DNA from: Massilia sp. Root133
GTDB lineage: Bacteria; Pseudomonadota; Gammaproteobacteria; Burkholderiales; Burkholderiaceae_D
DNA: 64,000 bases
NCBI RefSeq assembly: GCF_001426525.1
Contig: NZ_LMEW01000001.1
Location: forward strand, 66,978-130,977
Reading direction: 5' to 3'
The notes beneath the pieces are model-generated. The model saw only the letters and a program-made list of their open reading frames with translations. It made no database searches and had not been told where the DNA came from. The stretch's first letter is position 1; every line of letters begins with the position of its first letter. The position numbers were made by a program, and so were the translations under genes. Of this stretch, positions 1 through 64,000 are shown in pieces.

Positions 1-680
1 TCCACGCCGGCAGCGAGGCCCTCGTGCTGCACCTCGCCGCGGTCGAGCAGGACGACCGGCCGGCCCTGCCACGCGTGCAGCGTGTTCCAGCGCGCGACGA
101 AGGCGGCGAACCCGTCGCGCGCGAACAGCGCCAGCGCCTCGGCCAGGCCGTCGAGCAGCGTGGCCATCAGCTCGTCGCGGTCCATGCGCGCGAGCCACGG
201 CATCGCGGCGGCGCTGCGGCCGATCCTGTCTTCGAGTGTGTCCGGCATCACGAGGTTCACGCCGATGCCGACGATGGTCCACGCGGCGCCGTCCGCCGCC
301 ACCTGCGTCTCGACGAGGATGCCGGCCAGCTTGTCGCCGTCCTTGAGCACGTCGTTCGGCCATTTCAGCTGCACGCTCTGGCCGAGTCGGCCGAGCGTTT
401 CCGCCAGCGCGACACCGATCGCGAGCGGCAGGCCGGCCAGGCCGCGCAGCCCGCCGGCGAAGGGCCAGGCCAGCGAGAACGTCAGCGAGTGACCCGGTTC
501 GGACAGCCAGCTGCGTCCCGCGCGGCCGCGGCCCGCCGTCTGGTGTTCGGCGACGAGCAGCACGGGTGCCGTCAACCGGGGCGCGCGCGCCAGCAGGTCG
601 GCATTCGTCGACCCCGTTTCCGCCACCACCTCGACGGCGACGCCGGCGCGCGACAGCGCCATGATGCGGTCGGCGTTCAT
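1..680 (-). CDS. birA: Biotin--[acetyl-CoA-carboxylase] ligase, 3' part missing
   Basis: Activates biotin with ATP and attaches it to the biotin carrier protein of acetyl-CoA carboxylase in the cytoplasm. The visible 226 codons begin MNADRIMALSRAG and show the ligase signatures GSTNAD (residues 23-28), AGRGRAGRSW (49-58, biotinyl-AMP loop) and KWPNDVL. There is no N-terminal helix-turn-helix, so this looks like a group I, non-repressor BirA. The gene runs off the left edge and its C-terminal domain is not visible. Its ATG overlaps the stop of the upstream SDR gene (ATGA), suggesting translational coupling at the end of the argS-SPOR-dsbA-SDR operon. Confidence 0.9.
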   Translation of the reverse strand, partial: MNADRIMALSRAGVAVEVVAETGSTNADLLARAPRLTAPVLLVAEHQTAGRGRAGRSWLSEPGHSLTFSLAWPFAGGLRGLAGLPLAIGVALAETLGRLGQSVQLKWPNDVLKDGDKLAGILVETQVAADGAAWTIVGIGVNLVMPDTLEDRIGRSAAAMPWLARMDRDELMATLLDGLAEALALFARDGFAAFVARWNTLHAWQGRPVVLLDRGEVQHEGLAAGV

Positions 681-1471
681 GGCGCCACCTTGCCGGATTT
701 GGTCGGCGCGTGCGCGAATAGCGCGTCGAACAGGACGTTGGGCAGTAGGCGCAGGACCTTGGCGACGACGCCCATCGGCCACGGGATCACGCGGTAGCTC
801 GTGCCGGCGTCGATGGCGCGGGCGGCCGCGGCCGCGAAGCGGTCCACGGGCATCAGGAAGGGCATGGGAAAACGGTTCTGGCGGGTCATCGGTGTGTCGA
901 TGTAGCCGGGCGCGATGGTCACGACCCGGATACCGTGGGGTTGCAATTCGAGGCGGAGCGATTCCGCATAGGTGTGCACGGCGGACTTCGACGCGCAGTA
1001 GGCGCCGGCGCCCTTCATGCCGCGGATGCCGGCCACGCTGCCGATGGCGACGAGGCGGCGCGGGCCGCGGTCGTTGACTTCCCTGCGTTTCATCGTCTCG
1101 ACGAACGGCGCGAACGTGGCGACGGTGGCCGTCACGTTGATGGCGAAGATCTCGGCGAACCGGGACAAATCGTCGGGCCGTTCGGTCAGCGTCCCGGCCG
1201 AGACCCCGGCGCTGGCGATGACGATGTCGGCGCCGCCTTCACGCGCGATGAAGTCGGCGGCGGCCGCAGCCAGTGCCGCATGGTCCGTCACGTCGACGGC
1301 GTAGATGTGGTGAGCGGTGGAGAAGGGCAGCGCGTGCAGGGCATCCGCGCGGCGGCCCAGCAGGCCGAGGATGGCGCCGCGCGCCGCGTACTCGCGCGCC
1401 AGGGCGGCGCCGATGCCGCTGGACGCGCCCGTGATGAATACGCGCAGCCGGCGGCGCCGCGCCGCGGTCAT
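677..1471 (-). CDS. SDR family oxidoreductase
   Basis: Classical short-chain dehydrogenase of 264 residues, substrate unknown. The nucleotide-binding motif TGASSGIG lies at 14-21, the catalytic Ser in GSVAG near 145, and YCASK gives Tyr158 and Lys162. PGYIDTPMT follows, as is usual in this family. The start was placed at the ATG overlapping the dsbA stop (ATGA), which puts the Rossmann strand near the N-terminus; upstream codons in this frame belong to dsbA read out of frame. It lies in one minus-strand operon between dsbA and birA. The C-terminal 60 residues are hydrophobic and could touch the membrane; this is inference. Confidence 0.85.
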   Translation of the reverse strand: MTAARRRRLRVFITGASSGIGAALAREYAARGAILGLLGRRADALHALPFSTAHHIYAVDVTDHAALAAAAADFIAREGGADIVIASAGVSAGTLTERPDDLSRFAEIFAINVTATVATFAPFVETMKRREVNDRGPRRLVAIGSVAGIRGMKGAGAYCASKSAVHTYAESLRLELQPHGIRVVTIAPGYIDTPMTRQNRFPMPFLMPVDRFAAAAARAIDAGTSYRVIPWPMGVVAKVLRLLPNVLFDALFAHAPTKSGKVAP

Positions 1472-2145
1472 TTCCTGTCCGCTTTCGCTTTCGCGACGAG
1501 GAAGTCCATCACTTGCAGGGCCGTCTGCTGTTGCTGCGCTTCCGTCGTGCCCTCGGGCGCGCCGGCGCCCGCGTGCGACGGCGACGTGACAAAGCGGCCG
1601 TCGACGACGACGAGCGGCCAGCGGTCCACGCCGTACGAATCCATCATCGCGCCAGCGCGGCGCAGCTTCGCCTGGATGCCGAACGAGCGGTACGTGTCGA
1701 CGAATTTCGCGCGGTCGATACCGTTCTGCGCCACCCAGTCGAACACCTGCTCGTCGCTGGACAGGCGCAGGTGCTGCTGGTGCATGGCGTCGAACACCTT
1801 CTGGTGGTACTGGTTCAGCAGGCCCATCGCGTCGAGCGTGTAGAACAGGCGCTGCTGCGGCAGCACGCTGGCGCCGCCCTGGATGTGGACGCGCTTGAAC
1901 ACGATGTTGTCGCCCTGCTTTTTGACCCACGCTTCGAGCGCGGGCTCGAATGCGTAGCAGTGCGGGCAGTAGTAGGCGAAGAACTCGATGACTTCGACCT
2001 TGTTGCCCGCGTCGGTCGGCTGCACGGAAGGCAGCACGAGGTATTGCGCGCCCGCCTGCGGATCGGCGGCCGATGCGGACAGCGTGGCGGATCCGGCCGC
2101 GAGGCCGAGGAGGGCGGTGCAGAACAGACGGCGCGTCAGAGACAT
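1468..2145 (-). CDS. dsbA: Thiol:disulfide interchange protein DsbA
   Basis: Periplasmic oxidase that puts disulfide bonds into secreted proteins. The 225-residue product has a signal peptide (MSLTRRLF, hydrophobic core, cleavage near ASAA around residue 27), then a thioredoxin fold with the active site C60-P-H-C63 inside FAYYCPHCYAFEP. The usual helical insertion follows. Length fits the family. It starts 9 bp after the SPOR gene stop and overlaps the SDR start by 4 bp, so it is the third gene of the argS operon. Re-oxidation by DsbB is expected from family knowledge; no dsbB is in this window. Confidence 0.92.
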   Translation of the reverse strand: MSLTRRLFCTALLGLAAGSATLSASAADPQAGAQYLVLPSVQPTDAGNKVEVIEFFAYYCPHCYAFEPALEAWVKKQGDNIVFKRVHIQGGASVLPQQRLFYTLDAMGLLNQYHQKVFDAMHQQHLRLSSDEQVFDWVAQNGIDRAKFVDTYRSFGIQAKLRRAGAMMDSYGVDRWPLVVVDGRFVTSPSHAGAGAPEGTTEAQQQQTALQVMDFLVAKAKADRK

Positions 2146-2154
2146 CGCGACCCC

Positions 2155-2865
2155 TTATCGTTGGTTACGCACGATGGCGACGTCGACGCCGCTGTCGAGC
2201 AGCTTGGCACGCGCCTTGTTCATGGCTTCGACCTGGTTGTACGGGCCGAGGCGCACGCGGTGCAGCACACCGCTGTCGCTCGTGCGGTCGCTGATCGCGG
2301 CTTCGAAGCCGAGCAGCGCGAGCTTGGCGCGGGTCGCTTCCGCATCCGACAGGTCGCGGAACGCGCCCGCCTGCAGATAGTAGATGTACTCGCCGCCGGC
2401 GGCGGCAGCGGCAGGGGCGGCGGCCGGTGCCGCGGGGGCCGCCGACGCGACGCGCGTCTCCGGCTTCGGCTCGACCCTGGCCGGTGCCGGTGCCGGCTCC
2501 TTCATCGCGGCGATCGCCTGGCCCAGCGGATCGGCGTCGGCCGGCCTGGCGCTCGGTGCCGGTGCGGCATCGCTGCCGCCGGAACGCGCGGCCGCCTTGT
2601 CCGTGATCTCCTTGTTGGCCACGCGCGCGGCGTCGCGGTTGGCGTACATCGGCTTGTTCGGGTCCTGGGCCTGGCCCGGCGCGGGATCGGCCGGGCGGCC
2701 CGCCTTGACCGTCTTGTCGGTGAACGGCGAGGCGCCCTTGGTGATCGTCAGCGCGACCGCGACCGCGATGCCCAGACCGACGATCAGGCCGATGATAAGG
2801 CCAGTGAGCGTGCTGCCCCGCTGGCGCGTGAAGGAGGATTGCGAGCGATTACGGAAAGCGGTCAT
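2155..2865 (-). CDS. SPOR domain protein with one membrane segment
   Basis: Predicted inner-membrane protein of 236 residues: short cytoplasmic N-terminus (MTAFRNRSQSSFTRQRGST), one transmembrane helix at about 19-42, a long Pro/Ala-rich periplasmic linker, and a C-terminal SPOR domain from about 160 (YYLQAGAFRDLSDAEATRAKL to the end). SPOR domains bind denuded septal peptidoglycan, so a role like FtsN/DedD at division is likely. The start was set at MTAFRN because codons further upstream are argS in another frame. It lies 23 bp after argS and 9 bp before dsbA. Confidence 0.88.
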   Translation of the reverse strand: MTAFRNRSQSSFTRQRGSTLTGLIIGLIVGLGIAVAVALTITKGASPFTDKTVKAGRPADPAPGQAQDPNKPMYANRDAARVANKEITDKAAARSGGSDAAPAPSARPADADPLGQAIAAMKEPAPAPARVEPKPETRVASAAPAAPAAAPAAAAAGGEYIYYLQAGAFRDLSDAEATRAKLALLGFEAAISDRTSDSGVLHRVRLGPYNQVEAMNKARAKLLDSGVDVAIVRNQR

Positions 2866-2888
2866 GTAGTACGGTGTGGTTAAAACGC

Positions 2889-4601
2889 TTACATTTTCTC
2901 CGGCGCCGAAACGCCGATCAGGGCCAGGCCGTTGCGCAGCACCTGGCGGATGGCGGCCGCCAGCGCGAGGCGCGCGAGCTTGGTCGGCTCGTCGTCGTCG
3001 AGCAGCCACTTGTGCGCGAAGTAGTAGCTGTGCAGTTCGCCGGCCAGGTCGCGCAGGTAGAACGCGACCTGGTGCGGGCCCAGCTCGACGAGCGCGCGCT
3101 GCAGCATCTCCGGGTACGCGGACAGCTTGGCCAGCAGGCCGGATTCGTGCGCATTCGTCAGCGGAGAGAGATCGACGTCGGCCAGTTGCGCCACGTCGCC
3201 GCCCCAGTTCGCGAGGGCCGAGCAGATGCGCGCGTGGGCGTACTGCACGTAGTAGACGGGGTTCTCGTCGTTGGTGGCGAGGGCGACGTCGACGTCGAAC
3301 ACGAATTCCGTGTCGGCCTTGCGCGAGATGAGGAAGAAGCGCACGGCGTCGCGGCCGCGGGTCACGTCGCCGTTGCCCGACCATTCGATCAGGTCGCGCA
3401 CCGTCACGTACGAACCGGCGCGCTTGGAGATCTTGACCTCCTCGCCGTTCTTCATGACGGTGACCATCTTGTGCAGCACGTAGTCGGGATAGCCCTGCGG
3501 GATGCCGATGTTCACGGCCTGCAGGCCGGCGCGCACGCGGGCGATGGTGCCGTGGTGGTCGCTGCCCTGGATGTTGATGGCCTGGTCGAAGCCGCGCTTG
3601 AATTTCTGGATGTGGTACGCCACGTCCGGCACGAAATACGTGTAGGTGCCGTCGGACTTGCGCATCACGCGGTCCTTGTCGTCGCCGTAATCCGTCGTCT
3701 TGAGCCACAGCGCGCCGTCCTGTTCGTAGGTCACGCCGGCGTCGACCAGGGCCTGCACGGCCGCTTCGACCTTGCCGTCGGTGTACAGCGAGGATTCGAG
3801 ATAATAGTTGTCGAACCTGACCCCGAACGCTTGCAGGTCCTGGTCCTGCTCGTTGCGCAGGTAGGTGACGGCGAAACGGCGGATCGATTCGATGTCGTTC
3901 GTGTCACCGCTGGCGGTGGCCGGCTGGCCGTCGCTGGCCGCCACGGTCTTCTTCGCGAGGAAGTCGTCGGCGATGTCCTGGATGTAGTCGCCGTTGTAGG
4001 CCGATTCCGGCCATTCGATGTCGCCCGGACGGAAGCCGCGGGCGCGCGCCTGGACCGAATTGGCCAGCGTCAGGATCTGCACGCCGGCGTCGTTGTAATA
4101 GAACTCGCGCGTGACCTGGTGGCCCTGCGATGCGAACAGCGACGACAGCGCGTCACCCAGTGCCGCCTGGCGGCCGTGGCCCACGTGCAGGGGCCCGGTC
4201 GGGTTGGCCGACACGAATTCGATGATCACGTGGTGGCCGTCGCCCGAGTCGCCGCGGCCGAAGGCGTCGCCCTGCTGCAGGACGGTCTTCACGACCGACT
4301 GCTTGGCGCTTGCCGCCACGCGCAGGTTGATGAAGCCCGGGCCGGCCACGTCGGCCGATTCCACGAGACCCGCTGCCTTCGGATCGGCCAGCAGCGCGGC
4401 GACGAGGCGGGTGGCCAGTTCGCGCGGGTTCGTTTTCAGCGGCTTGGCCAGTTGCATGGCGATGTTGCAGGCGATGTCGCCGTGCGACGGATCGCGCGGG
4501 CGCTCCAGGACGACGTTAGGGCTGAGGTCGCTGCCGGCGACAATGGGAGCCAATGCGGCCTGGAACAGGGCAACGATCTCTTGTTTTTGTTGGGCTAACA
4601 T
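2889..4601 (-). CDS. argS: Arginyl-tRNA synthetase
   Basis: Class I aminoacyl-tRNA synthetase charging tRNA-Arg. The product is 570 residues, close to the usual 577. It has the N-terminal additional domain, the HIGH-type motif HVGHGRQ, a KMSKS-type loop reduced to KISKRAG, and the DALR anticodon-binding domain at the C-terminus. The start [10 protein letters not shown] was chosen over a longer frame (36 more residues) because homology begins there. It is the first gene of the minus-strand operon; the 197-bp space to the divergent rsmB should hold both promoters. Confidence 0.96.
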
Positions 4602-4798
4602 GAACTGTGGTCGAAAATGTAATGGTCGGTGCAGCGTGGTCGGTGCGGCGCGGTGGCGGTGCCACTGGCAGGCTAAGCGATCATTATACTGGTTTGCCGC
4701 AACGCGCAAACCATCCGGGGCACGGGCACAAGCCTCGCTTAAGCCTGCGCAACGCGTAACCGTTACAATGAGCGTCTTTATGCATTGATCGATTTGCC

Positions 4799-6367
4799 AT
4801 GACCGAAAAGCGCCCGACGCTCACTCTCAAACCCAAGGCCGGCGGCCGCAACGGCGGCAAGAAGGCCGGCCCGGCCCGGCCGGGTGGCGCATCCGGCAAA
4901 GGGCAGACCGCCCCGCGCGGCCCCGGCGGCACGCCGCCGCGCGGCACGCAACAGGTCGAGCCGGCCCCGCGCGACGCCGGCTACGCGCCGTCCCGCCCCA
5001 AGGACGAGGGCGCGCGCCTGCGTCACAGCCATGAGGTCAAGGCCCACGTCCAGCTCGATTACAGTCCCGACCTGCGCACGGATTCCCTCGCGTTTGCCCT
5101 GCTGGGCGCGGCGAGCAGCCTCGCGCGCGTGCGCGCCGGCACGGCGCTCCCCCAGGCGCTGGCCGAGGTGTTCCAGGCGTATGACGCCCCGCCGCAGGCG
5201 CGCGGCGCCATCCAGGACATCGCCTACCGCGCCATGCGCCAGCTGGGGCGCAGCGAGATCCTGCTTGGCCTGATGACGAGCAAGGCGCCCGAGCCCGCCA
5301 TGCTGGCCGGCCTGCTGGAATGCGCGCTGGCGCTGCTCGACCCGCCCGAAGGCAGCGAGCCGCCTTATGAAGCCTTCACGGTCGTCGACCAGGCCGTCTT
5401 CGCCAGCTCCGCCCACCCGGATTTCGCGCACGCGAGGGCGATGGTGAACGCCGTGCTGCGCCGCTTCCTGCGCGAGCGCGAGCAGCTGCTCGGCGCCGCG
5501 CTGCGCGACCAGGTCGCCCAGTGGAATTACCCGCAATGGTGGATCGACTCGGTGCGTACGGCGTACCCGGACGACTGGCAGGCGATCCTCCAGGCGGGCA
5601 ACCGCCAGCCGCCGCTGACCCTGCGCGTCAACCGCCGCAGGACGGACGTCGACACGTATCTGAATACGCTGGCTGCGGCCGGCATGCGCGCGGAGCAGGT
5701 GGGCCCGAGCGCCGTGCGCCTGGCGCAGGCCGTGAACGTGGCGCAGATCCCCGGCTTTGCCGACGGCCTCGTGTCCGTGCAGGATGCCGGTGCCCAGCTG
5801 GCCGCGCCGCTGCTCGACGTGCACGACGGCATGCGCGTGCTGGACGCCTGCGCGGCGCCGGGCGGCAAGAGCGGACACATCCTGGAGTCGGCCGACGTCG
5901 ACCTGACGGCGCTGGATGCCGACGCGCGCCGCCTCGTGCGCGTGGACCAGAACCTGCAGCGCCTGGGGCTGTCCGCGACCGTCAAGGCGGGGGCGGCGGA
6001 AGCGGTGGATTGGTGGGATGGTCGTCAATACGATCGTATCCTCGCCGACGTGCCGTGCACGGCGTCCGGCATCGTCCGCCGCCACCCGGATATTCGCTGG
6101 TTACGACGCAAGAGTGACACCCACCAACTTGCAACACTTTCCGGCAAAATACTCGACAATCTTTGGCAGATGCTGCGGCCCGATGGTAAATTGCTGTTCG
6201 TGACATGTTCGCTCTGGCCGCAGGAATCGGAAGCGCAGGCCGCCGCCTTCGCGGCGCGCCACGGTGCGGTCCGTCTCGACGCGCCGGGCCAACTGCTTCC
6301 TCGAAGTGGCGCCGGGCAGGATCATGACGGTCTGTTCTACGCCCTGTTCCAGAAGGCCGGAGCGTGA
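4799..6367 (+). CDS. rsmB: 16S rRNA m5C967 methyltransferase RsmB
   Basis: SAM-dependent methyltransferase acting on C967 of 16S rRNA. After a basic Gly/Pro/Lys-rich N-terminal extension of about 75 residues comes a NusB-like RNA-binding domain (about 80-220) and a Rossmann methyltransferase domain. Visible motifs: SAM loop [20 protein letters not shown] with Cys420, and TCSLWPQE with Cys470, the two-cysteine arrangement of m5C enzymes. At 522 residues it is longer than the usual 430-450 because of the extension. It heads a plus-strand operon with DUF4390, ntrY and ntrX. Confidence 0.94.
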
Positions 6368-6403
6368 GTAATCCCGACAACGCTTTTTAAGGCTCTGGCC
6401 CTA

Positions 6404-6967
6404 GTGACTGTACGACTTTTCCGCCTCCTCGCCTGCCAGTTCTTGCTGGCATTCGCATGCGCAACGGCGCAGGCGGCCGACGGGATCGAAATCACCCGCG
6501 CCAGTATCGAGGCTTCCGACGACGGCTACCGGCTGTCCGCCGCCTATTCGTTCGACCTGACACCCGGCCTCGAGCAGGCCATCCAGCACGGCGTGCCGCT
6601 GTCCTTCACCACCGAGATCGAGCTGACCCGGCCGCGCTGGTGGTGGACCGACGACCACGCCGTGTCCTCGCGCCGCACGGTCAAGCTGAACTACGACGTG
6701 CTGTTCCGGGTCTATCACGTATCCGTCCCCGGCAGCATCCAGCAGAATTTCGACACGCTCGACGAGGCGCTGCTCGCGATTCGCCGGCCGACCCGCTGGC
6801 TGATCGCCAAGCCGGGGTCGCTGAAGCCGGGCGAGACCTACAACGTTACCGTGCGCATGTTCATGGACCGCGAATACCTGTTGAAACCGCTCCAGGTCGA
6901 CGCCCTGAACAATTCCGACTGGCGCCTGGCCTCGCACAAGAAGACCTTCACCTACCGTGCGGAGTAA
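6404..6967 (+). CDS. DUF4390 family exported protein
   Basis: Function unknown. The 187-residue product starts at GTG and has a clear signal peptide (MTVRLFRLLACQFLLAFACATAQA, cleavage near residue 24). The mature part is beta-rich, with conserved-looking RPRWWWTDD and LSYR/RTVKLNYD segments typical of DUF4390. In betaproteobacteria this family sits between rsmB and ntrY, as here, and it stops 3 bp before ntrY. A periplasmic role linked to NtrY sensing is possible, but that comes only from gene order. Confidence 0.8.
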   Translation: MTVRLFRLLACQFLLAFACATAQAADGIEITRASIEASDDGYRLSAAYSFDLTPGLEQAIQHGVPLSFTTEIELTRPRWWWTDDHAVSSRRTVKLNYDVLFRVYHVSVPGSIQQNFDTLDEALLAIRRPTRWLIAKPGSLKPGETYNVTVRMFMDREYLLKPLQVDALNNSDWRLASHKKTFTYRAE

Positions 6968-6970
6968 GCC

Positions 6971-9259
6971 GTGATCCGGGCCTTGCGCTATGCCCTCGTG
7001 ATCGGCAGCGCGATCGCGTCGATCCTCGTTTTCCTCCTCGCCTCCGCATCCAGCAACACGGGCTTCTTCGCCCGCAATTTCGCCTGGCTGTTCGGCCTGA
7101 TCATCGTCGTCGCCGGCGCGCTGTTCGTGCTCGTGCTGGTCGCGTTCTGGCGCCTCTATTCGCGCTACAGGGCCGGCAAGTTCGGCTCGCGGCTGATGGT
7201 GCGCCTGATGGTGCTGTTCGGGGGGATCGGCATCCTGCCCGGGGTCGTCGTGTTCATGGTGTCGGTGCAGTTCGTTTCGCACTCGATCGAATCGTGGTTC
7301 GACGTCAAGATCGAGGCCGCGCTCGACTCCGGCCTGAACCTGTCCCGCGCCGCCCTCGACGAGGCGCTGGCCGACCTGAGCGCCAACGCGGGTACCGTTG
7401 CCGCCACGCTGGCGGGGCAGGGCGAACAGGATGCCCAGACGATCCTCATGCGTGCGCTCGACGACAGCGACGGCATGCAGAGCGCGCTGCTCTTGAATGC
7501 GGCCGGCAAGCCGGTCGCCAGCGCCACCGAGGACCGCCGTGCCGTCGAGTCCGCCGACCTGCCCACGCCGCAGATGCTCAAGCAGGCCAAGATGCCCGGC
7601 GGTTACGCCCGGCCCGAAGGCGGTATCGACGACGACTTCCGCGGGCCGCACGACGAGCCGCCCAGCGCCCTCGACGCCGCCACCGACCTGCGCCTGCGCG
7701 TGGTCGTGGCCGTGCCCGAGCCGCCCGGGATGGAAGCGCGCTACCTGCAATTGACGCAGTCCGTGCCCGTCAACCTGGCATCGAACGCCGCCGTGCTGCG
7801 CACCGCCTACCGCGAATACCAGGAACGCTTCGCGGCGCGCCGGGGCCTGAACAAGATGTACATCGGCGAACTCACGCTGACCCTGCTGCTCGCGATCTTT
7901 TCCGCCATCGGCGCCTCGTTCCTCATCGCCGGCAACCTGGCGCAGCCGCTGCTCGTGCTGGCCGAGGGCACGCGCGCCGTCGCGGAAGGCGACTTGTCGC
8001 CGCGCCCGATCGTCGAGACCAACGACGAACTGGGCACGCTGACGCAATCGTTCAATGCGATGACGGGCCAGCTGTTCGAAGCGCGCTCCGCCGTCGAACG
8101 CAACCGCGCCGCGCTGGAAAGCGCCAAGGCCCACCTGGAATCCGTGCTCGCCAACATGTCGGCCGGCGTGATCGTGATGGATGCCGATGGCGTCGTCGTC
8201 AACTCGAACGATGCCGTGCACCGCATCCTGGCGGTCGACGTCGCGTCGCTGGCCGGCCGTCCGCTCGACGCGATCGAGGGGCTGGAAGTGTTCGCGGGCG
8301 CCGTCACGCGCGCCTTCTCGGCGCAGAGCGCGCAATCGGCCGCGGGCCGCGGGCGCGGACGGGCGCATTGGCAGCAGCAGATCGAGATCCCGCGCCGCCC
8401 CGGCACCGACGACGACCATGACCTCACCCTGCTCGCGCGCGGCTCGCGCCTGCCGGTGGGGGCGGGCAGCGGCTTCATCGTCGTGTTCGACGACATCTCC
8501 GACGTGATCTCGGCCCAGCGCTCGGTCGCCTGGGGCGAGGTCGCGCGCCGCCTCGCGCACGAGATCAAGAACCCGCTCACGCCGATCCAGCTGTCGGCCG
8601 AACGCCTGCAGATGAAGCTGGCCGACCGCGTCGACCCGGATGCGGCGGCACTCCTCAACAAGGCCACCGACACCATCGTGAGCCAGGTGGCCGCGATGAA
8701 GCGCATGGTCGACGACTTCCGCGACTACGCGCGCACGCCGCCGGCCGTGCTGCACCCGCTGGACCTGAACGACCTGATCGACGAGATCCTGAACCTGTAC
8801 CTGTCCGAGGATGGCTCGGACGTGATCCACCCGTCGCTCGCCCCCGGCCTGCCGCGCGTGATGGGCGACGCGACCCAGTTGCGCCAGGTGATCCACAACC
8901 TGCTGCAGAACGCGCAGGACGCGCTGGCCGACCGCCCGCCGCAGGACGACCCGCCCCGTATCGACATCGTGACGGAGGCCATCCACTATGTCGGCGCCGA
9001 CGGCGGCACGGGCACCGCGGTGCGCCTGGCGATCGTCGACAACGGGCCCGGCTTCGCGCCCAGGATCCTGTCGCGGGCGTTCGAACCGTACGTCACGTCG
9101 AAAGCGCGCGGCACCGGCCTGGGCCTGCCGATGGTCAAGAAGATCGTCGACGAACATGGCGGCCGGATCGACGTCGCCAACCGCGCCGACGGAAGTGGCG
9201 CTTCGGTATCGATTTTGCTGTTAAAGTTAGCGCCAGAGGCGAACTTGGCCGAAGCGTGA
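6971..9259 (+). CDS. ntrY: NtrY-type membrane sensor histidine kinase
   Basis: Sensor kinase of 762 residues starting at GTG. Transmembrane segments lie at about 5-27, 34-60 and 80-100, then a periplasmic part to about 295, another transmembrane helix, HAMP (about 323-375), PAS (from about 380), HisKA with phosphoacceptor His530 in RRLAHEIKNPLTPIQL, and HATPase with NLLQNAQDAL, DNGPGF and GTGLGLPMVKKI. The family is tied to nitrogen regulation or to respiratory and envelope control; the signal here is not visible. Its likely partner is the NtrX-like regulator downstream, separated by a 178-bp spacer carrying a structured repeat. Confidence 0.92.
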   Translation: MIRALRYALVIGSAIASILVFLLASASSNTGFFARNFAWLFGLIIVVAGALFVLVLVAFWRLYSRYRAGKFGSRLMVRLMVLFGGIGILPGVVVFMVSVQFVSHSIESWFDVKIEAALDSGLNLSRAALDEALADLSANAGTVAATLAGQGEQDAQTILMRALDDSDGMQSALLLNAAGKPVASATEDRRAVESADLPTPQMLKQAKMPGGYARPEGGIDDDFRGPHDEPPSALDAATDLRLRVVVAVPEPPGMEARYLQLTQSVPVNLASNAAVLRTAYREYQERFAARRGLNKMYIGELTLTLLLAIFSAIGASFLIAGNLAQPLLVLAEGTRAVAEGDLSPRPIVETNDELGTLTQSFNAMTGQLFEARSAVERNRAALESAKAHLESVLANMSAGVIVMDADGVVVNSNDAVHRILAVDVASLAGRPLDAIEGLEVFAGAVTRAFSAQSAQSAAGRGRGRAHWQQQIEIPRRPGTDDDHDLTLLARGSRLPVGAGSGFIVVFDDISDVISAQRSVAWGEVARRLAHEIKNPLTPIQLSAERLQMKLADRVDPDAAALLNKATDTIVSQVAAMKRMVDDFRDYARTPPAVLHPLDLNDLIDEILNLYLSEDGSDVIHPSLAPGLPRVMGDATQLRQVIHNLLQNAQDALADRPPQDDPPRIDIVTEAIHYVGADGGTGTAVRLAIVDNGPGFAPRILSRAFEPYVTSKARGTGLGLPMVKKIVDEHGGRIDVANRADGSGASVSILLLKLAPEANLAEA

Positions 9260-9292
9260 ATCGCGCATAAAATCTTGGCTGGAACGGGCGCC

Positions 9293-9398
9293 TCGAAAAA
9301 CCGTCGCGAGCGGCCGCAATGCGGTTCGAGAAGCGCAGCTGTACGAAAGTACAGCGAGCATCGCAGGACCGCAGTGCAACGCGCAGCAGGTTTTTCGA
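9293..9398 (-). repeat. Structured palindromic element, copy A
   Basis: A 106-bp imperfect palindrome between ntrY and ntrX. The outer arms TCGAAAAACC (9293-9302) and GGTTTTTCGA (9389-9398) are perfect inverted repeats. Inner helices are GCACTGCGGT with ACCGCATTGC and GCTGTAC with GTACAGC around a TTTC loop (minus strand). The 96-nt core (9298-9393) matches 83 of 96 positions, by hand count, of the core at 60117-60212 on the other strand. It does not code for protein. Confidence 0.85.
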
Positions 9399-9437
9399 CG
9401 TGCCCGGAGAGAGTCAGATCATAAAAGGCATAACAAG

Positions 9438-10190
9438 ATGGCGAACATACTCGTAGTTGACGATGAAATGGGCATCCGCGAACTGCTCTCGGAAATCCTT
9501 GGCGACGAGGGACACGCGGTCCAGCTGGCGGAAAACGCGCAGCAGGCCCGCCAGGCGCGCCAGCAGGGCACCCCCGACCTGGTGCTGCTCGACATCTGGA
9601 TGCCCGATACCGACGGCGTCACCCTGCTCAAGGAGTGGCAGCGCGACGGCCTGTTGACGATGCCGGTCATCATGATGTCCGGCCACGCGACCATCGACAC
9701 CGCTGTGGAAGCGACCCGTATCGGCGCCCTGAATTTCCTGGAAAAGCCGATCGCCCTGCAAAAACTGTTGAAAGCGGTGCAGCAGGGCCTGCAGCGCGGC
9801 CAGGAAGTGGCGCGCGCGCCGGCGATCGCGCCGCGTCCGATGGCGACCGTCGCCTCCGTCTCCGCGCCCGTGCCGGAGCCGAGCGCCGTCGCGCAGCCGA
9901 TGTATGCGCCGCAACCGCAGGGCGGCTCGATGGGCGCGTCGATGGGCATGGTGCGTCCCGTCAGCAATGGCGAGGCGCACGCGCACGGCTACACGCTGTC
10001 GTTCGACCTGCCGCTGCGCGAGGCGCGCGACGCGTTCGAACGTATGTACTTCGAACACCACCTGGGCCGCGAAGGCGGCTCCATGACGCGCGTGGCCGAG
10101 AAGACGGGCCTGGAACGGACCCACCTGTACCGCAAGCTCAAGCAGCTCGGCGTCGAACCGGGCAAGCTGGGCAAGAAGAGTGCACAGTAA
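9438..10190 (+). CDS. NtrX-like response regulator lacking the AAA+ domain
   Basis: Response regulator of 250 residues. The receiver domain (about 1-120) has the acidic pair D8-D9, phosphoacceptor D52 in LLDIWMPD, conserved Ser in MMSGH and Lys in LEKP. A flexible Ala/Pro/Met-rich linker (about 125-185) follows, then a Fis-type helix-turn-helix (about 205-240, MTRVAEKTGLERTHLYRKLKQLG). The central sigma-54-contacting ATPase domain of canonical NtrX is absent: no Walker A and no GAFTGA. It therefore probably acts without sigma-54, more like ActR/PrrA. The preceding ntrY is the likely kinase. Confidence 0.85.
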   Translation: MANILVVDDEMGIRELLSEILGDEGHAVQLAENAQQARQARQQGTPDLVLLDIWMPDTDGVTLLKEWQRDGLLTMPVIMMSGHATIDTAVEATRIGALNFLEKPIALQKLLKAVQQGLQRGQEVARAPAIAPRPMATVASVSAPVPEPSAVAQPMYAPQPQGGSMGASMGMVRPVSNGEAHAHGYTLSFDLPLREARDAFERMYFEHHLGREGGSMTRVAEKTGLERTHLYRKLKQLGVEPGKLGKKSAQ

Positions 10191-10587
10191 TCCCGGCGGC
10201 CGGGACGATGCGCGCACCGTCCTGACGCTCGTCACCGGTCCGGGCGCCGCCGCGCGCGAAGCGGCCATCGCCGCCCACCTTTCCGATCTGCATGAAGACC
10301 GCCCGGCGCCCATCATGCAGGCCATCATCCTTGAAGGCCTCGCGTCCGGCATCTCCCCCCTCGACGACCTTCCTCCCGGGCAGACGCTTGCGCGGATCGC
10401 GCCCGGTTGCCTGTGCTGCACCGGCAATCTCGTTTTGCGTGTAACATTGAATCGACTGCTGCGCCAGCGACCCCGCCGTATCTTCATCGGTGTCGCGGAC
10501 AGCGGGCATCTTGATCAGTTGCGATCGTGGCTCCAGTCCGAGCCATACGATCAGCTGTTACGGCTGACTTCCGACCTGAAGGCCTGA
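10180..10587 (+). CDS. Degenerate CobW/G3E-like protein
   Basis: Small protein of 135 residues. It resembles the first half of a G3E GTPase (CobW/YjiA): first strand LTLVTGP, the metal-binding CxCC motif in APGCLCCTGNLVLRVTLNRLL, and a following strand IFIGVADSGHLDQL. The P-loop is lost (GPGAAAREAA in place of GxxGxGKT), and there is no C-terminal CobW domain. The GTG start lies inside the end of the ntrX-like gene (11-bp overlap), so it is probably co-translated. It may be a metal-binding pseudo-GTPase. Family assignment is moderate; function is unknown. Confidence 0.6.
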   Translation: MHSNPGGRDDARTVLTLVTGPGAAAREAAIAAHLSDLHEDRPAPIMQAIILEGLASGISPLDDLPPGQTLARIAPGCLCCTGNLVLRVTLNRLLRQRPRRIFIGVADSGHLDQLRSWLQSEPYDQLLRLTSDLKA

Positions 10588-10756
10588 ATCTTCCGCAGCG
10601 TGTTGATGGCATTCGTAACAAGTTGTAGAGGTTCTTGAATTCGGTTCGTCGTGGCCCCACCTCGTAGTTGAAGTGGAAAGAAAGTGGAAAGGCCAGCAAA
10701 GCGCCGTCCGCCGCCGGGCGGTCCTTGCACCCATCTGATCGAGTGAAGGAGTCATC

Positions 10757-11014
10757 ATGAACATGATCTATAACAGCGAACAGTACAGCGTTGTCGAATT
10801 TGGCGTCGATCACAATCTCGAAGCCCTGCGCTTCGGCGGCTACGAGATCGTCGACAAGTCCGGCCGGCGCGAAGCGTTCATCGGCGGCAAACTGGCGCAA
10901 GCGTTCCGGCGTGATGTCAACAACCTGATCGCGAGCGAGCCGACCATGGAGGAAATCGACGATTTCCTGGGCTCGTACGATACCCTCATGAGCCAGCCCG
11001 TCGTCCTGCACTGA
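10757..11014 (+). CDS. DUF3567 family protein
   Basis: Small protein of 85 residues, MNMIYNSEQYSVVEFG..., with the segment GGYEIVDKSGRREAFIGGKLA typical of DUF3567, a family I know only from betaproteobacteria. It has no signal peptide or membrane segment and is acidic overall. An AAGGAG Shine-Dalgarno lies 7 bp before the ATG. Function unknown. It stands alone between the ntr operon and a glutamine amidotransferase and is followed by a stem-loop at 11026-11046. Confidence 0.8.
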   Translation: MNMIYNSEQYSVVEFGVDHNLEALRFGGYEIVDKSGRREAFIGGKLAQAFRRDVNNLIASEPTMEEIDDFLGSYDTLMSQPVVLH

Positions 11015-11025
11015 GTCTCCCCCCG

Positions 11026-11046
11026 GGCCGGACAGGACGTCCGGCC
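11026..11046 (+). terminator. Stem-loop after the DUF3567 gene
   Basis: Perfect 8-bp arms GGCCGGAC and GTCCGGCC around an AGGAC loop, 11 bp after the stop. There is no T-tract, so it may be a weak terminator or an mRNA 3'-end stabiliser. Confidence 0.45.
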
Positions 11047-11166
11047 ACTGCTCTGCCGCACCTGCGTTACGCAGCCTCGTTCGGGCCGGCGACGCAGGGC
11101 ACCAACCGCATTTCCAATCCCATTTTCCTCGTACGGCTTTGCGTTCGCGCATGGTAAGCTTGACCC

Positions 11167-11934
11167 ATGTGTCAGCTACTCGCCATGAATTGCAATGTCC
11201 CGACGGACATCGTGTTTAGTTTCACCGGCTTCGCCCATCGCGGCGGACGCACGGACACGCACCACGACGGCTGGGGCATCGCGTTCTTCGAGGGATCCGG
11301 CGTGCGCCATTTCGTCGATCACCAGGCCGCCATCGCGTCGCCGATCGCGGAACTGATCAAGCATTACCCGATCAAGTCGCTGAACGTCATCGCCCACATC
11401 CGCAAGGCCACGCAAGGCCAGGTGGCGCTGGAAAACTGCCATCCGTTCGTGCGCGAGATGTGGGGCCGCTACTGGGTGTTCGCCCACAACGGCGACCTCA
11501 AGGGCTTCGAGCCCGTCCTCGACGGGCCGTACCGCCCGGTGGGCAATACCGACAGCGAGCGGGCTTTCTGCTTCCTGCTGCAGCAATTGCGCGACCGTTT
11601 CGGCGACACGCCCCCCGCCATGCCCGTGCTGCGCGCCGCCATCGCCGACCTCGTCGCCATCATTGCGCGCCACGGCACGTTCAACATGATGCTGTCCGAC
11701 GGCACGGCGCTGTTCGCGCACTGCTCGACGAAGCTGTGCTACGTCGTGCGCAAGTATCCGTTCACGGCCGCGTGCCTTGCCGACGAAGACCTGTCCGTCG
11801 ATTTTTCCCAGGTGACGACGCCGAACGACCGCGTCGCCATCATCGTCACGACGCCGCTCACGACCAACGAGACGTGGACGGAATTCGCGCCGGGTGAATT
11901 GAAGGTATTCGTGGACGGCCTGCCGCAATCCTGA
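11167..11934 (+). CDS. Class II glutamine amidotransferase (YafJ type)
   Basis: Ntn-type glutamine amidotransferase of 255 residues. The N-terminal nucleophile is Cys2 (MCQLLAMNC). HHDGWGIAF, AHIRKATQG and FAHNGDLKGF are the usual glutaminase-pocket motifs. There is no synthetase domain, so it is a stand-alone glutaminase domain like E. coli YafJ, whose acceptor is not established. The ATG must be exact because Cys2 has to be exposed by removal of Met. It is monocistronic, with 86 bp to the EAL-HDOD gene. Confidence 0.88.
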   Translation: MCQLLAMNCNVPTDIVFSFTGFAHRGGRTDTHHDGWGIAFFEGSGVRHFVDHQAAIASPIAELIKHYPIKSLNVIAHIRKATQGQVALENCHPFVREMWGRYWVFAHNGDLKGFEPVLDGPYRPVGNTDSERAFCFLLQQLRDRFGDTPPAMPVLRAAIADLVAIIARHGTFNMMLSDGTALFAHCSTKLCYVVRKYPFTAACLADEDLSVDFSQVTTPNDRVAIIVTTPLTTNETWTEFAPGELKVFVDGLPQS

Positions 11935-12021
11935 CAAAGTTTTTTACAGGAAATCATTTTCACATAGTCACCGGGCGGCGGAATGCGTTAAAGTAGCTAC
12001 GTTCCCTTGCTACAAGAGTCC

Positions 12022-13305
12022 ATGATGACCGATACCGCCGCGAGCCTGGACCACGCGAACTACCCTCTGCGCGTGCGTGACTTCTACCTGGGGCGCCAGC
12101 CGGTGCTCGACCGCAACCAGGCCCTGTACGGCTACGAGCTGCTGTTCCGCAGCGCGCGCCAGGGCGAGGCCGACGAGACCGGCCTGTCCGCGACGGCCGC
12201 CGTGATCGCCCATGCGGCGCAACTGGGCCTCGCGCGCGCGATCGGCGATGCCACCTGCTTCCTGAACGTGGACGCCGAAGTCCTCGCGAGCGACATCTTC
12301 GCCTTCCTGCCGCGCGACCGGACGATCCTCGAGATCGTGTCCGACGTCGTGCCGGACGACGGCCTGCTGGCGCGCATGCGCGCGCTCGAGGGCCACGGTT
12401 TCCGCTTCGCGCTGGACGGCGTCGACGGCGACAGCCTGCGCCTGCAACGCCTGCTGCCGCTGGCCGCCTTCGTCAAGCTGGACCTGCGCAGCGTGCCGCC
12501 AAGCGCATTGCCGAACCTCGTGCGCCGCCTGCACGGCATGGAAAAGACGGTGGTCGCGGAAAAGGTCGAGACGCGCGACACCTACCAGGCCGCGATGAAC
12601 CTCGGCTTCGACTACTTCCAGGGCTATTATTTCGCGCGTCCGTCCGTGCTGGGCGGCCGCAAGCTGTCGCCGTCGCAGCTGGCCGTCGTCGACCTGATGA
12701 ACCTCGTGATGTCGGACGCGGACAATGCCGACATCGAAAAGGCCGTCAAGCGCGACGTGACGCTCGCGCTGAACCTGCTGCGCCTCGTGAACACGCCGGC
12801 CGTGGGCGCGACGCAGCGCATCGATTCCGTCAGCCAGGCCCTGCTCGTGCTGGGCCGGCGCCAGCTGCAGCGCTGGCTGCAGATCATGTTGTATGCGGAG
12901 CCGGCCACGCGCGGCCACAACCAGACGCCGTTGCTGATGCTGGCCACGACGCGCGGCCGCCTGATGGAGCTGCTGGCCCAGCGCCTGCGCCCCGGCCAGC
13001 GCGCCGTCGCGGACATCGCGTTCACGGTCGGCATCATGTCGCTGATGAACGTCCTGTTCGGCATCCCGATGACCGACATCGTCGAACAAATCCCCGTCAG
13101 CGACGAAGTGCGGCAAGCCCTCGTGGGCCGCGCCGGCTTCTTCGGCGAGCTGCTCAAGCTCGCCGAGAGCATCGAGCAGGCCGACGAGAACACGGAACTC
13201 GTGCTGCCCACCTTGAAGGAGCTGCAGATCTCGGGCGACGACATGATCGAGCTGGAGATGTCGGCATTCCAGTGGAGTGATTCCGTGGTTCGTTACGCCA
13301 TCTGA
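12022..13305 (+). CDS. EAL-HDOD domain signalling protein
   Basis: Cytoplasmic protein of 427 residues of the YuxH type: an N-terminal EAL-like domain (about 15-205) fused to an HDOD domain (about 215-410). The EAL signature is replaced by ELLFR, and the metal-binding DDFG by ALDGVDG, so c-di-GMP hydrolysis is unlikely and ligand binding or a scaffold role more likely. The HDOD part (SPSQLAVVDLMNLV, DVTLALNLLRLVN) resembles non-hydrolytic HD regulators. The start was set at the first ATG of a MetMet pair; a TTG 15 bp upstream is an alternative. A TAAAGT box lies about 30 bp upstream. Confidence 0.85.
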   Translation: MMTDTAASLDHANYPLRVRDFYLGRQPVLDRNQALYGYELLFRSARQGEADETGLSATAAVIAHAAQLGLARAIGDATCFLNVDAEVLASDIFAFLPRDRTILEIVSDVVPDDGLLARMRALEGHGFRFALDGVDGDSLRLQRLLPLAAFVKLDLRSVPPSALPNLVRRLHGMEKTVVAEKVETRDTYQAAMNLGFDYFQGYYFARPSVLGGRKLSPSQLAVVDLMNLVMSDADNADIEKAVKRDVTLALNLLRLVNTPAVGATQRIDSVSQALLVLGRRQLQRWLQIMLYAEPATRGHNQTPLLMLATTRGRLMELLAQRLRPGQRAVADIAFTVGIMSLMNVLFGIPMTDIVEQIPVSDEVRQALVGRAGFFGELLKLAESIEQADENTELVLPTLKELQISGDDMIELEMSAFQWSDSVVRYAI

Positions 13306-13311
13306 ACCGGC

Positions 13312-13731
13312 TTAATGCAGCCGCACCGTCGCCGCCGCGGCCTCAGCGTGGATGGGCATGGCGGCATCGTCGAACGACGGTGGGCCGAAGCGCCCGCGCG
13401 CGTCGCGGCTGAACCCATAGTTCTCGCTCGGGATGCCGATCAGGTTGCGGTCCAGCTCTCCGTTCGCGTTCTCGTCCTGGTAGGCCAGCACGGCCCACGT
13501 CCCCGGCGGCACACCCTTGATCGTCACGACCGTCTCGCCGTCGCGCGCGGGCACGCTGCCCGTGTACGCGCACTGCTTGAGGAAGCGCTCGCGGTCGCAC
13601 ACGGCCACGTTGACGTTGCCCTTGCCGCCGACCGTGTCGGTGACGTGGACGGCTATCGTCGCGGCGCCGGCGATCGTGGGCAGGGAGAAGAGCAGGGCGA
13701 AGTTAAGAAAAATCGTGAAACGAAACGTCAT
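13312..13731 (-). CDS. DUF2141 family exported protein
   Basis: Secreted or periplasmic protein of 139 residues with a signal peptide (cleavage after AGA, near residue 23). It has a single beta-sandwich DUF2141 domain: VAVCDRERFL, GVPPGTWAVLAYQDENANGELD, and GIPSENYGFSRDARGRFGPPSFDDA. DUF2141 genes are often found beside carotenoid genes; here it is divergent from crtZ with 55 bp between the starts. Function unknown; a link to carotenoid placement in the envelope is inference. Its 3' end is 6 bp from the EAL-HDOD stop, in convergent orientation. Confidence 0.82.
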   Translation of the reverse strand: MTFRFTIFLNFALLFSLPTIAGAATIAVHVTDTVGGKGNVNVAVCDRERFLKQCAYTGSVPARDGETVVTIKGVPPGTWAVLAYQDENANGELDRNLIGIPSENYGFSRDARGRFGPPSFDDAAMPIHAEAAAATVRLH

Positions 13732-13786
13732 GAGGACCTCATGGGAAGTATGTTAGGCTCGGCGCATCTTCAATGAGGTGCGCGCC

Positions 13787-14293
13787 ATGCTGTGGAATAC
13801 CGTCATCGTCGTACTGACCGTCATCGCGATGGAAGTGTTTGCTATCGTCGCCCACAAGTACGTGATGCACGGCTTCGGCTGGGGATGGCACCGCTCGCAC
13901 CACGAACCCCGCACGGGGTGGTTCGAGAAGAACGACCTGTACGCCGTCGTGTTCGCGGGTGTCGCCATCGCGCTCATCCATGCGGGCACGCAAGGAAGGC
14001 ATCCGCTCGAATGGATCGGCGCCGGCATGACGGCCTACGGTGCGCTGTACTTCATCGCGCACGACGGCCTCGTGCACCAGCGCTGGCCTTTCCGGTACGT
14101 GCCGCGCCAGGGCTATCTGAAGCGGCTCTATCAGGCGCACCGGATGCATCACGCGGTGGCGGGCAAGGAGGGCGCCGTGTCGTTCGGCTTCCTGTACGCG
14201 CCGCCCATTGCCGCCCTCAAGCGCCAACTGCATGCGTTGCACGGTGGCGCGCCGCGTGCCAGAGTCCAGTCGGACGAGCACCCGGCTTCCTGA
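13787..14293 (+). CDS. crtZ: Beta-carotene 3-hydroxylase
   Basis: Membrane di-iron hydroxylase converting beta-carotene to zeaxanthin. The 168-residue product shows all four histidine clusters: HKYVMH, HRSHH, HDGLVH and HRMHH, within hydrophobic helices. ATG at 13787 was chosen over GTG at 13778 because AGG and GAGGTG lie just upstream. The orientation is opposite to crtEXYIB, exactly as in Pantoea-type clusters. The last 77 bp overlap the 3' end of crtB on the other strand, so mature transcripts of the two genes would be complementary there. The C-terminal 20 residues lie beyond the conserved core. Confidence 0.93.
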   Translation: MLWNTVIVVLTVIAMEVFAIVAHKYVMHGFGWGWHRSHHEPRTGWFEKNDLYAVVFAGVAIALIHAGTQGRHPLEWIGAGMTAYGALYFIAHDGLVHQRWPFRYVPRQGYLKRLYQAHRMHHAVAGKEGAVSFGFLYAPPIAALKRQLHALHGGAPRARVQSDEHPAS

Positions 14294-15164
14294 ACCGCGA
14301 CGCGAGCGCGTCGACCCCGCCCAGCGCCAGCAGGCGCAGTTTCGTCGCGCGCGACGTGCCCGCGCGCGTGTCCCAGGCGCGCGCGCCGCGCCGCTTCACT
14401 TCGATGCCGATCTCGCGATACACCCGGCGCGCCGTCGCGATGGCCCAGGCCGACCGCAGCGGCAGCGCGGCGACGCCGTCCATGGCCGAATCGTAGTAGG
14501 GCTCCGCATGGTCGACGAGGCGCGCGGCCACGCGCGCGAGCGCCGCGCGGTGCCGCTCGTGCGCGACGTCGGCGGTGGGGATGCCGGCCTCGCGCAGCCA
14601 CCCGGCGGGCACGTAGACGCGGCCGACGCGCGCATCCTCGACGATGTCGCGCGCGATGTTCGTCAGCTGGAACGCGAGGCCGAGGTCGCACGCGCGGTCC
14701 AGTACCGCCGCGTCGCGCGCACCCATGATCGAGGCCATCATCAGCCCGACGACGCCGGCCACGTGGTAGCAATAGCGCAGGGTGTCGTCGATCGTCTCGT
14801 AGCGCGCATCGGCCGCATCCATCGCGAAGCCGGCCAGGTGGTCGAACGCGTGGTGCGGCGAGATCGCGTGGCGCAGCGCGACGTCCTGGAACGCCGCGAA
14901 TGCCGGGGCGGATTGCGGTTCGCCCGCGTAGGCGCTGAGCGTCTGGTTGCGCAGGCGCTCGACCTGGGCCGCGGCGTCGGCCGGCGCAGTCGTGTTGTGG
15001 CCCAGCGCCTGGCCGTCGACGACGTCGTCGCAATGGCGGCACCACGCGTACAGCATCAGCACGCTGCGGCGGGTGTCCCTGTCGAACAGTTTCGCGGCCG
15101 CCGCGAAGCTCTTCGAGCCGACGCGGATGGTCTCCGTCGCGTGATCCAATAACGCTTCGCTCAT
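14217..15164 (-). CDS. crtB: Phytoene synthase
   Basis: Condenses two geranylgeranyl diphosphates to 15-cis-phytoene. The product has 315 residues; Asp-rich Mg-binding motifs are CDDVVD and DIVEDARVGRVYVP, with YCYHVAGVVGLMM between them. The start ATG overlaps the crtI stop (ATGA). It is the last gene of the crtEXYIB operon. Its 3' end overlaps crtZ by 77 bp, and the C-terminal tail (after about residue 285) is Arg-rich and unlikely to be catalytic. Confidence 0.94.
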   Translation of the reverse strand: MSEALLDHATETIRVGSKSFAAAAKLFDRDTRRSVLMLYAWCRHCDDVVDGQALGHNTTAPADAAAQVERLRNQTLSAYAGEPQSAPAFAAFQDVALRHAISPHHAFDHLAGFAMDAADARYETIDDTLRYCYHVAGVVGLMMASIMGARDAAVLDRACDLGLAFQLTNIARDIVEDARVGRVYVPAGWLREAGIPTADVAHERHRAALARVAARLVDHAEPYYDSAMDGVAALPLRSAWAIATARRVYREIGIEVKRRGARAWDTRAGTSRATKLRLLALGGVDALASRFRKPGARPTGLWHAARHRATHAVGA

Positions 15165-16648
15165 GCCTGTGCCTCCAGCATCAGGCCGGCCGTCGCCTTC
15201 GCGGACCCGATCACGCCGGGCACGCCCGCACCCGGATGCGTGCCCGCGCCCACGAGGTACAGATTCGACAAATCGGCATCGCGGTTGTGCGGCCGGAACC
15301 ACGCGCTTTGCGTGAGGATCGGTTCGAGCGAGAACGCGGAGCCGAGATGGGCGTTGAGTTCGTCGCGGAAGTCGAGCGGCGTGAAGATGCGGCTCGTGAC
15401 GAGCTGGCTGCGCAGGCCCGGCATGTAGCGCTGCTCCAGATAGTCGAAGATGCGGTCGCGGTAGCGCGGTCCCTCGACCGTCCAGTCGATCGGCGCATTG
15501 CCCAGGTGCGGCACCGGTGCCAGCACGTAATGGCTGCCGCAGCCCGGCGGCGCCAGCGACGCGTCCGTGATGCAGGGCGCGTGCAGGTACAGCGAAAAGT
15601 CGTCGGCGAGGGCGTTGCCGCCGAAGATCTCCGTGATCAGCTCGCGGTAGCGCGGGCCGAAGCACACGGTGTGGTGGCGCAGCTGGTCGTGGTGGTGGTC
15701 TAGGCCGAAGTACAGCACGAACAGCGAATTCGAAAAGCGCTTTTTACGGAGCGCATCGGCCTGCGCCGCGCCGCGCGGGTGTGCGCCGAGGAGATGCGCG
15801 TACGTGTGCACGACGTCCGCATTCGATGCGACGGCATCCGCCTTGAACAGGCGGCCGTCGTCCAGCCGCACGCCGGTCACGCGCGTGCCTTGCGTCTCGA
15901 TCGCGGCGACGGGCGCATTGAGTTCGATGCGCCCGCCCAGATCCTCGAACAATTCGACGAGCCCGCGTACCAGCGCGCCGGTGCCGCCGCGCGGGAACCA
16001 TACGCCCCACTGGCGTTCCAGCGCGTGGATCAGCGTATAGATCGACGACGTGGCGAATGGATTGCCGCCCACGAGCAGCGAGTGGAACGAGAATGCTTGT
16101 CGCAGTTGTTCGTCCTGGATGAAGCGGGACACGATGCCGTACACGCTGCGCCACGCCTGCAGGCGCGCGAGCTGCGGCCCGGCCGAGATCATGTCGCGGA
16201 ACGACAGGAACGGCATCGCGCCCAGTTTCAGGTAACCCTCCGCGAACACGGCCTGCGAATAAGCGAGGAAGCGCCGGTAGCCGGCGACGTCGGCGGGGTT
16301 GCGCGCGTGGATCTGGCGGTCCAGGGCCTCCTGGTCGTTCGCGTAATCGAAATGACTGCCGTCTTCCCAGCACAGGCGGTAGAACGGAGAGACGGGCAGC
16401 AGCTCCACGTAGTCGGCCATGCGCCGGCCGGCCGCCGTGAACAGTTCTTCGAGCGCGGACGGATCCGTGATGACGGTGGGGCCCGCGTCGAACACGAAGC
16501 CTTCGTCCTCGTACACGTAGGCGCGGCCGCCCGGCTTGTCGCGCTTTTCCAGCAAGGTGGTCTGCACGCCCTGCGCCTGCAGGCGGATGGCCAGCGCCAG
16601 GCCGCCAAAGCCGGCGCCCACGACGACGGCGGTGTTCGATGCGTTCAT
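15161..16648 (-). CDS. crtI: Phytoene desaturase (phytoene to lycopene)
   Basis: FAD-dependent desaturase of 495 residues, normal for bacterial CrtI. It has the N-terminal dinucleotide fold VVVGAGFGGLALAIRL (8-23), EKRDKPGGRAY, FDAGPTVITDPSALEELF, and the C-terminal signature YLVGAGTHPGAGVPGVIGSA. A neighbouring cyclase implies that the product is lycopene after four desaturations. It is coupled on both sides by ATGA overlaps, upstream with crtY and downstream with crtB. Confidence 0.95.
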   Translation of the reverse strand: MNASNTAVVVGAGFGGLALAIRLQAQGVQTTLLEKRDKPGGRAYVYEDEGFVFDAGPTVITDPSALEELFTAAGRRMADYVELLPVSPFYRLCWEDGSHFDYANDQEALDRQIHARNPADVAGYRRFLAYSQAVFAEGYLKLGAMPFLSFRDMISAGPQLARLQAWRSVYGIVSRFIQDEQLRQAFSFHSLLVGGNPFATSSIYTLIHALERQWGVWFPRGGTGALVRGLVELFEDLGGRIELNAPVAAIETQGTRVTGVRLDDGRLFKADAVASNADVVHTYAHLLGAHPRGAAQADALRKKRFSNSLFVLYFGLDHHHDQLRHHTVCFGPRYRELITEIFGGNALADDFSLYLHAPCITDASLAPPGCGSHYVLAPVPHLGNAPIDWTVEGPRYRDRIFDYLEQRYMPGLRSQLVTSRIFTPLDFRDELNAHLGSAFSLEPILTQSAWFRPHNRDADLSNLYLVGAGTHPGAGVPGVIGSAKATAGLMLEAQA

Positions 16649-17814
16649 GCGGATGTCCCGATCTGGTGAGGGTGGATGCGGCGCGCCGCGTCCAGTGCCT
16701 GCAGCACGGGGACGGGCGGCTTGCCGGACAGGATGCGCGCCTTGTCAAACAGGGTCGTGCGGCCCGCGTAGAAGCGGGCGATCAGGGGGGCGGGCAGGCG
16801 ATAGAAGCGCTGCATCACGCGCCAGCGCGCGTCCGGGCTGCCGGCCAAAAACAGCATGCGGTTCAGCAGGCGATAAAAGCCTTGCCCGCGCCACGCGGCA
16901 CGCGCGTCGGCGCGGATCGCACCGAACAGCGCGGGGGCGTCCATGACGGACAGTCCGGCGAGACGCCGTGCCAGCCGCAGCGCATGCGGCAGCGAGTAGC
17001 CCGTCGTGAAGTGGAACAGCCCGGCGCGCAGGCCGGCGCACGGCTGGCCGTGCAGGTGGTGCCAGTAGCGCTCGACGTCGCCCGCCAGCACGATCGGCAG
17101 CGCGCCGTGTTCTTCGCGCAGGACCTGCGTGATGCGCCAGCCGCGTTGCGATGCATAGGCAGCGATGTTGGCGCGCAGGTGGTCCGCGTCGCGTGCGGCG
17201 GCGTCGACGTAGTGCGTGTCCTCGATCAGCAGCCGGTCCGGCCCGAACGGCAGCACGTAGACGAAGCGGTAGCCGCCCTGCTGCGCGACACTCGCGTCCA
17301 TGATGATGGGCGCCGCCAGCCCGTGCGGCGCCGCGAGGCGCACTTCCTGGCCGAGGAACGTCTGCCAGCCCAGCGCGAGGCCGGCATCCGGCAGCGGGCC
17401 GCGGCCGTCGATCACGGCGCGCGCGTGCAGGAACGTGCCGCCGTCCAGCTCCACGTGCGTCGGCGTCAGCGCCGCGACGCGCGCCTGCGTGCGCAGCGCG
17501 GGGCCCAGTGCGGCTTCGATGACGCGCGCGAAATCGGCCGATGCGATGCTGCAGTAGTCGCCCTCCAGCGTGCGCGCATGGTCGGGAAAGCGCACGTCGT
17601 AGCGCGGCCAGCGCTGCGTGACCAGCGGCGCGATCCAGTCCAGTTCTTCCGCATCGAGGTCGCTCGCATGGAACGACCACGTGTGGTTGCCGCCGATGTG
17701 CGCGTCCTGTTCGAGCAGCAGGATCCGCAGGTCGGGGCGGTGCGTGCGCAGGCGCCACGCGATCAGCCCGTTGGCGAGGCCGCCGCCCGCGAGGATCAGG
17801 TCGTAGGCGCTCAT
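16645..17814 (-). CDS. crtY: Lycopene beta-cyclase
   Basis: Flavoprotein of 389 residues that cyclises both ends of lycopene to beta-carotene. Visible are the N-terminal FAD site LILAGGGLANGLIAWRL, the substrate region NHTWSFH, IDGRGP, GWQTFLGQEV, and the C-terminal GLFHFTTGYSLPHALRLA and FYRLLNRMLF. The start MSAYDL was chosen because its ATG overlaps the crtX stop; the frame further upstream is crtX read out of frame. It is the third gene of the crt operon. Confidence 0.94.
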   Translation of the reverse strand: MSAYDLILAGGGLANGLIAWRLRTHRPDLRILLLEQDAHIGGNHTWSFHASDLDAEELDWIAPLVTQRWPRYDVRFPDHARTLEGDYCSIASADFARVIEAALGPALRTQARVAALTPTHVELDGGTFLHARAVIDGRGPLPDAGLALGWQTFLGQEVRLAAPHGLAAPIIMDASVAQQGGYRFVYVLPFGPDRLLIEDTHYVDAAARDADHLRANIAAYASQRGWRITQVLREEHGALPIVLAGDVERYWHHLHGQPCAGLRAGLFHFTTGYSLPHALRLARRLAGLSVMDAPALFGAIRADARAAWRGQGFYRLLNRMLFLAGSPDARWRVMQRFYRLPAPLIARFYAGRTTLFDKARILSGKPPVPVLQALDAARRIHPHQIGTSA

Positions 17815-19067
17815 GACAGCGCCGCTTCGACGATGTCGGCCGCGCGCGCCGTGCCGCCGGCCAGCGCTACCTTGGCGGCCAGTGGTTCCAGGCGCTGCGT
17901 GAACGTCGGGTCGTCCAGCAGGCGGACGAGGTGGCGCGCGAGCTGGCCGGCGCCGGTAAAACGGGCCGACGCCTGGATGCCCACGCCCGCATGGCGCATG
18001 CGCGCGGCGCCGCCAGGGTGGTCGAACGCGATGGGCAGCGCGAGCATCGGGGTCTTTGCGGCGACGGCGTCCATCACCGTGTTCCAGCCCGCGTGCGAGA
18101 TGACGGCGTCCGCCCGCGCGAGCGCGGCTTGTTGCGGCGCGAAGTCCGTGACCCACGTCGCGCCGGCCTTCAGCAATGCCGTTTCGTGGCGCTTGCCGAG
18201 GCCCCCGCAATGGGCGAGCAGCAGCTGCACGCCGGCTTCGCGGCAGGCCTTCGCGATGCGCAGGAACAGGCCGAAGCGCCCGCCCTGCATCGTGCCCAGC
18301 GAGGCGAACACGAACGGACGATCGGCGGCGATGGCGGGCAGCGTGCGCGTATCCGGACGGTCCGCCACCGGCCGCAGCGGCCCCACGTGGTGGAAATGCG
18401 GCGGCAGCGCGCGGCGCGGGAATTCGAAGGCCTCCACCGTCTGGCTGATCTGCGCGCGCGGCGACAGGAACTCGTGCAGCATCCCGCGCACCGGCACGCC
18501 GAGGCGGCGCGACTGCGCTTCGACGGCGCGCCGGTGCGGCCGCATCATCCAGTCGTACACGCGCGTGCTCTCTTCGACGATCTTCAACGACTTCGCATCG
18601 GTGCCGGGACCGAACGGCATGACGGGCAGCGGGATGCCGGGCTCGCGGTTCACCGGCAGCGCGCACGCGATGGAGATGAAGGGCAGGCCCAGCGCCTCCG
18701 CCACGAGGCCACCCGCCGCTTCCATCTGGTCGGCGAGGAGGGCGTCGATGCGGAGCCGCTCGACGGCGGCCGGCAGCGTCTCGCACAGCATCGTCGTCGA
18801 GCGGGCCATGTCGCGGATCACGCGCGCGACGCCCAGCGGGCCGCCGGGATTCGCCGCAAGGCGCATGGACGCCGCCAGCGATCCCGGGGGATGCGTGGCC
18901 GTGCCGACGGCGTGGAAGCCGATGCGCGGGTCGCGCACGAACATGGCCGCGTCCGGCCGGTGGATGAACGTCACCTTGTGGCCGCGGTCGACGAGCGCGC
19001 CCGCCAGCGCACTCAGGGTCGTGAAGTGGCTGAGGAAGGCAGGCGCGACGACGCCGAAGTGGGCCAC
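17811..19067 (-). CDS. crtX: Zeaxanthin glucosyltransferase
   Basis: GT1-family glycosyltransferase of 418 residues that transfers glucose from UDP-glucose to zeaxanthin hydroxyls. The N-terminal half holds the acceptor site (HFGVVAPAFLSHFTTLSALAG) and the C-terminal half the UDP-sugar site (FVFASLGTMQGG, VTDFAPQQAALARADAVISHAGWNTVMDAV). The start is taken as GTG at 19067, one base after the crtE stop; no ATG fits nearby. It makes the pathway end product a polar zeaxanthin mono- or diglucoside rather than free zeaxanthin. Confidence 0.9.
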   Translation of the reverse strand: MAHFGVVAPAFLSHFTTLSALAGALVDRGHKVTFIHRPDAAMFVRDPRIGFHAVGTATHPPGSLAASMRLAANPGGPLGVARVIRDMARSTTMLCETLPAAVERLRIDALLADQMEAAGGLVAEALGLPFISIACALPVNREPGIPLPVMPFGPGTDAKSLKIVEESTRVYDWMMRPHRRAVEAQSRRLGVPVRGMLHEFLSPRAQISQTVEAFEFPRRALPPHFHHVGPLRPVADRPDTRTLPAIAADRPFVFASLGTMQGGRFGLFLRIAKACREAGVQLLLAHCGGLGKRHETALLKAGATWVTDFAPQQAALARADAVISHAGWNTVMDAVAAKTPMLALPIAFDHPGGAARMRHAGVGIQASARFTGAGQLARHLVRLLDDPTFTQRLEPLAAKVALAGGTARAADIVEAALS

Positions 19068-19068
19068 G

Positions 19069-20025
19069 TCAGTTGGGCGCGCCCGCCGCCACGCGGCCGA
19101 ACAGGCCGTCGACGAAGCGGCGCGTGTCGGGACGGGGGCCGAGGGCGTCGGCCAGGTGGCGCTCGGCGTCGTGCAGGTGCAGCGCGAGGCGGCGCCGCGC
19201 CTCGTCCTGGCCGACGGCGTTGATGAGCGTTGCCTTGTGCGCATCCTTGCCGGTGTCCTTGCCGGTGACGGCGCTGTCGTTGCCCGCCACGTCGAGGAAG
19301 TCGTCGCGCAGCTGGAACGCGTGGCCGGCCGCGAGGGCGAAGGCGCGCAGCGACGCGGCGACGGTATCCTCGGCCTGGGCGACGATGGCGGCCATGTCGA
19401 CGGCGACGCCCAGCAGCACGCCCGTCTTGAGTTCGTTGGTGACGGCGATGTCGTTTTCCGTGCCGCGGCTGCCGCGCAGGTCGAGGTACTGGCCCTGCAC
19501 GAGGCCCTGCGTGCCGACCGTCTCGGCCAGCCGCGCAACGAGGCGGGCGCGCACGGCCGGCGGGACGTCCTGGGCGGCGGCGAGGATGCCGAATGCGCGG
19601 CTGAGCAGGGCGATGGCGGCGAGGATCGTCACGTCCTCGCCGAACTGCACGTGGACCGTGGGCCGGCCGCGGCGCAGCAGCGCATTGTCCATGCACGGCA
19701 TGTCGTCCAGGATCAGCGAGGCGGCGTGCACCAGCTCGACGGCGCACGCGACGTCGACGAGCGCGGGCGACGTGCAACCGAGGTCGCGTGCGACGAGCAT
19801 GACGAGGAGGGGGCGCATGCGCTTGCCGGCGCCGAGGGCGGCCGCGCGCATGGCTGCGTTTAGAAGGTCGGCATTCAGGAGGTCGGCGCGCGCGGCGTCA
19901 GGGTTCAGCCAGTGGCCGAGGCGGTGCTCGATCGCCTGGCGCAGCGTGTCGAGCTCGTTAGGCGGCTGTACCGGGAATCCGTCAAAAATGCCGACGTCCT
20001 CATGCCGCCTTGCTTGTATGGACAT
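19069..20025 (-). CDS. crtE: Geranylgeranyl diphosphate synthase
   Basis: Prenyltransferase supplying the C20 precursor. The product has 318 residues with GKRMRP, first Asp-rich motif DDMPCMD and second motif DDFLD, both normal for CrtE. ATG at 20025 was preferred over GTG at 20031 because GGGAGGGG ends about 5 bases upstream. An internal duplication of ADLLN (ADLLNADLLNA near residue 48) is visible. First gene of the crtEXYIB operon; its promoter region carries two palindromes described separately. Confidence 0.93.
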   Translation of the reverse strand: MSIQARRHEDVGIFDGFPVQPPNELDTLRQAIEHRLGHWLNPDAARADLLNADLLNAAMRAAALGAGKRMRPLLVMLVARDLGCTSPALVDVACAVELVHAASLILDDMPCMDNALLRRGRPTVHVQFGEDVTILAAIALLSRAFGILAAAQDVPPAVRARLVARLAETVGTQGLVQGQYLDLRGSRGTENDIAVTNELKTGVLLGVAVDMAAIVAQAEDTVAASLRAFALAAGHAFQLRDDFLDVAGNDSAVTGKDTGKDAHKATLINAVGQDEARRRLALHLHDAERHLADALGPRPDTRRFVDGLFGRVAAGAPN

Positions 20026-20045
20026 TCCCACCCCTCCCGCGCGCG

Positions 20046-20108
20046 CTGAATCGTCAGAATTGACGAATTCAGCCGATCATACCGGAACAACCTTGGCGAA
20101 TCGCCAAG
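20046..20108 (-). promoter_or_regulatory. Putative crtE promoter with two palindromes
   Basis: On the minus strand a TATGAT -10 box lies at 20081-20076. The perfect palindrome CTTGGCGA-N-TCGCCAAG (20092-20108) covers the expected -35 position. A second inverted repeat (20046-20072, core CGTCA-N4-TGACG with outer CTGAAT/ATTCAG arms) covers the expected transcription start. This layout suggests one or two repressor or light/stress regulator sites controlling the crt operon. No regulator gene lies next to the cluster. Confidence 0.5.
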
Positions 20109-20151
20109 TGTTTCAAGCGTGCGCGGGACAAACCCGGTTCATTCATTCTTT

Positions 20152-20192
20152 CGGGGTCGGAGCATGGTGTTCCCGGGTGTGCTCCGACCCCG
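20152..20192. repeat. GGGGTCGGAGC palindromic repeat
   Basis: Perfect 13-bp arms CGGGGTCGGAGCA (20152-20164) and TGCTCCGACCCCG (20180-20192) around a 15-nt loop, 5 bp after the metH stop. There is no T-tract on either strand, so it is not a standard terminator. It shares the GGGGTC(G/A)GAGC core with the element at 43531-43596, which suggests a dispersed repeat family. Confidence 0.75.
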
Positions 20193-20197
20193 ACTGA

Positions 20198-23974
<3,777 letters not shown>

Positions 23975-24303
23975 CGTAGGGCTTTCCTGAGAGCGGCTGG
24001 ATAGATATGAGGCGGGTCTGTGATTATACCGTTACTGGCCGAGTTTGTTCCCGATGCGGCCCAAGGACCACGGTTCGCTCGAAATCGGACGCGAGTGTAA
24101 AGACGTTTGTAACGTATTGTTTCAACTGTCGTATTGTTACATTGAGATACAAATTGCCCCATATTAGCAATTTCCCGGATACATACAGAGGTGACAATAA
24201 ATCCCATTGAGACCGCCGCTGGCGCGGTTTCATTGATCTGTATCAGTCCAATCAACGGAAAGTGCGGACCGTCGCTCCGCCGCCAAAATGGGAAGAATTG
24301 CAA
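23975..24303. other. Intergenic region between metH and the brnA-like gene
   Basis: 329 bp without a credible gene. It holds the metH promoter (minus), a pair of identical 9-bp direct repeats CGTATTGTT at 24113-24121 and 24130-24138 (17-bp period), and a stem-loop at 24208-24232 (TGAGACCGC with GCGGTTTCA) upstream of the brnA-like gene. It is more AT-rich than its surroundings, as expected for a divergent promoter region. I see no brnT-like toxin gene and no riboswitch consensus. Confidence 0.6.
24023..24028 (-). promoter_or_regulatory. metH -10 box
   Basis: A perfect TATAAT on the minus strand, about 50 bp before the metH start. The -35 is weak (GGAACA at 17 bp). The predicted untranslated leader is only about 40 nt. 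Confidence 0.45.
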
Positions 24304-24537
24304 ATGAATAAAGAGTACGAGCCTGAGTGGGACCAGCCGGCAGTCCGCAACGAAGACAACACCCCGACCAAGGCCCACGCTGTCGCTGGCGTGAAACAAA
24401 TCGTCACCATTCGCCTGGATGTGGACATGCTGGAATGGTTCAAGTCGGCTGGCCCCGGCTACCAGACCCGCATCAACCAGGTCCTGCGTGAATACATGGA
24501 AGCGAATCGCGTGCGTGCTCAGGGCGAGCAGCACTGA
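24304..24537 (+). CDS. Solitary BrnA-like antitoxin family protein
   Basis: Small protein of 77 residues. Its C-terminal half, VTIRLDVDMLEWFKSAGPGYQ followed by TRINQVLREYM, is the ribbon-helix-helix motif of BrnA/DUF4415 antitoxins. In BrnTA modules the toxin gene brnT lies just upstream; none is present within 330 bp, and metH is divergent. It is therefore an orphan, perhaps a DNA-binding regulator of itself or metH. ATG at 24304 was chosen over GTG at 24262 because the intervening residues do not resemble the family and GGAAG lies upstream. A strong terminator follows. Confidence 0.78.
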   Translation: MNKEYEPEWDQPAVRNEDNTPTKAHAVAGVKQIVTIRLDVDMLEWFKSAGPGYQTRINQVLREYMEANRVRAQGEQH

Positions 24538-24624
24538 TTCCTTTCATGTCCTGATGGTCGGGGCACAGCGCCCCGCTGATTTGCAGACCTGATGCCGGAA
24601 CGGCATGCCATCCGACAGAAAGCA

Positions 24625-24664
24625 AAAAGGGCATCACCGGCGCGAACCGGTTGATGCCCTTCTT
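24625..24664. terminator. Bidirectional terminator between brnA-like gene and fmt
   Basis: Arms GGGCATCACCGG (24629-24640) and CCGGTTGATGCCC (24647-24659) with one bulged T, flanked by A5 on one side and TTCTT on the other. It sits between the ends of two convergent genes. Confidence 0.75.
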
Positions 24665-24682
24665 CATGATTGCTGCAGGTAG

Positions 24683-25630
24683 TTACACGAACGCGAGCCC
24701 GTCGAACGAAAAGCCTTTCAGGAACTCGCCTGCCGCCAGGCGCTTGCTACCCGGCTTTTGCAGTTCCGTCACACGGAGCGCGCCCGTGCCGCACGCGACG
24801 ACAATACCCTGCGCATCCGCCTGCAACACTTGGCCCGGCTGGCCGTGACCGTCCGCCGGTTGGGCGTTCCAGATCTTGATCGTGGTCGCGCCCGCCTGGC
24901 CATGCGCACCCGGGAACGGGTTGAACGCACGCACCTTGCGCGCCAGCTCGACGGCAGGCAGCGTCCAGTCCAGCTTCGCTTCTTCCTTGCCGATCTTGGC
25001 CGCATAGGTCACGCCGTCTTCCGGCTGGGGTACGGCTTCCAGTTGTCCCTGCGCCATTTTTTGCAGAGCCTCGACGATCATGCGGCCACCGAGCGCAGCC
25101 AGCTTGTCGTGCAGGCTGCCGGTCGTGTCCGTGTCGCCGATGGCGATGCGCTCGATCAGCAGCATCGGGCCCGTGTCCAGGCCTTCTTCCATTTCCATGA
25201 TCGTGACGCCCGTCTCGGCGTCGCCCGCTTCGATCGCGCGGTGGATCGGGGCGGCGCCGCGCCAGCGGGGCAGGATGGAACCGTGGATATTGATACACGG
25301 CTTGATGTCCAGCGTGGAGCGAGGCAGGATCAGGCCGTAGGCCGCCACGACCATCACGTCATACGCCGTCGCCAGCAGGCGCTCGTGCGCGGCCTTCGCC
25401 TCGGCCGCGCGCTGCGGATCCTTCGCATCCATGCGCAGCGACAGCGGCTGCAGCACCTCGATGCCGTGCGCGACGGCGACCTGCTTCACGGCGGACGCCT
25501 GCAACTGCATGCCGCGGCCGGCCGGGCGGTCCGGCTGGGTCAGCACGAGCGGGACATTGAAACCCGCGTCGAGCAGGGCGCGCAGGGCGACGGCGGCGAA
25601 TTCCGGCGTGCCGGCGAAGACGACCCGCAT
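24683..25630 (-). CDS. fmt: Methionyl-tRNA formyltransferase
   Basis: Formylates initiator Met-tRNA using 10-formyl-tetrahydrofolate. The 315 residues match the family length. [20 protein letters not shown] carries the catalytic Asn/His region, and a C-terminal OB-like tRNA-binding domain follows from about 205. ATG at 25630 was preferred over the ATG at 25645 because AGGGAG lies 4 bases before it and homology starts at [11 protein letters not shown]. It forms an operon with def, whose stop is 11 bp upstream. Confidence 0.95.
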
Positions 25631-25641
25631 TTTCTCCCTGC

Positions 25642-26169
25642 TCATGCGCGGCGGGCGGACGAGCGCTGCATGTCGCGTTCTTCCTTCTGCAGCTTCGTCT
25701 TGATGCGGTTGCGCTTCAGCGGCGACAGGTATTCCACGAAAACCTTGCCCATCAAGTGGTCCAGCTCGTGCTGGATGCACACGGCCAGCAGGCCGTCGGC
25801 CTCGATCTCGAACGGCTTGTTGAACTGGTCGACGGCACGCACTTTCACGCGCGAAGGACGCTCGACGCCGTCATAGATGCCCGGCACGGACAGGCAGCCT
25901 TCGTCATAGACCTGCTTGTCCGGGCTGGACCAGACGATTTCCGGGTTGACGAAGACCAGCAGGTTGTCCTTGGTCTCGGTCACGTCGATGACGACGATGC
26001 GCTCGTGCACGTCCACCTGCGTGGCGGCCAGGCCCACGCCCGGGGCGTCGTACATGGTCTCGGCCATGTCCGCCACCAGCGTGTGGAGGCGGTCGCCGAA
26101 TTCGGTGACCGGCTTGGCAACCTTGTGCAGGCGCGGGTCGGGGTAGCGGAGAATGTTCAGTAAGGCCAT
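25642..26169 (-). CDS. def: Peptide deformylase
   Basis: Metalloenzyme removing the N-formyl group from new proteins. The 175-residue product shows the three motifs [15 protein letters not shown] (metal Cys) and QHELDHL (metal His pair and catalytic Glu). The start [14 protein letters not shown] was chosen; a longer frame adds 21 unrelated residues. It precedes fmt in the same operon, the common bacterial pairing, and is divergent from the LysM gene with about 250 bp between. Confidence 0.95.
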
Positions 26170-26421
26170 GGCTGTGTATTCGAAATCAATCAGTAATCGG
26201 TATATTGGGCCGCGCGGGCATAAACGCAACACGCCGCCCCCGCTCCCGGGTGCGGTTTGTCTTGCTAGTTCAGGGATTTCTCGGCAGAATTTGATTCAGT
26301 AAGGCAACTATTGCGACCCTTCATGATCCGCTGCGCGGTCGAAGAGTCGTCTGGTTCCTGCGTTGTTGCCGGCCGAGGTGGCGTAGCACCCGTGTCGATA
26401 CGGCACTTTACGGACTCTCCA

Positions 26422-27537
26422 ATGAAAAATTTTAGCACAGGCGTTGCCCGGTCGCTCGCGATCCGCGCCGCCGCCGCGGCCCTTTTCGCCTCCTGCGCCG
26501 CCGTTTCCGCCCAGGCCGCCACGAACTGCGCCTTCCGCCCGAATGCCCCCGACCAGCATGTCGTCGTCAAGGGCGATACCTTGTGGGACATTTCCGGCGC
26601 CTTCCTCGAGCACCCGTGGTGCTGGCCCCAGGTGTGGGGCATGAACCGCGACGAGATCCGCAATCCGCACTGGATCTATCCGGGCCAGGTCGTCTATTTC
26701 GATCGCGCCCGCGGCCGCCTGACCCTGAACAAGCCGGGCAGCGACACGGATGCCGGCGAGCCGCCCCTCGTGCGTCTCGCTCCGCAATTGCGCACGGAAA
26801 ATATCGGCCGGGACAATGCCGTGCCCGCGATTCCGGCCGGCGTGATCGAACCGTTCCTGACCCAGCCGCTCGTCGTCGAGGCGCAGGCACTGGCGAATGC
26901 CGCGCGCATCGTCGCCGCGCAGGAAGACCGGCTGTACCTGGGCGAGGGCGACCGCATCTATGTGCGCGGCGCGCTCGACGGCGCAACCAGTTTCCAGGTC
27001 TTCCGGCCGGGCAAGGAACTGGTCGATCCGGAGTCCGGCAAGGTCGTTGCCCACGAAGCGGCGTATGTCGGCACGGCCCGCCTCGTGAAGGAAGCGGGGC
27101 CGGGCACGGACGTCCACACGTTCGCGGTCACCCGCTCCGTGAAGGAAATGGGCGTCGGCGACCGTCTGTTGCCGACGCCGCCCACGCCCGTGCGCAACTA
27201 TGTCCCGCACGCGCCCGCGCGGCCGGTGGCGGCGCGCGTGATGGCGCTCGCGTCCGAATCGAATTACGCGTCGCAGAACCAGGTGGTGACTGTCAACCGG
27301 GGCACGCTTGACGGACTCGATGTCGGCGCCGTGCTGCAGCTTTATCATCTCGGGCAGACCGTGACGGACCCGGAAAGCAAAGGTTTCCTCGGGTTCGGCA
27401 AGGCGAAACTGAGGCTCCCGGACGAGCAATACGGCGACCTGTTCATCTTCCGGGTTTTCGACCACGTCTCTTACGGACTGGTCATGCAGGTGACGCAGCC
27501 GGTGCAGGTCGGCGACGTCGCACGATCACCGGAGTGA
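26422..27537 (+). CDS. LysM domain exported protein
   Basis: Predicted periplasmic peptidoglycan-binding protein of 371 residues. The signal peptide (MKNFSTGVARSLAIRAAAAALF..., cleavage near SAQA) is followed by a LysM domain (about 40-90: HVVVKGDTLWDISGAFLEHPWCW, NRDEIRNPHWIYPGQVVYF). A conserved C-terminal region of unknown role follows, with repeated beta-rich stretches. The family sits directly upstream of dprA in betaproteobacteria, as here (7 bp). ATG at 26422 was preferred because the signal peptide begins there. Confidence 0.85.
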   Translation: MKNFSTGVARSLAIRAAAAALFASCAAVSAQAATNCAFRPNAPDQHVVVKGDTLWDISGAFLEHPWCWPQVWGMNRDEIRNPHWIYPGQVVYFDRARGRLTLNKPGSDTDAGEPPLVRLAPQLRTENIGRDNAVPAIPAGVIEPFLTQPLVVEAQALANAARIVAAQEDRLYLGEGDRIYVRGALDGATSFQVFRPGKELVDPESGKVVAHEAAYVGTARLVKEAGPGTDVHTFAVTRSVKEMGVGDRLLPTPPTPVRNYVPHAPARPVAARVMALASESNYASQNQVVTVNRGTLDGLDVGAVLQLYHLGQTVTDPESKGFLGFGKAKLRLPDEQYGDLFIFRVFDHVSYGLVMQVTQPVQVGDVARSPE

Positions 27538-27544
27538 ATCCACC

Positions 27545-28726
27545 GTGCAGGACACGGACCTTTCCGCAGCGCCTGCACGATCCTCTTCCCTGGCAGCCTG
27601 GCTCCGCCTGGAGCGCACCGCCGGCATCGGACCGCGCACGGCCGCCGCACTGCTGGACGCGTTCGGCAGCCCGGACGCCGTGTTCGCCGCCGACTATTCG
27701 GCGCTGGCCGCCCACGTGCACCCGGCCCAGGCGCACGCGCTGCTGCAACCGCCGTCCGATGCCACCCGCAAACTGCTCGATGCCACGCTGGACTGGCTTG
27801 CGCTGCCCGGCCACCACGTCGTTGCGCTGGGCGAGCCCGGCTATCCCGACCTGCTGGCCCGGATCCCCGATCCGCCTTTGCTTCTTTATATTAGAGGACT
27901 GCCCCATGTGCTGGATGGCCCGTGCCTGGCCGTCGTCGGCAGCCGCAATGCCAGCGCGCAAGGCAGGGCGAATGCGCTGGCGTTCGCGGAAGCGTTATCC
28001 GGTGCCGGCCTGTGCATCGTGTCCGGTCTCGCGCTCGGCATCGACGCGGCCGCGCACGAGGGCGCGCTGCGCCGTTGCGGCGGGACGGTCGCCGTCGTCG
28101 GCACCGGAGCGGACCTCGCCTATCCCGCCCGCAACCGCGACCTGTGCGAGCGCATCGCGCTGGAAGGCTGCATCGTCAGCGAATATCCGATCGGCACGCC
28201 GCCCCTGCCGGGCAATTTCCCGAAGCGGAATAGGATCATCAGCGGTCTCGCGGCCGGCGTGCTCGTCGTGGAGGCGGCGGTGCGGTCCGGCTCGCTGATC
28301 ACGGCGCGCCAGGCGGCCGAGCAGGGGCGCGACGTGTTCGCGATTCCCGGCTCCATCCACGCCGCGCTGGCCAAGGGCTGCCACATGCTGATCCGCGAAG
28401 GCGCGAAGCTCGTCGACACGGCGCGGGACGTGCTGGAAGCGCTCGCGCTGTCGCCGCTGGTGGCGCAGCAAGCGGCCCGGCTACTCCCGCCAGATATGTC
28501 GTTAACAGATACCAAGATCGATAACAGTGCCGCCAGGCACTCCAGCATGCCGGCGGACGCCGCGCTGCTGGACGCCCTCGGCCACGACCCCGTCGAACCC
28601 GACATATTGCTGGCGCGCCTCGGCTGTAGCCCCGGAGAACTGGCCGCGCGCCTGCTCGTGCTGGAGTTGTCAGGGCGTCTCGAACGGCTGCCGGGAGGCC
28701 TCATCCAGAGGATATGGAAGGGATAA
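27545..28726 (+). CDS. dprA: DNA-processing protein DprA
   Basis: Loads RecA on incoming single-stranded DNA during natural transformation. The 393-residue product starts at GTG and has an N-terminal helix-hairpin region (TAGIGPRTAAALL), the Rossmann core with AVVGSRNAS, SGLALGIDAAAH and GGTVAVVGTGADLAYPARN, then PLPGNFPKRNRIISGL, and a C-terminal winged-helix of about 60 residues. Located between LysM and smg. Its presence fits competence potential but does not prove it. Confidence 0.94.
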   Translation: MQDTDLSAAPARSSSLAAWLRLERTAGIGPRTAAALLDAFGSPDAVFAADYSALAAHVHPAQAHALLQPPSDATRKLLDATLDWLALPGHHVVALGEPGYPDLLARIPDPPLLLYIRGLPHVLDGPCLAVVGSRNASAQGRANALAFAEALSGAGLCIVSGLALGIDAAAHEGALRRCGGTVAVVGTGADLAYPARNRDLCERIALEGCIVSEYPIGTPPLPGNFPKRNRIISGLAAGVLVVEAAVRSGSLITARQAAEQGRDVFAIPGSIHAALAKGCHMLIREGAKLVDTARDVLEALALSPLVAQQAARLLPPDMSLTDTKIDNSAARHSSMPADAALLDALGHDPVEPDILLARLGCSPGELAARLLVLELSGRLERLPGGLIQRIWKG

Positions 28727-28848
28727 TGAGCGGAAAATAGGGTGGCGAAGGCGATAAGGCCGATAAACAACGCTGATGTTTCCGCACGGCAGTGGAGCAC
28801 GTGACGCACTTGTGCCGCACGGAGCTTAGCTGCTACAGTAGCGTCACC

Positions 28849-29313
28849 ATGTTCGACATCCTAGTCTATCTTTACGAGACGTATTATCGTCCCGATGCCT
28901 GCCCCGAGCCGGCTGCCCTGGCACGCAAGCTGTCTGCCGTCGGTTTCGACGATGTCGAAATTTCCGAGGCGCTGGACTGGCTGAATGGCCTGACGGAAAT
29001 GGCCGGGACTACCAATCCGGCCCTCGAATCGAGCGGTACGCGCTTTTATATCGCCCAGGAAGTCGATACGCTCGGCAGTGCCGCCGTCGGCTTCATCCAG
29101 TTCCTGGAATTGGCCGGCCTGTTGACCGCGTCGCAGCGCGAAATCGTCATCGAACGCGCGCTGGCGCTGGACGAATCGCCTGTCACGCTGGGCAAGCTGA
29201 AGATCATCGTCCTGATGCTCCTGTGGAGCCAAGGCAAGGAGCCGGACGCGCTGATGTTCGACGACCTGTTCGGGTCGGACGAGGAAGATGCGGCGCCGCG
29301 CCTGCTGCATTGA
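28849..29313 (+). CDS. smg: Smg family protein (DUF494)
   Basis: Cytoplasmic protein of 154 residues, [19 protein letters not shown]..., matching the Smg/DUF494 family in length and sequence. It lies next to dprA and upstream of the topoisomerase gene, the standard neighbourhood. Its function is not firmly known. The start was set at MFDILVY; 19 extra upstream codons do not fit the family. A strong terminator follows. Confidence 0.92.
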
Positions 29314-29337
29314 CGGTGCTATCATCTACATAGTGAA

Positions 29338-29360
29338 ACGGGGCTGCGGCCCCGTTTTTT
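29338..29360 (+). terminator. Intrinsic terminator after smg
   Basis: Seven-bp stem ACGGGGC / GCCCCGT with a TGCG loop followed by a T6 tract, 24 bp after the smg stop. Confidence 0.9.
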
Positions 29361-29545
29361 CTTGCGGTAGAGCAAGATCACGCGTATTTTTCAAAGCAGC
29401 ATGGCCGGGTTGCATCAAGGCGCACGCAGGCAGAGTCTACTTGCGGATTGCGCGGCAACCCGCTTATCATTGGCCGCTATCTGCCAGTTGTTACTAATAA
29501 GCTATCAAACGGCCGGCTTACATCGCCGCCCGACTTAGGAACCCT

Positions 29546-32221
29546 ATGACCAAAGCCCTCATCATTGCCGAAAAGCCCTCCGTGGCGAACGACATCGCCA
29601 AGGCGCTCGGCGGCTTTACCAAGCACGATGAGTATTTCGAATCCGACGAATACGTCCTGTCGTCCGCCGTCGGCCACCTGCTCGAGATCGCGGTGCCCGA
29701 GGAATACGACGTCAAGCGCGGCAAATGGAGTTTTACGCACCTGCCGATGATTCCGCCATACTTCGCGCTGAATCCCATCGCGAAGACCGAGTCGCGCCTC
29801 AAAGTGCTGAACAAGCTGATCAAGCGCAAGGATGTCGACACCCTGATCAACGCATGCGACGCGGGCCGCGAAGGTGAACTGATCTTCCGCCTGATCGCCC
29901 AGAACGCCAAGGCCAAGCAGACTGTCAAGCGCCTGTGGCTGCAGTCGATGACGCCGACCGCGATCCGCGACGGCTTCGCCCACCTGCGCAGCGACAAGGA
30001 AATGCTGCCGCTCGCCGATGCCGCACGTTGCCGCTCGGAAGCGGACTGGCTGATCGGCATCAACGGCACCCGTGCGATGACCGCGTTTAACTCGAAAGAG
30101 GGCGGCTTCTACCTGACGACCGTGGGCCGCGTGCAGACGCCGACGCTGTCGATCGTCGTCGAGCGCGAAGAGAAGATCAAGAAATTCGTTGCGCGCGATT
30201 ACTGGGAAGTGCGCGCGGAATTCCGCGCCGGAGCCGGCATGTACGAAGGCCGCTGGCTCGACACGAAGTTCAAGAAGGACGACGCCGACCCGGAAAAACG
30301 CGCCGAGCGCCTGTGGGCCAAGGTCGACGCGGAAGCGATCGTCGCCGCTTGCATGGGCAAGCAGGGTAATGTCACCGAGGAATCGAAACCGACGACGTCG
30401 ATGGCGCCCGCGCTGTTCGACCTGACGTCGCTGCAGCGCGAGGCCAACGGCCGCTTCGGCTTCTCGGCCAAGAACACGCTGGGCCTGGCCCAGGCGCTGT
30501 ACGAAAAGCACAAGGTGCTGACCTATCCCCGTACCGATGCGCGCGCGCTGCCGGAAGACTACCTGGACACCGTCAAGTCGACCTTGGAAGTGTTGAAAGG
30601 CAATTCGAACTACCACCAGTTCGCCAAGCAGATCCTGGACAAGGGCTGGGTCAAGCCGAACAAGCGCATCTTCGACAACAGCAAGATCTCGGACCACTTC
30701 GCGATCATCCCGACCGGCGTCGTGCCGAAGAACCTGTCCGAGCCGGAACAGAAACTGTACGACCTCGTCACCCGCCGCTTCATGGCCGTGTTCTTCCCGG
30801 CCGCGGAATTCCTCGTCACGACCCGCTACACGGAAGTGGAAGGGCACCAGTTCAAGACCGAAGGCAAGGTCATGACGAACCCCGGCTGGCTGGCCGTGTA
30901 CGGCAAGGACACGACGGGCGACGACAAGGACGGCGCCAGCCTCGTGCCGGTGGCGAAGGGCGAGAAGGTGCTCACCGAAAAGGTCAACGCCAACGGCCTC
31001 GTCACCAAACCGCCCGCGCGCTACAACGAAGCGACGCTGCTGTCGGCGATGGAAGGTGCCGGCAAGCTGGTCGATTCCGACGAACTGCGCGACGCGATGG
31101 CCGGCAAGGGCCTCGGCACGCCGGCCACGCGCGCGGCGATCATCGAAGGCCTGCTGACGGAAAAATACCTGCTGCGCGAAGGGCGCGAGCTGATCCCGAC
31201 GGCCAAGGCGTTCCAGCTGATGACTCTGCTGCGCGGCTTGGGCGTGAACGAATTGACGGCGCCGGAACTGACGGGCGAGTGGGAACACAAGCTGTCGCAG
31301 ATGGAAAAGGGCCAGATTTCGCGCGAAGAATTCATGCGCGAGATCGCCGAGATGACCGAGATCATCGTCAAGCGCGCCAAGGAATACAACAACGACACGA
31401 TCCCGGGCGAGTACGCGACGTTGCGCACGCCGTGCCCGAACTGCGGCGGCGTCGTCAAGGAAAACTACCGCCGCTTCGCGTGCACCAAGTGCGATTTCTC
31501 GATGAGCAAGGTGCCGGGCGGCCGCCAGTTCGAGATCGAGGAAGTCGAGGAGTTGCTGGCCAACCGCACGATCGGCCCGCTGCAGGGGTTCCGCTCGAAG
31601 ATGGGCCGCCCGTTCGCCGCGATCCTGCGCATCGTGCGCGACGAGGACATCCACAACTACAAGCTGGAGTTCGACTTCGGCCAGGACCAGGACGAAGGCG
31701 AGGACGGCGAGGGCGTCGACTTCACCGGCCAGACCCCGCTCGGCCCGTGCCCGAAATGCACCGGCAACGTCTACGAGATGGGCCTCGCGTACGTCTGCGA
31801 GCACACGGTGGCCAAGCCGAAGACCTGCGACTTCCGCAGCAGCCGCATCATCCTCCAGCAGGAAATCCTGCCGGAGCAGATGGCCAAGCTGCTGAACGAC
31901 GGCAAGACCGATCTGCTGCCGGGCTTCGTGTCGCAGCGTACCCGCCGCTCGTTCAAGGCCTTCCTCGTGCGTGGCAAGGACGGCAAGATCAGCTTCGAGT
32001 TCGAGGAGCGCAAGGCCAAGCCGGGCGCGAAAGCGAAGGACGAGGGTGACGGTGCCGACAGCGGCGCGGAGACGGCGGCCGCCAAGCCGGCCGCGCGCAA
32101 GGCAGCGGCAAAGCCGGCGGCCAAGGCTGCTGCGACCAAGGCCCCGGCCAAGACGGCCGCGGCCCGCAAGGCACCGGCGAAGCGCGCGACGGCGTCCAAG
32201 AAGGCGGTCGCGGGCGAATAA
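29546..32221 (+). CDS. topB: DNA topoisomerase III (type IA)
   Basis: Type IA topoisomerase of 891 residues that passes single strands. TOPRIM motifs are EKPSVA (Glu9) and DAGREGE; catalytic Tyr327 lies in LTYPRTDAR, matching the E. coli TopB position. Two zinc-ribbon segments follow (CPNCGG near 631; CPKCTG near 735 with later CEH and CDF). Residues from about 825 onward form a Lys/Ala/Pro-rich histone H1-like tail (repeats such as KPAAKAA), probably a non-specific DNA-binding arm. It is placed after smg as in related genomes and is monocistronic, with a terminator downstream. Confidence 0.9.
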   Translation: MTKALIIAEKPSVANDIAKALGGFTKHDEYFESDEYVLSSAVGHLLEIAVPEEYDVKRGKWSFTHLPMIPPYFALNPIAKTESRLKVLNKLIKRKDVDTLINACDAGREGELIFRLIAQNAKAKQTVKRLWLQSMTPTAIRDGFAHLRSDKEMLPLADAARCRSEADWLIGINGTRAMTAFNSKEGGFYLTTVGRVQTPTLSIVVEREEKIKKFVARDYWEVRAEFRAGAGMYEGRWLDTKFKKDDADPEKRAERLWAKVDAEAIVAACMGKQGNVTEESKPTTSMAPALFDLTSLQREANGRFGFSAKNTLGLAQALYEKHKVLTYPRTDARALPEDYLDTVKSTLEVLKGNSNYHQFAKQILDKGWVKPNKRIFDNSKISDHFAIIPTGVVPKNLSEPEQKLYDLVTRRFMAVFFPAAEFLVTTRYTEVEGHQFKTEGKVMTNPGWLAVYGKDTTGDDKDGASLVPVAKGEKVLTEKVNANGLVTKPPARYNEATLLSAMEGAGKLVDSDELRDAMAGKGLGTPATRAAIIEGLLTEKYLLREGRELIPTAKAFQLMTLLRGLGVNELTAPELTGEWEHKLSQMEKGQISREEFMREIAEMTEIIVKRAKEYNNDTIPGEYATLRTPCPNCGGVVKENYRRFACTKCDFSMSKVPGGRQFEIEEVEELLANRTIGPLQGFRSKMGRPFAAILRIVRDEDIHNYKLEFDFGQDQDEGEDGEGVDFTGQTPLGPCPKCTGNVYEMGLAYVCEHTVAKPKTCDFRSSRIILQQEILPEQMAKLLNDGKTDLLPGFVSQRTRRSFKAFLVRGKDGKISFEFEERKAKPGAKAKDEGDGADSGAETAAAKPAARKAAAKPAAKAAATKAPAKTAAARKAPAKRATASKKAVAGE

Positions 32222-32228
32222 ACACATC

Positions 32229-32348
32229 ACGTCGTCCCCGCGAAGGCGGGGACCCATGCTGACGTACAGAATTCGAAGCATCTGCTTGATTGCGCATGCA
32301 TCGAGTTCCGGAACTCAGTATGGATTCCCGCCTTCGCGGGAATGACGA
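32229..32348. repeat. Inverted pair of CCCGCGAAGGCGGG hairpins (BIME-like)
   Basis: Two hairpins face each other: TCCCCGC-GAAG-GCGGGGA (32235-32252) and ATTCCCGC-CTTC-GCGGGAAT (32324-32343). The 28-nt ends match at 24 positions in inverted orientation, and stem differences are compensatory (C/G versus T/A). Between them lie about 65 bp including the perfect palindrome GAGTTCCGGAACTC (32303-32316). This is the layout of REP/BIME or miniature inverted-repeat elements. Confidence 0.8.
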
Positions 32349-32391
32349 TAAAAAAAACCGCGACCCATCCGGCATCGCGGTTTTTTTTATC
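32347..32391. terminator. Bidirectional terminator between topB and the antitoxin-like gene
   Basis: Perfect 17-bp arms (32347-32363 and 32375-32391) with core ACCGCGA/TCGCGGT, flanked by A8 and T8, so it can stop transcription from both sides. Confidence 0.92.
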
Positions 32392-32404
32392 TTCAGCGCC
32401 GGCG

Positions 32405-32611
32405 TTATTCGCGCCAGTCGTCCTGCAGTGCGCGGATGGCCGCTTCGCCGTTGCGGATCGCCTTCACGCGGCGCACGATTTCGTTGCGCCAGGCTTCGTC
32501 GGCATCCTGGTCGCCGTCGTCGCTGTCCACCATCAGCAGCCGTAACAGCTCGTGCCTGTCCTGGGCGGACAATTGCTGGATCTGGGCGGCCAGTTCGGCG
32601 ACGATAGGCAT
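32405..32611 (-). CDS. Putative addiction-module antitoxin-like protein
   Basis: Acidic protein of 68 residues. Helical N-terminus (VAELAAQIQQLSAQDRHELLRLLM) and the C-terminal AWRNEIVRRVKAIRNGEA resemble the small 'addiction module component' family that usually pairs with a ParE/RelE-type toxin. No toxin reading frame adjoins it: the terminator is on one side and the large ABC-peptidase gene on the other. It may be an orphan or domesticated antitoxin. Family assignment is by eye and moderate. Confidence 0.55.
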   Translation of the reverse strand: MPIVAELAAQIQQLSAQDRHELLRLLMVDSDDGDQDADEAWRNEIVRRVKAIRNGEAAIRALQDDWRE

Positions 32612-32656
32612 GAAGGTCTCCTAGCAGGATATTGTGACCAGATCATAACGTGAAGT

Positions 32657-35600
32657 TCAGTGCATGTCGACAGGCTGCATGTTGTCTGTCGGTTTCCTGT
32701 CAATCAGCTTGTTGTCGGGGTCGATACCGGCCCGTGCGGGGCGGCCGGCGACCACCAGGACGACCCGCTGGTCGGCCTGCGTCACGAGCCTGCGCTCGCG
32801 CGCGAGCGGGTTGCCCGCCTCGTCATCCACGCCGAATTCGATGTAGTCGCGCAGCTGTTGCGGCTGTTCCTCGCCCTGGTCGCCGGCGCGCACCTTGCCC
32901 GCGGTGGCGCGGATCTCGACCTCGTATTTGCCGTCCGGGCGGCGATGCGCCGTCGCGCCGTCGACGTGGTTTTCGTACAGGACGATGGATTCGAACAGGT
33001 CGTCGATCAGGTAGGCCTTGTCCGGTGGCGTGACGCCGCGCAGGCGCTCGACGAGCGTCGCGACGGTCGGATACGGCGGCCCCTTGTACGCATACTCCAG
33101 CAGCAGGCCGTGCAGCACGCCGTTGACGGCATCCTCGCCGACCAGGTCCTGCAGCAGATACATCGCGAGGCTGCCCTTGTGGTAGTGGATGTAGCTCTGG
33201 TTCTCGTTCTGCGCGAGCGGCAGCTCCTTCTTGTTCTCGCGCGCGCGGCCCATCAGGTATTCCTCGAGGTCGTAGCGCAGGAAGCGCCGCATCTTGCCGG
33301 AGCCCAGCGTGTTCTTCATCGACATCAGCGCCGTGTATTCGGCCAGGCTTTCCGACAGCACGGTCGCGCCGCGCATGTCGGCGCCGACGATCTGGTGCGC
33401 CCACCACTGGTGGCCCACCTCATGCGCGCTGACGTAGTACGGGTAGTCGATATCCTTGCGCGAGTCCGGATCGACCTTGGCGATGAAGCCGACGCTTTCC
33501 GAGAACGGGATCGTGCCCGGCGCCGCCTGCGCGTACGACGCGTAGCGGGGGAATTCCGCGATGCGCAGTTCGCGGTTCTGGTAGGGGCTGAAGTGCTTCG
33601 TGCCGTATTCCAGGGCCGCCTTGGCGCCGCGGATCATGCGGTCGACATTGAACTCGTGGCCGGGGTGGTAGTAGACGTCGATCGTCACGTCCTGCCAGCG
33701 GTCGTGGCGCACTTCGTAGCGGGCCGACTGGAACGTATAAAAATTCAGGACGGGTTTGTCGGCCTTGTAATGGAACCAGCGCCGGCCGCCGCTCATCCAT
33801 TCCTGCTCCAGCATGCCCGGCGCGACCACGGTCTGGTCCGGGCTCGTGCTGACGACGGCGTCGAAGCGGATCCAGTCGGCGTCGTTGGCGATGTAGCTGT
33901 TCGCGCGCGCCGCTTCGTTCTCGTGCGCGGCCATGCGTTCGCGCGGCGCGAGGCCGTGGCGCTTGCGGTCGCGGTCGTCCTCCAGCTCGACCGTGCGCTG
34001 GTAGCCCACGTGCGGCAGCACCTCATTGCTGAAGAAGGTGCCGTTGCCGACGACGGCCGTGTCGCGGCCCAGGCCCAGCACGCCGCCCGGCGCGTCCAGC
34101 AGGTCGAATTCCAGCGCCGTGCGCGCGCCCGGCTGCAGGGGAGACGCCAGCAGGTAGTGATAAAAGCCGTGCTGCGGATCGGCGCGCAGCAGCCGCGCCG
34201 CCTGCGCGAAGCGCGGACGGAAGTCGGGGCCGGGCTTCTGGAACAGGATGACGTCGCGGATCGGAGAAGCCGTCCGGTTTTCCAGTTGATAGAAGCCGTG
34301 GACCTTCAGCGTGCGGGTATCGGGATGGATGTCGACCTGCAGGCCGACGTCGGTGATGCGCGGCTGCGGGAGCTTCGCATAGCGCTTGTAGCGCAGTTCA
34401 TAGTCGGCGCGTACCTGTTCCTTGTGCCAGGCCGTCTGGTAGGCGCCGAGGTGGACGAGGTTGTACCACAGCAGGCCGCCGCTGGCCGCGAACACGAGGA
34501 TGCCGGCCGCGAAGCCGGCGAGCACGCCCGGCGTCAGGCGCCGGCGGGCCAGCTGCAGGCGTTCGGCGAAGCTGTCGCTCACGCCGCGCGGCCACAGCAC
34601 GAGCGCGGCGGTGAACAGGATGATCGCCGCGCCGCCCCAGTAGATTTGCAGGGTGCGCTGCAGCGGCAGGTAGTGGCCGAAGCCGTTCATCGCGGAATAG
34701 GTGATGTCCGGCAGCGCGCCGTACACGAGCATCGGGTGGTCGAGGCCGAAGCCGCCGAGGAACAGCGTGATGACGTAATACGTGACCAGCGCGAAGTACG
34801 CGAGGTATTTATGGTTCAGGATGGCCTGCGCGGCGATCGCCAGCACGGCCAGCAGCACGTAGCGGGGCAGCAGGATGCCGAACAGCGTCGCCAGGTACAG
34901 GCCCGGTTCCAGGGTCAGGTAGCCGTGCGCCAGCTGGATGCCCATCCCGCACACCATCGCGGCCAGCAGCAGCAGGACCTGCAGGCCGACGAGGGCGATG
35001 GTCTTGGCGGCCAGCGGCAGCCAGCTCGGGACGGGCAGCGCGTCCATCATCTGCGCCATGCGCGCCTCGCGCTCGCGCCACACCATCTCGCCCGCATAGA
35101 ACGTCGTGACGATGAGGACGAACAGCGCGAACACGTCGCGTATGAGTTCCAGCACCATGTAGGTGACCGGGTACGTTTTCGTGCCGTAGATCGCGCCCAG
35201 GTCCAGCGAGCTGACGATGAGGGTCAGCATGCCGGCCAGGACGATCACGGCGAAGTAGACGTTCTTGACGGCCTCGCGCAGATTCATCCAGCTCGACCTG
35301 GCCAGCAGCACGGCGAGGTTGCGCGCGGCGAAGTCGGGCGGCTCGTGCAGGTCGGCCATGCCGGCCGGCGCTTGCGGCGCGCTTTCCGGTTCGGGCCGCG
35401 CCTGGCCGCGCCGGCCGGCCGGCGTGGACACGAAGCTGAAGCGCCAGTAGCCGAGCAGCAGGACGACGAGCGAGAACAGCGACCAGATGGCGCGATTGAG
35501 CAGATAGACGCCTGCGAACGGGACCTGCAGCGTGTTGCGCTCCGTGAGGTTCCAGTACTCGGTGAGGCGGATCAGCGCCGTCGTGCCGAACGGATCGATC

Positions 35601-36238
35601 AGCGCGGCGAGCGTCTTGTAATCGAGGTCGCGCGCCAGCGACGGCGCGACGATGTACCCGATCAGCATGACGACGCTGGCGACGTACACGGGCAGCATGC
35701 GCCGCGTGAGCGCCGCGAGCACGAAGAAGATGGCGCCGAAGATGAACAGGTTCGGCAGCAGGGTGAGGAAGTAGGGCAGCAGGTAGCCCGCGACGGAATA
35801 CGGCCCCAGGCGGGCGGGATCGATGCCGGGCAGCGCGGTCCCCAGCAGGGTGCCGAACAGGATGGCCGAGAACACGACGGCGAGCGTCGCCAGCGCGCCG
35901 AGGAAGCGTCCGAACACGTACGCGTACTTCGGGATCGGGGCGCTGAAGAAGAAGTGGTGCATCTCGTATTCGAAGTCCTGCTGCACCGAGCGGCCCATCA
36001 TCGCGGCGACGACGATGACGCCGAGGGAGCCGAGGAACGCCGCACTCAGCGCGATCTGGCGCGGCGCGTTGATCAGCACGCGGCCGCCGAACGAGACGAA
36101 GGCTTCCTTGAAGACGCCGCCCGCGGCGGCCATCCACAGCAGGGCCAGCGCGAAAAAGGCAAGGAAATACACCCAGGTCGACAGCAGCTTCAGGCGCTGC
36201 CGGGCCTCGAAGCCGGCGATGGCGAGGAGCGCACCCAT
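32657..36238 (-). CDS. ABC-2 permease fused to an M1-type metallopeptidase
   Basis: Protein of 1193 residues. The first part is two ABC-2-like membrane blocks (about 15-275 and 325-600, each with about six helices). The C-terminal half (about 640-1180) is an extracytoplasmic gluzincin domain with H939-E-V-G-H943-QWW and a downstream Glu in LSESLAEY (Glu963). The likely role is peptide release or trimming coupled to export or retrieval by the ATPase encoded 3 bp upstream. The family is known from Bacteroidetes and Proteobacteria as 'ABC permease/M1 aminopeptidase', with substrates largely unknown. Confidence 0.88.
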
Positions 36239-36241
36239 GAA

Positions 36242-37135
<894 letters not shown>

Positions 37136-37361
37136 GGAGACTCCATTGCTCGTGACAATGCACGTATTTCATGACTGTTGCATTGTATTAAAAAGGAGCC
37201 GACCCGGCAGCAGCGGTGCGACACACGGCATTTTCACAAGTCCAGAGTGCAGAAAAGCGGGAGCAGGATGCAGGCCAGCATACAGCGCGGAACGACTCAT
37301 GTCTATTCTGGCAACATTGCCGGTGATATCCTGGCCCGGCAAGAAGATGCATAATGGCCTT

Positions 37362-37817
37362 ATGGATACTCTCATCAACAAGGACAACATCCTGGCCGTT
37401 ATGCGCCAGGGCCGCACCCGTGCCGAGTCGACGGACTGGTTCCGTGTCGCCGTCGGCCTTTACTACCTGGCCAACCTGATGACGAAGGAAACCATCGATT
37501 TCAAGACCGTGGACCGCGAGTTCAACCGGTTCATCTACCACACGATCGGCGGCGGGCACACGATCACGAGCGTCCTGCAATTCATGAGCGGCAAGGACGT
37601 GTTGCCGGTCGTGCAATCCGAGCGCTTCATGACCGCGTTCACGAGCACGTGCACCGACGTGCCGCCGGATTCGATTCCGTTCCTGCTGGAGCTGAACCTG
37701 GGCGTCGCGAAAAACATCTCGAAGCTGGAGGTGGAAGGGCCCGTGCACGACTGGCTGGAGGCGCAGAAGCGTGCCCGGGAGACACGTGAGGAAGGGGCGG
37801 CGGGCGAGGGCATATAA
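37362..37817 (+). CDS. Conserved protein of unknown function
   Basis: Soluble-looking protein of 151 residues, [23 protein letters not shown]..., with no signal peptide or membrane segment. I do not recognise a named domain. The segment [20 protein letters not shown] is the most family-like stretch. An in-frame ATG at 37347 would add five residues; a CATAAT box overlaps that ATG, so transcription may start very close to the coding start. It lies 38 bp before coq7 and may be cotranscribed with it. Confidence 0.7.
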
Positions 37818-37855
37818 TTCGGGTTATCGAACAACAAGCTGGAAGAAGGTCCCTC

Positions 37856-38497
37856 ATGACAACCCGCACCATCAACCCTCTTGACCACCTGATCGTCGGC
37901 TTCGACAAGGCCTTGCGCGTCGTGGGCGGCGTGGCGAAGGCCGCACGGCCGAATCCGGGCGTCTCTGCCCCGGACTGCGAATTGAATACCCAGGAACAGC
38001 GTCACAGCGCCGGCCTGATGCGCGTGAACCACGTGGGTGAAGTGTGCGCCCAGGCGCTGTACGATGCCCAGGGCCGCCGTGCGTCGACGCAGGCCATGCG
38101 CACGCAGTTCGCCAAATCCGGACGCGAGGAAGAAGACCACCTGGCCTGGACGGCCGAACGCCTGGCCGAACTGGGTTCGCAGCCGAGCCTGTTGAATCCG
38201 CTGTGGTATGCCGGCGCCTATGCGCTGGGGACAGTCGCGTCGCGCCTGGGCGACGCCGTCAGCCTCGGCTTCGTCGTGGAGACGGAGCGCCAGGTCGAGG
38301 CGCACCTGAACAGCCACCTCGACCAGTTGCCGCCGCAGGACGCGAAGTCGCGCGCGATCGTCACGCAGATGCGCGACGACGAGATCGAACACGGTGCGAA
38401 GGCGCAGGAAATGGGCGCGGCCGAGATGCCGTTGCCGGTCAAGGCCGCGATGCGCGCCATGGCCAAGGTGATGACCACGACGGCGTACTACATCTGA
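37856..38497 (+). CDS. coq7: Demethoxyubiquinone hydroxylase
   Basis: Di-iron monooxygenase of the ubiquinone pathway, converting 2-polyprenyl-3-methyl-6-methoxy-benzoquinol to its hydroxylated form, peripheral to the inner membrane. The 213 residues carry the ferritin-like ligands: Glu in [13 protein letters not shown], Glu in [10 protein letters not shown], and DEIEH. Coq7 replaces UbiF in many betaproteobacteria. ATG with AAGAAGG upstream. It is preceded by the unknown gene at 37362 and convergent with osmC. Confidence 0.93.
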
Positions 38498-38506
38498 GCC
38501 CGAGGC

Positions 38507-38929
38507 TCAGCCTTCGACGATCTCGAACGAGTGCGTGATCTCGGCCGTCTTGGCCAGCATGATCGACGCCGAGCAGTATTTGTCGTGCGACAGGTTGACC
38601 GCGCGTTCGACGGTCGCCTCCTTGAGGTTGCGGCCCGTGACGGTGAAGTGGAAGTGGATCTTCGTGAACACCTTCGGATCCGTCTCGGCGCGCTCGGCCT
38701 TCAGCGTGACGTCGCAACCGCGCACGTCTTCCCGGCTGCGCTTGAGGATCAGCACGACGTCGTAGGCGGTGCAGCCGCCGGTACCCAGCAGCACCATTTC
38801 CATCGGGCGCGGTGCCAGGTTGTGGCCGCCGCCCTCGGGGGCGCCATCCATGTTCACCAGGTGGCCGGAGCCGGTTTCGGCCCGGAAGCTCATCCCGGAG
38901 GGTCCGTTCCAGCTGACTTTGACTTCCAT
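38507..38929 (-). CDS. OsmC family protein
   Basis: Predicted thiol-dependent peroxidase-fold protein of 140 residues. The two family cysteines lie in TGGCTAYD (near 53) and DKYCSAS (near 119), with MEMVLLGTGGC typical of the YhfA subgroup, for which peroxidase activity is unproven. There is no signal peptide. Its stop is 9 bp from the coq7 stop in convergent orientation; it is monocistronic. Confidence 0.88.
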   Translation of the reverse strand: MEVKVSWNGPSGMSFRAETGSGHLVNMDGAPEGGGHNLAPRPMEMVLLGTGGCTAYDVVLILKRSREDVRGCDVTLKAERAETDPKVFTKIHFHFTVTGRNLKEATVERAVNLSHDKYCSASIMLAKTAEITHSFEIVEG

Positions 38930-39001
38930 CGATTTCTCCGCTTTGTTGACAGGTAAAGACGTTCATTCTAAGCCAGCGCGACGCACCGTGCTGATAACGC
39001 C

Positions 39002-40179
39002 TCAGACGGCCAGCACGTAACGCTCGCTCTTCATGCGCCACGCGGCGAATGCGACGGCCGCCCACGCCGCGAGGGCGGAGCAGAGGAACGTCAGCACGAA
39101 CGGCAGGAAGCCGATGTCGCCGCCCTTCGCCGTCTCGCGGAGCAGGGTCTGGTTCGACAGCATCGGCACGACGTACATCCACGACGCCGTTTTGAGTTCC
39201 AGCATCGACACGGCGAGCCCCGGCAGCATCGGCACCAGCATCACGATCGACAGCACGCTCTGCGCCTCCTTGAACGAGCGCGCGTTCATCGCCACCGCGA
39301 TCTGCATGGCCGCCGCGAACAGCGACAGCGGCACGGACGCGAGGCAGACGAGCAGCAGCCGTCCCCAGCCCACGCGCCAGCTCATGCCGATTTCTTCCAG
39401 CGGCATCCACGACAGGATCGCATGCGCCAGCATCAGCTCCAGCGTGATGCCGATGACGGCCAGCGCCGCGGCCGCGAGCCACTTGCCGGCGACGAGTTCC
39501 CACGTGCGCACGGGTTGCGCCATCAGCACTTCGAGCGAGCGCCGTTCCCGTTCGCCCGCCGTGGAATCCACCGCCGCGGACAGGCCGCAGATGAACGCGG
39601 GGAAGAACAGGAAGCCGAGGATGCCGCCGATGACGCCGGCCGAACGCGCGGCCGTCGTGCCCGTGTCGTAGCGCTGCACCTGCACGGGCGACAGCGCGGC
39701 CGGCGACACGCCGTGCGCCAGCAGCCGGGCGCTGGCGATGTTGGCGCCGTAGGCGTTCAGCACGTCCTCGACGTCGCGCCGGCCATCCTGCTCCGTCGAC
39801 GAGTCGAACCACAGCTCGATGCGCGCGGGCCGCATCGCGGCGTAGTCGCTCGCGTACTTGCCGGGCAGGCGCAGCACGGCCGCCGCCTTGTGGGCGCGCA
39901 GCAGGTCACCGATCGCGGCTTCGTCCATGGGCGGCGTGTCGCGCACGGTGACGTTCTTCTGCTTCAGCTGGGCCATCAACGTGGGCGCCTGCGCGCCGCC
40001 GATCACGACCAGCACGATGCCTTCGCGCTCGGGCTTCGTCGCGCGGTCGATCCACTGGTGCAGCAGGACGCCCAGCAGCACCGGGTACATCAGCGTGAAC
40101 AGGGCGAGGAGGCCGAGCGAGCGCTTGTCGCGCAGCGATTCGCGGAACTCCTTTTTGAAGACGACGAGGAATTTCGAGG

Positions 40180-40183
<4 letters not shown>
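39002..40183 (-). CDS. ABC transporter permease, NatB type
   Basis: Integral membrane protein of 393 residues: one N-terminal helix (about 20-42), an extracytoplasmic domain of about 130 residues, then about five helices from 180 to 385. The helix segment after GERERRSLEVLMAQPV is typical of ABC-2/NatB permeases. The ATG overlaps the ATPase stop (ATGA). The substrate is unknown; NatAB in Bacillus exports sodium, but this cannot be assumed here. Confidence 0.85.
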
Positions 40184-40914
<731 letters not shown>

Positions 40915-40927
40915 GGATAGCCTGTGT

Positions 40928-42355
40928 TCAGGGTTGCGGTCCGGCGCTGCCGAGCTGGAAGGTCGGGGCCGGGATCTCGTTCAGGCAGGCGCCGTCGACT
41001 TTCGCGTCGGGCCGGTCGAGGAAGGTGCGCAACAGGCGCGGGGCGCAGCCCAGTTGCGACACGCCGTGGCCGGCGTTCGGCGCCGTCAGCAGCTGCGCAT
41101 GGTCCATGAAACGGGCGGCGTCCTGGGCGCGGCGCGGCGGCGTGACCGGGTCCAGGGCGCCGGACAGCAGCAGCACGGGTGCGGCGATACGCGTGGGGGG
41201 CGTCTCCGGCACGGCCGGCACGTTCATGGCGCGGCACAGGCCGCGCAGGCGGTCGGCCAAGGTGCGCGTCAGCGGACTCGCATCGCTCGCGGCCAGCGCG
41301 GGCGTAAAGCGCGGCATGTCCTCGGCGCAGACGACGGCCAGGTGCAGCAGCGTGGCCGGCGAGCCGTCGGGGGAAAAGTCGGCGGCCAGGTTGCGGCGCG
41401 CGACGAACGGCTGCCAGCGGCCCGCGCTCGCGCTGTGCACGAGGAACGGCAGGCGGCGCGCGTCGGCCGGCGCGTACAGCATGTTGCGCACGGTGTCGAG
41501 CAGGCGCGCGCTCGTCATCGTGACGTCGACCTGGCGCGCCGTGCGCGGGTCGGGCAGGTTGAGTGTCAACGGCGCGGCATCGAGCTTGCCGACGAGGGCG
41601 TCGAATTCGCCGCGCAGGTTCGGATAGGCGCGGGCGCAGGCGGCATCCTTGGCGCACTGGGCAAACAACTGGTCGAGCGCGGCCTGGCTGTCGCGGCCCC
41701 CGGCCGGGATCACCTGGTCGGGCGCGGCGACGGCGTCGAGCAGCAGGGCGCGCGTGCCCGCGGGGTAGGCGCGCGCATACGCCTGCGCGAGGCGCGTCCC
41801 GTACGAGCCGCCCCACAGGTTGATCTTGTCATAGCCCAGCGCGCGGCGCACGGATTCGATGTCGCGCGCCGCGGCGGCCGTCGTGTACGCGGCGAACGGC
41901 GCCTTGCTGGCCGCGATGCAGCGGCGCAGGGCGGCGTCGGCATCGGCATCGCTCAGCTGCGCATCCGCGTCGGCGTCGGACGGGCATTCCAGCTTGCCGG
42001 ACAGCCCCGTGCCGCGCTGGTCGACGAACACGATGTCGCGCGTGGCGCGTACGCGCTTGAAGGCGGTGGACAACAGGGGGAGCACGTCGCTGCCCGCTTC
42101 ACCGGGACCGCCTGCCAGCACGAACAGCGGATCCGGCCGCGCACCCTGGCGCAGGGCGGGGGCGATCGTCACGTGCAGGTTCAGGGTGGCGGGCTTGCCG
42201 GGTTCGAGCGGGACGGGCAAGGTCAGGCAGCGCAGGGCTTCCTCGACGCCGGGCAGGTGGCAGCTGCGCGTTTGCGCCGGCGTGGTGGGCGCAGCCTGTA
42301 CCGCCGGCACCGCGGCCGCCAGCAGTGCGCCCAGGAGCAGGATGGATTTCAACAA
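40928..42355 (-). CDS. Secreted alpha/beta hydrolase (TAP-like peptidase)
   Basis: Exported hydrolase of 475 residues. The signal peptide MLKSILLLGALLAAAVPAVQA is followed by an alpha/beta-hydrolase fold with HGG-like LAGGPGEAGSD, VDQRGTGLS, nucleophile Ser184 in GGSYG, Asp in GALDPVTPP and His in NAGHGVS. The C-terminal part matches TAP-like proline/tripeptidyl aminopeptidases. It probably cleaves peptides in the periplasm and is the first gene of the NatA/NatB operon; a substrate link between peptidase and transporter is inference. Confidence 0.85.
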   Translation of the reverse strand: MLKSILLLGALLAAAVPAVQAAPTTPAQTRSCHLPGVEEALRCLTLPVPLEPGKPATLNLHVTIAPALRQGARPDPLFVLAGGPGEAGSDVLPLLSTAFKRVRATRDIVFVDQRGTGLSGKLECPSDADADAQLSDADADAALRRCIAASKAPFAAYTTAAAARDIESVRRALGYDKINLWGGSYGTRLAQAYARAYPAGTRALLLDAVAAPDQVIPAGGRDSQAALDQLFAQCAKDAACARAYPNLRGEFDALVGKLDAAPLTLNLPDPRTARQVDVTMTSARLLDTVRNMLYAPADARRLPFLVHSASAGRWQPFVARRNLAADFSPDGSPATLLHLAVVCAEDMPRFTPALAASDASPLTRTLADRLRGLCRAMNVPAVPETPPTRIAAPVLLLSGALDPVTPPRRAQDAARFMDHAQLLTAPNAGHGVSQLGCAPRLLRTFLDRPDAKVDGACLNEIPAPTFQLGSAGPQP

Positions 42356-42474
42356 GCAGTCTCCTCTTTGATGCGGGTCATACTAATTTGTCATCGATTT
42401 CGCGGTCAATCAAAAGTTGCAAAATTGCATGATTCGGCGGGGATGTCTTTGCGTTGGCTCCAGTCTGGTGCGGC

Positions 42475-42504
42475 TTGACTGTCGGGTGAGGAATCGGCTA
42501 TAGT
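42475..42504 (+). promoter_or_regulatory. Strong promoter of rplM-rpsI
   Basis: TTGACT (42475-42480) and TATAGT (42499-42504), each one base from consensus, with an 18-bp spacer. Predicted start near 42511, giving a leader of about 100 nt before rplM. Confidence 0.75.
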
Positions 42505-42519
42505 CGTGGGCTTTCCATT

Positions 42520-42586
42520 TGCTCGGGAAAAGACAATAAGGCAGAGTCCGCGATGTAGCATCGCCCGCGGAACCACCATTCGAGCA
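42520..42586 (+). promoter_or_regulatory. Structured leader of rplM (possible L13 autoregulatory site)
   Basis: TGCTCG (42520-42525) can pair with CGAGCA (42581-42586) to enclose a GC-rich hairpin CCGCGATG-TAG-CATCG...CGCGG (42548-42570). Ribosomal protein operons are often repressed by a product binding such a leader; L13 is known to do so in other bacteria. Here this is inferred from structure and position. Confidence 0.45.
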
Positions 42587-42613
42587 TTAATTCCCTATAC
42601 ATAGGAAGTCAAC

Positions 42614-43042
42614 ATGAAAACTTTTTCCGCTAAGGGCCATGAAGTCCAGCGCGATTGGTACGTGATTGACGCGACGGACAAAGTCCTCGGACGTGTTGCC
42701 AGCGAAGTGGCACTCCGACTGCGCGGCAAGCACAAGCCGGAATTTACTCCGCACGTCGATACCGGTGATTTCATCGTCGTCGTCAACGCAGGCAAACTGC
42801 GCGTGACCGGCACCAAAGCCAACGACAAGAAGTACTACCGTCACTCGGGCTACCCGGGCGGTATCTACGAAACCAACTTCCTGAAAATGCAACAGCGTTT
42901 CCCGGGCCGCGCCCTGGAAAAAGCCGTCAAAGGCATGCTGCCGAAGGGCCCGCTGGGCTACGCAATGATCAAGAAGCTGAAAGTGTATGCGGAAGCTACG
43001 CACCCGCACGCTGCCCAGCAACCCAAAGCACTCGAAATCTAA
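42614..43042 (+). CDS. rplM: 50S ribosomal protein L13
   Basis: Large-subunit protein of 142 residues, [30 protein letters not shown]..., with the signature [17 protein letters not shown] near the C-terminus. First gene of the rplM-rpsI operon, with a strong promoter and a structured leader. AGGAAG lies just before the ATG. Length and sequence are normal for the family. Confidence 0.98.
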
Positions 43043-43055
43043 GTAAGGAACTGAC

Positions 43056-43448
43056 ATGATCGGTAACTACAACTACGGCACCGGCCGTCGCAAGAGTGCA
43101 GTGGCCCGTGTGTTCATCAAAGCTGGCACCGGCCAGATCATCGTGAACGGCAAACCGGCCGCCGAATACTTCTCGCGCGAAACCGGCCTGATGGTCATCC
43201 GTCAACCGCTGGAACTGACCGGCAACGTCGAGCGTTTCGACATCAAGGTCAACGTGCATGGCGGCGGCGAGTCCGGCCAGGCAGGTGCAGTGCGCCACGG
43301 CATCACCCGTGCACTGATCGACTACGACGCAGGCCTGAAGGGCGACCTGGCACGTGCCGGTTTCGTCACCCGTGACGCCCGTGAAGTCGAGCGTAAGAAA
43401 GTTGGTCTGCGCAAAGCACGTCGCGCAAAGCAATTCTCGAAGCGTTAA
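43056..43448 (+). CDS. rpsI: 30S ribosomal protein S9
   Basis: Small-subunit protein of 130 residues, with [16 protein letters not shown] at the N-terminus, [19 protein letters not shown], and the basic tail ending KQFSKR that reaches the P-site tRNA. It lies 13 bp after rplM and has AAGGAAC upstream. A terminator follows. Confidence 0.98.
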
Positions 43449-43484
43449 TCGGATCCGCAGCGCTTTTGCGCTGCTGCCGGACCG

Positions 43485-43518
43485 AAAAGCCGCCCGCTGC
43501 AAAGCCGGCGGCTTTTTT
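43485..43518 (+). terminator. Terminator of rplM-rpsI
   Basis: Arms AAAAGCCGCC and GGCGGCTTTT around a 12-nt loop, with a T6 tract. A smaller stem-loop, CAGCGC-TTTT-GCGCTG (43458-43473), lies just upstream. Confidence 0.9.
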
Positions 43519-43522
43519 GTTT

Positions 43523-43596
43523 CCAAAAACCGGGGTCAGAGCCCGGTTTTTGGCAATGAACACTGGGTAATTGCCCAAAAATGGGCTCTGACCCCG
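43523..43596. repeat. GGGGTCAGAGCCC palindromic repeat
   Basis: Outer arms CGGGGTCAGAGCCC (43531-43544) and GGGCTCTGACCCCG (43583-43596) are a perfect 14-bp inverted repeat. An alternative hairpin, CCAAAAACCGGG (43523-43534) with CCCGGTTTTTGG (43542-43553), excludes the outer one. Inner TTTTTGGCAAT and ATTGCCCAAAAA also pair. It is related to the element at 20152-20192. Confidence 0.8.
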
Positions 43597-43698
43597 AATT
43601 TGAGCCAATTCCATGTGGCAATGCAGCACGTGATTGGGCACCCTGCTAAAATTGTGGGTTCTTACGAGAACTTACCTATTTACCAAGGGGAAACAGAC

Positions 43699-44736
43699 AT
43701 GATCAAAGTTGGCATCGTTGGCGGCACCGGCTATACGGGCGTGGAATTGCTGCGCCTGCTCGCTGCCCACCCCGAGGCGCAGCTGACCGCCATCACTTCG
43801 CGCAAGGAAGACGGCCTGCCCGTCGCCGACATGTTTCCCTCGCTGCGCGGCCACGTCGACATCGCGTTCTCGAGCCCGGACAAGGCCGACCTGAAGCAGT
43901 GCGACGTCGTGTTCTTCGCGACCCCGCACGGCGTCGCCATGGCCCAGGCGCCCGAGTTGATCGCCGCCGGCGTGAAGGTGATCGACCTCGCGGCCGACTT
44001 CCGCCTGAAGGACCAGGCCACGTTCGAGAAGTGGTACAAGATCCCGCACAGCGCGCCGGACCTGCTGGAAGAGGCCGTGTATGGCCTGCCGGAATTGAAC
44101 CACGAAGACATCAAGAAGGCGCGCCTGATCGCCAACCCGGGCTGCTATCCGACCACGATGCAGCTGGGCTTTTATCCGCTGCTGAAGGCGGGCATCATCG
44201 ACGCCGGCAACCTGATCGCCGATGCCAAGTCGGGCGTGTCCGGCGCCGGCCGCAAGGCCGAGATCGGCACGCTGTTCTCGGAAGCGAGCGACAACTTCAA
44301 GGCCTATGGCGTGCATGGCCACCGCCACACGCCGGAGACGTCGGCTCAGCTGCAGCGCTACACGGACCAGAAGGTCGGCCTGATCTTCACGCCGCATCTC
44401 GTACCGATGATCCGCGGCATGCATTCGACGCTGTACGCGCGCCTCACCCAGGACATCACGAACGACGCTCTGCAAGCCCTGTTCGTAGAGCAGTACAAGG
44501 ACGCGGAATTCGTCGACGTCATGCCGTTCGGCTCGCACCCGGAAACCCGCTCGACGCGCGGTTCGAACATGCTGCGCATCGCGCTGCACCGTCCGGACAA
44601 CGGCAACACCGTCGTCATCCTCGTCGTACAGGACAACCTGGTCAAGGGCGCGTCTGGCCAGGCCGTGCAGTGCATGAATCTGATGTTCGGCCTGCCGGAA
44701 AGTACCGGCCTGAAGCAGATCGCGCTGCTGCCGTAA
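43699..44736 (+). CDS. argC: N-acetyl-gamma-glutamyl-phosphate reductase
   Basis: NADPH-dependent reductase of arginine biosynthesis (third step), 345 residues. Rossmann motif [14 protein letters not shown], catalytic Cys in [10 protein letters not shown], and GHRHTPE. The start MIKVGIVGG with AAGGGGAAA upstream was chosen over a long open frame that runs through rpsI. It stands apart from other arg genes, as is common in betaproteobacteria, and is followed by an 11-bp stem-loop. Confidence 0.96.
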
Positions 44737-44752
44737 TCGCGTCTCCTGGCAA

Positions 44753-44780
44753 GCCTTGATCTGCAGACACAGATCAAGGC
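44753..44780 (+). terminator. Stem-loop after argC
   Basis: Perfect arms GCCTTGATCTG and CAGATCAAGGC with a CAGACA loop, 16 bp after the argC stop. There is no T-tract, so termination may be weak; it could also protect the mRNA end. Confidence 0.5.
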
Positions 44781-44844
44781 GACCTGTGTTGGCAACGGTA
44801 CATTGACTGTTGGACAGAACCAACGTCAAGCACAGGGGACAATC

Positions 44845-45258
44845 ATGTTCGGTCGTAACGCAAAAAGCGAAATCGATAGCCTGATCGGCATTTCCGCACG
44901 CATCGAAGGGGATCTCGTATTCACCGGCGGCCTGCGCATCGACGGCGAGGTGCACGGCAACGTGGTGGCCGCGGACGGCAACGACAGCGTGCTGATCGTC
45001 TCCGAACACGCGCGCATCGAAGGCGAGGTGCGCTGTTCCAACCTCGTCGTCAACGGGTATATCGCGGGCACGGTGTATTCGTCCGAACTCCTTGAATTGC
45101 AGCCGAAAGGCCGCATACATGGAGATGTTCATTACCGCCTGCTGGAAATGCACGGCGGCGCCCTCGTCACCGGCAAGCTGACCCATCACGCCGAGTCGGT
45201 GGCGGCCGCCGAACCCGTCTTCCACCTCGGCGTAGCGGCCGAAGGGGCTTCAGCATGA
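44845..45258 (+). CDS. Bactofilin (polymer-forming cytoskeletal protein)
   Basis: Protein of 137 residues with a single right-handed beta-helix built from repeats such as ARIEGDLVFTGGLRIDGEVHGNV and ARIEGEVRCSNLVVNGYIAGTV, flanked by short disordered ends. Bactofilins form filaments that localise envelope enzymes. ATG at 44845 with AGGGGA upstream; an upstream in-frame GTG would add 14 unlike residues. It is followed by the erpA promoter. Confidence 0.9.
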   Translation: MFGRNAKSEIDSLIGISARIEGDLVFTGGLRIDGEVHGNVVAADGNDSVLIVSEHARIEGEVRCSNLVVNGYIAGTVYSSELLELQPKGRIHGDVHYRLLEMHGGALVTGKLTHHAESVAAAEPVFHLGVAAEGASA

Positions 45259-45273
45259 CTGGCGCCAACGGTC

Positions 45274-45279
45274 TATAAT
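45274..45279 (+). promoter_or_regulatory. erpA -10 box
   Basis: Perfect TATAAT 33 bp before the erpA start; the -35 region inside the bactofilin gene end is weak. Confidence 0.4.
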
Positions 45280-45312
45280 GGACGAAATCCGAATCCAATC
45301 AGGAGTTTATCC

Positions 45313-45684
45313 ATGAATGCAGTCGCCGAAGTGCAAAACGCACAAGACACGATCCCCACGCCCATCAATTTCACCGACAGCGCTGCCCAGAAGGTTGCTC
45401 AACTGATCGAGGAAGAAGGCAATCCCGACCTGAAACTGCGCGTGTTCGTGCAGGGCGGCGGTTGCTCGGGCTTCCAGTACGGCTTTACCTTCGACGAAAT
45501 CGTGAACGAAGACGACACGACGATGGAAAAGAACGGTGTTCAGCTGTTGATCGACTCGATGAGCTACCAGTACCTGGTCGGCGCCGAGATCGACTACAAG
45601 GACGACCTCGAAGGCGCCCAGTTCGTCATCAAGAACCCGAACGCCCAGTCGACCTGCGGTTGCGGTTCGTCGTTCTCGATGTAA
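45313..45684 (+). CDS. erpA: Iron-sulfur cluster insertion protein ErpA
   Basis: A-type carrier delivering Fe-S clusters to target enzymes. The 123 residues include the three cluster-binding cysteines in [11 protein letters not shown] and [14 protein letters not shown] lies upstream of the ATG. It is monocistronic between its own promoter and a strong terminator. ErpA rather than IscA is inferred from the N-terminus and from the erpA-argC-rplM neighbourhood typical of the group. Confidence 0.93.
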
Positions 45685-45708
45685 TCGATAAAGCCTCCAC
45701 ATCGAAAG

Positions 45709-45740
45709 CCGCCTCGGCATTGCCGGGGCGGTTTTTTTTT
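45709..45740 (+). terminator. Terminator of erpA
   Basis: Ten-bp stem CCGCCTCGGC / GCCGGGGCGG with one mismatch, a three-base loop, and a T9 tract. Confidence 0.93.
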
Positions 45741-45788
45741 CGTCCGTCCAAAGTGTTGGATGCCGCCGTAATGACAAGTCATTAACAA

Positions 45789-45816
45789 TTGCTAACAGTC
45801 ACGCGCGTAGTACACT
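45789..45816 (+). promoter_or_regulatory. Possible promoter of the GH8-GH3 pair
   Basis: TTGCTA and TACACT with a 16-bp spacer, about 60 bp before the GH8 start. No clear operator is visible. Confidence 0.4.
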
Positions 45817-45877
45817 GACCACGCTCCACGTATGTGGCGGCAAGGAGACAAACAACCCCTATAACGAGAGAAAAACA

Positions 45878-47332
45878 ATGTCGAGGGCACCAACTTTACT
45901 TTGCGGTGTTACCGCTATCATCCTCGCCTGGGCCGGTGCCGCCCACGCGCAAGTATCATCCACTCATCAAGCTGCCACCACCACCACGGCGGCAACCGAC
46001 GACGGCGCCGGCGCCTACCGCACGCAGCGCTACCGCAACCTGTTCGTCGAACGCCTGGGACGCAGCCCGCAAGAGACGCACGCGAAGATCGAGCAAGCCT
46101 TCCAGCGGTTGTTCCATGGCGATGGCCAGGAGGAGCGCGTCTATTTCGAAACGGGCGCCAACGCCAACGGCACGCTCGCGTACATCACGGACTGGGCCAA
46201 CAACGACGCCCGCACGGAAGGCATGAGCTACGGCATGATGATCGCCGTCCAACTCGGCAAGAAGCGCGAGTTCGACGCGCTGTGGAACTGGTCGAAGACG
46301 ACCATGCTCACGACCGATCCCGCCAACCCGTCGCGCGGCTATTTCGCGTGGTCGATGGGCACGGACGGCACGCCGCGCGCCACCGGGGCCGCGCCGGACG
46401 GCGAGGAATACTATGCGATGGCGCTGTATTTCGCGGCGCGGCGCTGGGGTAACGGGAAGGGGATCTACGACTACCAGAAGGAAGCCGATACCATCCTGCG
46501 CGGCATGCGGCACCATCCGGTCGTGACGGCCACGCCGCCGTTCCGCATCCACCCCGGCGATCAACCCTTCGTCGAGCCGGCCACGCCCTGGCCCAGCCCC
46601 AACAACCGCCACGCACAGGAACAGGCGCAGAAAGCCGGCAAGCCGTGGCCGCCGCAGCGCCCGCACCGCGCGCCGCGCGCCGTCACCGTCGGGCCTATGG
46701 TCGACGAGGCCCACGCGATGGTCCGCTTCGTGCCCGAGACGTTCATCCCCGGCACCGACCCGTCGTACCACCTGCCCGCGTTCTACGAGCTGTGGGCGCG
46801 CTGGGGCCCGCGCGAAGACCGCGCGTTCTGGGCCCGCGCGGCGAGCGTCAGCCGCGACTTCTTCGTGAAGACGGCTGACCCCGGGACGGGCCTCGGCCCC
46901 GACCGCGCCGATTTCGACGGCACGCCGCTGAAGAACTGGGACGGCAGCCCGGGTTCGTTCAGCTACGACAGCTGGCGCACGATCAGCAACTGGTCCGTCG
47001 ACAGCAGCTGGTGGAACAAGGACCCGCGCCAGCAGGCTTTGAGCGACCGCGTCCAGCGCTTCCTGTCTTCGCAAGGGATAGACCGCTTCGCCGACCGTTA
47101 CACGCTGGACGGCAAGCCCCAGTCCGACCGCCACTCGACCGGCATGCTGGCGGCGGCCGCCGTCGGCAGCCTGGCGGCCAGGCCGGGGCAGGTGTCCGAC
47201 GACTTCCTGCGCGCGCTGTGGGACACGCCCGTGCCCAGCGGCGAGCAGCGCTATTTCGACGGGATGCTGTACCTGATGAGCATGATGCACGTCGGCGGCG
47301 AATTCCGCGTGATCAATGCAAACAACAAATAA
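45878..47332 (+). CDS. Exported GH8 glycosidase, probably exo-oligoxylanase (Rex)
   Basis: Glycoside hydrolase family 8, (alpha/alpha)6 barrel, 484 residues with a signal peptide (cleavage after AHA). The catalytic acid is the Glu in NDARTEGMSYGMM; PDGEEYYAMALYFAARRWG and SYHLPAFYELWARWG match reducing-end xylose-releasing exo-oligoxylanases more than cellulases. A Pro/His-rich insertion lies near 225-255. GH8 Rex enzymes trim xylo-oligosaccharides from the reducing end. The next gene, GH3, starts 13 bp later, so the pair probably finishes xylan breakdown in the periplasm. Confidence 0.82.
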   Translation: MSRAPTLLCGVTAIILAWAGAAHAQVSSTHQAATTTTAATDDGAGAYRTQRYRNLFVERLGRSPQETHAKIEQAFQRLFHGDGQEERVYFETGANANGTLAYITDWANNDARTEGMSYGMMIAVQLGKKREFDALWNWSKTTMLTTDPANPSRGYFAWSMGTDGTPRATGAAPDGEEYYAMALYFAARRWGNGKGIYDYQKEADTILRGMRHHPVVTATPPFRIHPGDQPFVEPATPWPSPNNRHAQEQAQKAGKPWPPQRPHRAPRAVTVGPMVDEAHAMVRFVPETFIPGTDPSYHLPAFYELWARWGPREDRAFWARAASVSRDFFVKTADPGTGLGPDRADFDGTPLKNWDGSPGSFSYDSWRTISNWSVDSSWWNKDPRQQALSDRVQRFLSSQGIDRFADRYTLDGKPQSDRHSTGMLAAAAVGSLAARPGQVSDDFLRALWDTPVPSGEQRYFDGMLYLMSMMHVGGEFRVINANNK

Positions 47333-47345
47333 CAAGGAGACAACC

Positions 47346-49577
47346 ATGATGAAACAGACGACCGTAGCGGTTCTTCTCGCCTGCGCGGCGATGGGCGCGC
47401 AGGCGCAGGACCGCGCGTGGCTCGACAAATCGAAATCCGCCGACGAACGCGCCCGCGCCGCCGTCGCCGCGATGACGCTCGACGAAAAGCTGCTGCTGAT
47501 CGTCAGCTACACGGACAAAAAAGACCTGGCGAAGCAGCCGGACGATATCGTGCCGCCGGCAATCAAGGCCGACGTCGCGGCGCACCATATCGAGGGCTCG
47601 GCCGGCTACGTGCCGGGCATCGCGCGCCTCGGCATCCCGCCGCAGTGGCAGACCGACGCGTCGATCGGCGTGCGCGTGGGCGGCATGGAGCGCACGGCGC
47701 TGCCGTCCTCGCTGGCGACGGCGGCCAGCTTCGACCCGGCCGTCTCCGAAGCGGGCGGCCGCATGATCGCGGACGAGGCGCGCGCCTCCGGCTTCAACAC
47801 GTTCCTGGCCGGCGGCGCGAACCTGGCGCGCGAGCCGCGCAATGGCCGCAACTTCGAATACGTGGGCGAGGATCCGCTGCTGGCCGGCCGCATGGCGGCA
47901 GGTCTCATCAACGGCATCCAGGCGCGCCACGTGGTGTCGACGATGAAGCACTTCGCCGTCAACGACCACGAAAGCCAGCGCACGACGGTCGACGTCACGA
48001 TCTCGCCCGAGGCGATGCGCCAGTCGGACCTGCTCGCGTTCGAGTTCGTCGACGAGCTGTCGAAGCCGGGCTCCGTCATGTGCTCGTACAACCTCGTGAA
48101 CGGCCGCTGGGCGTGCGAGAACGAATACCTGTTGAACAAGACGCTGAAGCAGGACTGGAAGTTCAAGGGCTATGTGATGGCCGACTGGGGCGCCGTCCAC
48201 TCGACGGCGGACGCCGCCAACTATGGCCTCGACCAGTTCACCGGCTACCCGTGCTGCAATCATCACGGCCCGTTCTACTCGGCGAAGAATTTCAAGGAGG
48301 CGATGAACAAGGGCGAGGTGTCGATGCGGCGTCTCGACGACATGGCGCAGCGCATCCTGTGGCCGCTGTTCCAGACCGGCGTGTTCGACGATCCGGCCAA
48401 GCCGGGCAAGATCGATTTCGCCGCGCATGCGAACGTCGCGCAGCGCGCCGCCGAGGAATCCATGGTTCTGCTGAAGAACGAGGGCAACCTGCTGCCGCTG
48501 GCGAACGTGAAGTCGGTGGCCGTCATCGGCGGCCATGCGGACAAGGGCGTGCTGGCGGGCGGCGGTTCGTCCGGCGTGACGCCGGTCGGCGGCAATGCCG
48601 TGCCGAACCTGGAGCCGACGAAGTGGCCGGGCCCCGTCATCTACATGCCGTCGGCGCCGCTGGCGGCGTTGAAAGCCGAACTGCCGAAGGCGAAGGTTGC
48701 GTACGCGAGCGGCAAGGACATCGACGCCGCCGTCGCACTGGCGAAGCAGTCCGAGGTCGCCGTCGTGTTCGTGACGCAGTGGATGGGCGAGGGCTTCGAC
48801 GGCAAACTGGAACTGGACGGCAACCAGGATGCGCTGGTCGCCGCCGTCGCGCGCGCGAATCCGAAGACGATCGTCGTCGTGGAATCCGGCGGTGCGATCC
48901 TGATGCCGTGGCTGCCGCAGGTGCCGGCCGTGCTGGAAGCGTTCTATCCCGGCATCCGCGGCGGCCAGGCGATCGCGCGCATCCTGACCGGTAAAGTGAA
49001 TCCGTCCGGGCACCTGCCGATCAGCTTCCCCGCATCGAACGCGCAGCTGGCGCATGCCGAGATCCCGGGCTTCGGCAAGCCGGACGGCATCCCCGTCCAC
49101 ATCACGTATCACGAAGGCGCGGCGATCGGCTACAAGTGGTACGACGCGAAAGGGTATAAACCGTTATTCGCGTTCGGCCATGGCCTGAGCTATACGAACT
49201 TCGCCGTCGCGGAGCCGAAGGCGAACGTCGCCAATGGCGCGCTGACGGTCGGCGCCGCGCTGCGCAACACGGGCAAGCTCGCGGGCAAGGGGGTCGTGCA
49301 GGTGTACGTGGCACCGGCGGACCTGAAGGCGTCGGGCTGGGAAGCGCCGAAGCGTCTCGTCGCGTTCCAAAAGCTCGATCTGCAGGCAGGCGGCGCGAAC
49401 ACGTTCACGCAGGCCGTCGATCCGCGCCTGCTAGCGACGTACGAGGTCGCGGACAACAGCTGGCGCGTCCGCGCCGGCACGTACCGCGTGCTGTTCGGGC
49501 AGGCGGCGGACGACCTGCCCATGTCCGTGGACGTGACGCTGCCGGACATGGTCTGGAGCGCCGTCCACAAAGAGTAA
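47346..49577 (+). CDS. Exported GH3 beta-glycosidase
   Basis: Glycoside hydrolase family 3 of 743 residues with a signal peptide (MMKQTTVAVLLACAAMGAQA). Catalytic nucleophile Asp in GYVMADWGAVHST; KHFAVNDHE belongs to the substrate pocket. The N-terminal barrel, the alpha/beta sandwich (from about 390) and a C-terminal FnIII-like domain (from about 640) are all present. Beta-glucosidase and beta-xylosidase cannot be told apart by eye; next to a Rex-type GH8, xylosidase is attractive. AAGGAGA before the ATG pair supports the start. The stop is 9 bp from a convergent gene. Confidence 0.9.
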   Translation: MMKQTTVAVLLACAAMGAQAQDRAWLDKSKSADERARAAVAAMTLDEKLLLIVSYTDKKDLAKQPDDIVPPAIKADVAAHHIEGSAGYVPGIARLGIPPQWQTDASIGVRVGGMERTALPSSLATAASFDPAVSEAGGRMIADEARASGFNTFLAGGANLAREPRNGRNFEYVGEDPLLAGRMAAGLINGIQARHVVSTMKHFAVNDHESQRTTVDVTISPEAMRQSDLLAFEFVDELSKPGSVMCSYNLVNGRWACENEYLLNKTLKQDWKFKGYVMADWGAVHSTADAANYGLDQFTGYPCCNHHGPFYSAKNFKEAMNKGEVSMRRLDDMAQRILWPLFQTGVFDDPAKPGKIDFAAHANVAQRAAEESMVLLKNEGNLLPLANVKSVAVIGGHADKGVLAGGGSSGVTPVGGNAVPNLEPTKWPGPVIYMPSAPLAALKAELPKAKVAYASGKDIDAAVALAKQSEVAVVFVTQWMGEGFDGKLELDGNQDALVAAVARANPKTIVVVESGGAILMPWLPQVPAVLEAFYPGIRGGQAIARILTGKVNPSGHLPISFPASNAQLAHAEIPGFGKPDGIPVHITYHEGAAIGYKWYDAKGYKPLFAFGHGLSYTNFAVAEPKANVANGALTVGAALRNTGKLAGKGVVQVYVAPADLKASGWEAPKRLVAFQKLDLQAGGANTFTQAVDPRLLATYEVADNSWRVRAGTYRVLFGQAADDLPMSVDVTLPDMVWSAVHKE

Positions 49578-49586
49578 GCCGGGGCG

Positions 49587-49898
49587 TTATTTCGCCCAGT
49601 AGTCCAGCACCAGCGATTTGGCGAGAGAAGGCTTGAGCGTCTCGACGAAGCGCCGGTGCGCCGGGTGCACGAGGTAGGCGTCGCGGTCTTCGGCTTGCGC
49701 GAACGTCAGGGTAAAACAGTGCGTGAAACCGTCGTTCAGGCCTTCCGGGCTCACGTTCGTGCCCCATTCGTAGGCGGTGATGCCGGGGATGGCCGCGGGC
49801 AGGGCGGCGAAGCCGGTCACGATGGCGTCGACGTCGTCGTACGAAGCGTCATCCTTGAACGAGAACAGGACGACGTGGCGGAGCAGTTGGCTGGACAT
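49587..49898 (-). CDS. Dabb family protein
   Basis: Small dimeric alpha/beta-barrel protein of 103 residues of the stress-responsive Dabb family: LLRHVVLFSFKDDASYDDVDAI at the start, TLTFAQAEDRDAYLVHPAHRRFVETLKP later. The biochemical role is unknown; relatives range from stress proteins to cyclases. It is monocistronic and convergent with the GH3 gene. Confidence 0.85.
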   Translation of the reverse strand: MSSQLLRHVVLFSFKDDASYDDVDAIVTGFAALPAAIPGITAYEWGTNVSPEGLNDGFTHCFTLTFAQAEDRDAYLVHPAHRRFVETLKPSLAKSLVLDYWAK

Positions 49899-49935
49899 GG
49901 ACGGTTGGATAAGTTGACGGAGGCGTCATCTTACA

Positions 49936-50835
49936 TCAGGGCGCAAGGGCGATCACGTCGTCACCGGGCAGCGGCTCGCAGCCCGGTCCCAGCGGTTCCC
50001 AGCCGCGGTGCACGACGATGTGGCGCTCGTCGTGGCACAGTTCCACGCGGCGCGTCCGCGGGGCTTCTTTCCTGACGAAGTCCTCGATCGCGGTCGGCAC
50101 GCTGATGTGCAGCGCGAGCGCGTGGATGTCGTCGAGCGGATGGTCGCCCACGTGCACGAGGGGCACGAACTGGCCGGCGAACATCAGCCAGTGCGACGGG
50201 ATGCGGACAGGCGAGGCCGCGTAGCCTTGCGCGCGCAGCCAGGCCTGCGCACGCGCACGCGCGGGATCGGCCGGGTCGAGCCGGCCCCACGCGAACGCGA
50301 TCAGCTCCGCCACCCACTGGTTGCAGTTCTGGTAGCGCGTGCCGAACGCGTACGCATTGGCGCTGTAGCTCGTGCCCAGCAGGGCGAGGGCCAGCGGCTT
50401 GTCGAGCGCGGCCTTCTCCAGCAGCGCGCTGTCCTGCTCGGGTGGGAACAGCAGGGCGACGTGGCCATGCGTGGGCGCGTCGGCGCCGAGCACGAAGCCG
50501 GACATGCCCTGGTCGAACAGGCGCGGACGCGATTCGTCGCACGCGTAATACAACTGGCGCACGGCCCACGGCCCACCGGGATTGTTCTTCAGCGCGATGC
50601 CCGCGTGCGAATACAGCAGGCCGAAACGGGAGAGGTCCAGGCCCGCGCGCGCGACGAGGGCGAGATTGCTGCCGGAGCGCGCCAGTTCATCCTTCACCGC
50701 GGCGGCGAAGCGCAGCACGCGGTCCTGGTCCGCGGCCGTGACCTTGTCGGCGCGGTCGCAGAAGGTCGGGATGCCGGCCGATGCCCCCGCGCTCGCGCAC
50801 AGCAGCAGCGCGGCCGCGAGGAACCGCCGGAACAT
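49936..50835 (-). CDS. DUF2145 family exported protein
   Basis: Protein of 299 residues with a signal peptide (cleavage near ASAGIP, residue 21). It has the family segment SRFGLLYSHAGIALKNNPGGPW, later QLYYACDESRPRLFDQGMSGFVLG, and YQNCNQWVAELIAFAW. His77 in SHAG followed by Cys171 in NCNQW recalls permuted papain-like thiol hydrolases (LRAT/YiiX type); this is my inference. The start overlaps the upstream gene's stop by one base (TGATG), so the two are coupled. Confidence 0.75.
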   Translation of the reverse strand: MFRRFLAAALLLCASAGASAGIPTFCDRADKVTAADQDRVLRFAAAVKDELARSGSNLALVARAGLDLSRFGLLYSHAGIALKNNPGGPWAVRQLYYACDESRPRLFDQGMSGFVLGADAPTHGHVALLFPPEQDSALLEKAALDKPLALALLGTSYSANAYAFGTRYQNCNQWVAELIAFAWGRLDPADPARARAQAWLRAQGYAASPVRIPSHWLMFAGQFVPLVHVGDHPLDDIHALALHISVPTAIEDFVRKEAPRTRRVELCHDERHIVVHRGWEPLGPGCEPLPGDDVIALAP

Positions 50836-51314
50836 CAGATCGTCACTTTGCGCGACGCGAGGTCGCGGTACCAGTCGTCCTGCAGCGCGAGGAAGAACGG
50901 CTGCTTCGTGTCGCCGTACGCGAATTCGTAGCCGTACACGCGCTCGTTCACTTGCACGACTTCGCCCTTGCCGACGCGGCGGTCGGCCAGCGCGCGGTCG
51001 GGCACGTCGACCCAGAACTGGGTGGCGGCATCGCCCGCGACGGCGCGCAGCGTGATGCGCGTTTTTGCTTCCTTGCCCGCCTTGGCCGGCGCCACGGCGA
51101 CGTCGATCACGCGGTACGGGCCGGTCTCCGCGCGCTTGTTGTCGCCGCTCGAGCTGTTGCTGGAGCCACCGATCGAATCGGAAATGCTGCCCGACGATGC
51201 GGAACCCGCGCTGGAGGCGGACGACGCGAAGCTGTCGGCTTGAGCGGGTACGGACACCACGGCGGCGGCGGCCAGCGCCAGGGCGAGCGCGCGGGTGAAA
51301 TTCGTGTAGGTCAT
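50835..51314 (-). CDS. Exported protein of unknown function, Ser-rich
   Basis: Protein of 159 residues with a signal peptide (cleavage after AQA). A low-complexity Ser/Gly/Ala stretch follows (about 30-58), then a folded-looking beta-rich C-terminal part (VIDVAVAPAKAGKEAKTRITLRA, VNERVYGYEFAYGDTKQPFFLALQDDWYRDL). I do not recognise a named family. It is translationally coupled to the DUF2145 gene (TGATG), so they probably work together in the periplasm. An upstream in-frame ATG would add seven residues. Confidence 0.7.
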   Translation of the reverse strand: MTYTNFTRALALALAAAAVVSVPAQADSFASSASSAGSASSGSISDSIGGSSNSSSGDNKRAETGPYRVIDVAVAPAKAGKEAKTRITLRAVAGDAATQFWVDVPDRALADRRVGKGEVVQVNERVYGYEFAYGDTKQPFFLALQDDWYRDLASRKVTI

Positions 51315-51418
51315 TGCGAAATCTTTCTTAAGCACATTGGATAGCGCAATGGTACAAGTGCCGTGTGCCGCTGAGAAGGCGAACGTGGTTTTGTTACAAA
51401 CGATCCGCCGCCGCGGGA

Positions 51419-52054
51419 TCAGTCGACTTCGGTGACGAACTGGTCGAGCGGGCGGCGCACCTTCGGCAGGTTGACCAGCCAGTCCTGCTCGGCCTGGCGG
51501 TAGCCCAGCGGCAGCATCACGACGCTGCGCAGGTGTTGCTCGCGCAGCTTCAGGATGCCGTCGACGGCCGCCGGGTCGAAGCCTTCCATCGGCGTCGCGT
51601 CGACTTCCTCGAACGCGGCCGCGATGACGGCCGCGCCGAAGCCGATGTAGGCCTGGCGTGCGGCATGCTCGAAGTTCACCTGCGCGCCGCGGCCCGGATA
51701 GGTCGACAGCAGTTGCTGGCGGTACGCTTCCCAGCCTTCGTTGCGGAAGCCGCGCACTTCATTGGTCAGGTCGAACATGTGGTTGATGCGTTCCGGCGTG
51801 TAGTCGTCCCAGGCGGCGAACACCAGCAGGTGCGACGCATCCGTGACCTGTGCCTGGTTCCACGCCACTTCACGGATCTGCGCGCGCAGTGCCGGATTCT
51901 TGATGACCAGGATCTCGTACGGCTGCAGGCCGGACGACGTCGGCGCCAGGCGGGCCGCCTCGATGATGCGGTCGATCTTGTCCTGGGCGACCGGGCGGGT
52001 CGGATCCATTGCCTTGGTGGCGTAGCGCCATTGCAGTTTATTCAGTAATTCCAT
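51419..52054 (-). CDS. NAD(P)H-dependent nitroreductase family protein
   Basis: FMN-dependent oxidoreductase of 211 residues, NfsB-like: WRYATKAMDP, EAARLAPTSSGLQPYEILVI, and GFDPAAVDGIL near the C-terminal third. Likely two-electron reduction of quinones or nitro compounds. The start MELLNKLQWRYATK was preferred over an 18-residue longer frame. It is divergent from a LysR gene across 97 bp, so that regulator is likely to control it. Confidence 0.88.
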   Translation of the reverse strand: MELLNKLQWRYATKAMDPTRPVAQDKIDRIIEAARLAPTSSGLQPYEILVIKNPALRAQIREVAWNQAQVTDASHLLVFAAWDDYTPERINHMFDLTNEVRGFRNEGWEAYRQQLLSTYPGRGAQVNFEHAARQAYIGFGAAVIAAAFEEVDATPMEGFDPAAVDGILKLREQHLRSVVMLPLGYRQAEQDWLVNLPKVRRPLDQFVTEVD

Positions 52055-52151
52055 GGGTGACCTTATGAATGGTGAGTGGTGACATTGTATTTTCTCCTCG
52101 CCGTGCAATAAACTAGGCGATCAGCAAATGATTTGTTCGTGAAAGGTGAAG

Positions 52152-53063
52152 ATGGCCCGCAAGTTCGATCACTTGTCGGATGTCGAGGTGTTGCTCAGCG
52201 TGATCGAACACGGGTCGTTCAGTGCGGCGGCCGTGGTGCTGTCGACCACGGCGTCGGTGCTGAGCCGCGCGATCTCGCGGCTGGAAACCCGCCTGGGCGC
52301 GCAGTTGTTGCGGCGCAGCACGCGCAGCCTGAGCCTCACCGATGCCGGACGCCGCTACGCCGAGGAGGTGCGCGGCGCGTTCGCGCAGATCGAGCGGGCG
52401 GAACGCACGATCCGCAGCACGACGGTGCAGCTGAGCGGCAAGGTGCGCATGAGCGTGCCCACCAGCTACGGCAAGCAACGCCTGCCCGCGCTGCTCGCCG
52501 CCTATGCGCGCGCCTATCCGCTGGTCGAACTGGAGGTCGACATCAGCAACCGCAACGTCGACCTGGTGGCGGAAGGGTTCGACCTGGCCATCCGTTCCGG
52601 TCCGCTCCCGAGCAGCAGCATGGTGGCGCGTCCGCTCGAAGTGTCGCCGCTGTGCCTGGTCGCCGCGCCGGACTACCTGGAGGCGGCAGGACCGTTGTGC
52701 GGCCTCGCCGACCTGGCGCGCCAACGCTGCATCGCCTTCATCCGTCCCAGCACCGGCCGCGTGATCCCCTGGCATTTGCGCGACGACGGGCGCGACATCG
52801 ACTGGATGCCGCCGGCCGCCGTCACGGTGGCGACGGACGTCATGGGCGTCGTGTGGTTCGCGGAGCAGGGGATGGGCATCGCGCTGTGCCCGCGCATCTT
52901 TGCCGAGGACAGCCTGGCCGCGGGCCGCCTGACCGAGGTGTTGCCCGGCCTGGGCGGGCGCACGCGGACATTCTCCCTGATTTATCCGGCCCACCGCAGC
53001 CTGTCGGCCGCCTCGCGCGCGCTGATCGACATGCTGGTGGCCGGCCGCGCCGGGATGGCTTGA
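52152..53063 (+). CDS. LysR family transcriptional regulator
   Basis: DNA-binding regulator of 303 residues: N-terminal winged helix-turn-helix (about 6-65, VIEHGSFSAAAVVLSTTASVLSRAISRLE), then a periplasmic-binding-like effector domain (about 92-300). It resembles the CrgA/DsdC-like group (LSGKVRMSVPTSYG, LDLAIRSG-type segment). ATG at 52152 with AAAGGTG upstream was chosen over GTG at 52146. The divergent nitroreductase is its probable target; quinone or aromatic effectors would fit. Confidence 0.88.
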   Translation: MARKFDHLSDVEVLLSVIEHGSFSAAAVVLSTTASVLSRAISRLETRLGAQLLRRSTRSLSLTDAGRRYAEEVRGAFAQIERAERTIRSTTVQLSGKVRMSVPTSYGKQRLPALLAAYARAYPLVELEVDISNRNVDLVAEGFDLAIRSGPLPSSSMVARPLEVSPLCLVAAPDYLEAAGPLCGLADLARQRCIAFIRPSTGRVIPWHLRDDGRDIDWMPPAAVTVATDVMGVVWFAEQGMGIALCPRIFAEDSLAAGRLTEVLPGLGGRTRTFSLIYPAHRSLSAASRALIDMLVAGRAGMA

Positions 53064-53067
53064 GGAA

Positions 53068-54159
53068 TCAGGCCGGATACAGCGCGCCGAGGATGCGTGG
53101 CCCCGCGGCCCCCGTCACGGCCGGCAGGTTGCCCGGCTGGCGCCGCAGGAAGCGGTAGCCGAGCCATGCGAAGGCGAGGGCTTCCACGCGGTTCGGCGCG
53201 ACGCCCAGCGTGTCCGTCGACGCGACCGGGATAGTACCGCCGAGCGCGTCGGCGAGGTCGCGCAGCAGCACGCCGTTACAGGCGCCGCCGCCGCACACGT
53301 AGACGGCTTGCGCGTCGGCCTCCGCCTGGATGGCGCGGGCGATCGTCACGGCGGTCAGGCGCGTCAGGGTGGCCTGCACGTCGGCCGGAGACACGCCCGG
53401 CTGCTGCGCCAGTTTCGCGTCGAGCCAGTCGGCGTGGAACAGGTCGCGGCCCGTGCTCTTGGGCGGCGGCTGGCGGAAATAGGGTTCATCCAACAGCAGG
53501 TCGAGCAGGGGGGCGTCGACGGTGCCCGCCGCGGCCCAGGCGCCGTCCTGGTCGTAGGCCTTGCCCTGGTGGCGCGCGATCCACAGGTCCATCAGCACGT
53601 TGCCGGGGCCGGTGTCGTAGCCGGTCACGCGGCCGTCGCCATGCAGCACGCTGATGTTGCCGATGCCGCCGATGTTGACGACGACGCGCACCTGGTTGCG
53701 CTTGCCGAAACGGGCTTCGTGGAACGCGGGGACGAGCGGGGCGCCCTGGCCGCCGGCGGCGACGTCGCGGCTGCGGAAGTCGGCGATGACGTCGATGCCG
53801 GCCAGTTCCGCCAGCAGCGCCGGATTATTGGTCTGGCGGGTAAAACCCAGTTCGGGGCGGTGGCGGATCGTCTGGCCGTGCACGGCGACGGCGCGGACCG
53901 GGCCCGGCGCCGCGGCAGCCAGCGTCTTGACGCACTCGGCGTAACAGCGCGCCAGCGCGTTGGCGGCCAGCGCTTCGCGCTCCAGTTCGTTGGCGCCGGC
54001 GGCCTGCAAGGCCATCAGTTCGGCGCGCAGGTCGGCCGGGAAGGGCGTGAACGCGGCGTCCAGGGTGCGGATGCCGCGGCCGGAAAAATCGGCCAGCACG
54101 CCGTCGACGCCATCCAGGCTGGTGCCGGACATCAGCCCGATGTAGAGAGTGGATGCCAT
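53068..54159 (-). CDS. anmK: Anhydro-N-acetylmuramic acid kinase
   Basis: ATP-dependent kinase of peptidoglycan recycling, forming MurNAc-6-phosphate from anhydro-MurNAc. The 363 residues match the family: [19 protein letters not shown] at the start, [24 protein letters not shown] with ATP/sugar contacts, and VCGGGACN near the end. It sits beside the M23 endopeptidase gene, which is on the same strand upstream, a conserved pairing. Convergent with the LysR gene (4 bp between). Confidence 0.95.
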
Positions 54160-54170
54160 GATCGATTCCT

Positions 54171-54208
54171 AAAAGCAAAACGCCTTGCAGGCAAGCCGTG
54201 CAAGGCGT
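54171..54208 (-). terminator. Terminator between the M23 gene and anmK
   Basis: On the minus strand, nine-bp arms ACGCCTTGC and GCAAGGCGT, followed by TTTTGCTTTT. It should end most M23 transcripts before anmK. Confidence 0.75.
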
Positions 54209-54230
54209 CCATATGTGCAACGCTGAAGGA

Positions 54231-55589
54231 TCAGCGCGCAGCCATCGCGTTACCGGCCGGCGACAGCAGCGAGAAGCGGTGCGACATCTCGGCCGCGGCC
54301 ATCTTGAAGCGGGTCATTTCGCCCGGCGTCAGCGGCTGCTGCTGCAGGTTCTTCATTGCCATCGGGTCGGTGGCGCGGCCGCCGATGCGGAATTCGTAGT
54401 GCAGGTGCGGACCCGTTGCCCAGCCCGTCGTGCCCACGTAGCCGATCACGTCGCCCTGCGACACCTTCTGGCCGCGGTGCAGGCCGCTGGCGAAGCGGCT
54501 CATGTGGCCGTACGCGGTGCTGTAGTTGGACCAGTGCTTGAGCACGACGAAGTTGCCGTAGCCGTTCTGGGTGCCGACGAATTCGACGACGCCGTCGCCC
54601 GATGCCTTGATCGGGGTGCCCATCGGTGCGGCCATGTCGACGCCTTCGTGCTTCTTCCAGGTGCCGAACACCGGGTGCACGCGCATCGAGAAGCCCGACG
54701 AGATGCGGTTGAACGCCACCGGCGACTTCAGGAATGCCTTCTTCAGCGACTTGCCGTCCAGGCTGTAGTAGCCGCCCTGGTGGGTGACGGGGTCTTCGTA
54801 CCAGACGGACTGGTAGGCGACGCCGCGGTTGACGAACTCGCCGGCCAGGATGCGGCCCGTGCGCACCATCTCGCCATCCAGCCAGAAGGTTTCGTAGACG
54901 ACGTTGAAACGGTCGCCGCGCTTCAGGTCCGAGCGGAAGTCGATGCTCGTCGAGAACATCTCGATGATCTGGTTGACGACGGAATCGGGGATCTGGCTGC
55001 CGTCGACGGCATCGTCGGTGGCGGCGTACAGCGAGCTGTTGATGTTGCGCGAACGCATCTCAACGCGGCGCTCGAGCTGTGCAGGCGCGGCATTCGATAC
55101 GAATTTGTCGCCCTTGCGCGTGATGGTGACGGTCTTGAACTGGTCCTTGTCGGCGATCGTCGCGTGCAGGGTCAGCAGCAGCCCGTTCTCGTCGGTCTCG
55201 GCCTGGATGCGCTTGCCGGTCTTGAGCGAGAGGATGGAGCGGGCGGTCTTGTCGCTGCGGACGAAGGCTTGCGCTTGCTGGTCTTCGATGCCGAGGCGAT
55301 TGAACACGGTGCCGAGCGAGTCGCCGGCACGGATGCGTTCTTCGTGGATGAACTGCTGCTGGTCTTGCTGGAGGGCGGCGATCTGGTCTGCCAGGTTCGG
55401 CAGTTGCAGGTCTTGCGCGACTGATTTGACCGGCATGTCCGACGCGTCCGGAGCGATCGGGGCGACTGCGGTGGCGCCGAAGGCGCACAGTGCCAGGGCT
55501 GCAGTACCCCCGGCTATGATGCGGGTTTTGCGGCTCGTTTCAGCCAGACCAAACCAGCGCTTGCCGGCGATTTTCTGTAATGGGTTCAT
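54231..55589 (-). CDS. M23 family peptidoglycan endopeptidase
   Basis: Membrane-anchored zinc endopeptidase of 452 residues. A single N-terminal helix (about 22-45), a coiled-coil/OapA-like region (about 60-110), a beta-rich domain, and the C-terminal LytM domain with HEGVD (His/Asp ligands) and HLHYEF (His ligands); both active-site clusters are intact. It probably cleaves peptide cross-bridges during growth. It is divergent from tyrS across 168 bp and precedes anmK, linking wall cutting with wall recycling. Confidence 0.92.
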   Translation of the reverse strand: MNPLQKIAGKRWFGLAETSRKTRIIAGGTAALALCAFGATAVAPIAPDASDMPVKSVAQDLQLPNLADQIAALQQDQQQFIHEERIRAGDSLGTVFNRLGIEDQQAQAFVRSDKTARSILSLKTGKRIQAETDENGLLLTLHATIADKDQFKTVTITRKGDKFVSNAAPAQLERRVEMRSRNINSSLYAATDDAVDGSQIPDSVVNQIIEMFSTSIDFRSDLKRGDRFNVVYETFWLDGEMVRTGRILAGEFVNRGVAYQSVWYEDPVTHQGGYYSLDGKSLKKAFLKSPVAFNRISSGFSMRVHPVFGTWKKHEGVDMAAPMGTPIKASGDGVVEFVGTQNGYGNFVVLKHWSNYSTAYGHMSRFASGLHRGQKVSQGDVIGYVGTTGWATGPHLHYEFRIGGRATDPMAMKNLQQQPLTPGEMTRFKMAAAEMSHRFSLLSPAGNAMAAR

Positions 55590-55638
55590 GCAATCAGTTA
55601 AAATTTACCGCTTGAACAGCCCAAGACACCGTGATTTT

Positions 55639-55665
55639 TTGTCGTTGTTATTAGTGTTGTCGTTG
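55639..55665. repeat. TTGTCGTTG direct repeat pair
   Basis: Two identical 9-mers, at 55639-55647 and 55657-55665, separated by 9 bp (18-bp period), in the divergent region between the M23 gene and tyrS. Possible regulator site; nothing else supports it. Confidence 0.35.
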
Positions 55666-55757
55666 AAACTTTTCGTGCGGCAAGATTGATGGGATCGCGA
55701 ATTATATCAAAATACCGGGTCTTACAACCGCTTTAGTCCTTTTCCTACAAATTTTTT

Positions 55758-57032
55758 ATGACTTCTCCAGAAATTTCTGGTAATGCAAAAATTGCAACGC
55801 CAGCAGCCGGTCCGGCTCCTCTGCCCCTGAGCGACGCCGTCCAGGAAGCCCTCGCCATCACCAAGCGCGGTGTGGACGAACTGCTGATCGAGAGCGAATT
55901 TGCCCAGAAACTGGCCCGTTCGGAACAGAGCGGCAAGCCGCTGCGCATCAAGCTGGGCCTGGACCCGACGGCGCCCGACCTGCACCTGGGCCACACGGTG
56001 GTGCTGAACAAGCTGCGCCAACTGCAGGACCTGGGCCACCAGGTGATCTTCCTGATCGGCGATTTCACGTCGATGATCGGCGACCCGTCGGGCCGCAACG
56101 CGACCCGTCCGCCGCTGACCCGCGAGCAGATCGAAGCGAACGCCACCACCTATTTCAAGCAGGCGTCGCTCGTGCTCGACCCGGCGCGCACGGAAATCCG
56201 CTACAACTCCGAATGGTGCGACGCCCTCGGCGCGCGCGGCATGATCCAGTTGGCCTCGCGCTACACCGTGGCCCGCATGATGGAGCGCGACGACTTTACC
56301 AAGCGCTACAAGAGTGGGACTCCCATTTCCGTCCATGAGTTCCTCTATCCTTTGATGCAGGGCTATGATTCCGTCGCTTTGAAATCGGACCTTGAGCTGG
56401 GTGGAACGGACCAGAAATTTAATCTGCTGGTCGGCCGTGAACTGCAGAAAGATTATGGCCAGGAACCGCAGTGCATCCTGACGATGCCGCTGCTGGAAGG
56501 CCTGGACGGCGTCGAAAAGATGTCCAAGTCCAAGAACAACTACATCGGCATCACGGAACCGGCCAACACGATGTTCGGCAAGCTGATGAGCATCTCGGAC
56601 GTGATGATGTGGAAGTACTACGAGCTGCTGTCGTTCCGTTCGCTCCAGGACCTGGCGGCGTTGAAGGCGGAAGTCGAGGGCGGCCGCAACCCGCGCGATG
56701 CGAAGGTGGCGCTGGCCCAGGAAATCGTGGCCCGCTTCCACTCGCAGCAGGCGGCCGAGGATGCGCTGGCCGACTTCGTCAACCGCTCCAAGGGCGGCAT
56801 TCCGGACGACGTGCCGGAAGTGGCCATCGCCGGCGCGCCCCTGGGCCTGCCGCAACTGCTGCGCCAGACGGCCTTGTGCGCCTCCAGCTCGGAAGCGATG
56901 CGCATGATCGACCAGGGCGGCGTGCGCATCGACGGCACGGTCGTCTCCGACAAGGCCTTGCAGGTGCAGGCCGGCACGTTCGTGCTGCAGGTCGGCAAGC
57001 GCAAGTTCGCCCGCGTGACGCTCACGGCATGA
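55758..57032 (+). CDS. tyrS: Tyrosyl-tRNA synthetase
   Basis: Class I synthetase charging tRNA-Tyr, 424 residues, TyrZ-like subgroup. HIGH motif HLGH in [33 protein letters not shown], and a C-terminal S4 RNA-binding domain (about 360-424). The N-terminal 20 residues are a non-conserved extension. Translationally coupled to dtd by an ATGA overlap, a pairing that joins charging with D-Tyr editing. Confidence 0.96.
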
Positions 57033-57487
57033 TCGGCCTGCTGCAACGGGTCAGCGAGGCCAGCGTCACGGTCGACGGCGAGGTCACGGGTGCGATCGGG
57101 CGCGGCCTGATGGTGCTCGTGTGCGCGGAAAAGGGCGACACCGAGCGGGAAGCCGACGCGCTGCTCGCGAAGCTGCTGACCTACCGCGTGTTCGCCGACG
57201 ACGCCGGCAAGATGAACCGCAGCGTGACGGACGTGGCGGGCGGCCTGCTGCTCGTGCCGCAGTTCACGCTGGCGGCCGACACCCGCTCCGGCACCCGCCC
57301 GTCGTTTTCTCCTGCCGCCGCGCCCGAGGACGGACGCCGGCTGTTCGACCATGTCGTGCGCCAGGCGCGCGGGCGTCACGGTATCGTCGAAACGGGTCGT
57401 TTCGGCGCCGACATGAAGGTGGCGCTGATCAATGACGGACCGGTGACGTTCTGGCTGCGCATTGATCCACCCCGTGTCGCGAACTGA
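57029..57487 (+). CDS. dtd: D-aminoacyl-tRNA deacylase
   Basis: Hydrolyses D-aminoacyl-tRNAs, notably D-Tyr-tRNA. The 152-residue product has [21 protein letters not shown], the signature [17 protein letters not shown], and the Gly-cisPro motif in [10 protein letters not shown]. The ATG overlaps the tyrS stop, so the frame upstream belongs to tyrS read in another frame. Confidence 0.94.
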
Positions 57488-57545
57488 ATTCGGAAACCGC
57501 GCGCCGCGGCGAGAGTCTGAGGCTAAGGATGCAGGGAGAGAGAAC

Positions 57546-58220
57546 ATGAAGATCTGGAGCGATTCCTTTACCGAGGGCGACATGATTCCGCCCAGATGTG
57601 CGTTCGCCGAGATGGACCCCGGCAACCACATCAAGCTGTCGACCAACCGCAGCCCGCACATCGCCTGGGACGACGTGCCGGCCGGTACGCAGTCGCTGGT
57701 CCTGCTCGTGCACGACATCGACGTGCCGACGGACGGCACCGACGTGAACAAGGAGGGCCGGACCGTGCCCGATGCGCTGCCGCGCACGGATTTCTATCAC
57801 TGGTCCCTCGTCGACATTCCCGTGTGCCTGAAATCCTTCGCCGAGGGCAAGTTCTCGGACATGGTCACGCCGGGCGGCAAGAGCGGGCCGCTGGTGCCGT
57901 TCACGATCAAGAACGGCACGGAACACCAGCTCCGCCACGGCATCAACGATTACACGGGCTGGTTCGCGAACGATCCCGACATGGCCGGCGAATACTATGG
58001 CTACGACGGCCCATGCCCGCCGTGGAACGACGAACGCGTGCACACCTATGTCTTTACGCTGTACGCCCTCGACATTCCACGTTTGCCGCTGGCGGGCCGG
58101 TTCACCGGCAAGGAAGTGCGCCTGGCCATCACGGGGCACATCCTGGACGAGGCGAAGATCTTCGGCGTGTACTCGCTCAATCCGGACGTGACGGGCAACC
58201 TGATCGGCCAGCCTTCCTGA
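57546..58220 (+). CDS. YbhB/YbcL family (PEBP-like) protein
   Basis: Phosphatidylethanolamine-binding-like fold of 224 residues with the family motifs SPHIAWDDVPAGTQSLVLLVHDIDVP, FYHWSLVDIP, and YDGPCPPWNDERVHTYVFTLYALD. Bacterial members have no settled function. The start MKIWSDSF was chosen after GGGAGAGAAC; longer frames extend into dtd. No signal peptide. It is 58 bp after dtd and may share its transcript. Confidence 0.88.
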   Translation: MKIWSDSFTEGDMIPPRCAFAEMDPGNHIKLSTNRSPHIAWDDVPAGTQSLVLLVHDIDVPTDGTDVNKEGRTVPDALPRTDFYHWSLVDIPVCLKSFAEGKFSDMVTPGGKSGPLVPFTIKNGTEHQLRHGINDYTGWFANDPDMAGEYYGYDGPCPPWNDERVHTYVFTLYALDIPRLPLAGRFTGKEVRLAITGHILDEAKIFGVYSLNPDVTGNLIGQPS

Positions 58221-58271
58221 TATTTTTATAAGCCGACACGATCGCTCCGCGGTGCGGGGCGATGCATCCGC

Positions 58272-58946
58272 ATGACGACAACCAACGCATCCGCAGCACC
58301 CACCGAGCTCCTCCTGATCCGCCACGGTGAAACGGCCTGGAACGCCGAACGCCGCCTGCAAGGCCACCTGGACATTCCACTGAACGACGAAGGCGAGCGC
58401 CAGGCCGCGCTGCTGGCGGGCGCGCTCGCGGGCGAGCCCCTCGACCTCATCATCGCGAGCGACTTGCGCCGGGCCCACCAGACCGCCCAGGCCGTGGCCG
58501 ACCGCCGCGGACTGACGGTGGCCATCGATCCGGCGCTGCGCGAGCGCGGCTACGGCGGCTTCGAAGGCTTGCTGTACAGCGAAATCGAAGAACGTTTCCC
58601 ACGTGAATTCGCCGCCTGGCAGGCGCGCGACGTCGATGCGCAACTGCCGCCGGGCCGCAACGTGGGCGAGAGCTTCCGGTCGTTTTTCGACCGCGCCACC
58701 GGCGCCATCCTCGCGCTCGCGGCGGACAACCCGGGCAAGACGATCGCGCTGGTCGCGCATGGCGGCGTGCTGGAATGCGCCTACCGGCTCGCGCGCGGGC
58801 TGCCGCTGGAGACGCCACGCGACTTCAAGGTCTACAACGCCAGCATCAACCGTTTCCGCTTCGATCCGGCCGATCGCAGCCTCGTCCTGGACAGCTGGGG
58901 CGAGGTCGATCACCTGCGTCCGGCCGTGCTCGACGAGCTTCCGTAA
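58272..58946 (+). CDS. Histidine phosphatase family protein (phosphoglycerate mutase-like)
   Basis: Protein of 224 residues with the RHG motif LIRHGETAWNAERRLQGHLDIPLN, partner Glu in ERGYGGFEGL, and second His in VAHGGVLECAYRLARGLPL. The fold fits acid phosphatases and cofactor-dependent mutases; the true substrate cannot be read from sequence. It lies 51 bp after the PEBP gene on the same strand. Confidence 0.87.
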   Translation: MTTTNASAAPTELLLIRHGETAWNAERRLQGHLDIPLNDEGERQAALLAGALAGEPLDLIIASDLRRAHQTAQAVADRRGLTVAIDPALRERGYGGFEGLLYSEIEERFPREFAAWQARDVDAQLPPGRNVGESFRSFFDRATGAILALAADNPGKTIALVAHGGVLECAYRLARGLPLETPRDFKVYNASINRFRFDPADRSLVLDSWGEVDHLRPAVLDELP

Positions 58947-59078
58947 AAGTCATGCTGGCGGGATTGGCAAGCGATTTCTGGCGCGTGCGCAACAATCCCG
59001 TAAAAAAATGTGCTGATAAATTGAGCAGCGCTTCGGGTAAAATAGCGAGTTCCCGTCGCTTCCCGTAAATTTTCTGCC

Positions 59079-60104
59079 GTGCAAATTGGTCCTTATACGC
59101 TGCGTAACAATGTCTTCGTCGCCCCGATGGCCGGGGTGACCGATCGTCCGTTCCGCCAGCTGTGCAAGAAGCTGGGCGCGGGCTACGCGGTGTCCGAGAT
59201 GGCCGCGTCGAATCCGCGCCTGTGGGCCAGCGAGAAATCGTCGCGGCGCACGGACCATGCGGGCGAGATGGAGCCGAAGGCCGTGCAAATCGCCGGCGCC
59301 GACCCGCACGACCTGGCCGAATGCGCCAAATTCAACGTCGAGCGCGGCGCCCAGATCATCGACATCAATATGGGGTGCCCGGTCAAGAAGGTGTGCAACA
59401 ACTGGTGCGGTTCGGCGCTGCTGCAGCACGAAGACCTCGTGCAGCGCATCCTGGACGCCGTCGTGAACGCCGTCGACGTGCCCGTCACCCTGAAATTCCG
59501 CACCGGCTGGGATCGCCAAAACAAGAACGCGCTGACGATCGCCCGCATGGCCGAGGAAGCCGGCATCGCGATGCTGACCCTGCACGGCCGCACCCGCGCC
59601 GATGGCTACAAGGGCGACGCGGAGTACGACACCATCGCCGCCGTCAAGGCCGCCGTCGGCATTCCCGTCGTGGCCAACGGCGACATCACGACGCCGGACA
59701 AGGCGAAGTTCGTGCTGGATTACACGGGCGCCGATGCGGTCATGATCGGCCGCGCCGCCCAGGGCCGTCCCTGGATCTGTCGCGAAATCGATTACTTCCT
59801 GCGCACGGGCGAGTACATGCCGCCGCCGCTGGTGGACGAGGTGCGCGAGCTGATGCACGAACACCTGCCGGCCCACTACGCCTTTTACGGCGAATACCTG
59901 GGCGTGCGCACGGCGCGCAAGCACATCGGCTGGTATGTCGAAGACCTGCCCGGCGGCGAAGAATTCCGTCAGCGCATGAACCGTCTGGAGTCGACCGCTG
60001 AACAATTATCTGCCGTCGATGCGTTTTTTAAATCGCAACACCGGTATGGCGACCGGTTACAATACCGGCCCGCGCATCCTGACGATGACGCGATTGCCGC
60101 CTAA
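59079..60104 (+). CDS. dusB: tRNA-dihydrouridine synthase DusB
   Basis: FMN enzyme reducing U to D in tRNA, 341 residues. GTG start; PYTLRNNVFVAPMAGVTDRPFR at the N-terminus, catalytic Cys in INMGCPVKKVC, LHGRTRADGYKG, VVANGDI and MIGRAAQGRPWI. It precedes fis, as in most proteobacteria, but the two are separated here by 194 bp carrying a structured repeat. A TAAAAT box lies about 40 bp upstream. Confidence 0.95.
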   Translation: MQIGPYTLRNNVFVAPMAGVTDRPFRQLCKKLGAGYAVSEMAASNPRLWASEKSSRRTDHAGEMEPKAVQIAGADPHDLAECAKFNVERGAQIIDINMGCPVKKVCNNWCGSALLQHEDLVQRILDAVVNAVDVPVTLKFRTGWDRQNKNALTIARMAEEAGIAMLTLHGRTRADGYKGDAEYDTIAAVKAAVGIPVVANGDITTPDKAKFVLDYTGADAVMIGRAAQGRPWICREIDYFLRTGEYMPPPLVDEVRELMHEHLPAHYAFYGEYLGVRTARKHIGWYVEDLPGGEEFRQRMNRLESTAEQLSAVDAFFKSQHRYGDRLQYRPAHPDDDAIAA

Positions 60105-60116
60105 AAGGAGGCCCGT

Positions 60117-60212
60117 AAACCTGCTGCGCGTTGCAATTTTGTCCTGCGATGCTCGCTGTACTAGCGTACAGCTGTGCTTCTCGAACAAAATTACTGCCGC
60201 TCGTGACGGTTT
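60117..60212 (+). repeat. Structured palindromic element, copy B
   Basis: 96-nt core between dusB and fis. Outer AAACC...GGTTT, middle GCAATTTTGT with ACAAAATTAC, inner GCTGTAC with GTACAGC around TAGC. It matches copy A (9298-9393, opposite strand) at 83 of 96 positions by hand count. In the middle helix, three G-C or C-G pairs of copy A are T-A pairs here, so pairing is kept while sequence changes. Confidence 0.85.
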
Positions 60213-60298
60213 CCGAGACTCCTTTAAACAACAATTAGAAGAACGTCGGAGACAAACGCTGCCAAAAGCAGCATTTAACCAGGATGAAGCTGTAAACC

Positions 60299-60532
60299 AT
60301 GAGCAAAGAAAGTATCCAGGAAGTCGTTCAAAAAAGCCTCGAAGACTATTTCAACGACCTGGGCGAGCAGAAACCGACGAATATCTACGACATGATGCTC
60401 CTGACCGTCGAAAAACCGATCCTGCAAGTGGTGATGACGCGGGCGGAGGGCAATCAGTCGCATGCCGCGCAGATGCTGGGCATTAATCGCAATACATTAC
60501 GCAAGAAGTTGCAGGAGCACGGGCTGCTGTAA
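60299..60532 (+). CDS. fis: DNA-binding protein Fis
   Basis: Nucleoid protein and global regulator, 77 residues, shorter than the E. coli 98-residue form as usual in betaproteobacteria. The C-terminal Fis helix-turn-helix is GNQSHAAQMLGINRNTLRKKLQEHGLL; the N-terminal half dimerises. AGGATGAAGC lies upstream of the ATG. It follows dusB; the repeat in between may separate their expression. Confidence 0.95.
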   Translation: MSKESIQEVVQKSLEDYFNDLGEQKPTNIYDMMLLTVEKPILQVVMTRAEGNQSHAAQMLGINRNTLRKKLQEHGLL

Positions 60533-60544
60533 GCGCCGGCGGAG

Positions 60545-60577
60545 GGGCCGGGGCGTGCAGGCGTGCGTCGGCCCTTT
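60545..60577 (+). terminator. Possible terminator of fis
   Basis: Six-bp arms GGGCCG and CGGCCC with an 18-nt loop and only TTT after; weak. Confidence 0.35.
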
Positions 60578-60625
60578 GTCCGGCGTGCGCGAGCCCGTCC
60601 AGATTTTTTTCAACAGGCCACTCCC

Positions 60626-62212
60626 ATGATCAAACAAGCACTCATCTCCGTTTCCGACAAAACCGGCGTCCTCGATTTCGCGCGTGCGCTGTCCGCCCTC
60701 GGCGTGAACATCCTGTCCACTGGCGGTACCGCCAAACTGCTGCAGGACAATGGCGTGCCGGTCACCGAAGTCGCCGACTACACCGGCTTCCCGGAAATGC
60801 TCGATGGCCGCGTGAAGACGCTGCATCCGAAGGTCCACGGCGGCATCCTGGCCCGCCGCGATTTCCCGGAACACGTCGCCAAGCTGGAAGAGCACGGCAT
60901 CCCGCAGATCGACATGGTGGTGGTCAACCTGTACCCGTTCCAGGCCACCGTCGCCAAGGAGCAATGCTCGCTGGAAGACGCGATCGAGAACATCGACATC
61001 GGCGGCCCGACCATGCTGCGCTCGGCGGCCAAGAACCACCGCGACGTGGTCGTGATCGTCGACCCGGCCGACTACGGTCCGGTGCTGGCCGAGATGAAAG
61101 GTACCGGCGAAGCGGCCGGCAGCGTCGGCTACGAGACGAAATTCCGCCTCGCCAAGAAAGTCTTCGCGCACACGGCGCAATACGACGCCGCCATCACGAA
61201 CTACCTGACGAGCCTCGGCCCGGACAAGGAACACACGAACCGCGCCGCCTACCCGCAGACGCTGAACCTGCACTTCGAAAAAGTCCAGGACATGCGCTAC
61301 GGCGAAAACCCGCACCAGACGGCCGCGTTCTACCGCGACCTCGTGCCGGCCGCCGGTAGCCTGGCCAACTACCGCCAGCTGCAGGGCAAGGAACTGTCGT
61401 ACAACAATATCGCCGACGCGGACGCCGCGTGGGAATGCGTCAAGTCGCTGGGCGGCTTCAACATGCCGGCCGGCTGCGTGATCATCAAGCACGCGAACCC
61501 GTGCGGCGTCGCGATCGGCGCCGACGCGCTGGACGCCTACCAGCGCGCCCTCAAGACCGACCCGACCTCGGCCTTCGGCGGCATCATCGCCTTCAACGTG
61601 CCGGTCGACGGCCCGGCGGCGGAAGCCGTCGCCAAGCTGTTCGTGGAAGTCCTGATCGCCCCGGCATTCACCGCGGAAGCGCTGCAGATCATGTCCGCGA
61701 AGCAGAACGTGCGCCTGCTGGAAATCGCCCTCGGCGACGGCCAGAACGTGTACGACGTCAAGCGCGTGGGCGGCGGCCTGCTCGTGCAGTCGCCGGACGC
61801 GAAGAACGTCGGCATGGGCGACCTGCGCGTCGTGTCGAAAAAGCAGCCGACCCCGCAACAGATGCAGGACCTGATGTTCGCCTGGCGCGTGGCCAAGTAC
61901 GTGAAATCGAACGCGATCGTGTTCTGCGCCGGCGGCATGACCCTCGGCGTGGGCGCCGGCCAGATGAGCCGCATCGACTCCGCACGCATCGCCTCGATCA
62001 AGGCGCAGAACGCCGGCCTGTCGCTGGTGGGCTCGGCCGTGGCGTCGGATGCGTTCTTCCCGTTCCGCGACGGCCTGGACGTCGTCGTCGATGCGGGCGC
62101 GACCTGCGTGATCCACCCGGGCGGCTCGATGCGCGACCAGGAAGTGATCGACGCGGCGGATGAACGCGGCGTGGTCATGCTCTATACTGGTACGCGTCAC
62201 TTCCGCCATTAA
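60626..62212 (+). CDS. purH: Bifunctional AICAR formyltransferase/IMP cyclohydrolase
   Basis: Last two steps of IMP synthesis, 528 residues. The N-terminal cyclohydrolase has STGGTAKLL and [15 protein letters not shown]; the C-terminal transformylase has [25 protein letters not shown] (catalytic Lys-His) and [17 protein letters not shown]. The start [14 protein letters not shown] was preferred; 21 codons upstream in frame do not fit. It lies 93 bp after fis and ends with a strong terminator. Confidence 0.96.
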
Positions 62213-62221
62213 TTGGCGAAT

Positions 62222-62257
62222 GGTCGAGGCAACCTTGTTGCCTCGACCTGTGTTTTT
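62222..62257 (+). terminator. Terminator of purH
   Basis: Perfect 11-bp arms GGTCGAGGCAA and TTGCCTCGACC, loop CCTTG, then TGTGTTTTT. Confidence 0.88.
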
Positions 62258-62305
62258 GCACAGTATTTTTCCCACGAAACACCCGCGCCGGTATAACATT
62301 CGATA

Positions 62306-62851
62306 ATGATTATTCTCGGCATCGACCCGGGCCTGCGTACGACAGGGTTCGGCGTCATTGAAAAGCAAGGCAGCCGGTTGCGCTACATCGCGTCCGGCAC
62401 CATCAAGACGGGCTCCGAAGGCGCGCTGCCGCCGCGGCTGAAAGTCATCCTGACGGGCGTCAGCGAAATCGTCGCCACCTACCAGCCGGCCTGCGCGGCC
62501 ATCGAAAAAGTCTTCGTCAACGTCAATCCGCAGTCGACCCTGCTGCTCGGCCAGGCGCGCGGCGCCGCGATCACGGCCCTCGTCGGCGCCGACCTCGACG
62601 TGGCGGAGTACACGCCCACGCAGGTCAAGCAAGCTGTTGTCGGGACCGGCAAGGCCGTCAAGGCGCAGGTGCAGGACATGGTCGCGCGCCTGCTCAAGCT
62701 GCCGGGGCTGCCGGGCACGGATGCGGCCGACGCGCTCGGCATCGCCATCTGCCATGCCAACAGCCAGGATGCGCTGGCATTGATCGGCACGCTCGCGCCG
62801 GCCAATCCGAAAAAGCCGACGCTGCACATGAAGCGCGGCCGCCTCGTCTAA
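62306..62851 (+). CDS. ruvC: Holliday junction resolvase RuvC
   Basis: Nuclease of 181 residues cutting Holliday junctions. Acidic active-site residues lie in [12 protein letters not shown] (Asp7), AIEKVFVN, and [21 protein letters not shown] box lies 23 bp upstream. It heads ruvC-ruvA-ruvB, with 16 bp to ruvA, so this operon appears independent of purH. Confidence 0.96.
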
Positions 62852-62867
62852 TTATTGAAAGGTCACC

Positions 62868-63446
62868 ATGATCGGTCGTCTCTCCGGAGTCCTGCTGGAA
62901 AAGAACCCGCCGCAAGTGCTCGTCGATTGCCAGGGCGTCGGTTATGAAGTCGACGTACCGATGAGCACGTTCTACAACCTGCCGCACACGGGCGAGAAGG
63001 TCACCCTGTTCACGCACTACGTCGTGCGCGAGGATGCGCACCTGCTGTTCGGCTTCGGGTCGGCGAACGAGCGCGCCGTGTTCCGCCAGCTGATCAAGAT
63101 CACCGGCGTCGGCGCGCGCACGGCACTGTCCATCCTGTCCGGCATGACTGTGAACGATCTCGCCCAGGCCGTGACGTTGCAGGAAGCGGGGCGCCTGGTC
63201 AAGGTGCCGGGCATCGGCAAGAAGACGGCCGAGCGCCTGCTGCTGGAACTGAAGGGCAAGCTGGGCGCCGACATCGGCGTCGCGGCCGGCACGCCGCACG
63301 ACGATGCGCAGGCAGACGTGCTCAATGCGCTGCTGGCTTTGGGGTATTCTGACAAGGAAGCCCTCATCGCCATCAAGAACATGCCGGCCGGGACCAGCGT
63401 CTCCGACGGCATCAAGCTGGCGCTGAAGGCGTTGTCCAAGGCGTAA
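62868..63446 (+). CDS. ruvA: Holliday junction DNA helicase subunit RuvA
   Basis: Tetrameric junction-binding protein of 192 residues: N-terminal OB fold ([21 protein letters not shown]), two helix-hairpin-helix motifs ([18 protein letters not shown] and [24 protein letters not shown]), and a C-terminal RuvB-contacting domain (from about 145). AAGGTC lies before the ATG. Second gene of the ruv operon. Confidence 0.96.
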
Positions 63447-63461
63447 TTTTAGAAGTCAACG

Positions 63462-64000
63462 ATGAGCATCCAGACCGACAATTTCACCGAGCAGCGCATC
63501 ATCGACGCGGCGCCGGCCTCGCCCAACGAGGAGGCGATCGAGCGCGCGTTGCGCCCCAAGCATCTGGACGAATATGTCGGCCAGGAAAAGATCCGCGACC
63601 AGCTCGAAATCTTCATCCACGCGGCCCGCAAGCGCCGCGAGGCGCTCGACCACACGCTGCTGTTCGGCCCGCCGGGCCTCGGCAAGACGACGCTGGCGCA
63701 CATCATCGCGCGCGAGATGGGCGTCAACCTGCGCCAGACGTCCGGCCCCGTGCTGGAGCGCCCCGGTGACCTGGCCGCGCTGCTGACGAACCTGGAAGCG
63801 AACGACGTCCTGTTCATCGACGAGATCCACCGCCTGTCGCCCGTGGTCGAGGAGATCCTGTACCCGGCGCTGGAAGACTACCAGATCGACATCATGATCG
63901 GCGAAGGCCCGGCCGCGCGTTCCGTGAAGCTCGACCTGCAGCCGTTCACGCTCGTCGGCGCCACGACGCGCGCGGGCATGCTGACGAATCCGCTGCGCGA
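63462..64000 (+). CDS. ruvB: Holliday junction DNA helicase RuvB, 3' part missing
   Basis: AAA+ motor driving branch migration. The visible 179 codons, starting at the ATG 15 bp after ruvA, show [22 protein letters not shown], Walker [16 protein letters not shown], Walker B FIDEIHRL and sensor 1 [14 protein letters not shown]. The gene continues past the right edge of the window. Confidence 0.96.

Follow-up and report, generated by a model that had tools for sequence, protein, structure and literature searches.

Two related palindromes in a 64,000-nucleotide stretch of Massilia sp. Root133 DNA, the whole of which is referred to here as the window, belong to a dispersed family of hairpin-forming repeats. 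The family is mobile: its members are absent from at least one close relative at nearly all orthologous sites compared, and 2-bp duplications are enriched at their ends. The preferred explanation, held with slightly less than even confidence, is a non-coding, non-autonomous mobile family of about 122 bases which may be recognised in the form of one folded strand with a fixed polarity and inserts preferentially at the 3′ ends of genes.

The two copies within the window are listed in Table 1. The first-pass annotation had counted by hand 83 identical positions out of 96 between the core of copy A and the reverse complement of 60117-60212; the count holds and the alignment is ungapped. Copy B was found in a BLAST search of the whole genome with E = 2.5e-26. 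Both copies extend beyond the bounds originally given, to about 122 nucleotides each. The stretch 9273-9418 folds at -77.7 kcal/mol (z = -6.65), which was equalled by none of 200 shuffles. The ntrX-like gene downstream of copy A encodes just 250 amino acids, consisting of a receiver and a Fis-type HTH with no AAA+ domain in Pfam. Against the NtrX model (452 positions, cut-off 600 bits) the whole protein scores 157.9 bits, with the best match over residues 1-119.

Table 1. Copies A and B of the hairpin element and their neighbouring genes, in window coordinates.
Feature	Position	Strand	Basis
Copy A, whole element (strand A = + strand)	9285..9406	+	BLAST and covariance model; arm ends from 117-copy complementarity
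Copy A outer arm, 5′ side	9285..9302	+	Partner 9389-9406
Copy A inner motif GTCGCGAGCGG (family form GTMGCGAGCGG)	9303..9313	+	Near-invariant in 113 cross-genus copies
Copy A middle helix, 5′ side	9314..9327	+	Covarying helix 4/5
Copy A core GAGAAGCGCAGCTGTAC-GAAA-GTACAGCGAGCATCGCAG, including apical hairpin	9328..9366	+	Alignment and structure
Copy A middle helix, 3′ side	9367..9377	+	Partner 9314-9327
Copy A inner motif AACGCGCAGCA (family form ends GCGCAGYA)	9378..9388	+	Cross-genus conservation
Copy A outer arm, 3′ side	9389..9406	+	Pairing and arm-end analysis
Copy B, whole element; 3′ end overlaps last base of dusB stop codon	60104..60225	-	BLAST, covariance model, gene ends
Sensor histidine kinase (ntrY in the first-pass annotation), upstream of copy A	6971..9259	+	HisKA, HATPase_c, HAMP
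Response regulator, NtrX-type receiver and Fis-type HTH, downstream of copy A	9438..10190	+	Domain matches
dusB, upstream of copy B	59079..60104	+	TIGR00737 above cut-off
fis-like gene, downstream of copy B	60299..60532	+	NF002517, 119 bits, just below cut-off of 122

BLAST against the whole genome returned 33 matches, full and partial. A covariance model was built from 27 aligned copies of this genome and gave 27 matches of at least 109 bits there, out of 39 rows at E up to 1; the remaining rows are weaker, partial or opposite-strand duplicates of the same places. Further copies, which the first-pass annotation had proposed as a check on its claim, therefore exist in the genome itself and also beyond it, with matches in 29 of 36 genomes of the same genus and in 3 of 24 other genomes of the order (E 0.001 or better for both). 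At this cut-off genomes with any match carry 1 to 58 copies each; a second run over five genomes gave 62 copies in one of them, G022, at E 1e-12. The exact core pattern was matched over named genomes in at least 119 stretches, many of them from Betaproteobacteria. The 80 matches listed include Massilia, Telluria, Janthinobacterium, Herbaspirillum and Ralstonia, and further Zoogloea, Glaciimonas, Uliginosibacterium, Thauera and one Solimonas record. The pattern also occurs in one viral contig, and a single copy searched against plasmids and phages gave no match at E 1e-5.

The earlier statement that no named family fits is borne out by Rfam (release 15), in which the element had no match, either in the window or at 11 further loci, at E up to 5. 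A literature search, in which subscription journals were poorly covered, found no description of the present family. Subfamilies exist, as five copies in the genome (L007, L010, L014, L018 and L025) have an additional 13-14 bases or so in the 3′ half and another (L026) has about 15 adjoining the apical hairpin. Shortened copies of about 50 bases were also seen in the genome (L265, L266, L267 and L268); they keep the outer arms and the GTMGCGA start and have lost the middle. Tandem copies occur as a full and a shortened element side by side (L271, G000:C6) and as three in a row (L374).

The outer arms pair over 17 bp from a CC/GG anchor, after which complementarity drops immediately to chance (117 copies). 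The fold contains three asymmetric internal loops, each with GA opposite GCA; two of them point one way and the third points the other way. A further small loop has GTM opposite A. Across the 27 copies of the genome, 96.6% of cells in the 42 pairs are paired and 22 of the 42 pairs have changes on both sides. This set has a covariation score of 0.329, whereas shuffles score 0.141 and slid partners 0.046-0.070, and none of five structure measures was reached by any of 500 shuffles. A set of 89 copies from relatives, all outside the model, has 97.5% of cells paired, changes on both sides in 28 of the 42 pairs and a score of 0.393 (shuffles 0.140, slid partners 0.047-0.081); its alignment was fitted to the covariance model and so leans towards structure. 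Covariation was originally read from two copies only. It now lies above both controls in the two larger sets, which upholds the proposal that a fold is kept rather than a mere sequence.

In the cross-genus comparison the two arms stay complementary although their sequence is almost unconstrained, and the inner motifs hardly vary. Arm positions 4-16 hold 0.08-0.67 bits on either side in 113 cross-genus copies. Eleven of these 13 positions are Watson-Crick paired in 81-102 of the 113 copies, the exceptions being position 5 (46 copies) and position 16 (55). The inner motifs GTMGCGAGC and GCGCAGYA hold 1.66-2.00 bits in the same copies, apart from the M position (1.13) and the Y position (1.17). 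These motifs were absent from the search pattern, and anchoring required a match to them within two substitutions; the core was part of the pattern, so its conservation across genera reflects the choice of data. The set retained 113 of 130 hits, the remainder being anchor failures or duplicates.

The two strands of the fold are not equivalent. Read on strand A, the ratio of G.T to A.C pairs is 61:8 in the genome, 154:27 in the genus set and 264:57 across genera, these being cell counts which overstate independent events because the copies are related by descent. The last figure comes from 112 rows at 100 of 120 loci; the full set had 132 rows, from which antisense or overlapping matches were removed. 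By pair column, G.T is the richer in 21 against 4 (17 equal) and in 24 against 6 (12 equal), and removal of the three richest columns leaves 75:25 and 144:57. The excess is alike whichever way the neighbouring genes run (78:13 with strand A, 68:14 against it, 46:7 diverging, 23:1 converging or unclear), unlike the expectation for a fold that serves in host mRNA. A contribution to the ratio from C-to-T change in exposed strand A is possible, and would also imply a single-stranded stage. A bias towards one replication strand was looked for among the copies of near-complete genomes. GC skew is dominated by gene strand in 60 sampled segments of three genomes. With the origin guessed from gene direction and copies counted by eye, 25 copies run against and 11 with replication in G033, and 12 against and 13 with it in G012.

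Comparison with four close relatives covered 14 of the 27 sites in the genome, and the element is absent from at least one relative at 13 of these. The empty site at L002 reads AAGTGATGCAG; here two genes overlap, the stop codon of the first with the start of the second, and this TGA is where the element is located. Between dusB and fis, the spacers of G009, G031, G032 and G036 are without the element, and G022 and G006 have another copy elsewhere in the same spacer (24 of 30 rows examined). Directly upstream of the ntrX-like gene, the element is present among 30 loci only in the genome itself and in G013, at different positions. Several close relatives have in this same spacer short imperfect hairpins of another kind, whose sequences differ (L095-L099, L101), and at L023 all four relatives carry a short hairpin with similar arms instead of the element. 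Insertion into the loops of pre-existing hairpins, hinted at by L023 and the ntrY-ntrX spacer, was considered and rejected. No such arms are present at the empty L002, L008, L009, L016 and dusB-fis sites, as judged by eye on unfolded sequence, and at these sites the arms must have arrived with the element.

The first-pass annotation had offered two readings of the palindrome, a mobile repeat or a regulatory RNA within the operon. The former is upheld, as copies are dispersed and are missing from at least one close relative at nearly all sites compared. A regulatory RNA of both operons was rejected, since orientation to the genes is mixed in the genus and most relatives examined are without the element at both places. 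The G.T-tolerant strand is sense at ntrY-ntrX and antisense at dusB-fis.

Insertion has left further traces. Equal dinucleotides just outside the ends, one base beyond the 17-bp arms, occur in 31 of 117 copies where 9.1 are expected, at an offset picked after viewing a 14 by 14 matrix; the cross-genus signal is weak, at 15 of 113 copies where 8.1 are expected. The end bases vary, with TA in 5 of the 31 duplicated dinucleotides, and the target is a weak C-W-T-A-W-G-like sequence. Decay proceeds by internal deletion: ten sequences of one Janthinobacterium site comprise three intact elements, five shortened ones and two without it. A simple unit of 122 bases does not account for what is seen at two other Janthinobacterium sites, where the insertion is longer than the hairpin, with some 40-90 additional bases on the 5′ side of strand A. 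Many Janthinobacterium copies at different genes (L309, L332, L350, L356, L377 and others) have in common an ACGTCA-like left flank outside the 5′ arm. This flank may be the target, or part of a longer element.

One alternative is an ordinary MITE. Its double-stranded inverted-repeat ends would be read by a DDE transposase with a 2-bp target duplication, and its arms would stay matched through template-switching palindrome correction and not through selection on the fold. The duplications, the internal-deletion derivatives and the weak target all agree with this account, as does a consensus near AGGGAACCTCGAAAAACC at the ends within the genus. It is nevertheless judged unlikely. The outer arms share little sequence across genera, and palindrome correction predicts equal G.T and A.C on strand A, contrary to the strong imbalance of the genus set. 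An IS630-type partner was rejected, as DDE_3 was found in just 7 of 38 genomes, is absent from the element-rich G022 and G033, and tracks no copy number.

Copies are placed between genes and at one particular position there. Gene calls were made with a codon-usage gene finder trained on the window; none of the 117 genus-set copies lies in a gene interior, and one cross-genus copy was called inside a gene. A stop codon faces the 3′ end of the element within 4 nt in 35 of 51 genus-set cases, where 14.4 are expected from uniform position in the spacer, and in 61 of 84 cross-genus cases (14.2 expected). For the 5′ end the corresponding counts are 12 of 46 (10.3 expected) and 3 of 42 (9.2 expected). 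Start codons lie within 4 nt in 3 of 67 and 1 of 62 cases in the genus set, and in 0 of 64 and 2 of 22 across genera. The stop-codon count took in 114 of the 117 genus and 113 of the 130 cross-genus hits, with 7 at locus edges. Stop-adjacent copies, of which those at ftsZ (L337) and rplL (L340) are named examples, have their wobble-tolerant strand antisense to that gene. Between co-directional genes, 53 cross-genus copies have the opposite and 11 the same orientation; the genus set is without bias, at 37 same and 42 opposite in 79 copies, or 36 same and 41 opposite among those entering the stop-codon count. Selection against insertion within genes would explain the intergenic location, but not the preference for stop codons over the rest of the spacer.

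Such placement, and the polarity of the strands, would also suit a REP/REPIN-type element moved by a RAYT (Y1) transposase that acts on single-stranded hairpins. REPs are known close to stop codons (PMC12306157), GTAG or GTCG is present within the fold, and Y1 transposase genes occur in all 38 genomes scanned, including the 7 without elements. The proposal is nonetheless improbable, as none of 30 Y1 loci has a significant element match (best E 0.03), and the size of REPs and the position of their tag, compared below, also stand against it. A RAYT partner was rejected since the two RAYT-like genes of the genome have unrelated palindromes and no RAYT lies beside any copy examined. Inverted repeats of the GGGGTCAGAGCCC type lie on both sides of one of these genes, and a palindrome starting CCGTCATTCCCGCG comes after the other (L031 1331-2141 and L032 2224-2306). 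The search for a mobilising enzyme among Y1 and IS630-type DDE_3 transposases found none. No autonomous element was seen among the partial copies of the genome, five of which have both arms within about 70 bases and hence no gene between them.

Marginally less probable still is a cis-acting 3′-end element that works as a terminator, an attenuator or a brake on translation, and is retained site by site because of what it does to the gene. It would fit the stop-codon placement, and in E. coli ribosomes stall at REPs that lie no more than 15 nt from a stop codon (PMC12306157). Against it, the T-run of an intrinsic terminator is absent (each of the six positions next to the 3′ arm has T in 33-53 of 227 copies), the wobble-tolerant strand is antisense at stop-adjacent copies, and the element is absent or shortened in seven of ten sequences at one Janthinobacterium site and missing from close relatives at nearly all sites compared.

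A non-autonomous element that is recognised in folded, single-stranded form would most simply account for the free arms, the fixed loops, the one-sided wobble and the empty sites. Under this preferred explanation, recognition during movement would fall on folded strand A, 5′ GTMGCGAGC ... GAGAAGC ... GAGCATCGCAG ... GCGCAGYA 3′, either as RNA or as single-stranded DNA. It would act through the conserved internal loops and not through terminal sequence, and selection on the single strand would operate during movement. As the element is devoid of genes, the enzyme would have to be supplied in trans. Insertion would duplicate about 2 bp and would favour gene 3′ ends; strand A would have its own 3′ end at the stop codon and would thus be antisense to that gene. 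Counted against this explanation are the failure to find a mobilising enzyme among the transposases searched, the presence of the 2-bp duplication in a minority of copies, the longer insertions at two Janthinobacterium sites and the unbiased orientation of the genus set, unlike that seen across genera. A 2-bp duplication is also not expected of HUH-type single-strand transposition.

A broader proposal is tentative, being possible rather than likely. The family may represent a widespread class of bacterial mobile element with ends set by structure and not by sequence, in which three GA/GCA loops lie in freely varying helices, a single-stranded intermediate (RNA or DNA) has fixed polarity, and the machinery places the 3′ end at stop codons. 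For small palindromic repeats such as ERIC, no mechanism of movement has been proven in the decades since they became known. The hairpin family provides three testable handles: fixed loops with free arms, the polarity of wobble pairs, and precise landing at stop codons. If the proposal is true, the family would indicate a route of transposition in which a folded strand is read and gene ends are located. The family also illustrates that covariation by itself is not sufficient grounds for calling an intergenic hairpin a regulatory RNA.

Among known repeats, ERIC (IRU, RU-1) of enterobacteria is described as a palindromic intergenic repeat of about 127 bp with target site duplication and no proven transposase (PMC2229807). 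The hairpin family resembles it in length, palindromic form, intergenic location and target duplication, the last being weak across genera. It differs, in a comparison by description only, in ends that are not TA, in the taxa concerned and in conserved internal loops with free arms. YPAL (RU-2) of Yersinia is likewise a long palindromic intergenic repeat with target duplication and, as described, no TA ends (PMC2229807), features which the present family shares; compared by description only, it differs in its 168 bp and its taxa. REP/REPIN hairpins with RAYT may move as single strands and often lie downstream of genes or near stop codons (PMC3733652, PMC12306157). REPs are just 20-40 bp with GTAG or CGTC as an end tag (PMC3733652), whereas the hairpin described here is 122 bp, four to six times longer, with its GTMG motif 17 bp inside and not terminal. 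TIRYT/TIRtron families of terminal inverted repeats flank RAYT-like genes as repeated palindromes in genomes with Y1 transposases (PMC3733652); repeated palindromes occur in such genomes here too, but the element flanks none of the 30 Y1 loci examined. As it fails the TA ends of ERIC and the size, tag position and RAYT link of REP, the family is filed under neither, being set apart from ERIC by description; it appears to work most like ERIC, and like the REPs found near stop codons.
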